Shown here one piece after another: positions 1-42,685 of a DNA stretch of 42,685 bases. Within the stretch, counting starts at the first letter, position 1. The number at the start of each line of letters is the position of its first letter. This DNA is from Bacteroidales bacterium (GTDB taxonomy: Bacteria > Bacteroidota > Bacteroidia > Bacteroidales > Muribaculaceae): NCBI GenBank assembly GCA_014800785.1, contig JAAVFK010000036.1:4659-47343 (forward strand), read 5' to 3'. The position numbers were made by a program, and so were the translations under genes. Under the pieces are notes generated by a model. That model did not search any database. It was given only the letters and a program-made list of their open reading frames with translations, and was not told the DNA's origin.

Positions 1-650
1 TTCAGACGACGCTTTGACATAGCGGCCACGGGGATCACGAGACGGCCGTCACGCACTGAGGGAACGGCGTCATGATCGACGATTCCGTCCTGAACCGCAC
101 GCTCAAGCACACGCTTCATCGCACGCGACATGGAACCCTGGGCAGCCTGCATCTGACGGCGCACCTCATAGAGCGCATCTGAAGCAGTGTCCTTGATGTC
201 ACCGAAGCGATTGACACAACGGTCGATCTCCCGGCGGACTGCAGAGAAATTCTGCAACGGGCTAAAAACGCCAGCAAGCTCCGGGAAACGCAATCTATCC
301 TCATCTTCCTCGTCACGGCTGCAGAAGAAATCACGTACCTCGCACATGGCCTCGAGCATCTTGGCCACACGCAGTAGCTTTTCACCGCTCATGAAACTCC
401 CGCGGGCCTTAATCTCGGAAAGGTCCGCAACGACATCATATATGGTCTGGGCCGGCATAGAGGCACCGGACTCAAAAACGCCACGCATCTCCTCGACACA
501 GAGAAGACGGTGACGTACCTGTTCATAATCTGTTGAAAACGCCATCTCCGCGACCTCATCCTTGCCCATACGGCTGACGCACTTGGAAGCGATGTTCTCG
601 CGGATGATATCGAATCCTAATTTTTTCTCAAAATCGGAAGGATAGATCAT
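1..650 (-). CDS. mutS2: Endonuclease MutS2, N-terminal part (runs off left edge)
   Basis: The minus-strand reading frame from the ATG at 648-650 stays open to the left edge and gives about 216 residues. It begins MIYPSDFEKKLGFDIIRENI and continues as helical sequence with paired charged residues, like the N-terminal core/clamp region of MutS2 proteins; the ATPase and Smr nuclease domains would lie beyond the edge. MutS2 family proteins bind branched DNA or collided ribosomes and are linked to suppression of recombination or to ribosome rescue. The start fits the usual Bacteroidales MutS2 N-terminus. The gene lies 56 nt downstream of the universal stress gene on the same strand, so co-transcription is possible. 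Identification rests on the N-terminal sequence only, since no Walker motif is visible here. Confidence 0.82.
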   Translation of the reverse strand, partial: MIYPSDFEKKLGFDIIRENIASKCVSRMGKDEVAEMAFSTDYEQVRHRLLCVEEMRGVFESGASMPAQTIYDVVADLSEIKARGSFMSGEKLLRVAKMLEAMCEVRDFFCSRDEEDEDRLRFPELAGVFSPLQNFSAVRREIDRCVNRFGDIKDTASDALYEVRRQMQAAQGSMSRAMKRVLERAVQDGIVDHDAVPSVRDGRLVIPVAAMSKRRL

Positions 651-706
651 CTATAAGGTCTCAATTATTATTCTGTAAGCACAACCATATATCGGAGGCT
701 CAAGCA

Positions 707-1636
707 TTATACCGGAAGCGCGAGCATCGGGATGTCGGCTTCAAAAAGGACCCGGTGAGGTAGAGACGGATTGAATATCCGGGTGAAAATGTTAGTCTTT
801 TTATTGGGGACAATTATCAGCTGTATCCCCGTCGTGGTCACGAAGTTTTCCAGAGCCTCTCTGAAATTTCCCCGTGAAAAGATATGAGTCGAGAACTTGC
901 AGTTCGGGAAATCGGACTTCACGCTCGCGCAGAACACCTGCATCTTGTCACGCACCGATGCGTCGGAGAGATTGGAGACCGGAATGAGGTAGACCTCTAT
1001 CTCGGGCGAATCGAAAAGATCCATCAGGAAACGGAATGAATCGGTATCCTGTTTCTCCACATTGCAGAAGAACGCACATCGTGTGATCTGTTCGGCGTTC
1101 GTGAACTGCGAATCGTCAGGAACGGTGAAGACCGGGACGGTACAGTTGTCGATCACCTCAGCGGCCACACTTCCGAGAACCTCGCTACCTTTTTTGGCCA
1201 GATCGCGTGTTGCCATGACGACAAGTCCTGTCGGAATCTCGGCGACATACTCCTTGATGCATATCTCCGGGACACCCTCGACGACCTGAGTCTCGAATTC
1301 GACATCCGGCAGTTCGCCGGCAGCGATTTTCTTTTTCAGCTCGTCTTCGAAGCCGGCCATCATCTTGTGTGCTTCCTCCTCGGAGACGGCCATGGCCTGG
1401 ATGTCCATAATCTGACTGACATCCTCACCACCCTCGACGAAGCCGGGCATATAATTAAGCGTCGGATTATACTGCGGTCCGACAAAACTATGAAGCAGCG
1501 TCACCGGCAAATCGAGACGGCGCGCAAAATCAAAACCGAAACGACAGGCCAGTAGCCCGCGTTTCGTGAAATCGACGGGAATAAGCAATCTCTTGCCCAT
1601 TCCCGCCGAGTTATTTCTGTTCTTTTTCTCAGGCAT
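707..1636 (-). CDS. Universal stress protein, tandem Usp domains
   Basis: A cytosolic protein of about 309 residues containing MGKRLLIPVDFTKRGLLACR, a typical beta1-alpha1 start of the UspA fold. The first domain ends near the stretch EVIDNCTVPVFTV. A second, more diverged alpha/beta repeat follows and ends with HRVLFEADIPMLALPV. Usp proteins bind nucleotides or other small ligands during starvation and stress. The usual ATP-binding GxxGxxxxG loop is only partly kept (GSEVLGSVAAEV) in domain one, so nucleotide binding is uncertain. The chosen start (MPEKKN) overlaps the stop of the upstream small HTH gene by 8 nt, which suggests translational coupling; an internal ATG at 1600 (MGKRLL), preceded by a purine-rich GGCGGGA, is an equally good start. 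The family call is confident; the ligand is unknown. Confidence 0.85.
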   Translation of the reverse strand: MPEKKNRNNSAGMGKRLLIPVDFTKRGLLACRFGFDFARRLDLPVTLLHSFVGPQYNPTLNYMPGFVEGGEDVSQIMDIQAMAVSEEEAHKMMAGFEDELKKKIAAGELPDVEFETQVVEGVPEICIKEYVAEIPTGLVVMATRDLAKKGSEVLGSVAAEVIDNCTVPVFTVPDDSQFTNAEQITRCAFFCNVEKQDTDSFRFLMDLFDSPEIEVYLIPVSNLSDASVRDKMQVFCASVKSDFPNCKFSTHIFSRGNFREALENFVTTTGIQLIIVPNKKTNIFTRIFNPSLPHRVLFEADIPMLALPV

Positions 1637-1883
1637 TCTGCTCTTCGAGAATCTTGACCGCCAGGTCGTAGATAGTGGTGTCGTCGAGAACAACGATACC
1701 GCCGTCAGGACCCGGTTCTATGTGCATTCCGACATTCTTGCCGAACTGATAGTTTACACCTCCGAAATAGTTGCGCACTGTCTGGACAGTGGTATTGAGT
1801 TCGTCTGCGATGCGAGCAGTCGCACCGTCGGGCAGACTGTCTTTGAGTCTGCGGAGCTCATTGAATGAAATGGTTTTGCTCAT
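1629..1883 (-). CDS. Small conserved HTH-like DNA-binding protein
   Basis: An 84-residue protein starting MSKTISFNELRRLKDSLPDG. Residues about 20-35 (ARIADELNTTVQTVRNYFGG) look like a helix-turn-helix in which the second helix is followed by a short turn. The C-terminal half (HIEPGPDGGIVVLDDTTIYD) is a compact acidic segment. Small proteins of this form recur in Bacteroidales and are usually labelled DNA-binding protein; the target is not known to me. An upstream in-frame ATG would add 16 hydrophobic residues (MVLTIISII...), but the MSKTISF start fits the family better. The gene overlaps the universal stress gene by 8 nt and may be its cotranscribed partner or regulator, which is inference from context. 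Confidence 0.75.
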   Translation of the reverse strand: MSKTISFNELRRLKDSLPDGATARIADELNTTVQTVRNYFGGVNYQFGKNVGMHIEPGPDGGIVVLDDTTIYDLAVKILEEQNA

Positions 1884-2016
1884 GGTTTCAGAGTATTTAG
1901 AGGTTATAATGCTAATTATAGTCAGAACCATTCAGAGGTCACTGTCCGATTGATTTTTTAATTGCTTACAGACACGCTTCCGGATACTGGTGCTTAACTG
2001 CTCGCTAAATTAGGTA

Positions 2017-2053
2017 AAATTTTTGCCAATTACAAATAAACGGGCAAAAATTT
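2017..2053. terminator. AT-rich inverted repeat after batE, possible terminator
   Basis: AAATTTTTGCC at 2017-2027 is perfectly repeated in inverse at 2043-2053 (GGCAAAAATTT) around a 15-nt loop. It lies 46 nt beyond the batE stop in the AT-rich gap between the Bat operon and the HTH gene. The stem is weak in GC and the T-tail on the minus strand is short, so it could be an inefficient terminator or an operator instead. The rest of the 1884-2098 gap shows no clear TAnnTTTG promoter. Confidence 0.35.
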
Positions 2054-2098
2054 ATTAAAAATTTTTCTATTGCTTGCTATTCAGCTCGTTCCAAACTT

Positions 2099-2920
2099 CT
2101 ATATCAACTCAAAATCCTCTGCTCTCACCCATCCGGTGTTTGAGCGGTTCAGACGTACGCGGTACCATGCGGGGTTGCCCCCTATCGCCGTCTCAACACT
2201 CATGACCTCCAACTTTGTTCCGCGGTTGAGCGGAGAAGACGATGGAGTCGAGTCCGGAGAGGGCTCAGTCAGGAGCTCAACTTTATAAGCAGTGATCACC
2301 CCGGCATCCTCACTTTCGAAATAGGACGCGGCGCTGAACGAGAAGATAATGAAAACTATAGAGAAGAAGAGGAAAATCAGACCACCGAAGAACCCGACCT
2401 TGCGCGCTCCGATGTTAGTCGAGAAGAGATAGAGAGCGGCAGCTGCAAGAAGAAGCAAAAAGCTCATAGCGGCGAAGCCGGCCCAATAGTTTGACGAGCG
2501 ATCGGCACATATCGTTTTCGTTACGCCGTCCCAGAAGTTCGGCTCGTCGGGCTTGATGTTGCCTTTCTTACCTTTCAGGTCGGCTGTGTTCGCATCCTGA
2601 ATTTTCATCGAGACATATTCGAGGTTATTAGCGATCTCCGAATTTCCGGGAGCGAGTTTGCGGGCGCGCTCGAGATAGAGACGCGCCATTCCTATATTCC
2701 CTCCTTCATACCACGCATTGGCCAGGTTGAAATAGAGCGCCGCCGAGGTGCCATAAGTCCGGGCAACCGAATCATAGGCCTCTACCGCAAGGGTATAGTT
2801 ACCGGCCTTGTAGGCGCTGTCTGCAGCGTTCAACAGTTTCAGCTCCGCTACATCACCGTCTGCGGCAGCCGACGGGAGAGAGAATATGAGAGTGAGGATT
2901 ATCCAGAATATCTTTTTCAT
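2099..2920 (-). CDS. batE: BatE, TPR and SH3-like membrane protein
   Basis: A 273-residue protein with a signal peptide (MKKIFWIILTLIFSLPSAAA), tetratricopeptide repeats at roughly 25-110 (AYKAGNYTLAVEAYDSVA; AALYFNLANAWYEGGNIGMA; YLERARKLAPGN), two membrane segments at about 145-165 and 172-198, and a C-terminal SH3-like domain containing LNRGTKLEVMS and WYRVRLNRSNTGWVRAEDFE. This is the domain order of BatE, the last gene of Bacteroidales Bat operons. The TPR part should sit in the periplasm and bind partner proteins. The start codon overlaps the batD stop as ATGA, so the two are translationally coupled. The Bat operon has been tied to aerotolerance in Bacteroides; the molecular job of BatE is unknown. 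An inverted repeat just past the stop may end the operon. Confidence 0.9.
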   Translation of the reverse strand: MKKIFWIILTLIFSLPSAAADGDVAELKLLNAADSAYKAGNYTLAVEAYDSVARTYGTSAALYFNLANAWYEGGNIGMARLYLERARKLAPGNSEIANNLEYVSMKIQDANTADLKGKKGNIKPDEPNFWDGVTKTICADRSSNYWAGFAAMSFLLLLAAAALYLFSTNIGARKVGFFGGLIFLFFSIVFIIFSFSAASYFESEDAGVITAYKVELLTEPSPDSTPSSSPLNRGTKLEVMSVETAIGGNPAWYRVRLNRSNTGWVRAEDFELI

Positions 2921-4815
2921 TTGGCTTCATCGTTAACTGTTGACGATCCGTTCTGAGGCACCGACGTACCGGCAGGCTTTTTCTTCGAGAAGAAATCCTC
3001 AAGCGAATCAATGATGTCACATCCTTTCACATAGACCTCCTGCATTCCTTCCATGCCTCCGTGGGGAGAATATTTGGCGAACTCGCAGTCATCAATCACC
3101 TGGATAAGCTCCTTGATCACCGGTTCGCCAACCCCCTTTTCGCTAAGCACCCCGGCTACATTCTGGCGCGAGAGTTCCGAGGTCGGCATCTTCAGTTTGT
3201 CACCAAGATAACCCCAAAGCGCGATGAGCATTTCGTCATAGAAACGCTTCTCGTCTTTGGCCTTGAGACAGGCAGCGGCTGTCTTCAGTCTCTTGAGTGC
3301 GACCTTTCCGGCCTTGCGGCTCTTCATTCCGCTGACGTCGGCCATGGCCTTGATGTGGCGACGATAGACAACTGCCACAGTCACCAGCCCGAGTAAGGGA
3401 ATGATATAAATCAGCCAGTACAGGAAGTTATAGACGTATGGAACATGGAGTTTGCTTATGTCATACCGATCGTTCATCAGCGCTGTATCATAGGTCTTCT
3501 TAAGGCGCGTCTGAGACTTGGCCGACTCGGTTCCCCGACCTACGGTGACCGTATATCCCTTGGCCTCGGAGGTCTCGTATCGTCCGGTCTCGGGATTGAA
3601 ATAGCAGAGGCGCACCGGCGGGATGGTGAACGTACCCTCTTCGAGCGGCATGAACGAGTAGTCGAACGAGACGGAACCGGAGACGTTGGAACGACCGACA
3701 TTTGCCTTCACGTCTGTCGTGGGAGAGAACACCTCCAGCTGTTTCGGATAGAGCGCATTCAGATTGGGAAGAGCGACATACTTGATGTTGCCCTTACCGG
3801 TCACTGTATACTTTATTCCGGCGGCAGTGTTGGTCAGGAGCTTGTTGTTGTCAAACGAGGAGGTTATCGAGAACTGCCCTACTCCACCCGAGAAATCGGC
3901 GGGACGAGGCGTGGGAAGTGCCTTTACGTCAATGGTCAGGTCGTTCGGAGTCACGTTAAGTTGCACCGGCTCATAGGAGGTCACATTGCCCCAGAACCCG
4001 AGATTGTAGACCTCGCTCCGGTCGGCCGAGACGGTATAGGTATTGCCGATGACCTTGAGTTTACCGGCCATCTGCGGGAAGATGACATAGCGGGCGATCA
4101 CTGCCGTCGCATAGGTCTTTCCGTTATAGGTCTCGGCTGTCAGCTGGTGGGAAATATCGTCGGATTCCTCAACAACGAACCCGTCGAACTTCGGGGAGTC
4201 CGTCGCACCGATAAACTTGATTCGCGAGTAGGTCGAATAGAGTTTCACTGTGTACTCTATCGCCTCCTGTTCGTAGGCGGTGGTGCGGTTTGCCGTCGCG
4301 CGGAGGAAAAGATGCTCGTCACCCTTGCCGATAAACTGAGGCTTGTCGGGAGTGCCGGACTGAGCATGCACCGATCCGCGTCCCCCCGCTCCGGGGTCTG
4401 CATCCGCCTGAGGAGCCGAAGCTCCGCTGCGCTGTTTGACTATGCTGTAGGTGACGCTGTTCGACTTGACACCATTGACTGTCACAGGTCCGAAGGTGTA
4501 CTTACCCTCCTTGACCGCCCGGGCATAGAGGACATAGGTATCGGTATGAGACTGGGTGGTCCTGCCGTTGACACTCGTCATGCTCGACGACGAGGAACTG
4601 AACGTGAACGCGAGTTTGTTGGCACCGTCCGGAGCTTTCGGCTCGGAAGGCTCACCGTTCATATTCTTCAGCGTGTAGTATATATAAAACTTCTCCCCTA
4701 TCGCTATTTCGTTGCCGCCACCCGGCGCGACCAGTCTCAGAGAGACCGATCCCTGCGCCATGGCCACGACGGACATGATCGAAAACAGGATAAGAAACAA
4801 CGCGTGTTTTTTCAT
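2917..4815 (-). CDS. batD: BatD, periplasmic multi-beta-domain protein with one membrane anchor
   Basis: A 632-residue protein. The chosen start, MKKHALFLILFSIMSVVAMA, is a clean signal peptide; an upstream ATG at 4899 would add 28 residues lacking signal character. The N-terminal two thirds are beta-sandwich-like repeats (GEKFYIYYTLKN; EQEAIEYTVKLYST; GNIKYVALPNLNALYP; EGTFTIPPVRLCYFNPETG), matching the oxygen-tolerance BatD family. A membrane helix follows (YNFLYWLIYIIPLLGLVTVA) and then a cytoplasmic helical region ending in a charged, low-complexity tail (FFSKKKPAGTSVPQNG). BatD presumably forms the periplasmic face of the Bat complex. It lies 40 nt after the shorter BatD-like gene and its stop overlaps the batE start. 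Its length is usual for the family. Confidence 0.9.
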   Translation of the reverse strand: MKKHALFLILFSIMSVVAMAQGSVSLRLVAPGGGNEIAIGEKFYIYYTLKNMNGEPSEPKAPDGANKLAFTFSSSSSSMTSVNGRTTQSHTDTYVLYARAVKEGKYTFGPVTVNGVKSNSVTYSIVKQRSGASAPQADADPGAGGRGSVHAQSGTPDKPQFIGKGDEHLFLRATANRTTAYEQEAIEYTVKLYSTYSRIKFIGATDSPKFDGFVVEESDDISHQLTAETYNGKTYATAVIARYVIFPQMAGKLKVIGNTYTVSADRSEVYNLGFWGNVTSYEPVQLNVTPNDLTIDVKALPTPRPADFSGGVGQFSITSSFDNNKLLTNTAAGIKYTVTGKGNIKYVALPNLNALYPKQLEVFSPTTDVKANVGRSNVSGSVSFDYSFMPLEEGTFTIPPVRLCYFNPETGRYETSEAKGYTVTVGRGTESAKSQTRLKKTYDTALMNDRYDISKLHVPYVYNFLYWLIYIIPLLGLVTVAVVYRRHIKAMADVSGMKSRKAGKVALKRLKTAAACLKAKDEKRFYDEMLIALWGYLGDKLKMPTSELSRQNVAGVLSEKGVGEPVIKELIQVIDDCEFAKYSPHGGMEGMQEVYVKGCDIIDSLEDFFSKKKPAGTSVPQNGSSTVNDEAK

Positions 4816-4855
4816 CTGATTCAGGTTTGCAGATTGGACAGCCATCTTCCGGCTG

Positions 4856-5866
4856 TCAGATTTCGTATATCCGGGCTTTCGAGGAAGCCGGTTTGGCATC
4901 GGGTTTCACTTCAATCTCGGTTTTGTCCGGCAGACACTTCCTCATCTTTCCATCTTTGGGATCGAGATAGGTGAAGGCGACCTGTGGCAGAGTGATACGG
5001 CCACTCTTCTCCGGGATGAACTCGACAACGATCTCCATCTCCGACTTCAAAGTGGTTCCGGACAGGCGGACACTCGACTCCGGTTTGACATAGACGACTT
5101 TCAGTTCCTCGCCGAACACGGATTTGAAATCGGGGATCGCTTCTTCTTCAAGCGTTCCGTCGCCTGAGACACGATATATGGCCAAAGCCCGCGAGCCCTC
5201 GTTAATGTCACCCGGAGGAACAGACCATTCGCATTTGAAATCTCCGACTGATACCGATGAGGAATCCGACAGACCCCCGGGACGTTTCGAGACAGAGAGT
5301 TTAACGTCCGGAGCCTTGGCTTCGATCCACTGCGGGACGGTTGTCCTGCGTGGGCCCCAGAACCAGTCTTCGGTATAACCCTCTATGCCGAGACAAATAT
5401 TGTATTCCCCACCCGAGATAGTATATGTTCCTTTCTTATCGGGGGTGACAATCACGTTGTCGACCACGAATCCGTACCAGGTCTCCCCTTTCTCTTTTTT
5501 TTCACCAAGATAGGTGTCGCTTCCGCGACCTAATCTGAGCTCTCGCGTCTTCAGGGAGCCAAAACCGGGATCGGCTACCACCTCAACGCGCAGAATATCG
5601 GGGACATTGGAATAAACCACGACCGAATAGACGGTCGAAAGACCCTCAACAATCTTTTCGGGCGAAAGCACCGTCTCGACATACGCTTTGGGTTTCAACG
5701 CACGGTCATTTTTCTTTCCGGCCACAGACGGCAACGCGAATCCTGTGGCAAGTGTCAGCGCCAAAAGCACGCGCACCGACTTCCGCACTGAACGACACAG
5801 TATTCCGGCGTCTCCGAAGAGTTTTGTATTTTCAGAGTATCCCATCGTTTCCTCGGTGATTACCAT
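4856..5866 (-). CDS. Second, shorter BatD-like secreted protein inside the Bat operon
   Basis: A 336-residue protein with a basic, hydrophobic export signal placed after an unusual N-terminal extension (RKSVRVLLALTLATGFALPSVAG at about 28-50). Beta-rich segments include VETVLSPEKIVEGLSTVYSVVVYS, TPDKKGTYTISGGEYNI and PEKSGRITLPQVAFTYLDPKDG, resembling the repeats of BatD (compare EGTFTIPPVRLCYFNPETG). Unlike BatD it has no C-terminal membrane helix or cytoplasmic domain, so it should be a soluble periplasmic protein. The start at 5866 overlaps the batC stop by 7 nt; a second ATG at 5845 (MGYSEN) is possible and would still keep the signal. Its place between batC and batD suggests a duplicated accessory subunit, and paralogy to BatD is inferred from motif resemblance only. 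Confidence 0.72.
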   Translation of the reverse strand: MVITEETMGYSENTKLFGDAGILCRSVRKSVRVLLALTLATGFALPSVAGKKNDRALKPKAYVETVLSPEKIVEGLSTVYSVVVYSNVPDILRVEVVADPGFGSLKTRELRLGRGSDTYLGEKKEKGETWYGFVVDNVIVTPDKKGTYTISGGEYNICLGIEGYTEDWFWGPRRTTVPQWIEAKAPDVKLSVSKRPGGLSDSSSVSVGDFKCEWSVPPGDINEGSRALAIYRVSGDGTLEEEAIPDFKSVFGEELKVVYVKPESSVRLSGTTLKSEMEIVVEFIPEKSGRITLPQVAFTYLDPKDGKMRKCLPDKTEIEVKPDAKPASSKARIYEI

Positions 5867-6603
5867 CGTTTGTTAGACGAGTTGGACGACGACGCTTCCT
5901 TGCCCTGCATCATTCGGGCACGGACCTGATTCTCCCGGTTGTCTATTGACTGGAGAATCTGCTCGGCCGACTGCTCATTGATCTGCGGCTGCTGTTGTTG
6001 CTGCTGATCCTGCTGTTGGTCCTGATTTTGGTCTTGGTTCTGCTGCTGATCCTGCTCCTGCTCTTGCTCCTGTTCCTGTTGATCCTGATTCTGGTCCTGG
6101 TTCTGGTCCTGATTTTGATCGTCATTCTGCTGGAGCTGGGCAATTCTCAGGTTGCGGCGCGCGTCGTTGTCATCCGGATTATAGCGGAGTGCCTGTTTGT
6201 AGGCATCGATCGCTTCCGGAAACTTCTGTCCTTCGAAAGCGATATTACCGAGATTGTAGGCAGCCTTTCCGGCTACGCCCGGTTCGGAAACCGTCGACGA
6301 GGCGACGGACTGGAGTCCCGCCATTCCGTCGCGTGTCAGCTGTTGCTTGAGCGAATCGGACTCCACGGTCTCGGCACGCCGGAGATTTGCCATAGATAGG
6401 TCATAGAGCGCTTCCATCGAATTCGGATTGTACTCGATAGCCTCTTTATATTTCTCGGCTGCTTCGGCATACCGGCCCTGCTCATAGAGGGCGTTGCCGG
6501 CCTTGACCGCCTTGCGTTCCTGACGCGCTGCCTTGTGCTCGGCCGAACAGCCGGTCGAAAGAAGGATCAGCAGCGCTGCGGCACCCGTCATAAACTTTTT
6601 CAT
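5860..6603 (-). CDS. batC: BatC-type TPR protein with Gln/Asp-rich tract
   Basis: A 247-residue protein. The N-terminus is a hydrophobic signal ending LLSTGCS, where Cys19 could be lipidated, although Ser rather than Leu stands at position -3 of the lipobox. TPR helices occur at about 35-75 (AGNALYEQGRYAEAAEKYKE, YNPNSMEALYDLSMA) and 113-155 (AGKAAYNLGNIAFEGQKFPE, QALRYNPDDNDARRNL). Residues 158-207 are almost only Q, D, N and E. The tail ends SSSNSSNKRW. TPR proteins of this kind lie between batB and batD in Bacteroidales operons and should act in the periplasm as docking subunits. The start overlaps the batB stop (ATGA) and the stop overlaps the next start, so this is tight coupling. Confidence 0.85.
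   Translation of the reverse strand: MKKFMTGAAALLILLSTGCSAEHKAARQERKAVKAGNALYEQGRYAEAAEKYKEAIEYNPNSMEALYDLSMANLRRAETVESDSLKQQLTRDGMAGLQSVASSTVSEPGVAGKAAYNLGNIAFEGQKFPEAIDAYKQALRYNPDDNDARRNLRIAQLQQNDDQNQDQNQDQNQDQQEQEQEQEQDQQQNQDQNQDQQQDQQQQQQPQINEQSAEQILQSIDNRENQVRARMMQGKEASSSNSSNKRW
5983..6132 (-). repeat. batC: Q/D/N/E low-complexity coding repeat in batC
   Basis: About 150 bp encoding residues 158-207 of BatC as imperfect DQNQ, EQ and Q-run units. The DNA is a run of CAG/CAA, GAT/GAC and GAG codons whose complement reads as CTG/TTG-rich repeats. Such tracts can change length by slipped-strand replication. It links the TPR domain to a short C-terminal tail and is likely disordered. Confidence 0.85.
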
Positions 6604-7748
6604 TTTCCTGCCTCCTTTCCCTTTTTGGTTTCACCACCTTTTTTCGCGGCTTCCGATTTCGGTTTTTCCGTCTCGGCGCTTCCGTTTTCCTCACTTTTGG
6701 CCACACCGCTCCTGTGGGAGAAGAACGCGATCTTCGAGAGCCAGCCAATCTTGCGGTCGAGGACACCGATATTGATTATCAACAGAACGAGAGCGATCCA
6801 AACGAAGATCGGGAATAGTTCGTCGTGAAGGGCGTAGACACTCGTTTCGAGTGACGTCTTCTTCACGGTGTCGAGCTGCTTCTCAAGCTCGTGAAGAGCA
6901 CCGGAGTTCGAGGCGTTGACATAGATTCCGTCTCCCGCCTTCGCTATCTCGGCTGCGAGATCCTCGTTGAGCGCGGTGCGCACCGGCTCGCCGGTCGCGT
7001 CGTCTATCATATAGCGGCCACCGCCGACCTTGATAGGCACCGGAGTCGAGCTTCCCACTCCCACCACATCGAGCTGAATCTTATGTTTGGCCGCCTCCTT
7101 GGCCGCCTGCATTACATTTTCCGAATTTTCAAGTTCCTCAGCATCGGTTATCAGAATCACAGCCTTACCTATGTTCTTATCCTCGCTGAACGAACGCGAG
7201 GCCATCTTGATGGCAGCAGCTATGTCTGTGCCCTGATTGCTGAGCTGCGACGGATCAATCGAATTGAGGAACATTTTAGCCGAGACGTAGTCCGTTGTAA
7301 CGGGAATCAGCGTGTATGCGTCGCCGGCATAAATGATCAGGCCGACACGGTCGTTGTCGAGCGAGCTGATGATCTTTTCGAGCATCAACTTGGCTGTGCG
7401 CATTCTCGAGACACCGTTCTCGTCAGAGGTCGATGAAGCAAGCATCGAGTTCGACGCATCGACGGCCAGCACAACCTCGATGCCCTCTTTGGTCATCTTT
7501 TCATCCTTGACTCCACCCCACGGACGACATAGGGCCAGAATCAGACAGGTCATGATCAGCAGCTCGAGCGTAATCTTGATCGGGGGTTTGTATGGAGACG
7601 CGAGTGGCATCAGCGGCTTCAGAACCGAAAGGCGACCGAAGCGGCGCAGATTCCGCTCGCGCGACATCCTCGCCCAGGCATACAGAAGGCCGTAGGCGGG
7701 AACTGCGAGCAGAAGCCACAAGAGTTGGGGATATGCGAAACTGAACAT
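6600..7748 (-). CDS. batB: BatB, membrane-anchored von Willebrand A protein
   Basis: A 382-residue protein. Two membrane segments precede the vWA domain (about 8-27 and 57-74), followed by EVVLAVDASNSM with a DxSxS MIDAS motif at residues 97-101, then the later vWA strands (DRVGLIIYAG, GTDIAAAIKMA, KAVILITDAEE). A C-terminal membrane helix (LFPIFVWIALVLLIINIGVL) is followed by a roughly 40-residue Lys/Glu-rich tail on the opposite face. vWA domains with an intact MIDAS bind divalent metal and partner proteins. The pairing of two vWA proteins (BatA, BatB) after MoxR and DUF58 is the hallmark of this operon. It is coupled to batC by an ATGA overlap; 134 nt separate it from batA. Confidence 0.92.
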   Translation of the reverse strand: MFSFAYPQLLWLLLAVPAYGLLYAWARMSRERNLRRFGRLSVLKPLMPLASPYKPPIKITLELLIMTCLILALCRPWGGVKDEKMTKEGIEVVLAVDASNSMLASSTSDENGVSRMRTAKLMLEKIISSLDNDRVGLIIYAGDAYTLIPVTTDYVSAKMFLNSIDPSQLSNQGTDIAAAIKMASRSFSEDKNIGKAVILITDAEELENSENVMQAAKEAAKHKIQLDVVGVGSSTPVPIKVGGGRYMIDDATGEPVRTALNEDLAAEIAKAGDGIYVNASNSGALHELEKQLDTVKKTSLETSVYALHDELFPIFVWIALVLLIINIGVLDRKIGWLSKIAFFSHRSGVAKSEENGSAETEKPKSEAAKKGGETKKGKEAGK

Positions 7749-7794
7749 TATGTTCTTCTGTTTTTAAGGGTTATTCCGGGAAACGGAATTGCTG

Positions 7795-7840
7795 TGAGGA
7801 GAAAGGCTTTGAGGAGAAAAAGCAGTGAGGAGAAAGGGTG
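7795..7840. repeat. Three tandem 15-16 bp repeats between batA and batB
   Basis: On the plus strand the unit TGAGGAGAAA plus 5-6 variable bases occurs three times in a row, at 7795, 7810 and 7826. On the operon mRNA it reads as three TTTCTCCTCA segments. It fills a third of the only sizeable gap inside the batA-batE part of the operon. No function is known; it could affect mRNA processing or be a slippage product. Confidence 0.75.
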
Positions 7841-7882
7841 TAACGTTCGGTTCTTCCGACCGGGAGTGCCGGGTCCGGCGCC

Positions 7883-8860
7883 TTACGGAATACGCCTGAG
7901 GATCGTGTATCGGAGAAGCATCGAGAGAGCGAAGGCACCGAAAGCTATCCATAGCCAGGGCATGAAGTTCTCTTCAGTCTGGGTGAAGCGGTCTACGTCG
8001 ATAGCCGTCTTCTCCAGAGCGTCGATCTCGTCAAACACCCGTTTCAGCATCTTCTCGTCTGTAGCGCGGAAATATTTACCACCCGTTACGTGGGCAATAT
8101 TTTTCAGCGACTCCTCGTCAATCTTGGCCTCCATCTGGGTCGAGGAGAAACCGTAGGGGTCCGTTATTTCGATCTTCTGGTTGGTTCCGACTCCGATGGT
8201 GTAGACCTTGATACCTTTCTGACGCGCTATCTGCGCTGCTGTCGCGGGGGGTACGTCGCCGGCATTGTTCGTGCCGTCGGTCAGAAGAATGATACTCTTT
8301 GACTTGGCCGTGCCGGAAGCGATTCGGTTAATCGAGCTGGCGAGACCGTCACCGATAGCCGTGCCGTCGTTAAGGTCTCCCATCTGGATATTGGCGATAG
8401 CGTTCACAAGCGCGGGGCGGTCTGTGGTCAGCGGCATCAGCGAAAGACTCTCGCCGGCGAATGTAACCAGACCCATATTGTCGTTGGAGCGGTTATTGAC
8501 GAATTTTGTCGCCACATCCTTCGCGGCCTCGAAACGGTTGGGAGAGAAATCTTTCGCGCCCATCGAGCCGGAGATATCGAGTGCAAGCACGATATCGGTA
8601 CCCATTATCCGTGAGTTGGAGCGTGAGTTGTGGGTCTGAGGACGCGCAAGAGCGACGATCATCGCCGCGATAGCTACACACTGGAGTGCGAAAGCGACAT
8701 GCATCATCCAGACCTTCCACGAGACAGGAAGTTTCGCTACCGGCAGCAAGGTCGAGACGCCGAGCGTCGGGTCTGCCCCGCGATGCTTCCATACGTACCA
8801 TGCGATGACGGGCACCAGCACCAGCAGAAGCCAGAGCATTCCGGGATTATGAAGCGTCAT
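7883..8860 (-). CDS. batA: BatA, membrane-anchored von Willebrand A protein
   Basis: A 325-residue protein with membrane helices at about 8-25 and 52-72, a vWA domain from about 88 to 285, and a C-terminal membrane helix (MPWLWIAFGAFALSMLL, 300-316). The MIDAS is complete: DISGS at 95-99, the conserved Thr in LNDGTAIG near 167, and LLTDGTNN at 193-198. The vWA domain should face the periplasm or membrane surface and bind metal plus partner proteins. The start overlaps the stop of the upstream hypothetical gene (ATGA). Length and architecture match Bacteroidales BatA. Confidence 0.93.
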   Translation of the reverse strand: MTLHNPGMLWLLLVLVPVIAWYVWKHRGADPTLGVSTLLPVAKLPVSWKVWMMHVAFALQCVAIAAMIVALARPQTHNSRSNSRIMGTDIVLALDISGSMGAKDFSPNRFEAAKDVATKFVNNRSNDNMGLVTFAGESLSLMPLTTDRPALVNAIANIQMGDLNDGTAIGDGLASSINRIASGTAKSKSIILLTDGTNNAGDVPPATAAQIARQKGIKVYTIGVGTNQKIEITDPYGFSSTQMEAKIDEESLKNIAHVTGGKYFRATDEKMLKRVFDEIDALEKTAIDVDRFTQTEENFMPWLWIAFGAFALSMLLRYTILRRIP

Positions 8861-9918
8861 GACTCCACCTCCTTCCCTTTGCCCGAAACAGTGTCCGGAC
8901 CTTTCGTGCCGTTATCTTTCGGAGCTGCGGAGCCGGCGGGGGCATCCGTCCGGGAATCCGCCTGCGGGTCGGGGCGTTTTGCCGTTTCCTTGACAAAGTC
9001 ATAGGCATCGTTGTAGGCCTTGACATTGTCGGCAGGGAGGGGACGCACCTTGGCGAACTTCACGAAGTCAGCCATATCAAGCACACGTCTGACGAAATCG
9101 CGGCTACGGTTGGCGTCAGATTCGGCGAGAGCCCGTATGATGTCGTTCGAGGTCATCTCCATTGCGTTGATGTCGAAGCGACGGACAAGGTAGCGTCTGA
9201 GAATATCGGTCAGATCTGTGAAGTATTCCTTCTCGCGGCCCTGTTCCCAGAGCTTCCGCTCCTTAAGATTCTTGAGCGAAGCGAGAGCCTCGTCTGCGGG
9301 ATCGATGACCTTCACAGGTTTGGGAACGAGTGGCTTGGCCTGCTTTCTGCGCATGATGTACCACCAGCATCCGATAGCGGCCAGGATAGCGAGCAGGATC
9401 ACCCACCAGTAATAGTAGAGCCAGTCGGGAAGCGAATCGAGCACCGAGGCCCCTTTGCCTTCGACCACGCCGGCCATCGGCGAGATCGAGTCGGTCGCGA
9501 GCGCCTTCACAGGCACGATCTGCAGATTCAGGGGTTTCGACGCAGCAGAATCGCGTCCGGCCACGAAGTGGAACGGCGGCAGCACATATGTGCCCGAGTC
9601 GAAAGCCTGAACCGGCACGACATAGTTGATCTGAAGCCGACCCGAGCCGACGCGCACGGTGTCAATAGAGATCGGCGCTCCGATCTCCACCGAGTCCCCG
9701 GCCACGGCAGCACGACCTTTTTCAGCAGCGAGTCTAAGCAACGGAAAGTATCCTTTGACATTCTCGTCCTGCACGACCTCGAGGTTCACGGTCGTCACGT
9801 TGCCCATCAGCATCTTGACCGAGTCGAGACGTGCCGAAACGGTCAACGGTCCGGCCGTCGCCGCGAAGGCCGTGACCATACAGGCCGCCGGCATCAATAT
9901 TTTTTTGATAAACGTCAT
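8857..9918 (-). CDS. Bat-operon hypothetical: signal peptide, beta domain, one membrane helix, cytoplasmic helical domain
   Basis: A 353-residue protein. The start MTFIKKILMPAACMVTAFAA at 9918 gives a normal signal peptide; an upstream ATG at 10053 would put 45 residues with no signal in front of it and overlap DUF58. A periplasmic beta-rich domain (24-160) is followed by a very aromatic membrane helix (WLYYYWWVILLAILAAIGCW, about 166-185), then a cytoplasmic helical region (REKEYFTDLTDILRRYLVRR) and a disordered Gly/Pro/Lys tail. The layout resembles BatD and DUF4381-type proteins found between DUF58 and vWA genes. It probably joins the membrane Bat assembly. It follows DUF58 by 26 nt and overlaps batA by 4 nt. 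The function is not established. Confidence 0.8.
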   Translation of the reverse strand: MTFIKKILMPAACMVTAFAATAGPLTVSARLDSVKMLMGNVTTVNLEVVQDENVKGYFPLLRLAAEKGRAAVAGDSVEIGAPISIDTVRVGSGRLQINYVVPVQAFDSGTYVLPPFHFVAGRDSAASKPLNLQIVPVKALATDSISPMAGVVEGKGASVLDSLPDWLYYYWWVILLAILAAIGCWWYIMRRKQAKPLVPKPVKVIDPADEALASLKNLKERKLWEQGREKEYFTDLTDILRRYLVRRFDINAMEMTSNDIIRALAESDANRSRDFVRRVLDMADFVKFAKVRPLPADNVKAYNDAYDFVKETAKRPDPQADSRTDAPAGSAAPKDNGTKGPDTVSGKGKEVES

Positions 9919-9944
9919 TGTCTGATTGTCATTTTCTGAAGTGG

Positions 9945-10817
9945 TCAGCGCGTGCGGTGACGGAACAGCTGCAAGAGGGCGCGGACATAATCTTCGGTCG
10001 TTGTCACCGACACGAAATCGACTCCGCATTTGGCAGTGGTCGTAGACAGCCATTGTTGGCGATCATACCACGCGCGTTCCCACGCCGCGCGCACACGCTT
10101 CGAGCCTGTGTCGAGCCATCTATCGGCACCTGTCTCCATATCGCGGAGCTTGATGAGCCCCACGTCCGGAAGTTTCGCGTCGCGGCCGTCATAGACCTGG
10201 ATCGCGGCCACCTCGTGCTTACGGTTGGCTATCATCATCGACTGCGAATAGTCGTGAGTGTCAATGAAGTCCGAGATCACGAAAGCCGAACAGTGCTTCT
10301 TGATCGCATTCGTCAGGAAGCGCAGGGCGACCCCGACGTCGGTTCCACGGCTCGTCGGAGTGAAGTCAATAATCTCGCGTATGATGAGGAGCACATGCTT
10401 GCGCCCTTTGGCAGGGGGTATGAACTTCTCGATCCTGTCGCTGAAAAAGATGACCCCGACCTTATCGTTGTTCTGAAGAGACGAGAAAGCAAGCGTGGCA
10501 GCGATCTCGGCCATCATCTCCATCTTTGCGGGACCCTCGGCTCCGAAAAGACGGCTTCCGCTGACATCCACGAGGAGCATCAGCGTCAGCTCACGCTCTT
10601 CTTCATAAACCTTGACATAAGGTTTGTTGTGGCGCGCGGTCACGTTCCAGTCGATATCGCGGACGTCGTCGCCGGGTTGATATTCGCGTACCTCGGAGAA
10701 CATCATGCCGCGTCCCTTGAAGGCGCTATGATATTCTCCGGCGAACATATTGCGGCTCAGTCCACGGGTCTTGATCTCGATGCGACGGACTTTCTTCAGC
10801 AGTTCTTTCGAATCCAT
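9945..10817 (-). CDS. DUF58 family vWA-like protein
   Basis: A 290-residue protein. The family signature is plain at residues 36-72: GRGMMFSEVREYQPGDDVRD, then IDWNVTARHNKPYVKVYEEE. A degenerate vWA-like domain follows with LLVDVSGS (DxSxS at 84-88). No signal peptide or membrane helix is seen, so it should be cytosolic or peripheral. DUF58 proteins nearly always follow moxR, and the pair is thought to act as ATPase and substrate adaptor for assembling metal- or complex-dependent systems. The start lies 80 nt after the moxR stop, a gap that holds a GC-rich inverted repeat. Confidence 0.92.
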   Translation of the reverse strand: MDSKELLKKVRRIEIKTRGLSRNMFAGEYHSAFKGRGMMFSEVREYQPGDDVRDIDWNVTARHNKPYVKVYEEERELTLMLLVDVSGSRLFGAEGPAKMEMMAEIAATLAFSSLQNNDKVGVIFFSDRIEKFIPPAKGRKHVLLIIREIIDFTPTSRGTDVGVALRFLTNAIKKHCSAFVISDFIDTHDYSQSMMIANRKHEVAAIQVYDGRDAKLPDVGLIKLRDMETGADRWLDTGSKRVRAAWERAWYDRQQWLSTTTAKCGVDFVSVTTTEDYVRALLQLFRHRTR

Positions 10818-10843
10818 ATTTCCGGTGTTTGGTATTTCGGAAT

Positions 10844-10888
10844 GACCCCGGTCTCACCGGCCTTCACAGCCACGCGGGACCCGGGGTC
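10844..10888. repeat. GC-rich inverted repeat in the moxR-DUF58 gap
   Basis: GACCCCGG at 10844-10851 pairs with CCGGGGTC at 10881-10888 around a 29-nt loop that is itself GC-rich. It lies inside the operon and has no T-run after it, so it is more likely an mRNA stability or processing structure than a terminator. Confidence 0.5.
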
Positions 10889-10897
10889 TCTTCTCGA

Positions 10898-11893
10898 TCA
10901 AGGCACCTCAACCTTATCGAGGATGTCGGTGATGATGTCGTCGGTGGTAAGGTTGTTTGCCTCGGCCTCATAGGTCAGGCCGATACGGTGGCGCATCACG
11001 TCGTGGCAGACGGCGCGGACATCCTCGGGAATCACGTAGCCGCGACCCTGAAGGAAAGCGTATGCACGTGAAGCGAGCGCGAGGCTGATTGACGCACGCG
11101 GAGAAGCGCCGTAGCCGATCATGTCGGCGAGATCCTTGAGACCATACTTGGCCGGTTCGCGGGTTGCGAAGACAATATCCACGATATAGTTCTCGATCTT
11201 CTCATCAATATAAATCTGCTGTACGATCTTCTGGATCTCGAGCACGTCGCGGGTAGAGACAACCGGCATGATTTCCTCACGCGCTCCGGCGATGTTCTGA
11301 CGGATGATGTCCTTCTCCTCGCTCTTGGTCGGATAGCCGATGATTACCTTGAGGAGGAAACGGTCGGTCTGTGCCTCGGGGAGAGTGTAGGTACCCTCCT
11401 GCTCGATCGGGTTCTGGGTGGCCATGACGAGGAAGGGACGATCCAGGGGGAAAGTCTCGTCGCCGATGGTCACCTGGCGCTCCTGCATAGCCTCAAGCAG
11501 AGCTGACTGCACCTTGGCCGGAGCACGGTTGATCTCGTCAGCCAGCACGAAGTTGGCGAAGATAGGACCTTTCTTCACTTCGAAGGTCTCTTTCTTGACA
11601 CTGTAGATCAGAGTACCGATCACATCGGCGGGGAGAAGGTCAGGAGTGAACTGGATGCGGCTGTATTTAGAGTCAACGAGCTGCGAGAGCGTCTTGATCG
11701 CCAGGGTCTTCGCCAGACCCGGAACACCTTCGAGAAGGACGTGGCCGTTACACAACAGCGCGATCAGGAGTGAATCGACCAAATGTTTCTGACCCACGAT
11801 TCGGCGAGTCATGCCGGTACGGATCATGTTGAGGAAGTTGCTCTTCGACGCGATGAGATCGTTCAGCTCGCGAATATTGACAGTTTCGTTCAT
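10898..11893 (-). CDS. moxR: MoxR family AAA+ ATPase
   Basis: A 331-residue protein beginning MNETVNIRELNDLIASKSNF. Walker A is GVPGLAKT (56-63), Walker B is VLADE (116-120), and the sensor region is MATQNPIEQEGTYTLPEAQT (157-176) followed by DRF, all diagnostic of MoxR. These ATPases act as chaperones that mature protein complexes together with vWA partners. It is the first gene of the Bat block and has the best promoter of the operon (box at 11936-11943). An ATG at 11938 would extend the protein by 15 residues but lies inside the promoter -7 element, so 11893 is preferred. Confidence 0.95.
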   Translation of the reverse strand: MNETVNIRELNDLIASKSNFLNMIRTGMTRRIVGQKHLVDSLLIALLCNGHVLLEGVPGLAKTLAIKTLSQLVDSKYSRIQFTPDLLPADVIGTLIYSVKKETFEVKKGPIFANFVLADEINRAPAKVQSALLEAMQERQVTIGDETFPLDRPFLVMATQNPIEQEGTYTLPEAQTDRFLLKVIIGYPTKSEEKDIIRQNIAGAREEIMPVVSTRDVLEIQKIVQQIYIDEKIENYIVDIVFATREPAKYGLKDLADMIGYGASPRASISLALASRAYAFLQGRGYVIPEDVRAVCHDVMRHRIGLTYEAEANNLTTDDIITDILDKVEVP

Positions 11894-11935
11894 AGTGTTA
11901 TTTTTAGATCTTGGGAGAGGATAGATTTTTCCCTG

Positions 11936-11969
11936 CAAAAATACATATTTACACCCATATAGCGCGAAA
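11936..11969 (-). promoter_or_regulatory. Bacteroidetes-type promoter of the Bat operon
   Basis: Reading on the minus strand, TATTTTTG (11943-11936) matches the TAnnTTTG -7 box. About 22 bp upstream lies TTTC (11969-11966), a near match to the TTTG -33 box. The predicted transcript start near 11930 leaves a leader of about 38 nt before moxR. Confidence 0.55.
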
Positions 11970-11986
11970 ACATGTGTTAAATAATC

Positions 11987-13123
11987 TTATTCTTTGGTCT
12001 CAGCGTCTTCTGAAGACTTTTCTTTCTGATCTTCGCCTTCAGAACCGTTCTCTTTCGGGCTGACATCGGCCTGCTGTGCGTTTGAGCCGGCAAAGGCATT
12101 CCAGCCCTGTGCACGGATGGGGAGTTCGCCGCCGTCGCGGGTGACGAGGGCCGCACCGAGGTCAGGTTTGGTCAGATAGCCGATGATATGGACGCCGTTC
12201 ATGGTCTCCACTTTCTTCAGATCCGCGAGGGGAACCGTGAACAGAAGCTCATAATCCTCGCCGCCGTTCATGGCTGCCGTCACGAGGTTCATGTTCAGCT
12301 CTTCGGCCATGAGAGCGGTCTGGTAGTCGATTGGAATCTTGTCCTCATATACACGACAACCGACATCGGACGATTTGCAAATATGCAGAAGTTCGGAAGA
12401 GAGGCCGTCGCTGACGTCCATCATTGAGGTGGGAGTCACACCCTTGTCGCGGAGCAGAGCGACGATGTCGCGGCGCGCCTCGGGCTTCAGCTGGCGTTCA
12501 AGAATATATTCCTTGCCGGCAAAGTTGGGCTGAAAATCGGGACCGGCGGCCGCGCCCACGCGATTCTCGCGTTCAAGCAGCTGGAGACCCATGTATGCGG
12601 CTCCGAGATCACCTGAGACGCAAATGAGATCAGTAGGCTTGGCACCCGAACGGCGCACCGCCTTACCTTTCTCGACATCTCCTATACAGGTGACGCTGAT
12701 CACCAGGCCGGTGACCGACGCTGAGGTATCGCCTCCGACGAGGTCGACGCCGTATATCTCACAGGCGAGGCGGATGCCGGAATAGATAGCCTCGATATGT
12801 TCAAGCGTGAATCGGCTCGACACGCCGAGCGAGACGGTTATCTGGCGCGGAGTGCCGTTCATGGCGTAGATATCCGAGAAGTTTACGATCGCCGCCTTGT
12901 AGCCGAGATGTTTCAGAGGCACGTAGCGGACATCGAAATGGATTCCTTCGAGAAGGAGATCGGTGGTCACAAGCACGTCCTTCTCAGGATACTCCAGAAT
13001 CGCGGCGTCATCTCCGACACCGAGCTTGGACGATTCGTTCTTCAGGGGAAAATCACGGGTAAGGCGGTCGATCAGGCCAAATTCGCCGAGATCGGATATT
13101 TCAGTGGGTTTGTTCTCGTTCAT
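11987..13123 (-). CDS. thiL: Thiamine-monophosphate kinase with acidic C-terminal tail
   Basis: A 378-residue protein that phosphorylates thiamine monophosphate to the diphosphate cofactor. Family motifs: LGVGDDAAIL (ATP/Mg-binding Asp residues), TTDLLLEGIHFD, VNFSDIYAMNGTP, DLVGGDTSAS, MMDVSDGLSSELLHIC and NGGEDYELLFTV. The start MNENKPTEISDLGEFGLID is chosen because the ThiL N-terminus normally reads (E)LGEFGLI; a longer frame upstream to 13216 has no family resemblance. The last 35 or so residues (after NAFAGSN) are Glu/Lys/Ser-rich and exceed the usual family length. It lies between pnp and the Bat operon, without obvious functional link to either. Confidence 0.94.
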   Translation of the reverse strand: MNENKPTEISDLGEFGLIDRLTRDFPLKNESSKLGVGDDAAILEYPEKDVLVTTDLLLEGIHFDVRYVPLKHLGYKAAIVNFSDIYAMNGTPRQITVSLGVSSRFTLEHIEAIYSGIRLACEIYGVDLVGGDTSASVTGLVISVTCIGDVEKGKAVRRSGAKPTDLICVSGDLGAAYMGLQLLERENRVGAAAGPDFQPNFAGKEYILERQLKPEARRDIVALLRDKGVTPTSMMDVSDGLSSELLHICKSSDVGCRVYEDKIPIDYQTALMAEELNMNLVTAAMNGGEDYELLFTVPLADLKKVETMNGVHIIGYLTKPDLGAALVTRDGGELPIRAQGWNAFAGSNAQQADVSPKENGSEGEDQKEKSSEDAETKE

Positions 13124-13203
13124 AAGATAATATGTGTATTCGGGGGAAGACCCCATAATAATCAACCACCTCTCCCCCCCTTTTGTTTCGGCACATACGT
13201 AAT

Positions 13204-13236
13204 AAAGCGGCCCCACCCTGCCGGGGAGGCCGCTTT
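13204..13236 (-). terminator. Terminator after purine nucleoside phosphorylase
   Basis: AAAGCGGCC (13228-13236 on the minus strand) pairs perfectly with GGCCGCTTT (13212-13204), and further C/G runs lie inside the loop. The minus-strand tail is TTTATTACG. It lies 17 nt past the pnp stop. The loop is long enough for a second inner stem (CCCC/GGGG). Confidence 0.7.
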
Positions 13237-13252
13237 GTGTGTCTGTCTGAGA

Positions 13253-14077
13253 TCAGATACGTGAGAGAAGTTCGGTGACGAGCTTCACCATCACCGGCTG
13301 AGCGGTGACGGCCGCTTTCTGAACCTCTTCATGTGTCGGAACTTCCTTGATATCCTTGCCACCGAGGTCGGTGATCACCGAAACGCCGAAGACTTCCATG
13401 CCGGCGTGGTTGGCGACGATCACTTCGGGGACAGTCGACATGCCGACGGCGTCGCCGCCGATGATGCGGAAGTATTCATATTCGGCCGGGGTTTCGAAAG
13501 TCGGGCCCGGGGTACCTACATAGACGCCGTGCATCAGACGGAGACCATCTTCAGAAGCGATCTCGTCGGCCACCTTGATAAGACGATGGGAGTAGGCTTC
13601 GGTCATGGCGGGGAAACGGGTGCCCAGCTCGTTGTAGTTCTTGCCACGGAGAGGATTCTCGGGGAAAAGGTTGATGTGGTCGGTGATGATCATCACATCG
13701 CCCACCTTGAACTCCTTGTTCATACCGCCGGCTGCGTTAGAGACGAAGAGAGTCTCCACGCCGAGCTCCTTCATCACGCGCACGGGGAAGGTCACCTGCT
13801 TCATATCGTAACCTTCGTAGTAGTGGAAACGGCCTTTCATGGCCATCACATACTTGCCGCCGAGATTACCGAAGATGAGTTTGCCGCTGTGGCCCTCTAC
13901 GGTAGAGACGGGGAAGTTGGGGATTTCGTGATAGTCGATTTCAGCCGTAATCTCCATCTTGTCGGCCAGATCGCCGAGACCTGTGCCGAGAATGATGGCA
14001 TATTTCGGAAGTGTTGCGACGCGACCCTTGATATAGGCCGCGGTTTCACGGATTGTTTCGAGCATGTTATTTTCCAT
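13253..14077 (-). CDS. Purine nucleoside phosphorylase (trimeric type)
   Basis: A 274-residue cytosolic enzyme that splits purine nucleosides with phosphate, giving the base and (deoxy)ribose-1-phosphate. Motifs of the trimeric PNP family: YAIILGTGLGDLADKM (phosphate loop), FPVSTVEGHSGKLIFG, MKGRFHYYEGYDM, LFVSNAAGGMN, GVYVGTPGPTFETPAEYEYF, and DAVGMSTVPEVIVANHAGME with the purine-site Glu and Asn region. The ATG at 14077 (MENNMLETIRE) is used; the one at 14065 (MLETIRE) is possible. lpxK ends 53 nt upstream, so the two may be cotranscribed, and a terminator follows. Confidence 0.94.
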   Translation of the reverse strand: MENNMLETIRETAAYIKGRVATLPKYAIILGTGLGDLADKMEITAEIDYHEIPNFPVSTVEGHSGKLIFGNLGGKYVMAMKGRFHYYEGYDMKQVTFPVRVMKELGVETLFVSNAAGGMNKEFKVGDVMIITDHINLFPENPLRGKNYNELGTRFPAMTEAYSHRLIKVADEIASEDGLRLMHGVYVGTPGPTFETPAEYEYFRIIGGDAVGMSTVPEVIVANHAGMEVFGVSVITDLGGKDIKEVPTHEEVQKAAVTAQPVMVKLVTELLSRI

Positions 14078-14130
14078 AGTCAGATAAATTGGTTCTTTCG
14101 AGTCGGAGAGCCCGTCGGCATACATCCCGA

Positions 14131-15489
14131 TCAGAAATCATCCTCCTCTTCATTATTATTAACGTTCTCACGACGCGAATCGTTCTCGGAGAACCAGCCA
14201 TCGCCTGAAGTCCTCTCATCATCGCGTGTCTTGCCGCTTTCAGCTTCGTTATCCGATCGGCTGTCGAAGCTATTCTTCGTGTGGTCTTCCCCCAAGCTAT
14301 CATTATAGCTCTCCTGTTCATTCTCTTCTGAGACGATCCTCTCGTAGGCGCTTGTCGCCTCCGCCTGTTCGGCATCGATATACGAGGCCATCCGCGATCG
14401 GCCCTCTATCGCGGCCGAAAGGGCCTCGACGAAGTCGCCGCTCGGACTTTCGAGCATCTTCACCTCCACAGGCAGATAGAAGATATAGGGTTTCAGCTTA
14501 TGCGGGAAATAGGGATTGTGTTGGAGACGGACGGCATCTTTCTCGGTGGTGACGATAATCTTCCGCGCACCCTGCAGCTTCTCGAAGCGCTCGGTGATCT
14601 CGGAAATATCACCGCGAGTAAAGTCGTGATGATCCGGATAGTGGTCAACCTTGACCTTGAAGGGGAAATGCTTGAAATAGCGGATGAAGCCGCGCGGATT
14701 GGCGACACCGGTGACAAGCAGTACCGAGTCCGCGCCCGAAAGTGAATCGAGCGAGACCTGATAGCGCGCTTCGTCCGGGAAGACGGGGAGGATATCCGTA
14801 TGCTCGAAGGTCGAGAAAAAGAGGCTCTGGAATTTCATCAGGTTGAGCTTCTTGCGTATGATACGGATATCTATCGGAGATATGTCGCGCGGACATTTGG
14901 TAACGACCACCATATCGGCGCGGTTCACCTGGAAGGTGCTTTCGCGCAGACGTCCCAGGGGGAGCATCCGGTCGTTGTAGAAGGGCCGGTTGAAATCGGT
15001 CAACAGAATCGATACCTTCGGCTTCACATATCGGTGCTGGAAGGCATCGTCGAGCACGATCACATCAAGGTTCGGGAAGTTCTCCTGAAGCGCCTTGATA
15101 CCCTTGCGGCGGCTCTCGCAGACGGCGACGATCACGCGTCCGCCGAACTTGCGGTAGATCTGCAGCGGCTCGTCTCCGATGTCCGCAGGCGACGAGTTTC
15201 GGTTGGCGAGCACGAATCCCTTTGTCTTCCGCTTATATCCGCGGCTGAGAACCGCGATTCGGTAGCGTCCCGAAAGATTGCGCAGGATATATTCGACATG
15301 GGGCGTCTTGCCGGTGCCTCCGACGGTTATGTTGCCGACGCAGACCACCGGTATGTCAAACTCCTGCTCGCGGAGAATTACTCCGGCGTCGAACATCTTG
15401 TTACGGATCCATGTGACGGCGCCATAACCCCACGAGAGCGGGGTCAGGACGGCGGTCAGTATGTTGTTGACGGCTTTACTTGGGGACAT
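14131..15489 (-). CDS. lpxK: Tetraacyldisaccharide 4'-kinase with long acidic tail
   Basis: A 452-residue enzyme that phosphorylates the lipid A disaccharide at the 4' position, at the inner face of the cytoplasmic membrane. Motifs: IPVVCVGNITVGGTGKTPHV with the P-loop GGTGKT at 57-62, VLSRGYKRKTKGFVLA, IGDEPLQIYRKF, and DVIVLDDAFQHRYVKPKVSI. The N-terminal helix (NILTAVLTPLSWGYGAVTWI) is the usual membrane-associating segment. The enzyme proper ends near residue 365. The last 87 residues are an acidic, Ser/Asn/Glu-rich tail ending NNNEEEDDF, not a usual part of LpxK. sppA ends 77 nt upstream. Confidence 0.93.
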   Translation of the reverse strand: MSPSKAVNNILTAVLTPLSWGYGAVTWIRNKMFDAGVILREQEFDIPVVCVGNITVGGTGKTPHVEYILRNLSGRYRIAVLSRGYKRKTKGFVLANRNSSPADIGDEPLQIYRKFGGRVIVAVCESRRKGIKALQENFPNLDVIVLDDAFQHRYVKPKVSILLTDFNRPFYNDRMLPLGRLRESTFQVNRADMVVVTKCPRDISPIDIRIIRKKLNLMKFQSLFFSTFEHTDILPVFPDEARYQVSLDSLSGADSVLLVTGVANPRGFIRYFKHFPFKVKVDHYPDHHDFTRGDISEITERFEKLQGARKIIVTTEKDAVRLQHNPYFPHKLKPYIFYLPVEVKMLESPSGDFVEALSAAIEGRSRMASYIDAEQAEATSAYERIVSEENEQESYNDSLGEDHTKNSFDSRSDNEAESGKTRDDERTSGDGWFSENDSRRENVNNNEEEDDF

Positions 15490-15566
15490 CTTCGGTTAAG
15501 GGATTGTGAAAGGTATCTTAAACGATTGGGGAGTTAAGTGAGTGTCTGATTTTAAACACTTACTTA

Positions 15567-17357
15567 TCAGAAACGCACGCGGAAAGGCATCATTCTCGCC
15601 TGGGCCGGACGGGTCGAGAGGACACGCTGTGCCTCGCGTACCATCATCTGGTCCATCCCGGGCTGGAGAGCCTCGGTCAGCTGCTGCGGGAGCGAGACGC
15701 TGTTCGAGAGAATCATGTCGAGCCACTCCTGCTTGAACTGCGGATAAACGACCACATCGTAGTCGTCGGCTTTCATGTCAGCTTTCTTGGCCACCCATTT
15801 CGCAGCGTCGGCAAGCGAGCCGAGCTGATCGACGAGCTTTATCTTGAGTGCGGTCTGAGCATCCCAGACACGACCTTCGGCGATTCGTTTCACCTCCTCT
15901 TTCGACATTTTGCGGCCGGTGGCTACGCGGGTGATGAACTGGTCATATCCGCGCTCGATCATCAGCTGCATCTGCGCGAGCTGGCCGTCGTCGAGAGGCT
16001 TGAAGAGAGTCGGATAGTCGCTCGACGGATTGGTAGAAACGGTCTGAGGATTGACCCCCACCTTGCTGGCGAGACCGGAGACATTCGGCAGGAGGCCGAA
16101 GATACCGATCGAACCGGTGATTGTCAACGGGTCGGCGAAAATACGGTCTGCGGTACAGGAGATCCAGTAACCGCCCGAGGCGGCATAGTCGCCCATCGAG
16201 ACGGCGAAGGGCTTGCCGGTCGACTTGAAGTAGTCGAGTGCCTCACCGATCTGTTCGGATCCGAAGACGGAACCGCCGGGAGAATTTACGCGGAGCACAA
16301 GGCCCTTCACGTTCTTGTCGTCGGCGAGTTTGACGATTTCAGGAACAAGCTTCTCGCAGTTGATACCGGCTCCGGGAGTCTCGGCGATGTCGCCGGTTGC
16401 GTAGAGCACGGCGATCTGCTTGCTGCTCGTGTAGGAACCGAGGTCAAGTGTGGCGCCGGTGAGTGTCGATGGCTCGACATAGTTGACTTCGTCGGCATCA
16501 CAGCCTGTCAGACGGGCCATGATGTGATCGATCTCGCGTTTGTAGATGACGCGGTCCACGAGTTTCTCGGCCACAAGGTCTTTCGCTGGCGAGAGCATCA
16601 GTTTTCCGTCGGCCATCAGCTCGTTGAGGCGCCCCGCCTTCAGCTGGCGCGTGCGGGCAATGTCAGCGGCGACGTAGTTCCAGAGATTTCCGTAAAGTGT
16701 GTCGAGCTGGGCGCGCGCCGGACCGCTCATTTCGTTCAGGATATAGGGTTCGACAGCCGATTTGAACGTGCCGACCTTGATCACCTGAAACTGGACTCCG
16801 AGCTTGTCGAAAAGGCCTTTCATATATAAGGTTGTTCCCGACAGACCCGACAAGTGGAGTTCACCGCCCGGGTTAAGGAAGAGGGAGTCCGCCTGAGAGG
16901 CGATGAAGTAGTCGGCGGTCGAGAGGTTGTCACCGTAGGCGTAGACCGGTTTGCCGCTCTTCTTGAAGTCAGCTACGGCTTCGCGCAGGGCGTTGACAGT
17001 CGCGAGAGACGCCGAGACGCCGTTACATTCGATATAGAGAACGTCGATATTCTTGTTGGCTTTCGCCTCCTTGAGGGCTTCCACAAGCGAGCGCAAGGTC
17101 TTGGGGCGCTCCACATTTCCTTGGAGCAGGGAGATGTAGTCAAGTTCGGCGTTTGTCTCGGTCTCCTCGATAATTCCGGAGAGGTCGAGTTTAAGGACGC
17201 TGTGCTTTTTGAGCGAAGCCGATTCGCTGCCACTCATGGCGCCGAGGGCGCCGACAAACCCGACGACGGAGATCACGAGGGCCATGACGAAGAGGACCAG
17301 CGCGATCCACGCCCCGACGAACGAGGAAAGGAGATTGAAGAAGAATCTTTTCAGCAT
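15567..17357 (-). CDS. sppA: Signal peptide peptidase SppA, long (67K) type
   Basis: A 596-residue membrane-bound serine protease that degrades cleaved signal peptides. The start MLKRFFFNLLSSFVGAWIAL gives an N-terminal membrane anchor (about 12-40); the earlier ATG at 17450 would translate the palindromic repeat and is rejected. Two tandem ClpP-like halves are present: the catalytic Lys is in VGTFKSAVEP (Lys199) and the nucleophilic Ser in GDYAASGGYW (Ser394), as in the E. coli enzyme. NSPGGSVFGSEQI precedes the Ser. It lies downstream of glmM across a 109-nt gap carrying a duplicated palindrome. Confidence 0.95.
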   Translation of the reverse strand: MLKRFFFNLLSSFVGAWIALVLFVMALVISVVGFVGALGAMSGSESASLKKHSVLKLDLSGIIEETETNAELDYISLLQGNVERPKTLRSLVEALKEAKANKNIDVLYIECNGVSASLATVNALREAVADFKKSGKPVYAYGDNLSTADYFIASQADSLFLNPGGELHLSGLSGTTLYMKGLFDKLGVQFQVIKVGTFKSAVEPYILNEMSGPARAQLDTLYGNLWNYVAADIARTRQLKAGRLNELMADGKLMLSPAKDLVAEKLVDRVIYKREIDHIMARLTGCDADEVNYVEPSTLTGATLDLGSYTSSKQIAVLYATGDIAETPGAGINCEKLVPEIVKLADDKNVKGLVLRVNSPGGSVFGSEQIGEALDYFKSTGKPFAVSMGDYAASGGYWISCTADRIFADPLTITGSIGIFGLLPNVSGLASKVGVNPQTVSTNPSSDYPTLFKPLDDGQLAQMQLMIERGYDQFITRVATGRKMSKEEVKRIAEGRVWDAQTALKIKLVDQLGSLADAAKWVAKKADMKADDYDVVVYPQFKQEWLDMILSNSVSLPQQLTEALQPGMDQMMVREAQRVLSTRPAQARMMPFRVRF

Positions 17358-17393
17358 GATGAGGTGCGTTTGAAGTCCGGACGCAGTGTCCGG

Positions 17394-17473
17394 AGCGGTG
17401 CGGGGGCCATCCGGATGGTTGGCCAAATATTTTACAGTGTGCGGAGCCATCCGGATGGATGACCAATTATTTT
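17394..17473. repeat. Two adjacent ~40-bp repeats, each with a perfect 12-bp palindrome
   Basis: CCATCCGGATGG, its own reverse complement, occurs at 17407-17418 and 17447-17458, exactly 40 bp apart. On the minus strand each copy is preceded by AAAATA(A/T)TTGG(T/C)C and followed by a C-rich segment with CCGCAC, so the whole is a diverged tandem duplication of about 40 bp (17434-17473 and 17394-17433). The first unit overlaps the glmM stop codon. It could form two hairpins in the glmM-sppA mRNA or bind a dimeric protein. Confidence 0.85.
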
Positions 17474-18858
17474 CCTGCTATTTCGCTGATGACGGCCATG
17501 ATCTCGCGTGCCAGTTCTTCTGCACGCTCCATCGTGGAGGCCTCGCTATAGATACGGATGATCGGCTCGGTGTTTGACTTGCGCAGATGTACCCACGAGT
17601 CATCGAAGTCAATCTTCACGCCGTCGATGTCGGTGATCTCTTCGTTGGAGAATTTCACTTTCACCGCTTCGAGGATAGCGTCGACGTCAAGTTCAGGAGT
17701 GAGCTGGATCTTGTTTTTGGCAATGGCATACTGCGGATAACCTGCCTTGAGCTCGGTCACGCTCTTGCCGCTCTTTGCCATAAGGGTCAGGAAGAGAGCC
17801 ACGCCCACGAGGGCGTCACGACCATAGTGGAGTTCGGGATAGATGACTCCGCCGTTACCTTCACCGCCGATCACGGCGCCGGTCTCCTTCATTTTGGTGA
17901 CAACATTCACCTCACCCACTGCGGCTGCGGAGTATTCACAGCCATGAGCGCGTGTCACGTCGCGCAGAGCGCGTGACGAAGAGAGGTTAGAGACAGTCGA
18001 ACCGGGAGTGTGGGCGAGCACATAGTCGGCGACAGCGACGAGCGTGTATTCTTCGACGAACATCTCACCGTTCTCCATTACGATAGCCAGACGGTCAACG
18101 TCGGGATCGACTACGAAACCTACGTCGGCCACGCCGGTCTTCATCAGATCGGAGATACCGGTAAGATTCTCCGGGATAGGCTCGGGAGTGTGGGCGAAGT
18201 TGCCGGTCGGCTCGCAGTTGAGCTCAACAACTTCCTTCACACCCAGTTTCTTGAGGAGACGCGGGATGGCCACGCCACCGATAGAGTTGACAGCGTCTAC
18301 GGCCACGCGGAAGCCGGCGTTGCGGATGGCTTCGACGTCAACGAGAGGGAGCGCGAGTACCTGCTCGATGTGTCGGTCGGTCCAGGTGTCGTTCTTATAT
18401 TCGTGTCCGAGATCATGAACATCCGCAAAAGTGAAGTCTTCGGCTTCGGCCACACGGATAACCTCCTTGCCTTCGGCGTCGTTGAGGAACTCACCCTTCT
18501 CATTGAGGAGCTTGAGTGCGTTCCACTGAACCGGGTTATGGCTGGCGGTCAGGATAATGCCGCCCTGAGCACCTTCGCCGGTAACGGCGAGTTCGGTGGT
18601 CGGAGTGGTGGCCAGACCGATGTTGATCACATCGAAACCCATCGCCATCAGTGTGCCGGTCACGAGATGATCGACCATCTTACCCGAGAGACGGGCGTCG
18701 CGGCCTACGACGATCTTGCCGGGACGGTTGTTGTTGGCGCGTTTGATGATTTCGGCATATGCAGCCGTGAATTTAACGATGTCGACGCCGCCGAGGCCTT
18801 CGCCCGAACGGCCGCCGATAGTTCCGCGGATACCGGAGATTGACTTAATCAGGGACAT
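17467..18858 (-). CDS. glmM: Phosphoglucosamine mutase
   Basis: A 463-residue alpha-D-phosphohexomutase that converts glucosamine-6-phosphate to glucosamine-1-phosphate for UDP-GlcNAc, needed for peptidoglycan and lipid A. Motifs: active-site Ser in LTASHNP (Ser106), metal loop DPDVDR (251-256), sugar-binding loop GEGNGG (332-337), and phosphate-binding loop RKSNTEPIIRIYSEA near the C-terminus. The start MSLIKSISGIRGTIGG is the normal Bacteroidales N-terminus. A phosphomannomutase activity cannot be excluded from sequence. Two hairpins lie just upstream (18898-18961). Confidence 0.88.
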   Translation of the reverse strand: MSLIKSISGIRGTIGGRSGEGLGGVDIVKFTAAYAEIIKRANNNRPGKIVVGRDARLSGKMVDHLVTGTLMAMGFDVINIGLATTPTTELAVTGEGAQGGIILTASHNPVQWNALKLLNEKGEFLNDAEGKEVIRVAEAEDFTFADVHDLGHEYKNDTWTDRHIEQVLALPLVDVEAIRNAGFRVAVDAVNSIGGVAIPRLLKKLGVKEVVELNCEPTGNFAHTPEPIPENLTGISDLMKTGVADVGFVVDPDVDRLAIVMENGEMFVEEYTLVAVADYVLAHTPGSTVSNLSSSRALRDVTRAHGCEYSAAAVGEVNVVTKMKETGAVIGGEGNGGVIYPELHYGRDALVGVALFLTLMAKSGKSVTELKAGYPQYAIAKNKIQLTPELDVDAILEAVKVKFSNEEITDIDGVKIDFDDSWVHLRKSNTEPIIRIYSEASTMERAEELAREIMAVISEIAGK

Positions 18859-18897
18859 TATTTCGTAGTGTTTTTATTTTTTCTATTAATGGTTTCT

Positions 18898-18961
18898 TGA
18901 CGATTTTAGATTTCGTCAGGGCCGATTCCGGTCTGTGTCGCATTCCGTTCAGTCAGACCGG
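18898..18961 (-). terminator. Two hairpins between DUF4827 gene and glmM
   Basis: CCGGTCTG (18928-18935) pairs with CAGACCGG (18954-18961), and TGACGA (18898-18903) pairs with TCGTCA (18913-18918). They begin 8 nt after the DUF4827 stop. The minus strand has no long T-run after the first stem, so termination is only a candidate role; the structures could belong to the glmM leader. No TAnnTTTG box was found for glmM. Confidence 0.4.
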
Positions 18962-18968
18962 AGAACCG

Positions 18969-19556
18969 TCAATATTCGGCCTTGAAATATTTGACGTTGA
19001 CAAGATAGGGAACACAGGCTGAGGCATCAGTCGAGAAGCCGTAGTAGCTTCTGAGGACGAGGTTCACCTCGGAGTCATAGCCGAGGTAGTAGAGGGGAAC
19101 CTGGATTCCGCTGCCGAAAAGGGCTGAATTGGCCAGCGAGGTATTTCCGAAGACGAAGCTCGTTGCTCCGAGGCCATTGTTCATATTGTCGGAGTTACCT
19201 TCAGACTGCCAGATGTCGGCCGAATACCAATTGTTGAGATTCCAGCGGGTGAAGCGGAAGTAGACCTGGTCGTTGATTTCTGGACGGTCCTCCTTGTTGC
19301 CGGCGTTCACGACCTGCATATAGAGGTATCCGTCATCATCCATACGGTAGAAAGGTGCGTCCTCGCCGGTGATGAACACCGAGTCGGCGGGCACCGACAT
19401 CTCTACCCGCTGGTTGGCCAGATAGGCATTGGCCGCTTTCTCCTCTTCCTTCAGAAGATCGGAATAACTTTCCGAATCATTGCAGGAGCTGACGGCCACC
19501 GCAGCGAGCCCGACCAGAAGAGAGGGAACGATTTTATTCATTGAGAGATTTTTCAT
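18969..19556 (-). CDS. DUF4827-type lipoprotein
   Basis: A 195-residue protein with a lipoprotein signal: hydrophobic stretch VPSLLVGLAAVAVSSC with Cys25 followed by NDSES. The mature part begins with a helix (YSDLLKEEEKAANAYLANQR) and a beta-rich domain containing VYFRFTRWNLNNWYSADIW, LGATSFVFGNTSLANSALFG and IQVPLYYLGYDSEVNLVLRS, resembling FKBP-fold-related DUF4827 proteins. It should sit in the inner or outer membrane facing the periplasm. Its start overlaps the stop of the DHH gene as ATGA, so it is coupled to that gene. No enzymatic function is known to me. Confidence 0.78.
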   Translation of the reverse strand: MKNLSMNKIVPSLLVGLAAVAVSSCNDSESYSDLLKEEEKAANAYLANQRVEMSVPADSVFITGEDAPFYRMDDDGYLYMQVVNAGNKEDRPEINDQVYFRFTRWNLNNWYSADIWQSEGNSDNMNNGLGATSFVFGNTSLANSALFGSGIQVPLYYLGYDSEVNLVLRSYYGFSTDASACVPYLVNVKYFKAEY

Positions 19557-20593
19557 TTCTTTACGTTAGGGGTGTAGGTGTCGTTCTCACGGAGTCCGAG
19601 AACGGCGAGCAGGTCCCGACGGCAATCTGCGAGACTTCCGTGATATTCGGCTCCGGCTGCCTGGAGATGGCCTCCGCCGCCGCAAAGGCGTTCGCAGACG
19701 TCGGCCACGTTGAACGGAGCTTCGCTGCGGGCCGAGACCTTGACGCAGTCATCGTCCTGGCGCAGGAAGAAGCTGGCCTGAACACCGCGGATGTTGAGGG
19801 CAGTGTTGACCAGACCCTCGGAGTCGCCGCGCTCATAGTGGAAGCGTTCGAGTTCCTCTTTGTTGAGTGTCGTTATGGCCACTCGGCCGTCATCAAAGAG
19901 CTCGAGGTTTTCGGAGATGGCATAAGCCTGAAGCTTGACGCTCCAGAATGACTGGGTGAGCAGGGCCTCCTTGACAATCTTCATCTTGTCGGCCCCCTTC
20001 TCCATCAGGCGGGCGAGTACTTCATATATATCGGGATGCTTGCAGTTGACCGTGAAGTTGCGCGTGTCGGTGATCAGGCCGGTCAGGAGGCAGGTTGCGG
20101 CCTCGGTCGAGAGGTCGGGATAAAGTCCCATAGCGGCGATGATGCGGAACACGAGCTCGCAGGTCGAGGACATATCGGGATAGGATATCGTCAGGTCGCA
20201 GAAGTCGTCCGGAGCGGTGTGATGGTCTATCAGCACCTTGCGGCACGTCGCCTCGGCAAAGAGATCCGCGAGCTGGTCGAGACGCGAGAGCTTGTTGAAG
20301 TCGCATCCTATCAGCAGGTCGGCTTCAGAGATGGCACGCGTGACGTAGGGATCGTGGCGCGTGTAGATCGCGATATCCTTGAACCCCGGGAGGAACGCGA
20401 GCGAGCGCGGGGGCTGGTCGGGGACCACGACCGTCACGCTTTTCTCAAACTTCCGGAGCAGATGGGCCAGGCCCAGCGTACTGCCGATAGCGTCGCCGTC
20501 CGGACGGACGTGACACGTCAGCACGACGCGTGCCGAGCGGTCTACAATCTCCTCGAACTGTCTGATCTTTTTCTGGTCAAGTAAGTTGTCCAT
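19553..20593 (-). CDS. nrnA: DHH/DHHA1 phosphoesterase (NrnA-like oligoribonuclease / pAp phosphatase)
   Basis: A 346-residue cytosolic protein. DHH motifs: LTCHVRPDGDAIGS (metal-binding His28, Asp32, Asp34), IGCDFNKLSRLD (Asp98), and the signature DHH at 123-125 in LIDHHTAPDDF. A DHHA1 domain ends with CGGGGHLQAAGAE. This is the NrnA arrangement, an enzyme that degrades nano-RNA and 3'-phosphoadenosine-5'-phosphate; the substrate is inferred from the family. The start MDNLLDQKKIRQFEEIV is preferred because the upstream extension to 20944 crosses the divergent promoter and would overlap mazG on the other strand. It is divergent from mazG and coupled to the DUF4827 lipoprotein gene. Confidence 0.88.
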   Translation of the reverse strand: MDNLLDQKKIRQFEEIVDRSARVVLTCHVRPDGDAIGSTLGLAHLLRKFEKSVTVVVPDQPPRSLAFLPGFKDIAIYTRHDPYVTRAISEADLLIGCDFNKLSRLDQLADLFAEATCRKVLIDHHTAPDDFCDLTISYPDMSSTCELVFRIIAAMGLYPDLSTEAATCLLTGLITDTRNFTVNCKHPDIYEVLARLMEKGADKMKIVKEALLTQSFWSVKLQAYAISENLELFDDGRVAITTLNKEELERFHYERGDSEGLVNTALNIRGVQASFFLRQDDDCVKVSARSEAPFNVADVCERLCGGGGHLQAAGAEYHGSLADCRRDLLAVLGLRENDTYTPNVKK

Positions 20594-20614
20594 GTATTTA
20601 CAGATTTCAAACGG

Positions 20615-20622
20615 CAAATTTA
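20615..20622 (-). promoter_or_regulatory. -7 box for the DHH gene
   Basis: TAAATTTG on the minus strand matches TAnnTTTG and leaves about 17 nt of leader before the ATG. No TTTG is at the expected 19-21 bp; one lies at 12 bp. Immediately upstream is one arm of a 13-bp inverted repeat shared with the mazG promoter. Confidence 0.45.
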
Positions 20623-20707
20623 ACGAAAAATCCGCAAACTTGCGCGATAACGGACTCAGTATTTTGACCAAACGACCTTTCATTTCCTGTTTTCGCGGAT
20701 TTTTCGT
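20623..20707. repeat. 13-bp inverted repeat in the divergent mazG/nrnA promoter region
   Basis: ACGAAAAATCCGC at 20623-20635 and its perfect inverse GCGGATTTTTCGT at 20695-20707 lie directly upstream of the two divergent -7 boxes, in the same position relative to each. They are 59 bp apart. They may be a shared operator or a conserved promoter spacer. Confidence 0.75.
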
Positions 20708-20714
20708 AATTTTG
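20683..20714 (+). promoter_or_regulatory. Promoter of mazG
   Basis: TAATTTTG at 20707-20714 matches the -7 box, with TTTC at 20683-20686 (near TTTG) 20 bp upstream. The predicted leader before the mazG ATG is about 17-19 nt. Confidence 0.6.
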
Positions 20715-20737
20715 TCATTCAAAACAATCCAATCAAG

Positions 20738-21517
20738 ATGACGACAAGAGAAGAGCAACTGAAGGCGTTCGGAGAATTTCTGGACGTTCTCGATACCCTG
20801 CGCGAGAAATGTCCCTGGGACGCGAAACAGACCAACGAGAGCCTGCGCCCGAACTCGATCGAGGAGGTTTATGAACTGACCGACGCGCTGATAGCAGACG
20901 ATGTTCCCAATATCAAGAAGGAGTTGGGCGACGTCCTGCTTCATGTGGCTTTTTACTCAAAGATCGCGTCCGAACAGGACCGTTTCGACATCGGCGACGT
21001 GCTCACCGCTCTTTCGGACAAGCTTAAGTTCCGCCACCCCCATATCTACGGCGACGTCCAGGCCGGAACAGCCGAGGAGGTGCTCCAGAACTGGGAACAG
21101 ATCAAGCTCAAGGAAAAGGGAGGCAACAAGACCGTGCTGGCCGGTGTGCCGGCGGCACTCCCGGCTATGATCAAGGCCAACCGTATCCAGGAGAAGGCCC
21201 GCAACGTTGGCTTCGACTGGGAGGAGCGCGAACAGGTCTGGGACAAAGTCAAGGAAGAGATGAACGAGGTAGAGGCAGAGATCCGGAACGGTGACGCGGC
21301 GAAGACCGAAGAGGAATTCGGCGACCTGCTCTTCTCGGTTATCAACGCGGCACGCCTCTACGGCGTAGATCCCGAGAATGCTCTCGAAAAGACCAACCGC
21401 AAGTTCATCAAGCGCTTCAATCATCTTGAAAAACGCTCTCACGAGCTCGGCAAGTCTCTCAAGGATATGACCCTCGCCGAGATGGACGCTATCTGGGAGG
21501 AGGCCAAGAGTCTTTAA
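20738..21517 (+). CDS. mazG: Nucleoside triphosphate pyrophosphohydrolase MazG
   Basis: A 259-residue protein with two tandem MazG domains. The first contains LREKCPWDAKQTNESLRPN, then EEVYELTDALIADD and KKELGDVLLHVAFYSKIA with the acidic metal-binding helices. The second contains FDWEEREQVWDKVKEEMNEV and KTEEEFGDLLFSVINAARLY. MazG hydrolyses NTPs and dNTPs to monophosphates and pyrophosphate, clearing aberrant nucleotides and tuning ppGpp responses. Length is normal. topB follows after 18 nt, where part of the mazG end is duplicated, so the two are likely cotranscribed. Confidence 0.95.
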   Translation: MTTREEQLKAFGEFLDVLDTLREKCPWDAKQTNESLRPNSIEEVYELTDALIADDVPNIKKELGDVLLHVAFYSKIASEQDRFDIGDVLTALSDKLKFRHPHIYGDVQAGTAEEVLQNWEQIKLKEKGGNKTVLAGVPAALPAMIKANRIQEKARNVGFDWEEREQVWDKVKEEMNEVEAEIRNGDAAKTEEEFGDLLFSVINAARLYGVDPENALEKTNRKFIKRFNHLEKRSHELGKSLKDMTLAEMDAIWEEAKSL

Positions 21518-21533
21518 TCCAAGAGTCTTTAAT
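21504..21533. repeat. 15-bp tandem duplication spanning the mazG stop
   Basis: CCAAGAGTCTTTAAT is present twice without gap, at 21504-21518 and 21519-21533. The first copy encodes the last residues and TAA of mazG; the second forms the whole spacer to the topB ATG at 21536, with another in-register TAA. Confidence 0.9.
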
Positions 21534-21535
21534 CT

Positions 21536-23398
21536 ATGATCGTCTGCATCACCGAGAAACCGAGTGTCGCGAAAGACATCGCCGCCATTCTGGGCGCCAC
21601 GCGCCAGTGTGACGGTTATCTCGAAGGAAACGGGTACTGCGTGACCTGGACCTTCGGCCATCTCTGTACCCTGAAGGAACCGGCCGATTACACTCCGGCC
21701 TGGCGCTACTGGTCACTCTCGGCGCTACCTATGATCCCCCCGAAGTTCGGAATCAAACTGATGGACGACAAGGGGGTTCAGCATCAGTTCTCAGTCATCG
21801 AATCTCTTATAAAACAGGCCGACAAGGTCATAAACTGCGGTGATGCCGGTCAGGAGGGTGAACTGATCCAGCGTTGGGTGATGCAGAAAGCCGGGTGCGA
21901 CAAACCGGTGGAGCGTCTGTGGATCTCGTCGCTGACCGACGAGTCCATCAAGGAGGGATTCAAGCATCTACGTCCTCAGAAGGAACTCGAAAACCTCTAT
22001 CTCGCGGGACTATGTCGCGCGATTGGCGACTGGATCCTTGGAATGAACGCGACGCGTCTCTACACACTGAAGTATCGCCCGTCAAACCCTGGTGACACGA
22101 AAATGCCCCCGCTCTCGGTGGGACGTGTCCAGACCCCTACCCTCGCTCTGGTCGTCAACCGCCAGCGCGAGATCGAGAATTTCGTTCCGAAAGATTCCTG
22201 GGAACTCCGGACCAAGTATCGCAACGTCGTTTTCAACTCGACAATAAAGCCTTTTGACAAGGAGGAGAAGGGCCGGACCGTTGTCGAGACTCTGAAAGGG
22301 ACGGAGCTGGAGATCACTGACATCCAGAAGAAGAAAGGGAAGGAGGCACCTCCGCGCCTTTTCGACCTGACGTCACTTCAGGTGGAGGCGAACAAGAAGT
22401 TCAACATGGGCGCTGACGAGACTCTGAAGACAATCCAGAGTCTGTATGAGAAGAAACTTACGACCTATCCGCGTGTCGACACAACCTATCTGACCGACGA
22501 TGTTTATCCTAAGTGCGGTCCGATCCTCGGCTCGCTGATGGGACGCTATGAGGATATATTGGCCCCTATCCGCAAGGGGAAACTGAAGAAAAGCAAGAAG
22601 GTGTTCGACAATTCGAAAGTGACCGACCACCACGCCATCATTCCTACGGGTCAGCCCGTCGGGGGCGGTCTGTCGCAGGCGGAGCAGAATATCTTTGACC
22701 TTATCGCCCGGAGATTTATATCGGTGTTCCATCCCGATTGCGAGTTCGAACAGACCACTGTCAACGCCAAGGCCGACAAGCACTCTTTCAAGGCTACGGG
22801 AAAGGTCATCACAAATCCGGGCTGGAAGATGGTCTATCAGAAAGAGGATAAGGGGGCACGCGACACCCAGGGTCCCCAAGACAATGCGGACACAACCGAC
22901 GACACTAAGTCGGACGATCAGCAGGCACTCCCTGTCTTCACCAAAGGTGAACATGGCCCTCATGAGCCTTTCCTCGCGAAGAAGACCAGCCAGCCTCCGA
23001 AGTATTACACTGAGGGTACGTTGCTAAAGGCGATGGAGACGGCGGGCTCCCAGATCGAAGACGAGGATCTGCGCGAGTCGCTGAAAGCGAACGGAATCGG
23101 ACGTCCGTCGACGCGCGCGGCGATCATCGAGATTCTGTACAAGCGCGGATATATACGCAAGGAGCGCAAGTCTCTTCGCGCAACTCAGGCCGGATGCGAT
23201 CTGATCGACACGATTCAGGAGGAGCTATTGAAAAGTGCCAAACTGACGGGCATCTGGGAGGGCCGCTTGCGCGCCATCGAGCGCGGCGACTACTCACCTG
23301 CCGAGTTCGTCAACCAGCTCAAGGCGATGATCCAGCAGATCACCCTCGACGTACTCCGCGACAACGCCAACACCCGCATCGGCCAAACCCCGGCCTGA
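21536..23398 (+). CDS. topB: DNA topoisomerase III (type IA)
   Basis: A 620-residue type IA topoisomerase that passes single DNA strands and resolves recombination or replication intermediates. The TOPRIM domain starts MIVCITEKPSVAKDIAAIL and has DAGQEGEL (Asp103, Glu107). PPLSVGRVQTPTLALVV is conserved, and the catalytic Tyr is in TTYPRVDT (Tyr311). TDHHAIIPTG and IGRPSTRAAIIEIL complete the core. There is no Cys-rich zinc-ribbon tail. An acidic, Asp/Gln-rich insertion at about 436-465 interrupts the C-terminal part. It shares the mazG promoter; a small Cys-rich gene follows after 115 nt. Confidence 0.95.
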   Translation: MIVCITEKPSVAKDIAAILGATRQCDGYLEGNGYCVTWTFGHLCTLKEPADYTPAWRYWSLSALPMIPPKFGIKLMDDKGVQHQFSVIESLIKQADKVINCGDAGQEGELIQRWVMQKAGCDKPVERLWISSLTDESIKEGFKHLRPQKELENLYLAGLCRAIGDWILGMNATRLYTLKYRPSNPGDTKMPPLSVGRVQTPTLALVVNRQREIENFVPKDSWELRTKYRNVVFNSTIKPFDKEEKGRTVVETLKGTELEITDIQKKKGKEAPPRLFDLTSLQVEANKKFNMGADETLKTIQSLYEKKLTTYPRVDTTYLTDDVYPKCGPILGSLMGRYEDILAPIRKGKLKKSKKVFDNSKVTDHHAIIPTGQPVGGGLSQAEQNIFDLIARRFISVFHPDCEFEQTTVNAKADKHSFKATGKVITNPGWKMVYQKEDKGARDTQGPQDNADTTDDTKSDDQQALPVFTKGEHGPHEPFLAKKTSQPPKYYTEGTLLKAMETAGSQIEDEDLRESLKANGIGRPSTRAAIIEILYKRGYIRKERKSLRATQAGCDLIDTIQEELLKSAKLTGIWEGRLRAIERGDYSPAEFVNQLKAMIQQITLDVLRDNANTRIGQTPA

Positions 23399-23513
23399 CT
23401 CTCGACGTTATTACAACAGAACCGATCGGACATCAAGCCCATATACCGAGCTACAGCTATTCCGGAATATCCGATCGAATCTCAAGTCAATAAACCGCTT
23501 AACCCCTCTGCTC

Positions 23514-23747
23514 ATGGATCTGCAACTGAAGATACAATACACGATAGTAGGCGTGATCATACTCGCGGCGATCGTATGGGTCGCGGTCCGTGTCTACCGC
23601 ACGCGACGCAACCGCAGCAAGCTCTCCTCGGGCTGTTGCGGCTGCGCCCTCTCCGACGCCTGCAACCGCCCTGACGCCAAACCCCTCCACACCCCACGCC
23701 CGACCAAATCTGACTCCGCCGGCTGCCCCAACTGCCATCGCCAATAA
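23514..23747 (+). CDS. Small Cys-rich membrane protein, FeoB-associated type
   Basis: A 77-residue protein with one N-terminal membrane helix (about 9-27, YTIVGVIILAAIVWVAVRV), a basic patch RTRRNRSK, and a Cys cluster GCCGCALSDACN (Cys41, 42, 44, 50). This matches the small FeoB-associated Cys-rich membrane proteins of Bacteroidetes and Firmicutes, thought to aid iron or redox handling at the membrane. A second pair, CPNC (71-74), ends the protein. The region between is Pro/Arg/Lys-rich. No feoA or feoB is visible nearby, which is unusual for the name. It is the last gene before the repeat block. Confidence 0.72.
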   Translation: MDLQLKIQYTIVGVIILAAIVWVAVRVYRTRRNRSKLSSGCCGCALSDACNRPDAKPLHTPRPTKSDSAGCPNCHRQ

Positions 23748-23796
23748 AACCTCACTCTACATTAATTTTTAGACCATATATCTTTTTTAGACTATA

Positions 23797-24023
23797 ATTT
23801 TCGACCATAGAACCATAGAACCATATTTTTTACTGTATCGGTACTAATTATTCGACCATATAGAGAAATATGGCTCTATGGTTCTATGGTCGAAAATCTA
23901 TGGTCCGAAAAGAAAAATATGGTTCTATGGTTCTATGGTCAAAAAATTCTATAGTCGGACAGAAAATATAGCCCTCTGGTTCTATGGTCGAAAAGATGCT
24001 ATGATCGAAAGGCGTTATGGTCG
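23797..24023. repeat. AT-rich repeat block of CTATGGTT/GACCATAG units with long inverted repeats
   Basis: The gap between the convergent small Cys-rich gene and the transporter gene is filled with about ten degenerate 8-10 bp units of the type TTCTATGGTCG or its inverse. Two perfect long pairings exist: 23803-23830 with 23913-23940 (28 bp, 82-nt loop), and 23797-23818 with 23876-23897 (22 bp, 57-nt loop). Both use the same left arm, so only one stem can form at a time. More units run on to 24023. No ORF or transposase is present. Confidence 0.9.
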
Positions 24024-24032
24024 GAATTGGGG

Positions 24033-24923
24033 TTAGGGGCGCTCTTTGTGGCGCATTATCTGCCAGGAATTGATGATGTTTTGCCAGGCGATATAGGCTG
24101 CCGGGGCTATCGAGGCGATCGGTGTCATGTAGGCCATGGCCAGCCAGACGGCGAGCACCGTGTTCTTTTGGGCGAGGCCCTGCCCTCCGGCTACTTTGTC
24201 ACCGTAGATTCCGCCGATCCTGCGGCCGACTTTGAACTGAGCGACACAGACCAACAACGCACCGAGCGCAAGCAAAACCATCGTCAGTTCCGAGCCGGGA
24301 ACGTAATTGCGGATAGTGAAGCTGACGCAACAGCCCACGATTATGAAGAGGGCTACCGCCCAGATATAAAACGACAGACTCTGGTGAGTCTGAATCGTTT
24401 TGTGAAATTTAGGGAAGACAGTCCGCACAATCAACGCCAGCAATATAGGCCCGACCAATAGGGGCGCAACTTTGGCGAGGATCATCAGGAATGACTGTAT
24501 AAATGTGTATTGCGCATCACCGATAGCAGCGAGCACAAGCGGGCCGAGTATCGCGGTCACGAGATTTCCGAGAAGCGAATAGGTCGCTACGGAGGCTATC
24601 GAGCCTCCGAGCATTGCCGTGATCACTGGGGCGGCCGTTGCCGTCGGGATGAAGACACAGATGAAGACCCCTTCGGCCACAGTGTGGTTCCACAGGAAAA
24701 CGACATAAGCAAGGGCCGACATGAGAAGCTGGACGGCAAGCAGGTGCCACTGAAAGCGAGTCACACGCAGATGACGAAAGTCGAGTTTGCAGTATGTGAT
24801 GAAAAGCATCACGAAAATCAGATAGGGAGAGAGCGGCTGAGCATAGTGCATCCAGGGATATAAGGCCGCACCACCGACCATCGCGATCGGCAGCATGAGA
24901 TTCTTCAGTTGCTGACGTGTCAT
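24033..24923 (-). CDS. Bile acid:sodium symporter (BASS) family-type transporter
   Basis: A 296-residue hydrophobic protein with about nine or ten membrane helices, such as LIFVMLFITYC, FQWHLLAVQLLMSALAYVVF, VATYSLLGNLVTAILGPLVL and LSFYIWAVALFIIVGCC. The early motif CKLDFRHLR after helix two, and the later GNxVTAxLGP segment in the middle of the protein, are like BASS and related Na+-coupled carriers. The substrate cannot be told from sequence. The start at 24923 (MTRQQLKN) is used; an ATG at 24956 would translate a strong hairpin. It is downstream of the MTA/SAH nucleosidase, with a likely terminator between. Confidence 0.72.
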   Translation of the reverse strand: MTRQQLKNLMLPIAMVGGAALYPWMHYAQPLSPYLIFVMLFITYCKLDFRHLRVTRFQWHLLAVQLLMSALAYVVFLWNHTVAEGVFICVFIPTATAAPVITAMLGGSIASVATYSLLGNLVTAILGPLVLAAIGDAQYTFIQSFLMILAKVAPLLVGPILLALIVRTVFPKFHKTIQTHQSLSFYIWAVALFIIVGCCVSFTIRNYVPGSELTMVLLALGALLVCVAQFKVGRRIGGIYGDKVAGGQGLAQKNTVLAVWLAMAYMTPIASIAPAAYIAWQNIINSWQIMRHKERP

Positions 24924-24944
24924 ATAGAGTTTGTTGAAACAGAA

Positions 24945-24973
24945 GCTCCGTCCCATCCCGATGGGAGCGGAGC
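24945..24973 (-). terminator. Hairpin terminator between MTA/SAH nucleosidase and transporter
   Basis: GCTCCG-TCCCAT (24945-24956) pairs with ATGGGA-G-CGGAGC (24961-24973) over a CCCG tetraloop, with one bulged G. On the minus strand an A-run precedes it and a T-rich TTCTGTTT follows. On the plus strand five T's follow it, so it could stop transcription in both directions. Confidence 0.65.
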
Positions 24974-24985
24974 CTTTTTCAGGCT

Positions 24986-25669
24986 TCAGAGATTCTCGAG
25001 AATCGTCTTTACTGCAGTGAAGGTGCGTTCGGGAGCTTCAGTCCAGAAGTTGCGATATTGTTCGATATTCTCGCCGGATCCGGGAGTGTCGCTGACCACG
25101 CGGACGATACCGAAGGGGACACCGCAGTCTACGCAAGTCTGAGCGATGGAGGCCGATTCCATATCGCACGCGAGTGCCGCGGGAAACTCGCTCTTGATGC
25201 GCGCAACCTCTTCAGCTTTCGAGATGAATGAGTCGCCGGAGCAGATAAGTCCGTAGCGGACGTTGTCACCCTGAAGGTGGCGGCGCGCAGTGTCTACAAG
25301 ACGTGGGTCAGCCGCGAGGAAGCGGTCGAAACCATCTGCTGTGCCGATCTCGGTTCCGGGGCCACACCAGACATCGTGATAGGCGACGTTCTCGGCCACG
25401 AATAGCGAGCCGATTTTCATCAAGACGTCACAACCGCCGGCGACACCGGAGTTGATCACGAGATCCGGACCGAAGGCGTGGATCAGACGGTAGGTATTGA
25501 GAGCCGAGTTGACCTTGCCGATTCCGCACTGCATGAGCGCCAGATCATGACCGGCGAAGTGGCCGCGAAACCAGCGGCGACCGTCGACTGATTCTTCACG
25601 AAGCTCTTCAAAAAGAGGAAGAAGGAGGCTGAGCTCCTTCTGCATTGCTGCGAGTATAGCGATTTTCAT
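24986..25669 (-). CDS. mtnN: 5'-methylthioadenosine/S-adenosylhomocysteine nucleosidase
   Basis: A 227-residue cytosolic enzyme that removes adenine from methylthioadenosine and S-adenosylhomocysteine, part of methionine salvage and the methyl cycle. MKIAILAAMQKE has the conserved Glu12. GIGKVNSALNT and LVINSGVAGGCD are the phosphorylase-fold loops; ACDMESASIAQTC carries the substrate-binding Met-Glu, and VRVVSDTPG the catalytic Asp. The start is certain from family N-termini. Its promoter -7 box ends only 4 nt before the ATG, so the mRNA is probably leaderless. It is divergent from the Sua5/YrdC-family gene. Confidence 0.93.
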   Translation of the reverse strand: MKIAILAAMQKELSLLLPLFEELREESVDGRRWFRGHFAGHDLALMQCGIGKVNSALNTYRLIHAFGPDLVINSGVAGGCDVLMKIGSLFVAENVAYHDVWCGPGTEIGTADGFDRFLAADPRLVDTARRHLQGDNVRYGLICSGDSFISKAEEVARIKSEFPAALACDMESASIAQTCVDCGVPFGIVRVVSDTPGSGENIEQYRNFWTEAPERTFTAVKTILENL

Positions 25670-25673
25670 ATTG

Positions 25674-25705
25674 CAAAATTAACGAAATTCGCCCGTATGG
25701 TCAAA
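25674..25705 (-). promoter_or_regulatory. Consensus promoter of mtnN, abutting the ATG
   Basis: On the minus strand TTTG (25705-25702), a 20-bp spacer and TAATTTTG (25681-25674) match the Bacteroidetes consensus exactly. Only CAAT separates the box from the ATG at 25669, so transcription should start at or beside the start codon. Confidence 0.75.
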
Positions 25706-25710
25706 AATAC

Positions 25711-25741
25711 TTGTCCGAATCGCGCCGATTGACTAAATTTG
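25711..25741 (+). promoter_or_regulatory. Promoter of the Sua5/YrdC-family gene
   Basis: TAAATTTG at 25734-25741 matches TAnnTTTG. TTGT at 25711-25714 lies 19 bp upstream as a weak -33 element. The expected leader to the ATG at 25795 is about 48 nt and carries AAAAGGA shortly before the start. Confidence 0.55.
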
Positions 25742-25794
25742 CCTTGTGGCCTTACTCTCGGCCAAAGCCAAACCAACAAACTGACAAAAGGATT

Positions 25795-26394
25795 ATGAAA
25801 ATACTGAAAACGTGGGGCGAAGCCTCAGACAAACAGCTCGATGAGGTCTGTGACCTCCTCAAACAGGGTGAGATCGTCATCGTGCCGACCGACACTCTAT
25901 ATGCCGTTGCGGCCAATGCTCTCGATCCGAAAGCGGTCGACAAGGTCTGCCGGATCAAGGGGATCAAGTCTGACAAGAACACACTCTCAATCCTATGCGA
26001 CGGAATCGCGATGGCATCGGAATATTCCCGTTACGACAACAGTTCGTTCCGACTTCTGAAAGACAACACCCCGGGTCCCTTCACCTTCATCTTCAAATCG
26101 GCCCCTACCCTGCCCAAAGCCTTCAAGGAACGCAAGACTGTCGGGGTCCGTATTCCCGACAACAAGGTATGTCGCCAGATCATTGAGCGACTTGGTTCAC
26201 CGCTGATGGGCACCTCGATCAAGGTAGAGTCTGACGACTACATGATCAACCCCGAACTGATAGCCGAAACATACGAAGGACGTGCCGCCCTCCTCGTCGA
26301 GGACGGCGACGGAGGCCTCGAACCGGGCACCATCGTAGACTGCACCGGCCGCGACCCCGAAATCATCCGCGAAGCCAAAGGCACCCTCGACTGA
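25795..26394 (+). CDS. Sua5/YrdC/YciO family protein (threonylcarbamoyl-AMP synthase-like)
   Basis: A 199-residue protein of the YrdC fold. Motifs: IVPTDTLYAVAANALDPKAV, RIKGIKSDKNTLSILC, NTPGPFTFIFKS, KTVGVRIPDN, SPLMGTSI and GTIVDCTG. Family members make L-threonylcarbamoyl-AMP for the t6A37 modification of tRNA; YciO-like members are less well defined. The RIKxxxxxxN motif differs slightly from canonical KxR-type TsaC, so the precise role may be YciO-like. The start MKILKTWGEA at 25795 is chosen over 25711 because the longer form would translate the promoter. mdh follows after 160 nt. Confidence 0.85.
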   Translation: MKILKTWGEASDKQLDEVCDLLKQGEIVIVPTDTLYAVAANALDPKAVDKVCRIKGIKSDKNTLSILCDGIAMASEYSRYDNSSFRLLKDNTPGPFTFIFKSAPTLPKAFKERKTVGVRIPDNKVCRQIIERLGSPLMGTSIKVESDDYMINPELIAETYEGRAALLVEDGDGGLEPGTIVDCTGRDPEIIREAKGTLD

Positions 26395-26442
26395 CATCCG
26401 CAATTATCAACAAGGTTTTTTGGGTGAATTTTCGGATTAAAA

Positions 26443-26473
26443 TTGGGTGTTACGATTTTTTTCGCTAATTTTG
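26443..26473 (+). promoter_or_regulatory. Promoter of mdh
   Basis: TAATTTTG at 26466-26473 is a full -7 match; TTGG at 26443-26446 lies 19 bp upstream as a partial -33 element. The predicted start is near 26479, giving a leader of about 75 nt. Confidence 0.6.
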
Positions 26474-26474
26474 C

Positions 26475-26511
26475 GCTGAAGGTTCCGGACGGCGACGGAC
26501 GGGACTTCAGC
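26475..26511 (+). promoter_or_regulatory. 5'-end hairpin of the mdh leader
   Basis: GCTGAAG at 26475-26481 pairs with CTTCAGC at 26505-26511 around a GC-rich loop. The left arm lies at the predicted transcript start, so the mRNA would begin in or next to a stem, a layout known to stabilise transcripts. This is a structural candidate only. Confidence 0.4.
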
Positions 26512-26554
26512 AACCGAAAATCTTAACCTAAAAAACCATAATACACACAAAGTT

Positions 26555-27484
26555 ATGTCTAAAGTAACAGTTGTAGGCGCCGGCAACGTAGGCGCTACCG
26601 CAGCTAACGTAATGGCTCTGCGCGAAATCGCTGACGAAGTCGTAATGATCGACATCAAGGAAGGTGTTTCCGAAGGTAAAGCCATGGATATGATGCAGAC
26701 CGCAAATCTGCTCGACATGAACACCCGCATCTCGGGTGTGACCAACAACTACGAGGCTACCGCAAACAGCGACGTTGTGGTTATCACCTCAGGTATTCCC
26801 CGTAAGCCCGGCATGACCCGCGAGGAGCTCATCGGCGTGAACGCAGGTATCGTGAAGCAGGTGACCGAGTCTGTTCTCGCTCACAGCCCCAACGCGGTTA
26901 TCGTCTGCGTTTCGAACCCGATGGACACCATGACCTATCTGATCCACAAGATCTCCGGTCTTCCCAAAAACCGCATCATCGGTATGGGCGGTGCTCTCGA
27001 CTCCAGCCGTTTCAAATACTATCTCGCAAAGGCTCTCAACGCAAACCCCAACGAGGTTGAAGGTTTCGTAATCGGCGGCCACGGTGACACCACCATGATC
27101 CCGATGAAGCGCTTCGCTACCCTCCGCGGTGTGCCCGTGACCAACTGGCTCGACGAGGAGACTCTCGACAAGGTTGTTGCTGACACTATGGTAGGTGGCG
27201 CAACACTGACCAAGCTTCTCGGCACTTCCGCATGGTACGCTCCCGGCGCAGCTACAGCTGAGGTTGTTGAGGCTGTTATCCACGACCAGGACTGCATCAT
27301 CCCCTGCTCTGCTCTGCTCGACGGCGAGTATGGCGAGAAGGATCTCTGCATCGGCGTTCCCTGCGTACTCGGCAAGGGCGGTATCAAGAAGATCATCGAA
27401 CTCGACCTCACCGAGGAGGAAAAAGCCCTCTTCCACAAGAGCGCCGAGGCCGTTCACAAGACCAACGAAGCTCTCCCCTGCTAA
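26555..27484 (+). CDS. mdh: Malate dehydrogenase (NAD-dependent, LDH-like type)
   Basis: A 309-residue cytosolic enzyme interconverting malate and oxaloacetate. The Rossmann loop is VVGAGNVGATAA (GxGxxG at 8-13); IDIKEGVSEGKAMDM carries the NAD-ribose Asp. Substrate Arg residues are in SGIPRKPGMTREEL, SNPMDTMTYL is conserved, LDSSRFKYYLA carries Asp/Arg of the active site and GGHGDTTMIP the catalytic His. Codon choice here is strongly biased toward a few C/G- and GTT/GCT-ending codons, as for a highly expressed gene. It has its own promoter, a 5' hairpin and a very strong terminator, so it is probably monocistronic. Confidence 0.96.
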   Translation: MSKVTVVGAGNVGATAANVMALREIADEVVMIDIKEGVSEGKAMDMMQTANLLDMNTRISGVTNNYEATANSDVVVITSGIPRKPGMTREELIGVNAGIVKQVTESVLAHSPNAVIVCVSNPMDTMTYLIHKISGLPKNRIIGMGGALDSSRFKYYLAKALNANPNEVEGFVIGGHGDTTMIPMKRFATLRGVPVTNWLDEETLDKVVADTMVGGATLTKLLGTSAWYAPGAATAEVVEAVIHDQDCIIPCSALLDGEYGEKDLCIGVPCVLGKGGIKKIIELDLTEEEKALFHKSAEAVHKTNEALPC

Positions 27485-27506
27485 TCTCGGGAAGCATCAG
27501 ATACAG

Positions 27507-27539
27507 GAAGAGCCGGACTTTCGTCCGGCTCTTCTTTTT
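27507..27539 (+). terminator. Intrinsic terminator of mdh
   Basis: GAAGAGCCGGAC (27507-27518) and GTCCGGCTCTTC (27523-27534) form a perfect 12-bp stem with a TTTC tetraloop, followed by TTTTT. It begins 22 nt after the mdh stop. Confidence 0.95.
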
Positions 27540-27558
27540 ATCTATTGGGAGGTCTCTG

Positions 27559-27669
27559 AAATGTAGGGACATGCCTTTGGCATGTTTCTAACGAGATCAG
27601 GCATTCCTTTATTTTTGGAGTGTCGATCCCGGGGCGTTCGAAACATCGCAAAGCGATGTCCCTACATTT
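27559..27669. mobile_element. 111-bp MITE-like element with perfect 14-bp terminal inverted repeats
   Basis: AAATGTAGGGACAT at 27559-27572 is repeated perfectly in inverse at 27656-27669. Each end also folds by itself: ACATGCC-TTT-GGCATGT (27569-27585) and ACATCGC-AAA-GCGATGT (27643-27659). The inside is non-coding. A TTTGGAG(G)TG(C/T)CGATCCC motif occurs once inside (about 27613-27630) and again just outside the right end (about 27673-27690). It sits between the mdh terminator and the GH3 stop. A non-autonomous element or REP-like sequence is inferred; no transposase is present. Confidence 0.7.
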
Positions 27670-27695
27670 GTCTTTGGAGGTGCCGATCCCTGAGT

Positions 27696-29948
27696 TTAGC
27701 GGACTGCGTCCGACCAGGTCAGGGTGTCTTTGATGGTCAGGGGGAGGCGGGTCGAGATGTTGTCGGAGGCTGTGCCTACGAGGATCTCGAACTTGCCGGG
27801 TTCTACGGTCCAGAGCTTGGTGGCTGGGTCGTAGAAAGCGAAGGCCGATTTGTCAAGGTGGAGTTTCACATCAGCTGTCTGACCGGGTTCGAGCTCGACT
27901 TTGTCAAAGGCCTTGAGCTCCTTGACGGGACGCACGACACTGCTCTTGAGGTCGCGGACATAAACCTGAACCACCTCTGCGCCCTTACGGTCGCCGGTGT
28001 TGGTCACGGGTACCTCGACGGTCACGCCGTCAGCTTCGCTGAACGTGCCGCTGAGCGTAGCCTTGCCGAGCTTGAAGGTCGTGTAGCTGAGACCATGGCC
28101 GAAGGCGAAGTTGACGCGCGAGGGTTTAAGCTTGTCGGTATGGCGGTAGCCGACATCAAGACCTTCCTTATATACGACATCACCATTCACACCGGGATAC
28201 ATAGTCGGATCGTTAGTAGCGTGGGCTGCGTAGTCAGTCAGGCTCTTGGCGAATGTGATCGGGAGCTTGCCGGAGGGATTGACGTCACCGAAAATTACGT
28301 CAGCCAGTGCATTGCCGGCCTCGGAACCGATATACCATCCCTGAACAACGGCCGGCACCTTGTCGAGCCAAGGCATCGAATAGGCGTTTCCGGTGAGGTT
28401 AACCACAACGGTGTTGGGGTTGGCGGCTACGAGAGCTTCGATCACTGCGTCCTGGTTATAGGGAAGCGCGAAGTCGGTGCGGTCGGCACCTTCAGCGTCC
28501 TGATGGTCGGATTTATTGAGACCGCCAACGAAGATCACCATGTCAGCTTCTTTCGCAGCTTTGACAGCGTCGGCGATCAGCTGGTCGGCGCTTCGCGCAT
28601 CGTTCAGATCCTGGCCGGTGGTCACACCGTTGTATTCGCCGGTCACGTCACCGACATATCCGCGCTCATATCTTACGTCCACGCCGCGACCGGCAGCGTT
28701 AGCCACGATTCCTTCGAGCGGAAGGGTCTCTCGCTGAACCTTCAGCGATGAGGAGCCACCGCCGACGGTCATCATCTTGATGGCATTCTCGCCGACAACG
28801 AGGATATTCTTCACATCGTCGGCCACGGGAAGGAGGTTCTTGTCGTTCTTGAGCAGTACGATACCCTCGCCACCGATACGGCGGGCGGCAGCATAGTGCT
28901 CGTCGCTATTGAGCGAACCGTAGGGACGGTTACGGTTCATCTCGGTGCGCATGATCAGACGGAGCACACGCGCCGCCTTGTCATCGAGGTCACTCATCGG
29001 GAGCTTTCCTTCGGCGATCAGCTTCTCGTAAGGTTTGGCGAGGAAGTAATCGTCATAGGCGTTGCTGGCACCCCAGTTGAGGCCGTTGGTCCATGAGCCG
29101 AACTCCATGTCGAGGCCGTTCGAAGCTACTTTCTCAGTGTTGTGAACCGCGCCCCAGTCACTGATAGCGACGCCGTCGAAGTCCCAATCACCCTTGAGGA
29201 TGTCGAGCAGGAGAACGGAATTCTCGCACGCGTGGTCACCGTCATATTTGTTATAACCGGGCATGATCGACCATGCTCCGCCGTCAACGACAGCGGCCTT
29301 GAAGCCGGGAAGATAGATCTCATGGAGAGTGCGGTCGTCGACAAGCACGTTCACATGGTCGCGGTCGACCTCCTGGTTGTTTAGGGCATAATGCTTGACA
29401 CAAGCGGCGACGCCGTTTTCCTGAACACCCTGAACGTAGGGAATGACGATCTGCGAGGTGAGATAGGGGTCCTCGCCCATATATTCAAAGTTACGGCCAT
29501 TGAGCGGTGTGCGGTAGATGTTGACGCCGGGACCGAGCAGTACGTTCTTGTTTCTGTAGCGGGCTTCCTCACCGATCGACTTGCCATACAGGGCCGCCAT
29601 GTCGGGATTCCAGGTTGCGGCCAGACATGTGAGCGCCGGGAAAGCGACGCAGGAGTCATTGGTCGCACCGGCCTGTTCCCATTCGTCCCAAAGGACGTCG
29701 GGACGGATACCGTGAGGGCCGTCGGTACACCAGATTCCGGGGATACCGAGACGCTGAACACCGGGGGAGCTGAATTTACTCTGAGCATGGATGATGCCTA
29801 TCTTTTCGGCAGTTGTCATACGCGAAAGCGCATCCTTGACTCTCGCCTCAATCGGCTGCGACTCGTCAAGATACACAGGAGTCTGCGCATTGACAGCGGC
29901 GGCCGAGCACATGAGCAGAGCCGCCAAGATGTTGGTCATTCGTTTCAT
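27696..29948 (-). CDS. Secreted glycoside hydrolase family 3 beta-glycosidase
   Basis: A 750-residue protein with a signal peptide (MKRMTNILAALLMCSAAAVNAQ). The GH3 (beta/alpha)8 domain holds PGIWCTDGPHGIRPD, VLLGPGVNIYRTPLNGRNFE, ACVKHYALNNQEVDRD and GVAISDWGAVH, where Asp264 is the expected nucleophile. A second alpha/beta domain (about 330-570) includes EGIVLLKNDKNLLPV and VIFVGGLNKSDHQDAEGADR. A C-terminal fibronectin-III-like domain ends the protein (VTNTGDRKGAEVVQVYVRD). It most likely acts in the periplasm on beta-glucosides or related oligosaccharides; the sugar is not fixed by sequence. No SusC/SusD pair is near. It is divergent from the transporter gene. Confidence 0.93.
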   Translation of the reverse strand: MKRMTNILAALLMCSAAAVNAQTPVYLDESQPIEARVKDALSRMTTAEKIGIIHAQSKFSSPGVQRLGIPGIWCTDGPHGIRPDVLWDEWEQAGATNDSCVAFPALTCLAATWNPDMAALYGKSIGEEARYRNKNVLLGPGVNIYRTPLNGRNFEYMGEDPYLTSQIVIPYVQGVQENGVAACVKHYALNNQEVDRDHVNVLVDDRTLHEIYLPGFKAAVVDGGAWSIMPGYNKYDGDHACENSVLLLDILKGDWDFDGVAISDWGAVHNTEKVASNGLDMEFGSWTNGLNWGASNAYDDYFLAKPYEKLIAEGKLPMSDLDDKAARVLRLIMRTEMNRNRPYGSLNSDEHYAAARRIGGEGIVLLKNDKNLLPVADDVKNILVVGENAIKMMTVGGGSSSLKVQRETLPLEGIVANAAGRGVDVRYERGYVGDVTGEYNGVTTGQDLNDARSADQLIADAVKAAKEADMVIFVGGLNKSDHQDAEGADRTDFALPYNQDAVIEALVAANPNTVVVNLTGNAYSMPWLDKVPAVVQGWYIGSEAGNALADVIFGDVNPSGKLPITFAKSLTDYAAHATNDPTMYPGVNGDVVYKEGLDVGYRHTDKLKPSRVNFAFGHGLSYTTFKLGKATLSGTFSEADGVTVEVPVTNTGDRKGAEVVQVYVRDLKSSVVRPVKELKAFDKVELEPGQTADVKLHLDKSAFAFYDPATKLWTVEPGKFEILVGTASDNISTRLPLTIKDTLTWSDAVR

Positions 29949-29988
29949 AGGGATTAATAAGTTTGAGTCTATAATCTCAAGTTATCTA

Positions 29989-30020
29989 CAAAATTACTAA
30001 ATTCGCTCTATACCTGCAAC
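29989..30020 (-). promoter_or_regulatory. Promoter of the GH3 gene
   Basis: TAATTTTG (29996-29989, minus strand) is a full -7 match; GTTG (30020-30017) lies 20 bp upstream as a partial -33 element. The leader to the ATG at 29948 would be about 35 nt. Confidence 0.6.
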
Positions 30021-30071
30021 CTTTTTCAAGAACGAACGCACCGAGGTTACAAATCAGGGACGGAGGGCGGT

Positions 30072-30102
30072 TTTGAGGGTTGGAGGGATTTTTGTATTTT
30101 TG
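30072..30102 (+). promoter_or_regulatory. Consensus promoter of the transporter gene, abutting the ATG
   Basis: TTTG at 30072-30075, a 19-bp spacer and TATTTTTG at 30095-30102 match both boxes. CGTT alone separates the -7 box from the ATG at 30107, the same 4-nt spacing as at mtnN, which suggests a leaderless mRNA. Confidence 0.72.
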
Positions 30103-30106
30103 CGTT

Positions 30107-31768
30107 ATGAATTGGTTCGAGTCTCTTTTTATTGAACATTCGGCGGTGCAGGCTGTGGCGCTACTCGGGGTCATCATCGCTATCGGCCTGGGTCTGGGCA
30201 AGCTTCGGTTCTACGGGATTTCGCTCGGTGTGACTTTCGTATTCTTCACCGGTATCCTGGCGGGACATCTCGGGTTCTCCATATCGCCAGATATGCTGAT
30301 GTATGCCCAGAATTTCGGCCTTGTGCTGTTTGTCTATGAACTCGGTCTGCAGGTCGGCCCGGGTTTCTTCAGCTCTTTCAGGTCGGGGGGCGTATCTCTC
30401 AATATGTGGGGGCTTCTGCTGGTTGTTGTCGGTACGCTGACGGCCATCGGCCTCAGTTTCGCTTTCCATATCCCGATGTCTGATATGACCGGTATCCTCT
30501 GCGGCGCTACCACCAATACTCCTGCTCTCGGCGCAGCTCAGCAGGCGCTTGAGCAGCTCGGGATGTCGGCCAGCGGTGCGGCCCTCAGCTGTGCGGTCAC
30601 CTATCCTCTCGGTGTCGTGGGTGTGATTCTGGCTATGATCATTATGGGGAAGGTCTTTGTCCGTCCCTCGGATCTGCAGTCTACTCACCACGACTCGGGC
30701 GACCACACATATGTGGCGGAATATTGCGTGACCAATCCCGGAATCTTCGGTCTCACGATCAAGGATATCCGCAAGTCAACCGGAGCCAAGTTCGTGATCT
30801 CGCGTCTATGGCGGTCGGGACGTGTGTCAATCCCCGGTCCCGATCAGATACTCAAACAGGGGGACCGTATCCTGCTCGTGACCAACGACAGCGACGTGAA
30901 CGCGCTGACGATCCTCTTCGGCGAGAAGGGTTCGGACGACTGGAACCGTTCCGATATCGACTGGGACCGCCTTGACCGCAGTCTCGTGTCGCGTAAGGTC
31001 GTGATCTCTAAGCCGTCGCTCAACGGCAAGAAGCTCGGTGCGCTGAAACTCCGCAACCACTATCACGTCAACATCTCGCGCGTCTCGCGCGCCGGAATCC
31101 GTCTGCTGGCGACTCCCGGGCTTGTGCTCCAGCTCGGCGACGTGGTGACGCTCGTCGGCGACAAGGACTCCATCGACCAGGTGGCACAACTTCTCGGCAA
31201 TTCCCGACTGAACCTCAAGGATCCCAATCTGGCCTCCATCTTTCTGGGAATTGTACTGGGACTTGTCCTCGGTTCGATCCCCATCTTCATTCCGGGGATC
31301 TCCTCCCCTATCCGCCTCGGATTGGCAGGAGGCCCGATCGTGGTGGGTATCCTCATGGGGCGCTTCGGTCCCCAGTTCCACCTCGTCACCTACACTACGC
31401 GCAGCGCGAACCTGATGCTCCGCGGAATCGGTCTTTCGCTCTACCTCGCGTGTCTCGGACTTTCGTCCGGCGCTCAGTTCCTCGACACCGTGATGCGGGC
31501 CGACGGGTTGCTCTGGATCGCCTGCGGATTCCTGATCACGGTCGTGCCTACACTGATCGTCGGCGTACTTGCCATGCGCGCCGGCCGTCTCGACTTCGGC
31601 GAGTCGTGCGGAATGATGTGTGGAGCGATGGCAAACCCGATGGCTCTGACCTACGCCGGGGAGAACACCGAAGGAGACGAGAGCGCCGTTTCATATGCCA
31701 CCGTCTACCCGCTGGCCATGTTCATGCGTGTCGTCATCGCCCAGATTCTGATCCTCCTGTTCATATAA
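30107..31768 (+). CDS. AspT/YidE/YbjL-type transporter with two TrkA-C domains
   Basis: A 553-residue inner-membrane protein. An N-terminal block of about five helices (VQAVALLGVIIAIGLGLGKL; FGLVLFVYELGLQVGPGFF; MWGLLLVVVGTLTAIGLSF) contains the family motif ATTNTPALGAAQ. Two cytoplasmic TrkA-C (RCK_C) domains follow, with VISRLWRSGRVSIPGPDQIL and NISRVSRAGIRLLATPGLVL. A second helical block repeats the first, with GMMCGAMANPMALTYA. This internal duplication around RCK_C is typical of the aspartate:alanine antiporter family. The substrate is unknown. The ATG at 30107 (MNWFESLF) is used because the earlier one at 30080 would lie inside the promoter. Confidence 0.88.
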   Translation: MNWFESLFIEHSAVQAVALLGVIIAIGLGLGKLRFYGISLGVTFVFFTGILAGHLGFSISPDMLMYAQNFGLVLFVYELGLQVGPGFFSSFRSGGVSLNMWGLLLVVVGTLTAIGLSFAFHIPMSDMTGILCGATTNTPALGAAQQALEQLGMSASGAALSCAVTYPLGVVGVILAMIIMGKVFVRPSDLQSTHHDSGDHTYVAEYCVTNPGIFGLTIKDIRKSTGAKFVISRLWRSGRVSIPGPDQILKQGDRILLVTNDSDVNALTILFGEKGSDDWNRSDIDWDRLDRSLVSRKVVISKPSLNGKKLGALKLRNHYHVNISRVSRAGIRLLATPGLVLQLGDVVTLVGDKDSIDQVAQLLGNSRLNLKDPNLASIFLGIVLGLVLGSIPIFIPGISSPIRLGLAGGPIVVGILMGRFGPQFHLVTYTTRSANLMLRGIGLSLYLACLGLSSGAQFLDTVMRADGLLWIACGFLITVVPTLIVGVLAMRAGRLDFGESCGMMCGAMANPMALTYAGENTEGDESAVSYATVYPLAMFMRVVIAQILILLFI

Positions 31769-31796
31769 GGATATTGTCCTTATATATTATAGAAAC

Positions 31797-31828
31797 AGCG
31801 CCCCGACGTCAATTCGTCGGGGCGCTGC
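31797..31828. terminator. Bidirectional terminator between convergent genes
   Basis: CAGCGCCCCGACG (31797-31809) and CGTCGGGGCGCTG (31816-31828) form a perfect 13-bp stem with a 6-nt loop. The plus strand ends CTTTATG and the minus strand TTTCTATAAT. It serves the transporter (stop 31768) and the secreted protein ending at 31851. Confidence 0.88.
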
Positions 31829-31850
31829 TTTATGTAGATCGGATCGCGGA

Positions 31851-33989
31851 TCAGCGAACCACGAGTTTCAGAGACTGCGAACCGCAGGACGCTACGTAGA
31901 GGCCGGCCGGGAGCTGAACGGTCGCGTCGGTAGCCGAAGTCTTAGCTGCGAGACGGCCGTCGAGTGCGTGAACGAGCACGGTCTTTCCGGCGGGGTTGAG
32001 GATCTCGATACCTCCTTCAACGACACGGACTGCGAAATCAGCGTTGACAACCTCAGCCACACCTGCTTCGTCAACCTTGGTCACCTCAATCGAGTTCACA
32101 CAGGCGTTGTAGATGTTGCGGGTTTCCTGACCGCCGGTCAGGTGAAGTCCGATGCGGGCGAAAGTCTCGCTGTCAACGTTGAAGTATTCGGACTCGCGGG
32201 TGTACCAATTGCGGTTGGTGATCACTTCTTTGGAAAGAACCTCCTTGTTGAAGGCGGGTGATCCCTCGACACTCTCAACCGAAGCGGACAAGTCTCCGGC
32301 GAAGACATCTTCATAAGAGCCTTCTTCAGCGTTCCATCTGCCCTGAGAACGCACCGTTACCTTCACGGTGTAATAGAACCCGGGCTCGAATCGCACGGCG
32401 GGAGTGTACATCCAGTCATCGCGCATACGGTCATCGCTGAGAGGCCACAGACACCACATATAGTCGCCGTGGTCGACAGCCCATTCCCATGAGCATCCGT
32501 CGCCGTTGGCATCGTCTATATCAAGCACCAGAGAGAGGAACGGATCGGTGAAGTCAAGGGTCATGGGAGCTTCAAAGTGCGTACCAGAGATGGCGGTGTT
32601 GCCGATCACGCTCTCGCCGCGGAGCGAGCCGAGAACCGGAGTAACCATGTAGAGCACGGGATAAACGCCGTCACGGATAACGGTTTCGGAGAATGAGTTT
32701 CCGACGAAAGCCTTTTCAACAATGAGTTCTTCAGGACCGCGCATGATCTCGTAGCTAACCTGAGAGTGGTCTACGTATCCTTCATGGACGCCGCGCTCGG
32801 GGAGTGTCCAGGTTGCCGAGGCTGTGTCGCCGTCGATTGACACGATGAGGTCAGTCACGCCCTTGGGGGTGTCCATGCCGACCCAGAGATCGATGCCGGA
32901 TGCACCTCCCGCTTCGCCGTCAGACTCTACGTTGACAATGAAATGAACGGTACCATCCTTCTCGATAGCCACAGGAGCCTGAATTTCCGCCCCCGGTTTT
33001 CCGGTGCCCTTGGTGAGCTCGACTCCGTCACCGGAGACGGTGTAGTTCACATCGCCTGTCAGTTCGTTGCCGTTCACATCAACAATGGGGAGCGTGAAGT
33101 TGATCGTACCGGTCAGAGAAGCGCCCTCGAATGAGGCCGATAGGTCGGTGACCGCCGCGGGAGCGGACGCCGAGTGAAGCGTCTGGTCAATGAAGATACC
33201 GGTCAGCAGAAAGTCATACTCGAACTGAGTGATCATGTCAGCTTTACCGGTCGCGAGATCTACACTGAAGAGTTTGGCCCCTTCTGAGTTATTGGCATAC
33301 CAATACATGATATTGGTCTTGTAATCTATAACAGCCGACTGGTCATCCTCGGGAATGAAGCCGGTGTCGCCTACCGGTTCGAGAGTGCCGTTGTATTTAT
33401 CGACACGATAGAGCCAGCCATCGCTTCCGACGCCATACATCTGACCCTTGGAGTCAACCGAAAGCGTATAGAGTCGCTTTGATAGGGGTGCGACGTAAGT
33501 CTTCTTGGCGTTGTCGCGGTTCATCGTCTTGAGAGCGAAGGTAGTAGCCGCGGGGTTATTGTAGTTGGGCTTGTCGATGCTGACACAGAAGATCGTGTTG
33601 GTCGTCGGGTCATAGGTCAGAGTCGCAGCCGAGTCATCGATCACGTTCAGATCGAGACCGCTCCAGTTGTCGATCCAGTTGTAGGTACATTCGGGGAAAT
33701 CGACAGTCTGAAGGAGCCATGCCTCCAGACCCTCCCATTCGACATAAGTGAGGATGCGGTACTTTCCATCGTCTGTATAAACGGCACCATAGTTTCCGAG
33801 CATATCACCGTCAGCGAAGAGGAGCATGGGCTCCGCGCCCGGTTCGGCCTTGACCGAATACATACCGGAGATACCTCCAAGCTCATGATATTTCATGATA
33901 CCGTAGAGTGTCGGGGCTTCAGCTGCGAAAGCCGACTGAGACACGAATGTCGCGCCGAGTGCAAGAGCAAGCAGTAGATTTTTTGCCAT
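31851..33989 (-). CDS. Secreted multidomain protein with T9SS-like C-terminal tail (paralog A)
   Basis: A 712-residue protein with a signal peptide (MAKNLLLALALGATFVSQSAFA). Residues about 25-285 form repeated beta blades (YDPTTNTIFCVS; LYTLSVDSKGQMYGVGSDGW; AVIDYKTNIMYW; LFSVDLATGKADM), suggesting a beta-propeller. Fibronectin-III-like repeats follow (AVTDLSASFEGASLTGTINF; GVTDLIVSIDGDTASATWTL), then a jelly-roll like choice-of-anchor region (SWEWAVDHGDYMWCLWPLSD, RDDWMYTPAVRFEPG). The last 60 residues (GGIEILNPAGKTVLVHALDG, ending LPAGLYVAS...LKLVVR) resemble a type IX secretion sorting domain. It is a close tandem paralog of the next gene upstream. The function is unknown; a surface or secreted binding role is inferred. 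Confidence 0.82.
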   Translation of the reverse strand: MAKNLLLALALGATFVSQSAFAAEAPTLYGIMKYHELGGISGMYSVKAEPGAEPMLLFADGDMLGNYGAVYTDDGKYRILTYVEWEGLEAWLLQTVDFPECTYNWIDNWSGLDLNVIDDSAATLTYDPTTNTIFCVSIDKPNYNNPAATTFALKTMNRDNAKKTYVAPLSKRLYTLSVDSKGQMYGVGSDGWLYRVDKYNGTLEPVGDTGFIPEDDQSAVIDYKTNIMYWYANNSEGAKLFSVDLATGKADMITQFEYDFLLTGIFIDQTLHSASAPAAVTDLSASFEGASLTGTINFTLPIVDVNGNELTGDVNYTVSGDGVELTKGTGKPGAEIQAPVAIEKDGTVHFIVNVESDGEAGGASGIDLWVGMDTPKGVTDLIVSIDGDTASATWTLPERGVHEGYVDHSQVSYEIMRGPEELIVEKAFVGNSFSETVIRDGVYPVLYMVTPVLGSLRGESVIGNTAISGTHFEAPMTLDFTDPFLSLVLDIDDANGDGCSWEWAVDHGDYMWCLWPLSDDRMRDDWMYTPAVRFEPGFYYTVKVTVRSQGRWNAEEGSYEDVFAGDLSASVESVEGSPAFNKEVLSKEVITNRNWYTRESEYFNVDSETFARIGLHLTGGQETRNIYNACVNSIEVTKVDEAGVAEVVNADFAVRVVEGGIEILNPAGKTVLVHALDGRLAAKTSATDATVQLPAGLYVASCGSQSLKLVVR

Positions 33990-34004
33990 ATAATAATTTT
34001 AAGC

Positions 34005-34061
34005 TGCCGATAAACTAAGGAGATATGATTTTTATGGAGTCATCTCCGTCGTTTATCGGCA
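34005..34061 (-). promoter_or_regulatory. Long hairpin 15 nt before the paralog A start
   Basis: TGCCGATAAAC (34005-34015) and GTTTATCGGCA (34051-34061) form a perfect 11-bp outer stem, with an inner GGAGAT/ATCTCC stem (34019-34024 and 34042-34047). On the minus strand AAAATTATT follows, so it may terminate the upstream paralog or, since it sits just before the next ATG, act as an attenuator. No TAnnTTTG box was found in this gap. Confidence 0.6.
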
Positions 34062-34076
34062 AGTGATTGATTCAGT

Positions 34077-36218
34077 TTAGCGAACTGCGAGTTTGAAAGT
34101 CTTCGTGCCGTCGGTCACGATATAAAGTCCGGCGGGGAGAGAAACGTATGCGTCTATGGCAGAGGTCTGAGCTGCGAGACGACCGTCGAGCGTAAATACT
34201 TTTACCGAAGCGCCTGCAGGATTGGAGATGCGCAGACCGCCGTCAAGGCCTATGGCGGAGAAGTCACCGCCGATAACCTCGGCCACACTGCTGTTGTCGG
34301 CTTTGGCAACCTCGATTTTGCTCACCAGGATTTTGTAGACGTTACCTTCTTCGATACCACCGGTTGAGTGGAGTCCTACCTTAACGAAGGTTTCCTTGTC
34401 GAAACGGAATGAGTCCGAAACACGGTCATACCATTTGCATTTGGTCACCTCTTCTTTGGCGAGAAGTTCATTGTGGAAGTTTTCGGTCTCGTCAGCGCTG
34501 TCGAGATAAACTGCAAGCTCGCCCGCATAAAAGTCCTCAAAATCCTCTTTCTCTACGACCCACTGACCTTCTGAACGGAGATTGACCTTGACTATGTAGT
34601 CACAATCGGGTTCCAGACGGATTGAGGGAGTATAAAGCCAGTCGTCACGCTTGCGGTCGGTACTCATAGGCCACCAGCATGCCATATAGCCTTCATCTAT
34701 GATCCACTCCCAGGTGCACAGGTCAAAGTTGGAGTCGACAGATTCGAAGCCCATGCAGAGATAGGGGTCGCTCATGTCAAGCGATACGGGAGCGTCGAAA
34801 TGATCGCCGGCGAGAATGGTGTTTCCGAGAACGCCTTCACCTTTGAGGCCCTCAACTATGGGAGTGACGAAATACATAACGGGGTAGACGCCGTCGCGAA
34901 CAACTTTCTCCGTGAAGGTCGTTCCCTCGTAGGAACTTGCCACACACACGTTTTCAGGTCCACGGTAGATCTGATAACGCACGAGCGAATGGTCAACGAA
35001 ACCGCCGTTGATTCCAAACTCAGGGAGAGTCCAGGTGACAGTAAACTCGTTACCTTCTGCGGTCACCAGCAAATCGGTGACAGCCTGCGGCGTGTCCATA
35101 CCGATCCAGCATTCATTGGAAACAGCGGGGCCATCCTCGCCGTAACAGTCAACATTAACCGTGAAGCGTGTGAGGCCGGTCTTTGGTACGGTGACAGCGG
35201 GTGTCACCTTTTCGCCGGGAGTTCCCGAACCGGTAGCAGCCACATTACCATTGACAGACACCTTATAATTGACTGTACCCGAAAGGGGATTACCGTTAAC
35301 ATCGAGCGCGGGCAGAGTAAAGTTCACTGTTCCACTCAGAGAAGCCCCCTCGAAAGTCGGAACAAGATCTTTTACTCCCTCAGGAGCTGTCGCAGCGTGT
35401 GCCGTCTGTTCGATGAAGAGGTTCGTAAACTGATAGTTATTGTCATATCGGGAAATGAACATTGCTTTACCGGTCGAAAGATCGACCGAATAGAGTTCGC
35501 CGCCGTTCGCTTCCGTGAATGCGCTCCAATACATCGTATTGGTATCGTAGTCGATAACGGCAGACTGCTCCTTGCTCGGTACCACTCCGGTAAGCCCGAC
35601 GAGGTCGAGATCGCCCGTACGTTTGTCAACGCGATAGAGACCGCCGTCGGTAGCGATTCCATATAACTGCCCTTTTGCTGAGCAGGCAAGGGCGTGTACA
35701 CGCTGAGGGAAGTCGGCAACCCAAGTCTTCCTGCCTGTCTCGCGATCCATGATCTTCAGCGAGTAGATGTTATTATCAGCTCCTTTTCGTCCGACACAAT
35801 ATATTACGTCTGTGGTGGGGTCATATGTAGTGTCACCTGAGGCATCCCGGAAGAGATCCATATCCTGGAGATCCCGGTAATTATTCTTATAATCCTCGTC
35901 GAAATTGCGGGCCGCGAAATCGAAGGTCTGCATAGACCAGTAGTACTCCTCGTAGAAGTAGAGGTAGGAAAGGACATAGAGATGGCCGTCGTCAGTGTAA
36001 GCCGCGGAGGCATTTCCCTTGAGATCGCCATTACCATACAGGAATTCGGGTTGTGCGTCCGGTTCAGCCTTGAATGTGAAGATACCGGGCCGTGCGCCGG
36101 GTTCTACATTGAGCCACACTCCGAAAAGAGTCGGGGCTTCAGCTGCCATAGCCGTGACAGCTACCTGAGACACGAAAGTCGCGCCCAGAGCTAATGAAAG
36201 CAGTAGATGTTTCGCCAT
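34077..36218 (-). CDS. Secreted multidomain protein with T9SS-like C-terminal tail (paralog B)
   Basis: A 713-residue protein whose start MAKHLLLSLALGATFVSQVA mirrors that of paralog A; the upstream ATG at 36374 would add 52 residues translated from the leader and the preceding terminator. The domain order is the same: propeller-like blades (YDPTTDVIYCVGRKGADNN; VHALACSAKGQLYGIATDGG; VIDYDTNTMYWSA), FnIII-like repeats (TFEGASLSGTVNFTLPALDV; AVTDLLVTAEGNEFTVTWTL), a choice-of-anchor region (WEWIIDEGYMACWWPMSTDR, DDWLYTPSIRLEPD), and a tail with LDGGLRISNPAGASVKVFTL ending FKLAVR. Its own promoter lies at 36284-36314. Tandem duplication with paralog A is clear; the ligand is not. Confidence 0.82.
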   Translation of the reverse strand: MAKHLLLSLALGATFVSQVAVTAMAAEAPTLFGVWLNVEPGARPGIFTFKAEPDAQPEFLYGNGDLKGNASAAYTDDGHLYVLSYLYFYEEYYWSMQTFDFAARNFDEDYKNNYRDLQDMDLFRDASGDTTYDPTTDVIYCVGRKGADNNIYSLKIMDRETGRKTWVADFPQRVHALACSAKGQLYGIATDGGLYRVDKRTGDLDLVGLTGVVPSKEQSAVIDYDTNTMYWSAFTEANGGELYSVDLSTGKAMFISRYDNNYQFTNLFIEQTAHAATAPEGVKDLVPTFEGASLSGTVNFTLPALDVNGNPLSGTVNYKVSVNGNVAATGSGTPGEKVTPAVTVPKTGLTRFTVNVDCYGEDGPAVSNECWIGMDTPQAVTDLLVTAEGNEFTVTWTLPEFGINGGFVDHSLVRYQIYRGPENVCVASSYEGTTFTEKVVRDGVYPVMYFVTPIVEGLKGEGVLGNTILAGDHFDAPVSLDMSDPYLCMGFESVDSNFDLCTWEWIIDEGYMACWWPMSTDRKRDDWLYTPSIRLEPDCDYIVKVNLRSEGQWVVEKEDFEDFYAGELAVYLDSADETENFHNELLAKEEVTKCKWYDRVSDSFRFDKETFVKVGLHSTGGIEEGNVYKILVSKIEVAKADNSSVAEVIGGDFSAIGLDGGLRISNPAGASVKVFTLDGRLAAQTSAIDAYVSLPAGLYIVTDGTKTFKLAVR

Positions 36219-36283
36219 ATATTTTATATTAGGTTTTGCTGAGTAGTACAGAATGTATGCCAAAAGTCCGTATAACTGAACTT

Positions 36284-36314
36284 CAAATATAGTTAAATAG
36301 TTGATGTCCTGAAA
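36284..36314 (-). promoter_or_regulatory. Promoter of paralog B
   Basis: TATATTTG (36291-36284, minus strand) matches the -7 box; TTTC (36314-36311) lies 19 bp upstream. The leader to the ATG at 36218 is about 60 nt. Confidence 0.6.
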
Positions 36315-36332
36315 TTGAGTATGACAAACAAA

Positions 36333-36374
36333 TTGCGGATGAAACGGACCCCTTCGGGCACGCTTCATCCGCAA
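36333..36374 (-). terminator. Terminator downstream of the DUF4465 gene
   Basis: TTGCGGATGAA (36374-36364 on the minus strand) pairs perfectly over 11 bp with TTCATCCGCAA (36343-36333) and is followed by TTTGTTTGTC. Inner C/G runs around TTCG extend the hairpin. Closer to the stop two weaker hairpins occur: CCGTAA/TTACGG (about 36441-36460) and GTCCG/CGGAC (about 36392-36413). The cobalamin-controlled transcript thus probably ends here, before paralog B. Confidence 0.78.
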
Positions 36375-36491
36375 AGTTACAAATAATTTGTCCGTTTACA
36401 AATTATCGGACGATTTTTTTTCTTTGATTCGCATTTTTTGCCGTAACCTGTCTCTTACGGTTTTACGAAATTAGCTGTTCCGGAAGCTGGC

Positions 36492-37475
36492 TCAACGCAC
36501 GACAACCTTATGAGATTTCACTCCGTCGGAAACGATATACATACCTTGCGGAACTTTCACGCTGCCGCTCTTTCCGGACAATTCAGCCACGGCCATGCCG
36601 TTCATGTTGAATACGCGTACACCATTCTCTCCGGCGTTGACGATTGTCAGCTCGCCGATTCCGGGAACGACTCTGAAGGCCGGCGCAGTTACAAGTGTTT
36701 CCGAAACCCCGGACGACACATCTTTCGGAGTGTTGAGATCATCTATGCAGACATACATCGGGGTCGTCGCGCCCCACTCATTGACTTTCGTGGTCTCCAT
36801 CGAGATCTCGAAATACTGAAGCTTCCCGGCGGCCGAGAGATCCATCCATTCCCATGTGTCAAGTGCATAATGGTCGTCGGGATCCTCAGAGCGGTAGTCG
36901 GCGAGATAATATTCGGCCGTACCTGTTACGTTGTCGTCAAAGTCATATCCGGTCACGATCACTTTCAGATAGTCTCCTTTCTCGAACGGGCCGGAATAGC
37001 CGTCACCGTTGAGAACGCAGTATCGTGTCCACGCTCCGTTGGTCACCCACATACCTTCGAGGGTGGTTCCGTCTTCGGGTCCATAGACCCATACCTGGCT
37101 CGGACCCATATAGGCGTCCACATATGCCAATCCGAATGTGGCCGAATTGTGACCGCCGCCGGGAGCACTCTGGAACTGGTCGAGGAAAGAAGTTCCGTTG
37201 TTGGCCGTCACGGACGAGTAGGCATACCATGCCCAAGTGTCGTAGTCCGACATATAGAAGTTGGGGAATTCGAAGTCTCCGCTGCGGAACGAGCCGTAGT
37301 CGTAGTCTTCGTCATCGACGTCGCCGCGCCAGTAGCTGTCCGGGGCGAGTCCGAGGTCTTCAAAAGTCGCGGGTGCCACCTTTTCGGTAGCTTCATTCGA
37401 TTCGCCGACACCCGCGGCTGACGCGCAGGGAGCCATCGCAGCCGCTCCGAGCGCACAGAGGATCAATTTCTTCAT
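36492..37475 (-). CDS. DUF4465 protein with T9SS-like tail, under cobalamin riboswitch
   Basis: A 327-residue protein with a signal peptide (MKKLILCALGAAAMAPCASA) and no lipobox Cys at the cleavage site. The DUF4465-type core (about 35-240) has ATFEDLGLAPDSYWRG, SFRSGDFEFPNFYMSDYDTW, APGGGHNSATFGLAYVDAYM and MWVTNGAWTRYCVLNGDGYS, then YLADYRSEDPDDHYALDTWE and TPMYVCIDDLN. The last 60 residues (GELTIVNAGENGVRVFNMNG, ending PQGMYIVSDGVKSHKVVVR) look like a type IX sorting domain. DUF4465 proteins are linked to corrinoid uptake loci in Bacteroidetes, and some have been reported to bind vitamin B12 at the cell surface. The riboswitch directly upstream supports that role here. No btuB or btuG neighbour is present. 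Confidence 0.83.
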   Translation of the reverse strand: MKKLILCALGAAAMAPCASAAGVGESNEATEKVAPATFEDLGLAPDSYWRGDVDDEDYDYGSFRSGDFEFPNFYMSDYDTWAWYAYSSVTANNGTSFLDQFQSAPGGGHNSATFGLAYVDAYMGPSQVWVYGPEDGTTLEGMWVTNGAWTRYCVLNGDGYSGPFEKGDYLKVIVTGYDFDDNVTGTAEYYLADYRSEDPDDHYALDTWEWMDLSAAGKLQYFEISMETTKVNEWGATTPMYVCIDDLNTPKDVSSGVSETLVTAPAFRVVPGIGELTIVNAGENGVRVFNMNGMAVAELSGKSGSVKVPQGMYIVSDGVKSHKVVVR

Positions 37476-37505
37476 CAGTTGAGAAATTAGAGGTTAATAA
37501 AATGT

Positions 37506-37794
37506 GCTGATGCAGGTCTTCTGGCTTATCATGTCTCCGGGGGCCATCATACATTCATAATATCCAACTTTACTCTTTGTCATATCCCGAAGTCTCCGAG
37601 GTTGACGTCCTATCCTTCCCGGGCGCTGAAACCCAGTGGACCGAAAGAGATTCTTTCGCGACGTTTCGGAGCAGTGTCCTATCGCTGACACTGTCATGAA
37701 TCACAGCAGCGGGTTCTGCGGCCGGTTCTCACGGCCTTCCCTAATGTCCGCCGGGCTTTATTACGACTCCTCGCAGCCGTGGCGGACTCATCGG
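37506..37794 (-). ncRNA. Cobalamin (AdoCbl) riboswitch
   Basis: On the minus strand the leader carries the conserved core TAGGGAAGGCCGTGAGAACC followed by GGCCGCAGAACCCGCTGCTG and TGA (about 37742-37702), then GTCCACTGGG (about 37641-37632), CCCGGGAAGGATAGG (about 37623-37609), and near its 3' end the B12 box TAAGCCAGAAGACCTGCA (37528-37511). These match the conserved segments of cobalamin riboswitches in order and spacing. The ATG of the DUF4465 gene lies about 30 nt beyond the B12 box, so ligand binding probably blocks translation or early transcription and represses the gene when B12 is plentiful. Most of the 37476-37970 gap is this element. Confidence 0.93.
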
Positions 37795-37799
37795 CGCGG

Positions 37800-37831
37800 C
37801 AAAATTATAAAATCCCTCCGACATTTGCAAT
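37800..37831 (-). promoter_or_regulatory. Promoter of the riboswitch-DUF4465 transcript
   Basis: TAATTTTG (37807-37800, minus strand) is a full -7 match; ATTG (37831-37828) lies 20 bp upstream. The transcript should start at about 37794, just before the riboswitch. Confidence 0.68.
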
Positions 37832-37845
37832 AAACACCCTCCGAC
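37814..37845. repeat. Direct repeat CCCTCCGAC in the riboswitch promoter
   Basis: CCCTCCGAC occurs at 37814-37822, inside the spacer between the -33 and -7 boxes, and at 37837-37845, just upstream of the -33 box. The 23-bp period is close to two helix turns, the form of a protein-binding operator. Confidence 0.5.
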
Positions 37846-37918
37846 TAATCATTTGATCAAAACCAAACACGCTCCAAGAATAGCCACATTGAAAATAAAC
37901 GGAGCCAGCCCTATCCGC

Positions 37919-37950
37919 TTTGGATTTCTCGCGGAGATTTAGTAACTTTG
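37919..37950 (+). promoter_or_regulatory. Consensus promoter of yicC
   Basis: TTTG at 37919-37922, a 20-bp spacer and TAACTTTG at 37943-37950 match both Bacteroidetes boxes exactly. The ATG follows 21 nt after the -7 box. Confidence 0.78.
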
Positions 37951-37970
37951 CAGACTATTAAATTATTCCG

Positions 37971-38858
37971 ATGATCTATTCCATGACCGGATTCGGCAAG
38001 GGGTGCGCCTCGTCGTCAACCCGCCGAATCACCGCCGAAATAAAATCGCTCAACAGCAAGCAGCTCGACCTCATGATGCGCGTTCCGCCGGTTCTGCGTG
38101 AAATGGAAGTCGAGGTCCGTAATATAATCGCCGCCCGACTCGAACGCGGAAAGGTAGACATGGGCGTGACTGTCGAAATGACCGTGCCCGAAGCTCCGGC
38201 CCATCTCAACACCGAGGTGATCGCCGACTACAAACGTCAGTTTGAAGACCTCTCCGACTCACTCGGCCTCCCCTCTCCCGCCGACTGGTACACGCTTCTC
38301 ATGCGTATGCCCGACACTCTGAAAACCGAGACCGCGAAACTCGACGAGGAGGACCGCAAAGCGTTCTGCGAGGCTGTCACTCTGGCTATCGAGGCTCTGA
38401 CCGACTTCCGCCGCGCGGAGGGAGCCAAGCTCTACCGCTTCTTCGTCAAGAAGATCGAGAACATCGGCACTCTCCTTGAGGCTGTGGAGCCTTACGAACA
38501 GGAACGTGTTCCCAAGATCCGCCAGCGTCTTGAAGACCAGCTCGGACGTCTCGACTCGATCGAGTTTGACAAGGGACGCCTCGAACAGGAGATGATCTTC
38601 TATATCGAGAAGCTCGACGTCAACGAAGAGAAGCTCCGCCTGCGCTCCCACCTGAACTACTTTCTGGAGACTATGGGAGGCGAGAACGACGAATTTATCG
38701 CCGGCCAGGGCAAGAAGCTCGGCTTCATCGCCCAGGAGATGGGCCGCGAGATCAATACTCTCGGATCGAAAGCCAACCACGCCGAGATCCAGAAGATCGT
38801 CGTCAAGATGAAAGACGAGCTCGAACAGATCAAGGAACAGGTCCTCAACGTACTCTAA
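37971..38858 (+). CDS. yicC: YicC family endoribonuclease/stress protein
   Basis: A 295-residue cytosolic protein beginning MIYSMTGFGKGCASSSTRRI, the invariant YicC start. NSKQLDLMMRVPPVLREMEV and the C-terminal LRLRSHLNYFLETMGGENDE, GKKLGFIAQEMGREINTLGS and KANHAEIQKIVVKMKDELEQ are family hallmarks. YicC proteins have been described as RNA-cleaving or RNase-adaptor proteins that help decay of small RNAs; in Bacteroidetes this is untested. It heads a plus-strand group with gmk 24 nt downstream, as in many bacteria. Confidence 0.94.
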   Translation: MIYSMTGFGKGCASSSTRRITAEIKSLNSKQLDLMMRVPPVLREMEVEVRNIIAARLERGKVDMGVTVEMTVPEAPAHLNTEVIADYKRQFEDLSDSLGLPSPADWYTLLMRMPDTLKTETAKLDEEDRKAFCEAVTLAIEALTDFRRAEGAKLYRFFVKKIENIGTLLEAVEPYEQERVPKIRQRLEDQLGRLDSIEFDKGRLEQEMIFYIEKLDVNEEKLRLRSHLNYFLETMGGENDEFIAGQGKKLGFIAQEMGREINTLGSKANHAEIQKIVVKMKDELEQIKEQVLNVL

Positions 38859-38882
38859 TCTCCTCAACTTACTCCAAAGTTA

Positions 38883-39467
38883 ATGAGCAATCAGAACCCG
38901 ACTTCCCACCGAGGCAAGATCTTCGTACTCTCCGCTCCCTCCGGAACAGGGAAATCCTCTATCATTTCCAAGATTATCGACCGTCCGGAGCTGCGTCTCC
39001 GGTTCTCGATCTCGGCGACGTCGCGCAAACCGCGTGGCACAGAAAAGCACGGCGTGGAATATTATTTCCTGACCTCGGAAGAGTTCAGCGAACGCGCCTG
39101 CCGCGGAGAGTTCGTGGAGTGGGAAGAGGTCTATCCCGGAACCTGCTACGGCACTCTCGTCTCCGAGATTGACCGTATCTGCGACTCGGGCCACAACGTG
39201 ATCATGGACATCGACGTCAAGGGGGCGCTCAACGTCAAGAAGCGCTTCGGCGACCGGGCTATGACGATCTTCATTCTCCCCCCGTCGAAAGAGGAGCTCG
39301 AACGCCGTCTGCGCGGTCGCGCCACCGACTCGGAGGAAACGATAGCCAAGCGTCTGGCCAAGGCCGATTTCGAACTCGGGTTCGCCCCGGAGTTCGACCA
39401 CCGCGTCGTCAACGACACCCTCGAACATGCGGCCGATGAAGTCGCCGCCCTGATAGCCGGGGCATGA
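38883..39467 (+). CDS. gmk: Guanylate kinase
   Basis: A 194-residue cytosolic enzyme that phosphorylates GMP to GDP. The P-loop is SAPSGTGKSSII (19-30). GMP-binding residues are in FSISATSRKPRGTEKHGVEY and FVEWEEVYPGTCYGT; VIMDIDVKGALNVKKRF and FILPPSKEELERRLRGR complete the fold. The start at MSNQNPTSHRGKIFVLSAPS keeps a short polar leader before the first strand. It follows yicC closely and precedes nadD by 56 nt, a gap with a TAACCGA/TCGGTTA inverted repeat (39484-39511). Confidence 0.95.
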   Translation: MSNQNPTSHRGKIFVLSAPSGTGKSSIISKIIDRPELRLRFSISATSRKPRGTEKHGVEYYFLTSEEFSERACRGEFVEWEEVYPGTCYGTLVSEIDRICDSGHNVIMDIDVKGALNVKKRFGDRAMTIFILPPSKEELERRLRGRATDSEETIAKRLAKADFELGFAPEFDHRVVNDTLEHAADEVAALIAGA

Positions 39468-39523
39468 CCGACATTAAGTAAACTAACCGAACCTTAGCTT
39501 ACCATCGGTTAACACACTCACCT

Positions 39524-40123
39524 ATGACGACAGGAGTTTTCGGCGGCTCGTTCGACCCGATCCACACAGGCCACACCTCTCTGGCAAGCCACATAGTCGC
39601 GTGCGGTCTCTGCGACCGTGTGTTGCTGATGGTCTCACCGCTCAATCCGCTGAAGACCGACCGTCCCCCTGTGGGATTCGCCGACCGGATGGCTATGGCG
39701 CGTCTCGCTACCGAAGGTCTCCCTGCTGTCGAAGCTTCAGATTTCGAAGCCGGTCTGCCACTCCCCTCTTTCACTTTCCGGACTCTCGAATGTCTCTCGG
39801 CGCAATATCCGGACGTCCGTTTCCGTCTTATCATAGGGGCCGACAACTGGATAGCGTTTCCCAAGTGGCGTAACCATACGGAACTGACCGAGCGCTTCTC
39901 CCCGATCATATATCCCCGACCGGGCGTGGAGATAGACCCTGCGACGCTTCCAGCCAATGTCGACTATCTCGCCGACGCCCCCCGCAACGATATCTCCTCG
40001 ACCGAGCTCCGGAGCCTTCTCGGCGATCCGGAAGCAGCGCGCCCCCAACTGATCGATCCGCGCGTATGGGACTACGCCCGCGCGCGCGGACTATATTCGG
40101 GAGGCTCGCCGAACCGGAGATAG
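39524..40123 (+). CDS. nadD: Nicotinate-nucleotide adenylyltransferase
   Basis: A 199-residue cytosolic enzyme joining nicotinate mononucleotide to AMP for NAD synthesis. It has the nucleotidyltransferase motif GVFGGSFDPIHTGHTSLA (HxGH), LLMVSPLNPLKTDRPP, RLIIGADNWIAFPKWRNHTE, and the C-terminal NDISSTELRSLL (SSTxxR-type ATP loop). Start and length agree with the family. It belongs to the yicC-gmk-nadD group. Confidence 0.94.
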   Translation: MTTGVFGGSFDPIHTGHTSLASHIVACGLCDRVLLMVSPLNPLKTDRPPVGFADRMAMARLATEGLPAVEASDFEAGLPLPSFTFRTLECLSAQYPDVRFRLIIGADNWIAFPKWRNHTELTERFSPIIYPRPGVEIDPATLPANVDYLADAPRNDISSTELRSLLGDPEAARPQLIDPRVWDYARARGLYSGGSPNRR

Positions 40124-40133
40124 ACCGCCCAAT

Positions 40134-40189
40134 GGTCAGTTTGTCATTTTGTCAAATTGTCAAATTGTCAAACCGCCAAAAAACTGACC
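40134..40189. repeat. Four 8-bp tandem repeats enclosed by a 9-bp inverted repeat
   Basis: The unit (N)(N)TTGTCA runs four times from 40139 to 40170, the last two copies identical (AATTGTCA). GGTCAGTTT (40134-40142) and AAACTGACC (40181-40189) flank it as a perfect inverted pair, so the repeats lie in the loop of a possible stem. No T-run follows. It fills the nadD-def gap (40124-40231), where no promoter box was seen. Confidence 0.75.
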
Positions 40190-40231
40190 GGTCCCCGAGT
40201 CGAAACCCTAAACTGAAAAAATTCAATCGCA

Positions 40232-40792
40232 ATGAAACTACCGGTATATCTTTACGGAACTTCCGTTCTTCGGGCTGAAACCGAAGAAATAACTCCCGAA
40301 TATCCCGAACTCGCGAAGCTGATCGAGGATATGTGGGAGACAATGTACGCCTCTGACGGCGTGGGCCTCGCCGCCCCCCAGATCGGTCGCTCGATCCGTC
40401 TGATCGTCATCGACGGCTCGGTGCTTGCCGAGGATTTCCCCGAATGCGCCGACTCGAAAATGGTTCTTATCAACCCCGAACTCGACGTGATCGAGGATCA
40501 GGAACCCGTAAGCCGCGCCGAGGGTTGTCTCTCGCTTCCCGGCCTCTCGGAGAACGTCAAGAGAGTCGAACACGTGCGTCTCAACTGGCTCGACGAGAAT
40601 TTCGAGGAGCATGAAAAGGATTTCTACGGCTTCATGAGCCGCATCATCCAGCACGAGTATGACCATCTCGAAGGAAAGGTCTACACCGACCGCATCGCAC
40701 CGATCCGTAAACAGCTGATCAAGTCGAAACTCAGCAACATCGCCAAGGGCAAAGTCAACTGCGGTTACCGCGTGAAGGCCGCCGGAAAATAA
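40232..40792 (+). CDS. def: Peptide deformylase
   Basis: A 186-residue metalloenzyme that removes the formyl group from nascent proteins. All three motifs are intact: GVGLAAPQI (43-51), EGCLS (97-101, metal Cys99) and QHEYDH (140-145, metal His141 and His145, catalytic Glu142). The sequence after HLEGKVYTD is a basic C-terminal helix. The start MKLPVYLYGTSVLR is the usual one in Bacteroidales. It is preceded by a repeat-containing gap after nadD and followed by ettA 78 nt later. Confidence 0.96.
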   Translation: MKLPVYLYGTSVLRAETEEITPEYPELAKLIEDMWETMYASDGVGLAAPQIGRSIRLIVIDGSVLAEDFPECADSKMVLINPELDVIEDQEPVSRAEGCLSLPGLSENVKRVEHVRLNWLDENFEEHEKDFYGFMSRIIQHEYDHLEGKVYTDRIAPIRKQLIKSKLSNIAKGKVNCGYRVKAAGK

Positions 40793-40870
40793 TCCGACCC
40801 GGATCTACCGCCCTGCGTTCCTTCCGAACGCCCCGGAATAACAAAACACCATAAATATATAATTCAATTC

Positions 40871-42556
<1,686 letters not shown>

Positions 42557-42569
42557 CCCATAAACCGAA

Positions 42570-42604
42570 GAGGCTGTGTCAAAATAGGCACAGCCTCGTT
42601 TTTT
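42570..42604 (+). terminator. Intrinsic terminator of ettA
   Basis: GAGGCTGTG (42570-42578) and CACAGCCTC (42589-42597) form a perfect 9-bp stem with a 10-nt loop, followed by GTTTTTTC. It begins 14 nt after the ettA stop. Confidence 0.93.
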
Positions 42605-42624
42605 CACCTGCTGTAAAACATAAA

Positions 42625-42658
42625 ACAAAGCCCTGACTTTCGCAAGCCGGGGCTTTGT
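42625..42658 (-). terminator. Terminator for a minus-strand gene beyond the right edge
   Basis: ACAAAGCCC (42625-42633) and GGGCTTTGT (42650-42658) form a 9-bp stem. On the minus strand the hairpin is followed by TTTATGTTTTAC, a good terminator tail; on the plus strand TCATG follows. It therefore suggests a convergent neighbour to the right, or acts as a second ettA terminator. Confidence 0.6.
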
Positions 42659-42684
42659 CATGTCAAAAAGTTTTTGTAACTTTA
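42654..42684 (+). promoter_or_regulatory. Possible plus-strand promoter at the right edge
   Basis: TTTG (42654-42657), a 19-bp spacer and TAACTTTA (42677-42684) are one mismatch from the full consensus. It overlaps the preceding hairpin and would start a transcript just outside the window. Confidence 0.35.
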
Positions 42685-42685
42685 G

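Follow-up and report, generated by a model that had tools for sequence, protein, structure and literature searches.

The window, that is, the whole stretch of DNA that was analysed (42,685 nucleotides from a Bacteroidales bacterium of the Muribaculaceae), contained a cobalamin riboswitch followed by a gene encoding a DUF4465 protein (P0001) and by two further genes on the same strand. The features of the locus, with coordinates in the window, were as follows.

37971-38858, opposite direction: YicC gene on the far side of the leader
37800-37830, minus strand: Bacteroidota-type promoter-like site TTG-N20-TAATTTTG, immediately ahead of the aptamer (pattern match)
37494-37808, minus strand: cobalamin riboswitch aptamer RF00174 (cmscan 56.9 bits, gathering score 31.5, E 1.2e-11)
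37633-37639, minus strand: CCACTGG segment of the riboswitch (sequence aligned to the RF00174 model)
37512-37526, minus strand: B12 box AGCCAGAAGACCTGC (sequence aligned to the RF00174 model)
36492-37475, minus strand: gene of the DUF4465 protein P0001, 327 amino acids (open reading frame and translation)
37413-37475, minus strand: signal peptide, about residues 1-21, without a lipobox (direct reading, inferred boundary)
36735-37247, minus strand: DUF4465 jelly-roll domain, residues 77-247 (Pfam PF14717, 157.5 bits)
36753-36764, minus strand: HI-loop motif T-P-M-Y, residues 238-241 (alignment to 9fct)
36495-36683, minus strand: C-terminal domain resembling the C-terminal domain (CTD) of type IX secretion system (T9SS) cargo, residues 265-327 (modelled fold and tail models)
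36372-36402, minus strand: promoter-like site TTTG-N19-TAACTTTG before the 765-aa ORF (pattern match)
34077-36374, minus strand: 765-aa ORF with weak propeller matches and a similar tail (Pfam and tail models)
31851-33989, minus strand: 712-aa relative of the 765-aa ORF, ending in KLVVR (DUF6383 25.9 bits, cut-off 23.7)

The sequence-only reading had claimed a riboswitch with its core, the CCACTGG segment and the B12 box in order on the minus strand. The RF00174 run on the leader bore this out; the alignment spanned positions 1-189 of the 189-position model and the three elements were kept in order. The TTG or TTTG of the promoter-like sites is the upstream part of the Bacteroidota-type pattern. 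TAnnTTTG is given as the sigma-A box in the available part of PMC9723704. The loose promoter pattern occurred 9 times in the window, counting both strands, and a sigma-70 scan found no promoter. Because the spacing between the B12 box and the ATG of the DUF4465 gene was only 36 nucleotides and no terminator was seen, control would most likely act at the start of translation. No convincing expression platform emerged when the leader was folded by minimum energy. The terminator previously claimed after the gene was not recovered: the scan 3' of the DUF4465 gene was negative (shuffled sequences averaged 1.6), and a stem at 36441-36460 was rejected since it is followed on the sense strand by A and not by T.

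The gap from the DUF4465 gene to the 765-aa ORF was 118 nucleotides, followed by a gap of 88 nucleotides to the 712-aa gene. These two neighbours (31851-33989 and 34077-36374) encoded related proteins in tandem, with similar tails and weak matches to DUF4394/PQQ propellers; the true start of the 765-aa ORF likely lies about 52 codons in. The 765-aa ORF is probably transcribed separately, and since it has a promoter-like site of its own at 36372-36402, control by the riboswitch most likely extends to a single gene. A single transcript with the two tailed neighbours was weakened by the same site. That the riboswitch is a remnant, or that it governs a single transcript of the DUF4465 gene and both genes after it, would agree with its score, which was exceeded by 79 of the 89 listed RF00174 places in the genomes of the family, and with the presence of two more same-strand tailed genes after such gaps. 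However, the core elements were kept in order, the next gene had a separate promoter-like site, and a riboswitch adjoined DUF4465 in 8 of the 12 related loci checked, which makes this alternative very improbable. No BtuB-type match was found in window ORFs of at least 100 aa, and a Pfam scan of 28 window ORFs gave no TonB receptor, in agreement with the earlier statement that no transporter was near.

The DUF4465 domain and the C-terminal tail

P0001 was found to contain a Sec-like signal peptide, the DUF4465 domain, a linker and a C-terminal beta domain. The claimed DUF4465 identity was upheld by a PF14717 match over the cut-off together with an augmented jelly-roll fold. A normal signal peptide without a lipobox had also been read correctly: none was seen by eye in P0001, and a simple pattern found none among 120 listed of the 189 homologues. 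Several homologues carry the name Muribaculaceae. The HI-loop motif (ATTPMY in P0001) aligned with Thr242-Tyr245 of BtuJ1, and T238 and Y241 were kept in all 25 aligned DUF4465 sequences. Trp149 stood at the position of the DE-loop Tyr146 of BtuJ1, where the 25 aligned sequences contained W (20), Y (4) or G (1). This replacement of the DE-loop tyrosine, and the occurrence of DUF4465 also inside giant surface-type proteins, would suit a protein whose tail is a T9SS signal but in which the domain has been reused for another ligand, in a role unrelated to B12 capture such as adhesion. In contrast, eight diverse DUF4465 members bind B12 (according to the available part of PMC13398666), the HI-loop residues were kept, and a cobalamin riboswitch lay in front, as in the 8 of 12 related loci; a non-B12 role is thus very improbable.

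The C-terminal domain had been described as a type IX-like tail that ends in KVVVR like its neighbours. The ending resembled those of the 765-aa ORF (KLAVR) and the 712-aa gene, and the same tail models matched. The thresholds of both curated models were missed: the tail of P0001 scored 22.7 bits with DUF6383 (cut-off 23.7) and 17.6 with TIGR04183 (cut-off 23). PF18962 gave no match in the tail at E 1, and the 13 TIGR04183 matches in the genome (E 1e-3) did not include P0001. The fold, the relatives and the machinery genes favoured the description. The tail was modelled as a 7-strand domain whose best match was the RgpB CTD, 2 Z units above unrelated rows for the tail part. Genes for the translocon protein SprA, the sortase PorU and the motor protein GldM were found in the genome of the window, and SprA was present in 117 of the 119 family genomes, this one included; SprA had no match in the one named Bacteroides among 14 control genomes. 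The search for the shuttle protein PorV (PF19572) gave no match in the genome and none in any control genome either, so its outcome carries no weight. Of the outcomes that the sequence-only reading had named as refuting, a missing riboswitch match and a genome without T9SS genes were not observed. Because fold, relatives and machinery agree, the results point to a type IX tail despite the missed thresholds; since the curated cut-off was missed, P0001 was not assigned to TIGR04183 and we retain the wording that its tail may work like such a signal. Alternatively, P0001 could be a corrinoid binder of the periplasm under B12 regulation, in which case its C-terminal beta domain would be structural and not a secretion signal. 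The RgpB match, the riboswitch-led relatives with tails over the cut-off (below) and the distribution of SprA all speak against a periplasmic protein, and we consider it unlikely.

A second PorU-like C25 protein was found near the true PorU (L132:4845-8285, minus strand, G000 contig C7); it scored 350.9 bits, below the 420 of the PorU cut-off.

Cobalamin riboswitches and tailed proteins in the genome, the family and related Bacteroidales

The genome contained three cobalamin riboswitches, all of which led into genes for tailed proteins. The riboswitch of contig C24 was followed by genes for BtuB, a BtuG lipoprotein, a BtuH homologue, a protein termed p325, and DUF5074 proteins of 900 and 450 aa, and a methylmalonyl-CoA mutase gene lay two genes beyond this run on the other strand. 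The BtuH homologue matched 7biz, which we take to be BtuH. The tail of the 900-aa DUF5074 protein scored 23.8 with TIGR04183 in the genome search and 20.4 with hmmscan (cut-off 23), and that of p325 was weak (E 6e-4). The 450-aa DUF5074 protein contains an unread residue close to its end and was not counted as tailed. The strongest cobalamin riboswitch of the genome (78.5 bits), on contig C5, preceded a BspA-type protein.

This tailed BspA-type leucine-rich-repeat protein (1,192 aa; L034:4126-7704, plus strand, G000 contig C5) begins with a partial p325-like stretch, and p325-related stretches start several long DUF5074 and BspA-type proteins. p325 itself (L035:8490-9494, plus strand, G000 contig C24) is a riboswitch-operon protein without a Pfam match in its core. 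Its family had no convincing Pfam match in 34 members and no PDB sequence match; PF28005.1 gave no match in the Pfam scan of P0143 and was precomputed for 3 of 113 relatives. The predicted structure of p325 resembled the beta-domain of transcobalamin and intrinsic factor. A B12-switched bacterial protein whose model looks like one half of intrinsic factor would bear on the origin of that fold.

RF00174 was listed at 89 places in 43 family genomes, at least one per genome, by a search whose stricter filters can lose weak matches; 88 were over the gathering score, and the 89 included one place without a gene before the contig end and one at 31.2 bits, below gathering (G009:C69). Walking downstream from the riboswitches gave 280 ORFs, of which 277 had complete ends; the three cut by contig ends were left out of the tail counts. 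A seed-only tail HMM, built from 11 seeds, matched 39 of the 277 operon proteins vs. 5 of 311 other ORFs of at least 250 aa in the same stretches (p about 5e-9, with the relatedness of the genomes ignored). Because ORF calling was mechanical, the 277 and the 311 each include some false genes. Both tailed neighbours in the window, joined to the riboswitch by the gap rule, were counted inside the 277. Among signal-like proteins of at least 250 aa the tail was found in 38 of 231 operon proteins vs. 5 of 172 others. The iterated HMM, which is partly circular, gave 57 of 277 vs. 9 of 311. The seed-only HMM is fairer: one seed lies inside the 277, and no other seed shares its last 40 residues with one of them. 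At least one tailed protein followed 35 of the 88 riboswitches with genes, in 25 of the 43 genomes, by the iterated HMM, and 31 of the 88, in 23 genomes, by the seed-only HMM.

DUF4465 occurred 19 times in these gene runs, 15 times as the first gene. Ten of the 19 were tailed, five were lipoprotein-like (four by pattern, one by eye) and four had another short ending; none was both tailed and lipoprotein-like. For DUF5074 proteins shorter than 420 aa, among which two cut by contig ends were retained, a lipobox was found in 39/43 and a tail in 0/43, whereas those of at least 420 aa contained a tail in 27/39 and a lipobox in 2/39, one of these with both. Giants of 2,089-2,345 aa made up 5 of the 19 DUF4465 proteins. 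The two riboswitch-led giants that were scanned (L087:6642-13679, minus strand, 2,345 aa, and L055:7305-14000, minus strand, 2,231 aa) contained a neuraminidase-associated domain, weak beta-helix matches and DUF4465 near the end, and their tails were over both curated cut-offs.

DUF4465 proteins of the riboswitch loci L078, L101 and L102 (G017 and G040) shared a second, shorter ending, Y-x-N-L-A-G-x ... G-x-N-x-x-V. They had neither a lipobox nor the usual tail, and this ending is possibly another sorting signal.

Riboswitch and tail were also found together in relatives. Two from the same family combined riboswitches of 119.2 bits (L050, 408 aa) and 88.3 bits (L100, 344 aa) with tails that passed the TIGR04183 cut-off (25.4 and 26.5, respectively); L100 was under the PF18962 cut-off and L050 had no PF18962 match at E 0.01. 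In 80 named loci, the best 80 of 321 from a profile led by the window protein and so biased towards P0001, a riboswitch motif test of our own design marked 36, the iterated tail HMM 42, both 26 and neither 28; the lipobox pattern matched none of the 80. The motif test recovered 44 of the 89 known places, with 1 false match in 480 random stretches, and because of this low sensitivity Rfam was run on 12 chosen loci, eight of which contained RF00174 just upstream of the DUF4465 gene. It was negative for L138 with 6,000 nt upstream searched, and for L161, L156 and L144, where the upstream sequence was only 297, 636 and 150 nt, respectively. Tails were over the cut-off in 7 of 10 proteins scanned, below it in L141 and P0005, and without a match in L135. 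Both features were present in six loci: Tangfeifania diversioriginum (L199), Maribellus maritimus (L193), Mariniphaga sediminis (L188), an Odoribacter MAG (L189), a Bacteroidales MAG (L198) and a Prolixibacteraceae MAG (L167). The TIGR04183 tail of the T. diversioriginum protein reached 49 bits. In L193, L167 and L198 (3 of 13 loci checked) the DUF4465 gene adjoined BtuB, BtuG-like and BtuH-like genes.

Proposed function and comparison with known systems

The riboswitch, the domain, the tail fold, the machinery genes and the separate BtuB-BtuG-BtuH operon were established computationally. From these sequence-based results, P0001 is likely (a probability of about 0.78) to be a riboswitch-controlled corrinoid-capture protein of the BtuJ/DUF4465 type that is exported by the T9SS and hands B12 over to BtuH, BtuG and BtuB. 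We infer the binding, the export, the attachment or release, the hand-over, and the direction and level of regulation as follows. When B12 is plentiful, the leader RNA would bind it and the DUF4465 gene would be shut; when B12 is scarce, P0001 would be made and exported across the inner membrane by the Sec route, and the C-terminal beta domain would then carry it through the type IX translocon. Cargo of the T9SS can have its tail removed by PorU, which either anchors it at the surface or sets it free, and the tail of P0001 may be cut in this way, with either outcome. Outside, a corrinoid would be bound in the loop pocket of the jelly-roll and would pass to the BtuH, BtuG and BtuB encoded behind another riboswitch of the genome.

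Gut communities are shaped by competition for corrinoids; in Bacteroides, the B12 catchers known from the outer surface are lipoproteins. For Muribaculaceae and related Bacteroidales we suggest tentatively, at slightly less than even odds, a B12-repressed extracellular capture layer of type IX cargo, a protein answer to siderophores. Three unrelated corrinoid-binding folds (the DUF4465 jelly-roll, the BtuG-type propeller and a little-known family with a fold like the beta-domain of human intrinsic factor and transcobalamin) would each be joined to T9SS tails, some in surface proteins of 1,000-2,300 aa, and would cooperate with the ordinary lipoproteins BtuG and BtuH and the transporter BtuB. 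If catchers exported by the T9SS occur in this common gut family, B12 could be captured at a distance from the cell or on a different surface anchor, and its capture could be blocked through the T9SS.

The closest characterized proteins, BtuJ1 and BtuJ2 of Bacteroides thetaiotaomicron (9FCT, 9QPM, 9I2L; available part of PMC12751083), are vesicle-enriched lipoproteins encoded in uptake operons, whereas P0001 has no lipobox, carries a T9SS-like tail and has its own riboswitch away from btuB. In section 12 of the same paper a relay is proposed in which BtuJ on vesicles captures cobamide, which then goes to BtuH and from there to BtuBG; such a relay would fit P0001, with T9SS export replacing the lipid anchor. 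D5EK51 of Coraliomargarita akajimensis (9HMU, in the available part of PMC13398666) belongs to another phylum, and its solved chain of 250 residues ends with DUF4465.

Published figures on the targeting of DUF4465 proteins disagree. PMC12751083 gives 33% lipoproteins and 38% with a C-terminal extracellular motif, whereas PMC13398666 gives over 70% lipoproteins and the rest periplasmic, in the parts of both papers available; the regulon makes these conflicting figures directly testable. Section 8 of PMC12751083 counts the IPR026444 sorting domain on 229 of 824 proteins of the DUF4465 family (IPR027828), never together with a lipoprotein signal. Like P0001, these have a signal, DUF4465 and a C-terminal sorting domain, and the gene by itself is therefore less new than had been assumed. 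That section gives a count; a riboswitch link, a regulon and a tail structure are not in it. A link between the T9SS and B12 capture was not found in the titles and abstract beginnings listed by searches of open-licence literature; in PMC12578637 the relevant words occurred, in its available part, in the reference list only. A cobalamin riboswitch before a TonB-dependent transporter is described in the available part of PMC9723704. Since tailed DUF4465 proteins are already in print as a count and the T9SS-B12 link was not found, the single gene represents a variation on a known architecture, and what seems new is the tailed regulon.

The RgpB CTD (5AG8, 7PQ4) is a type A T9SS signal, whereas the tail of P0001 is under the TIGR04183 cut-off; the cargo of that CTD is a protease. 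BtuG (a DUF5074 propeller) and BtuH belong to the same B12 regulon, with homologues in the C24 operon. The known BtuG and BtuH are lipoproteins, whereas most long DUF5074 paralogues in the family carry tails instead.
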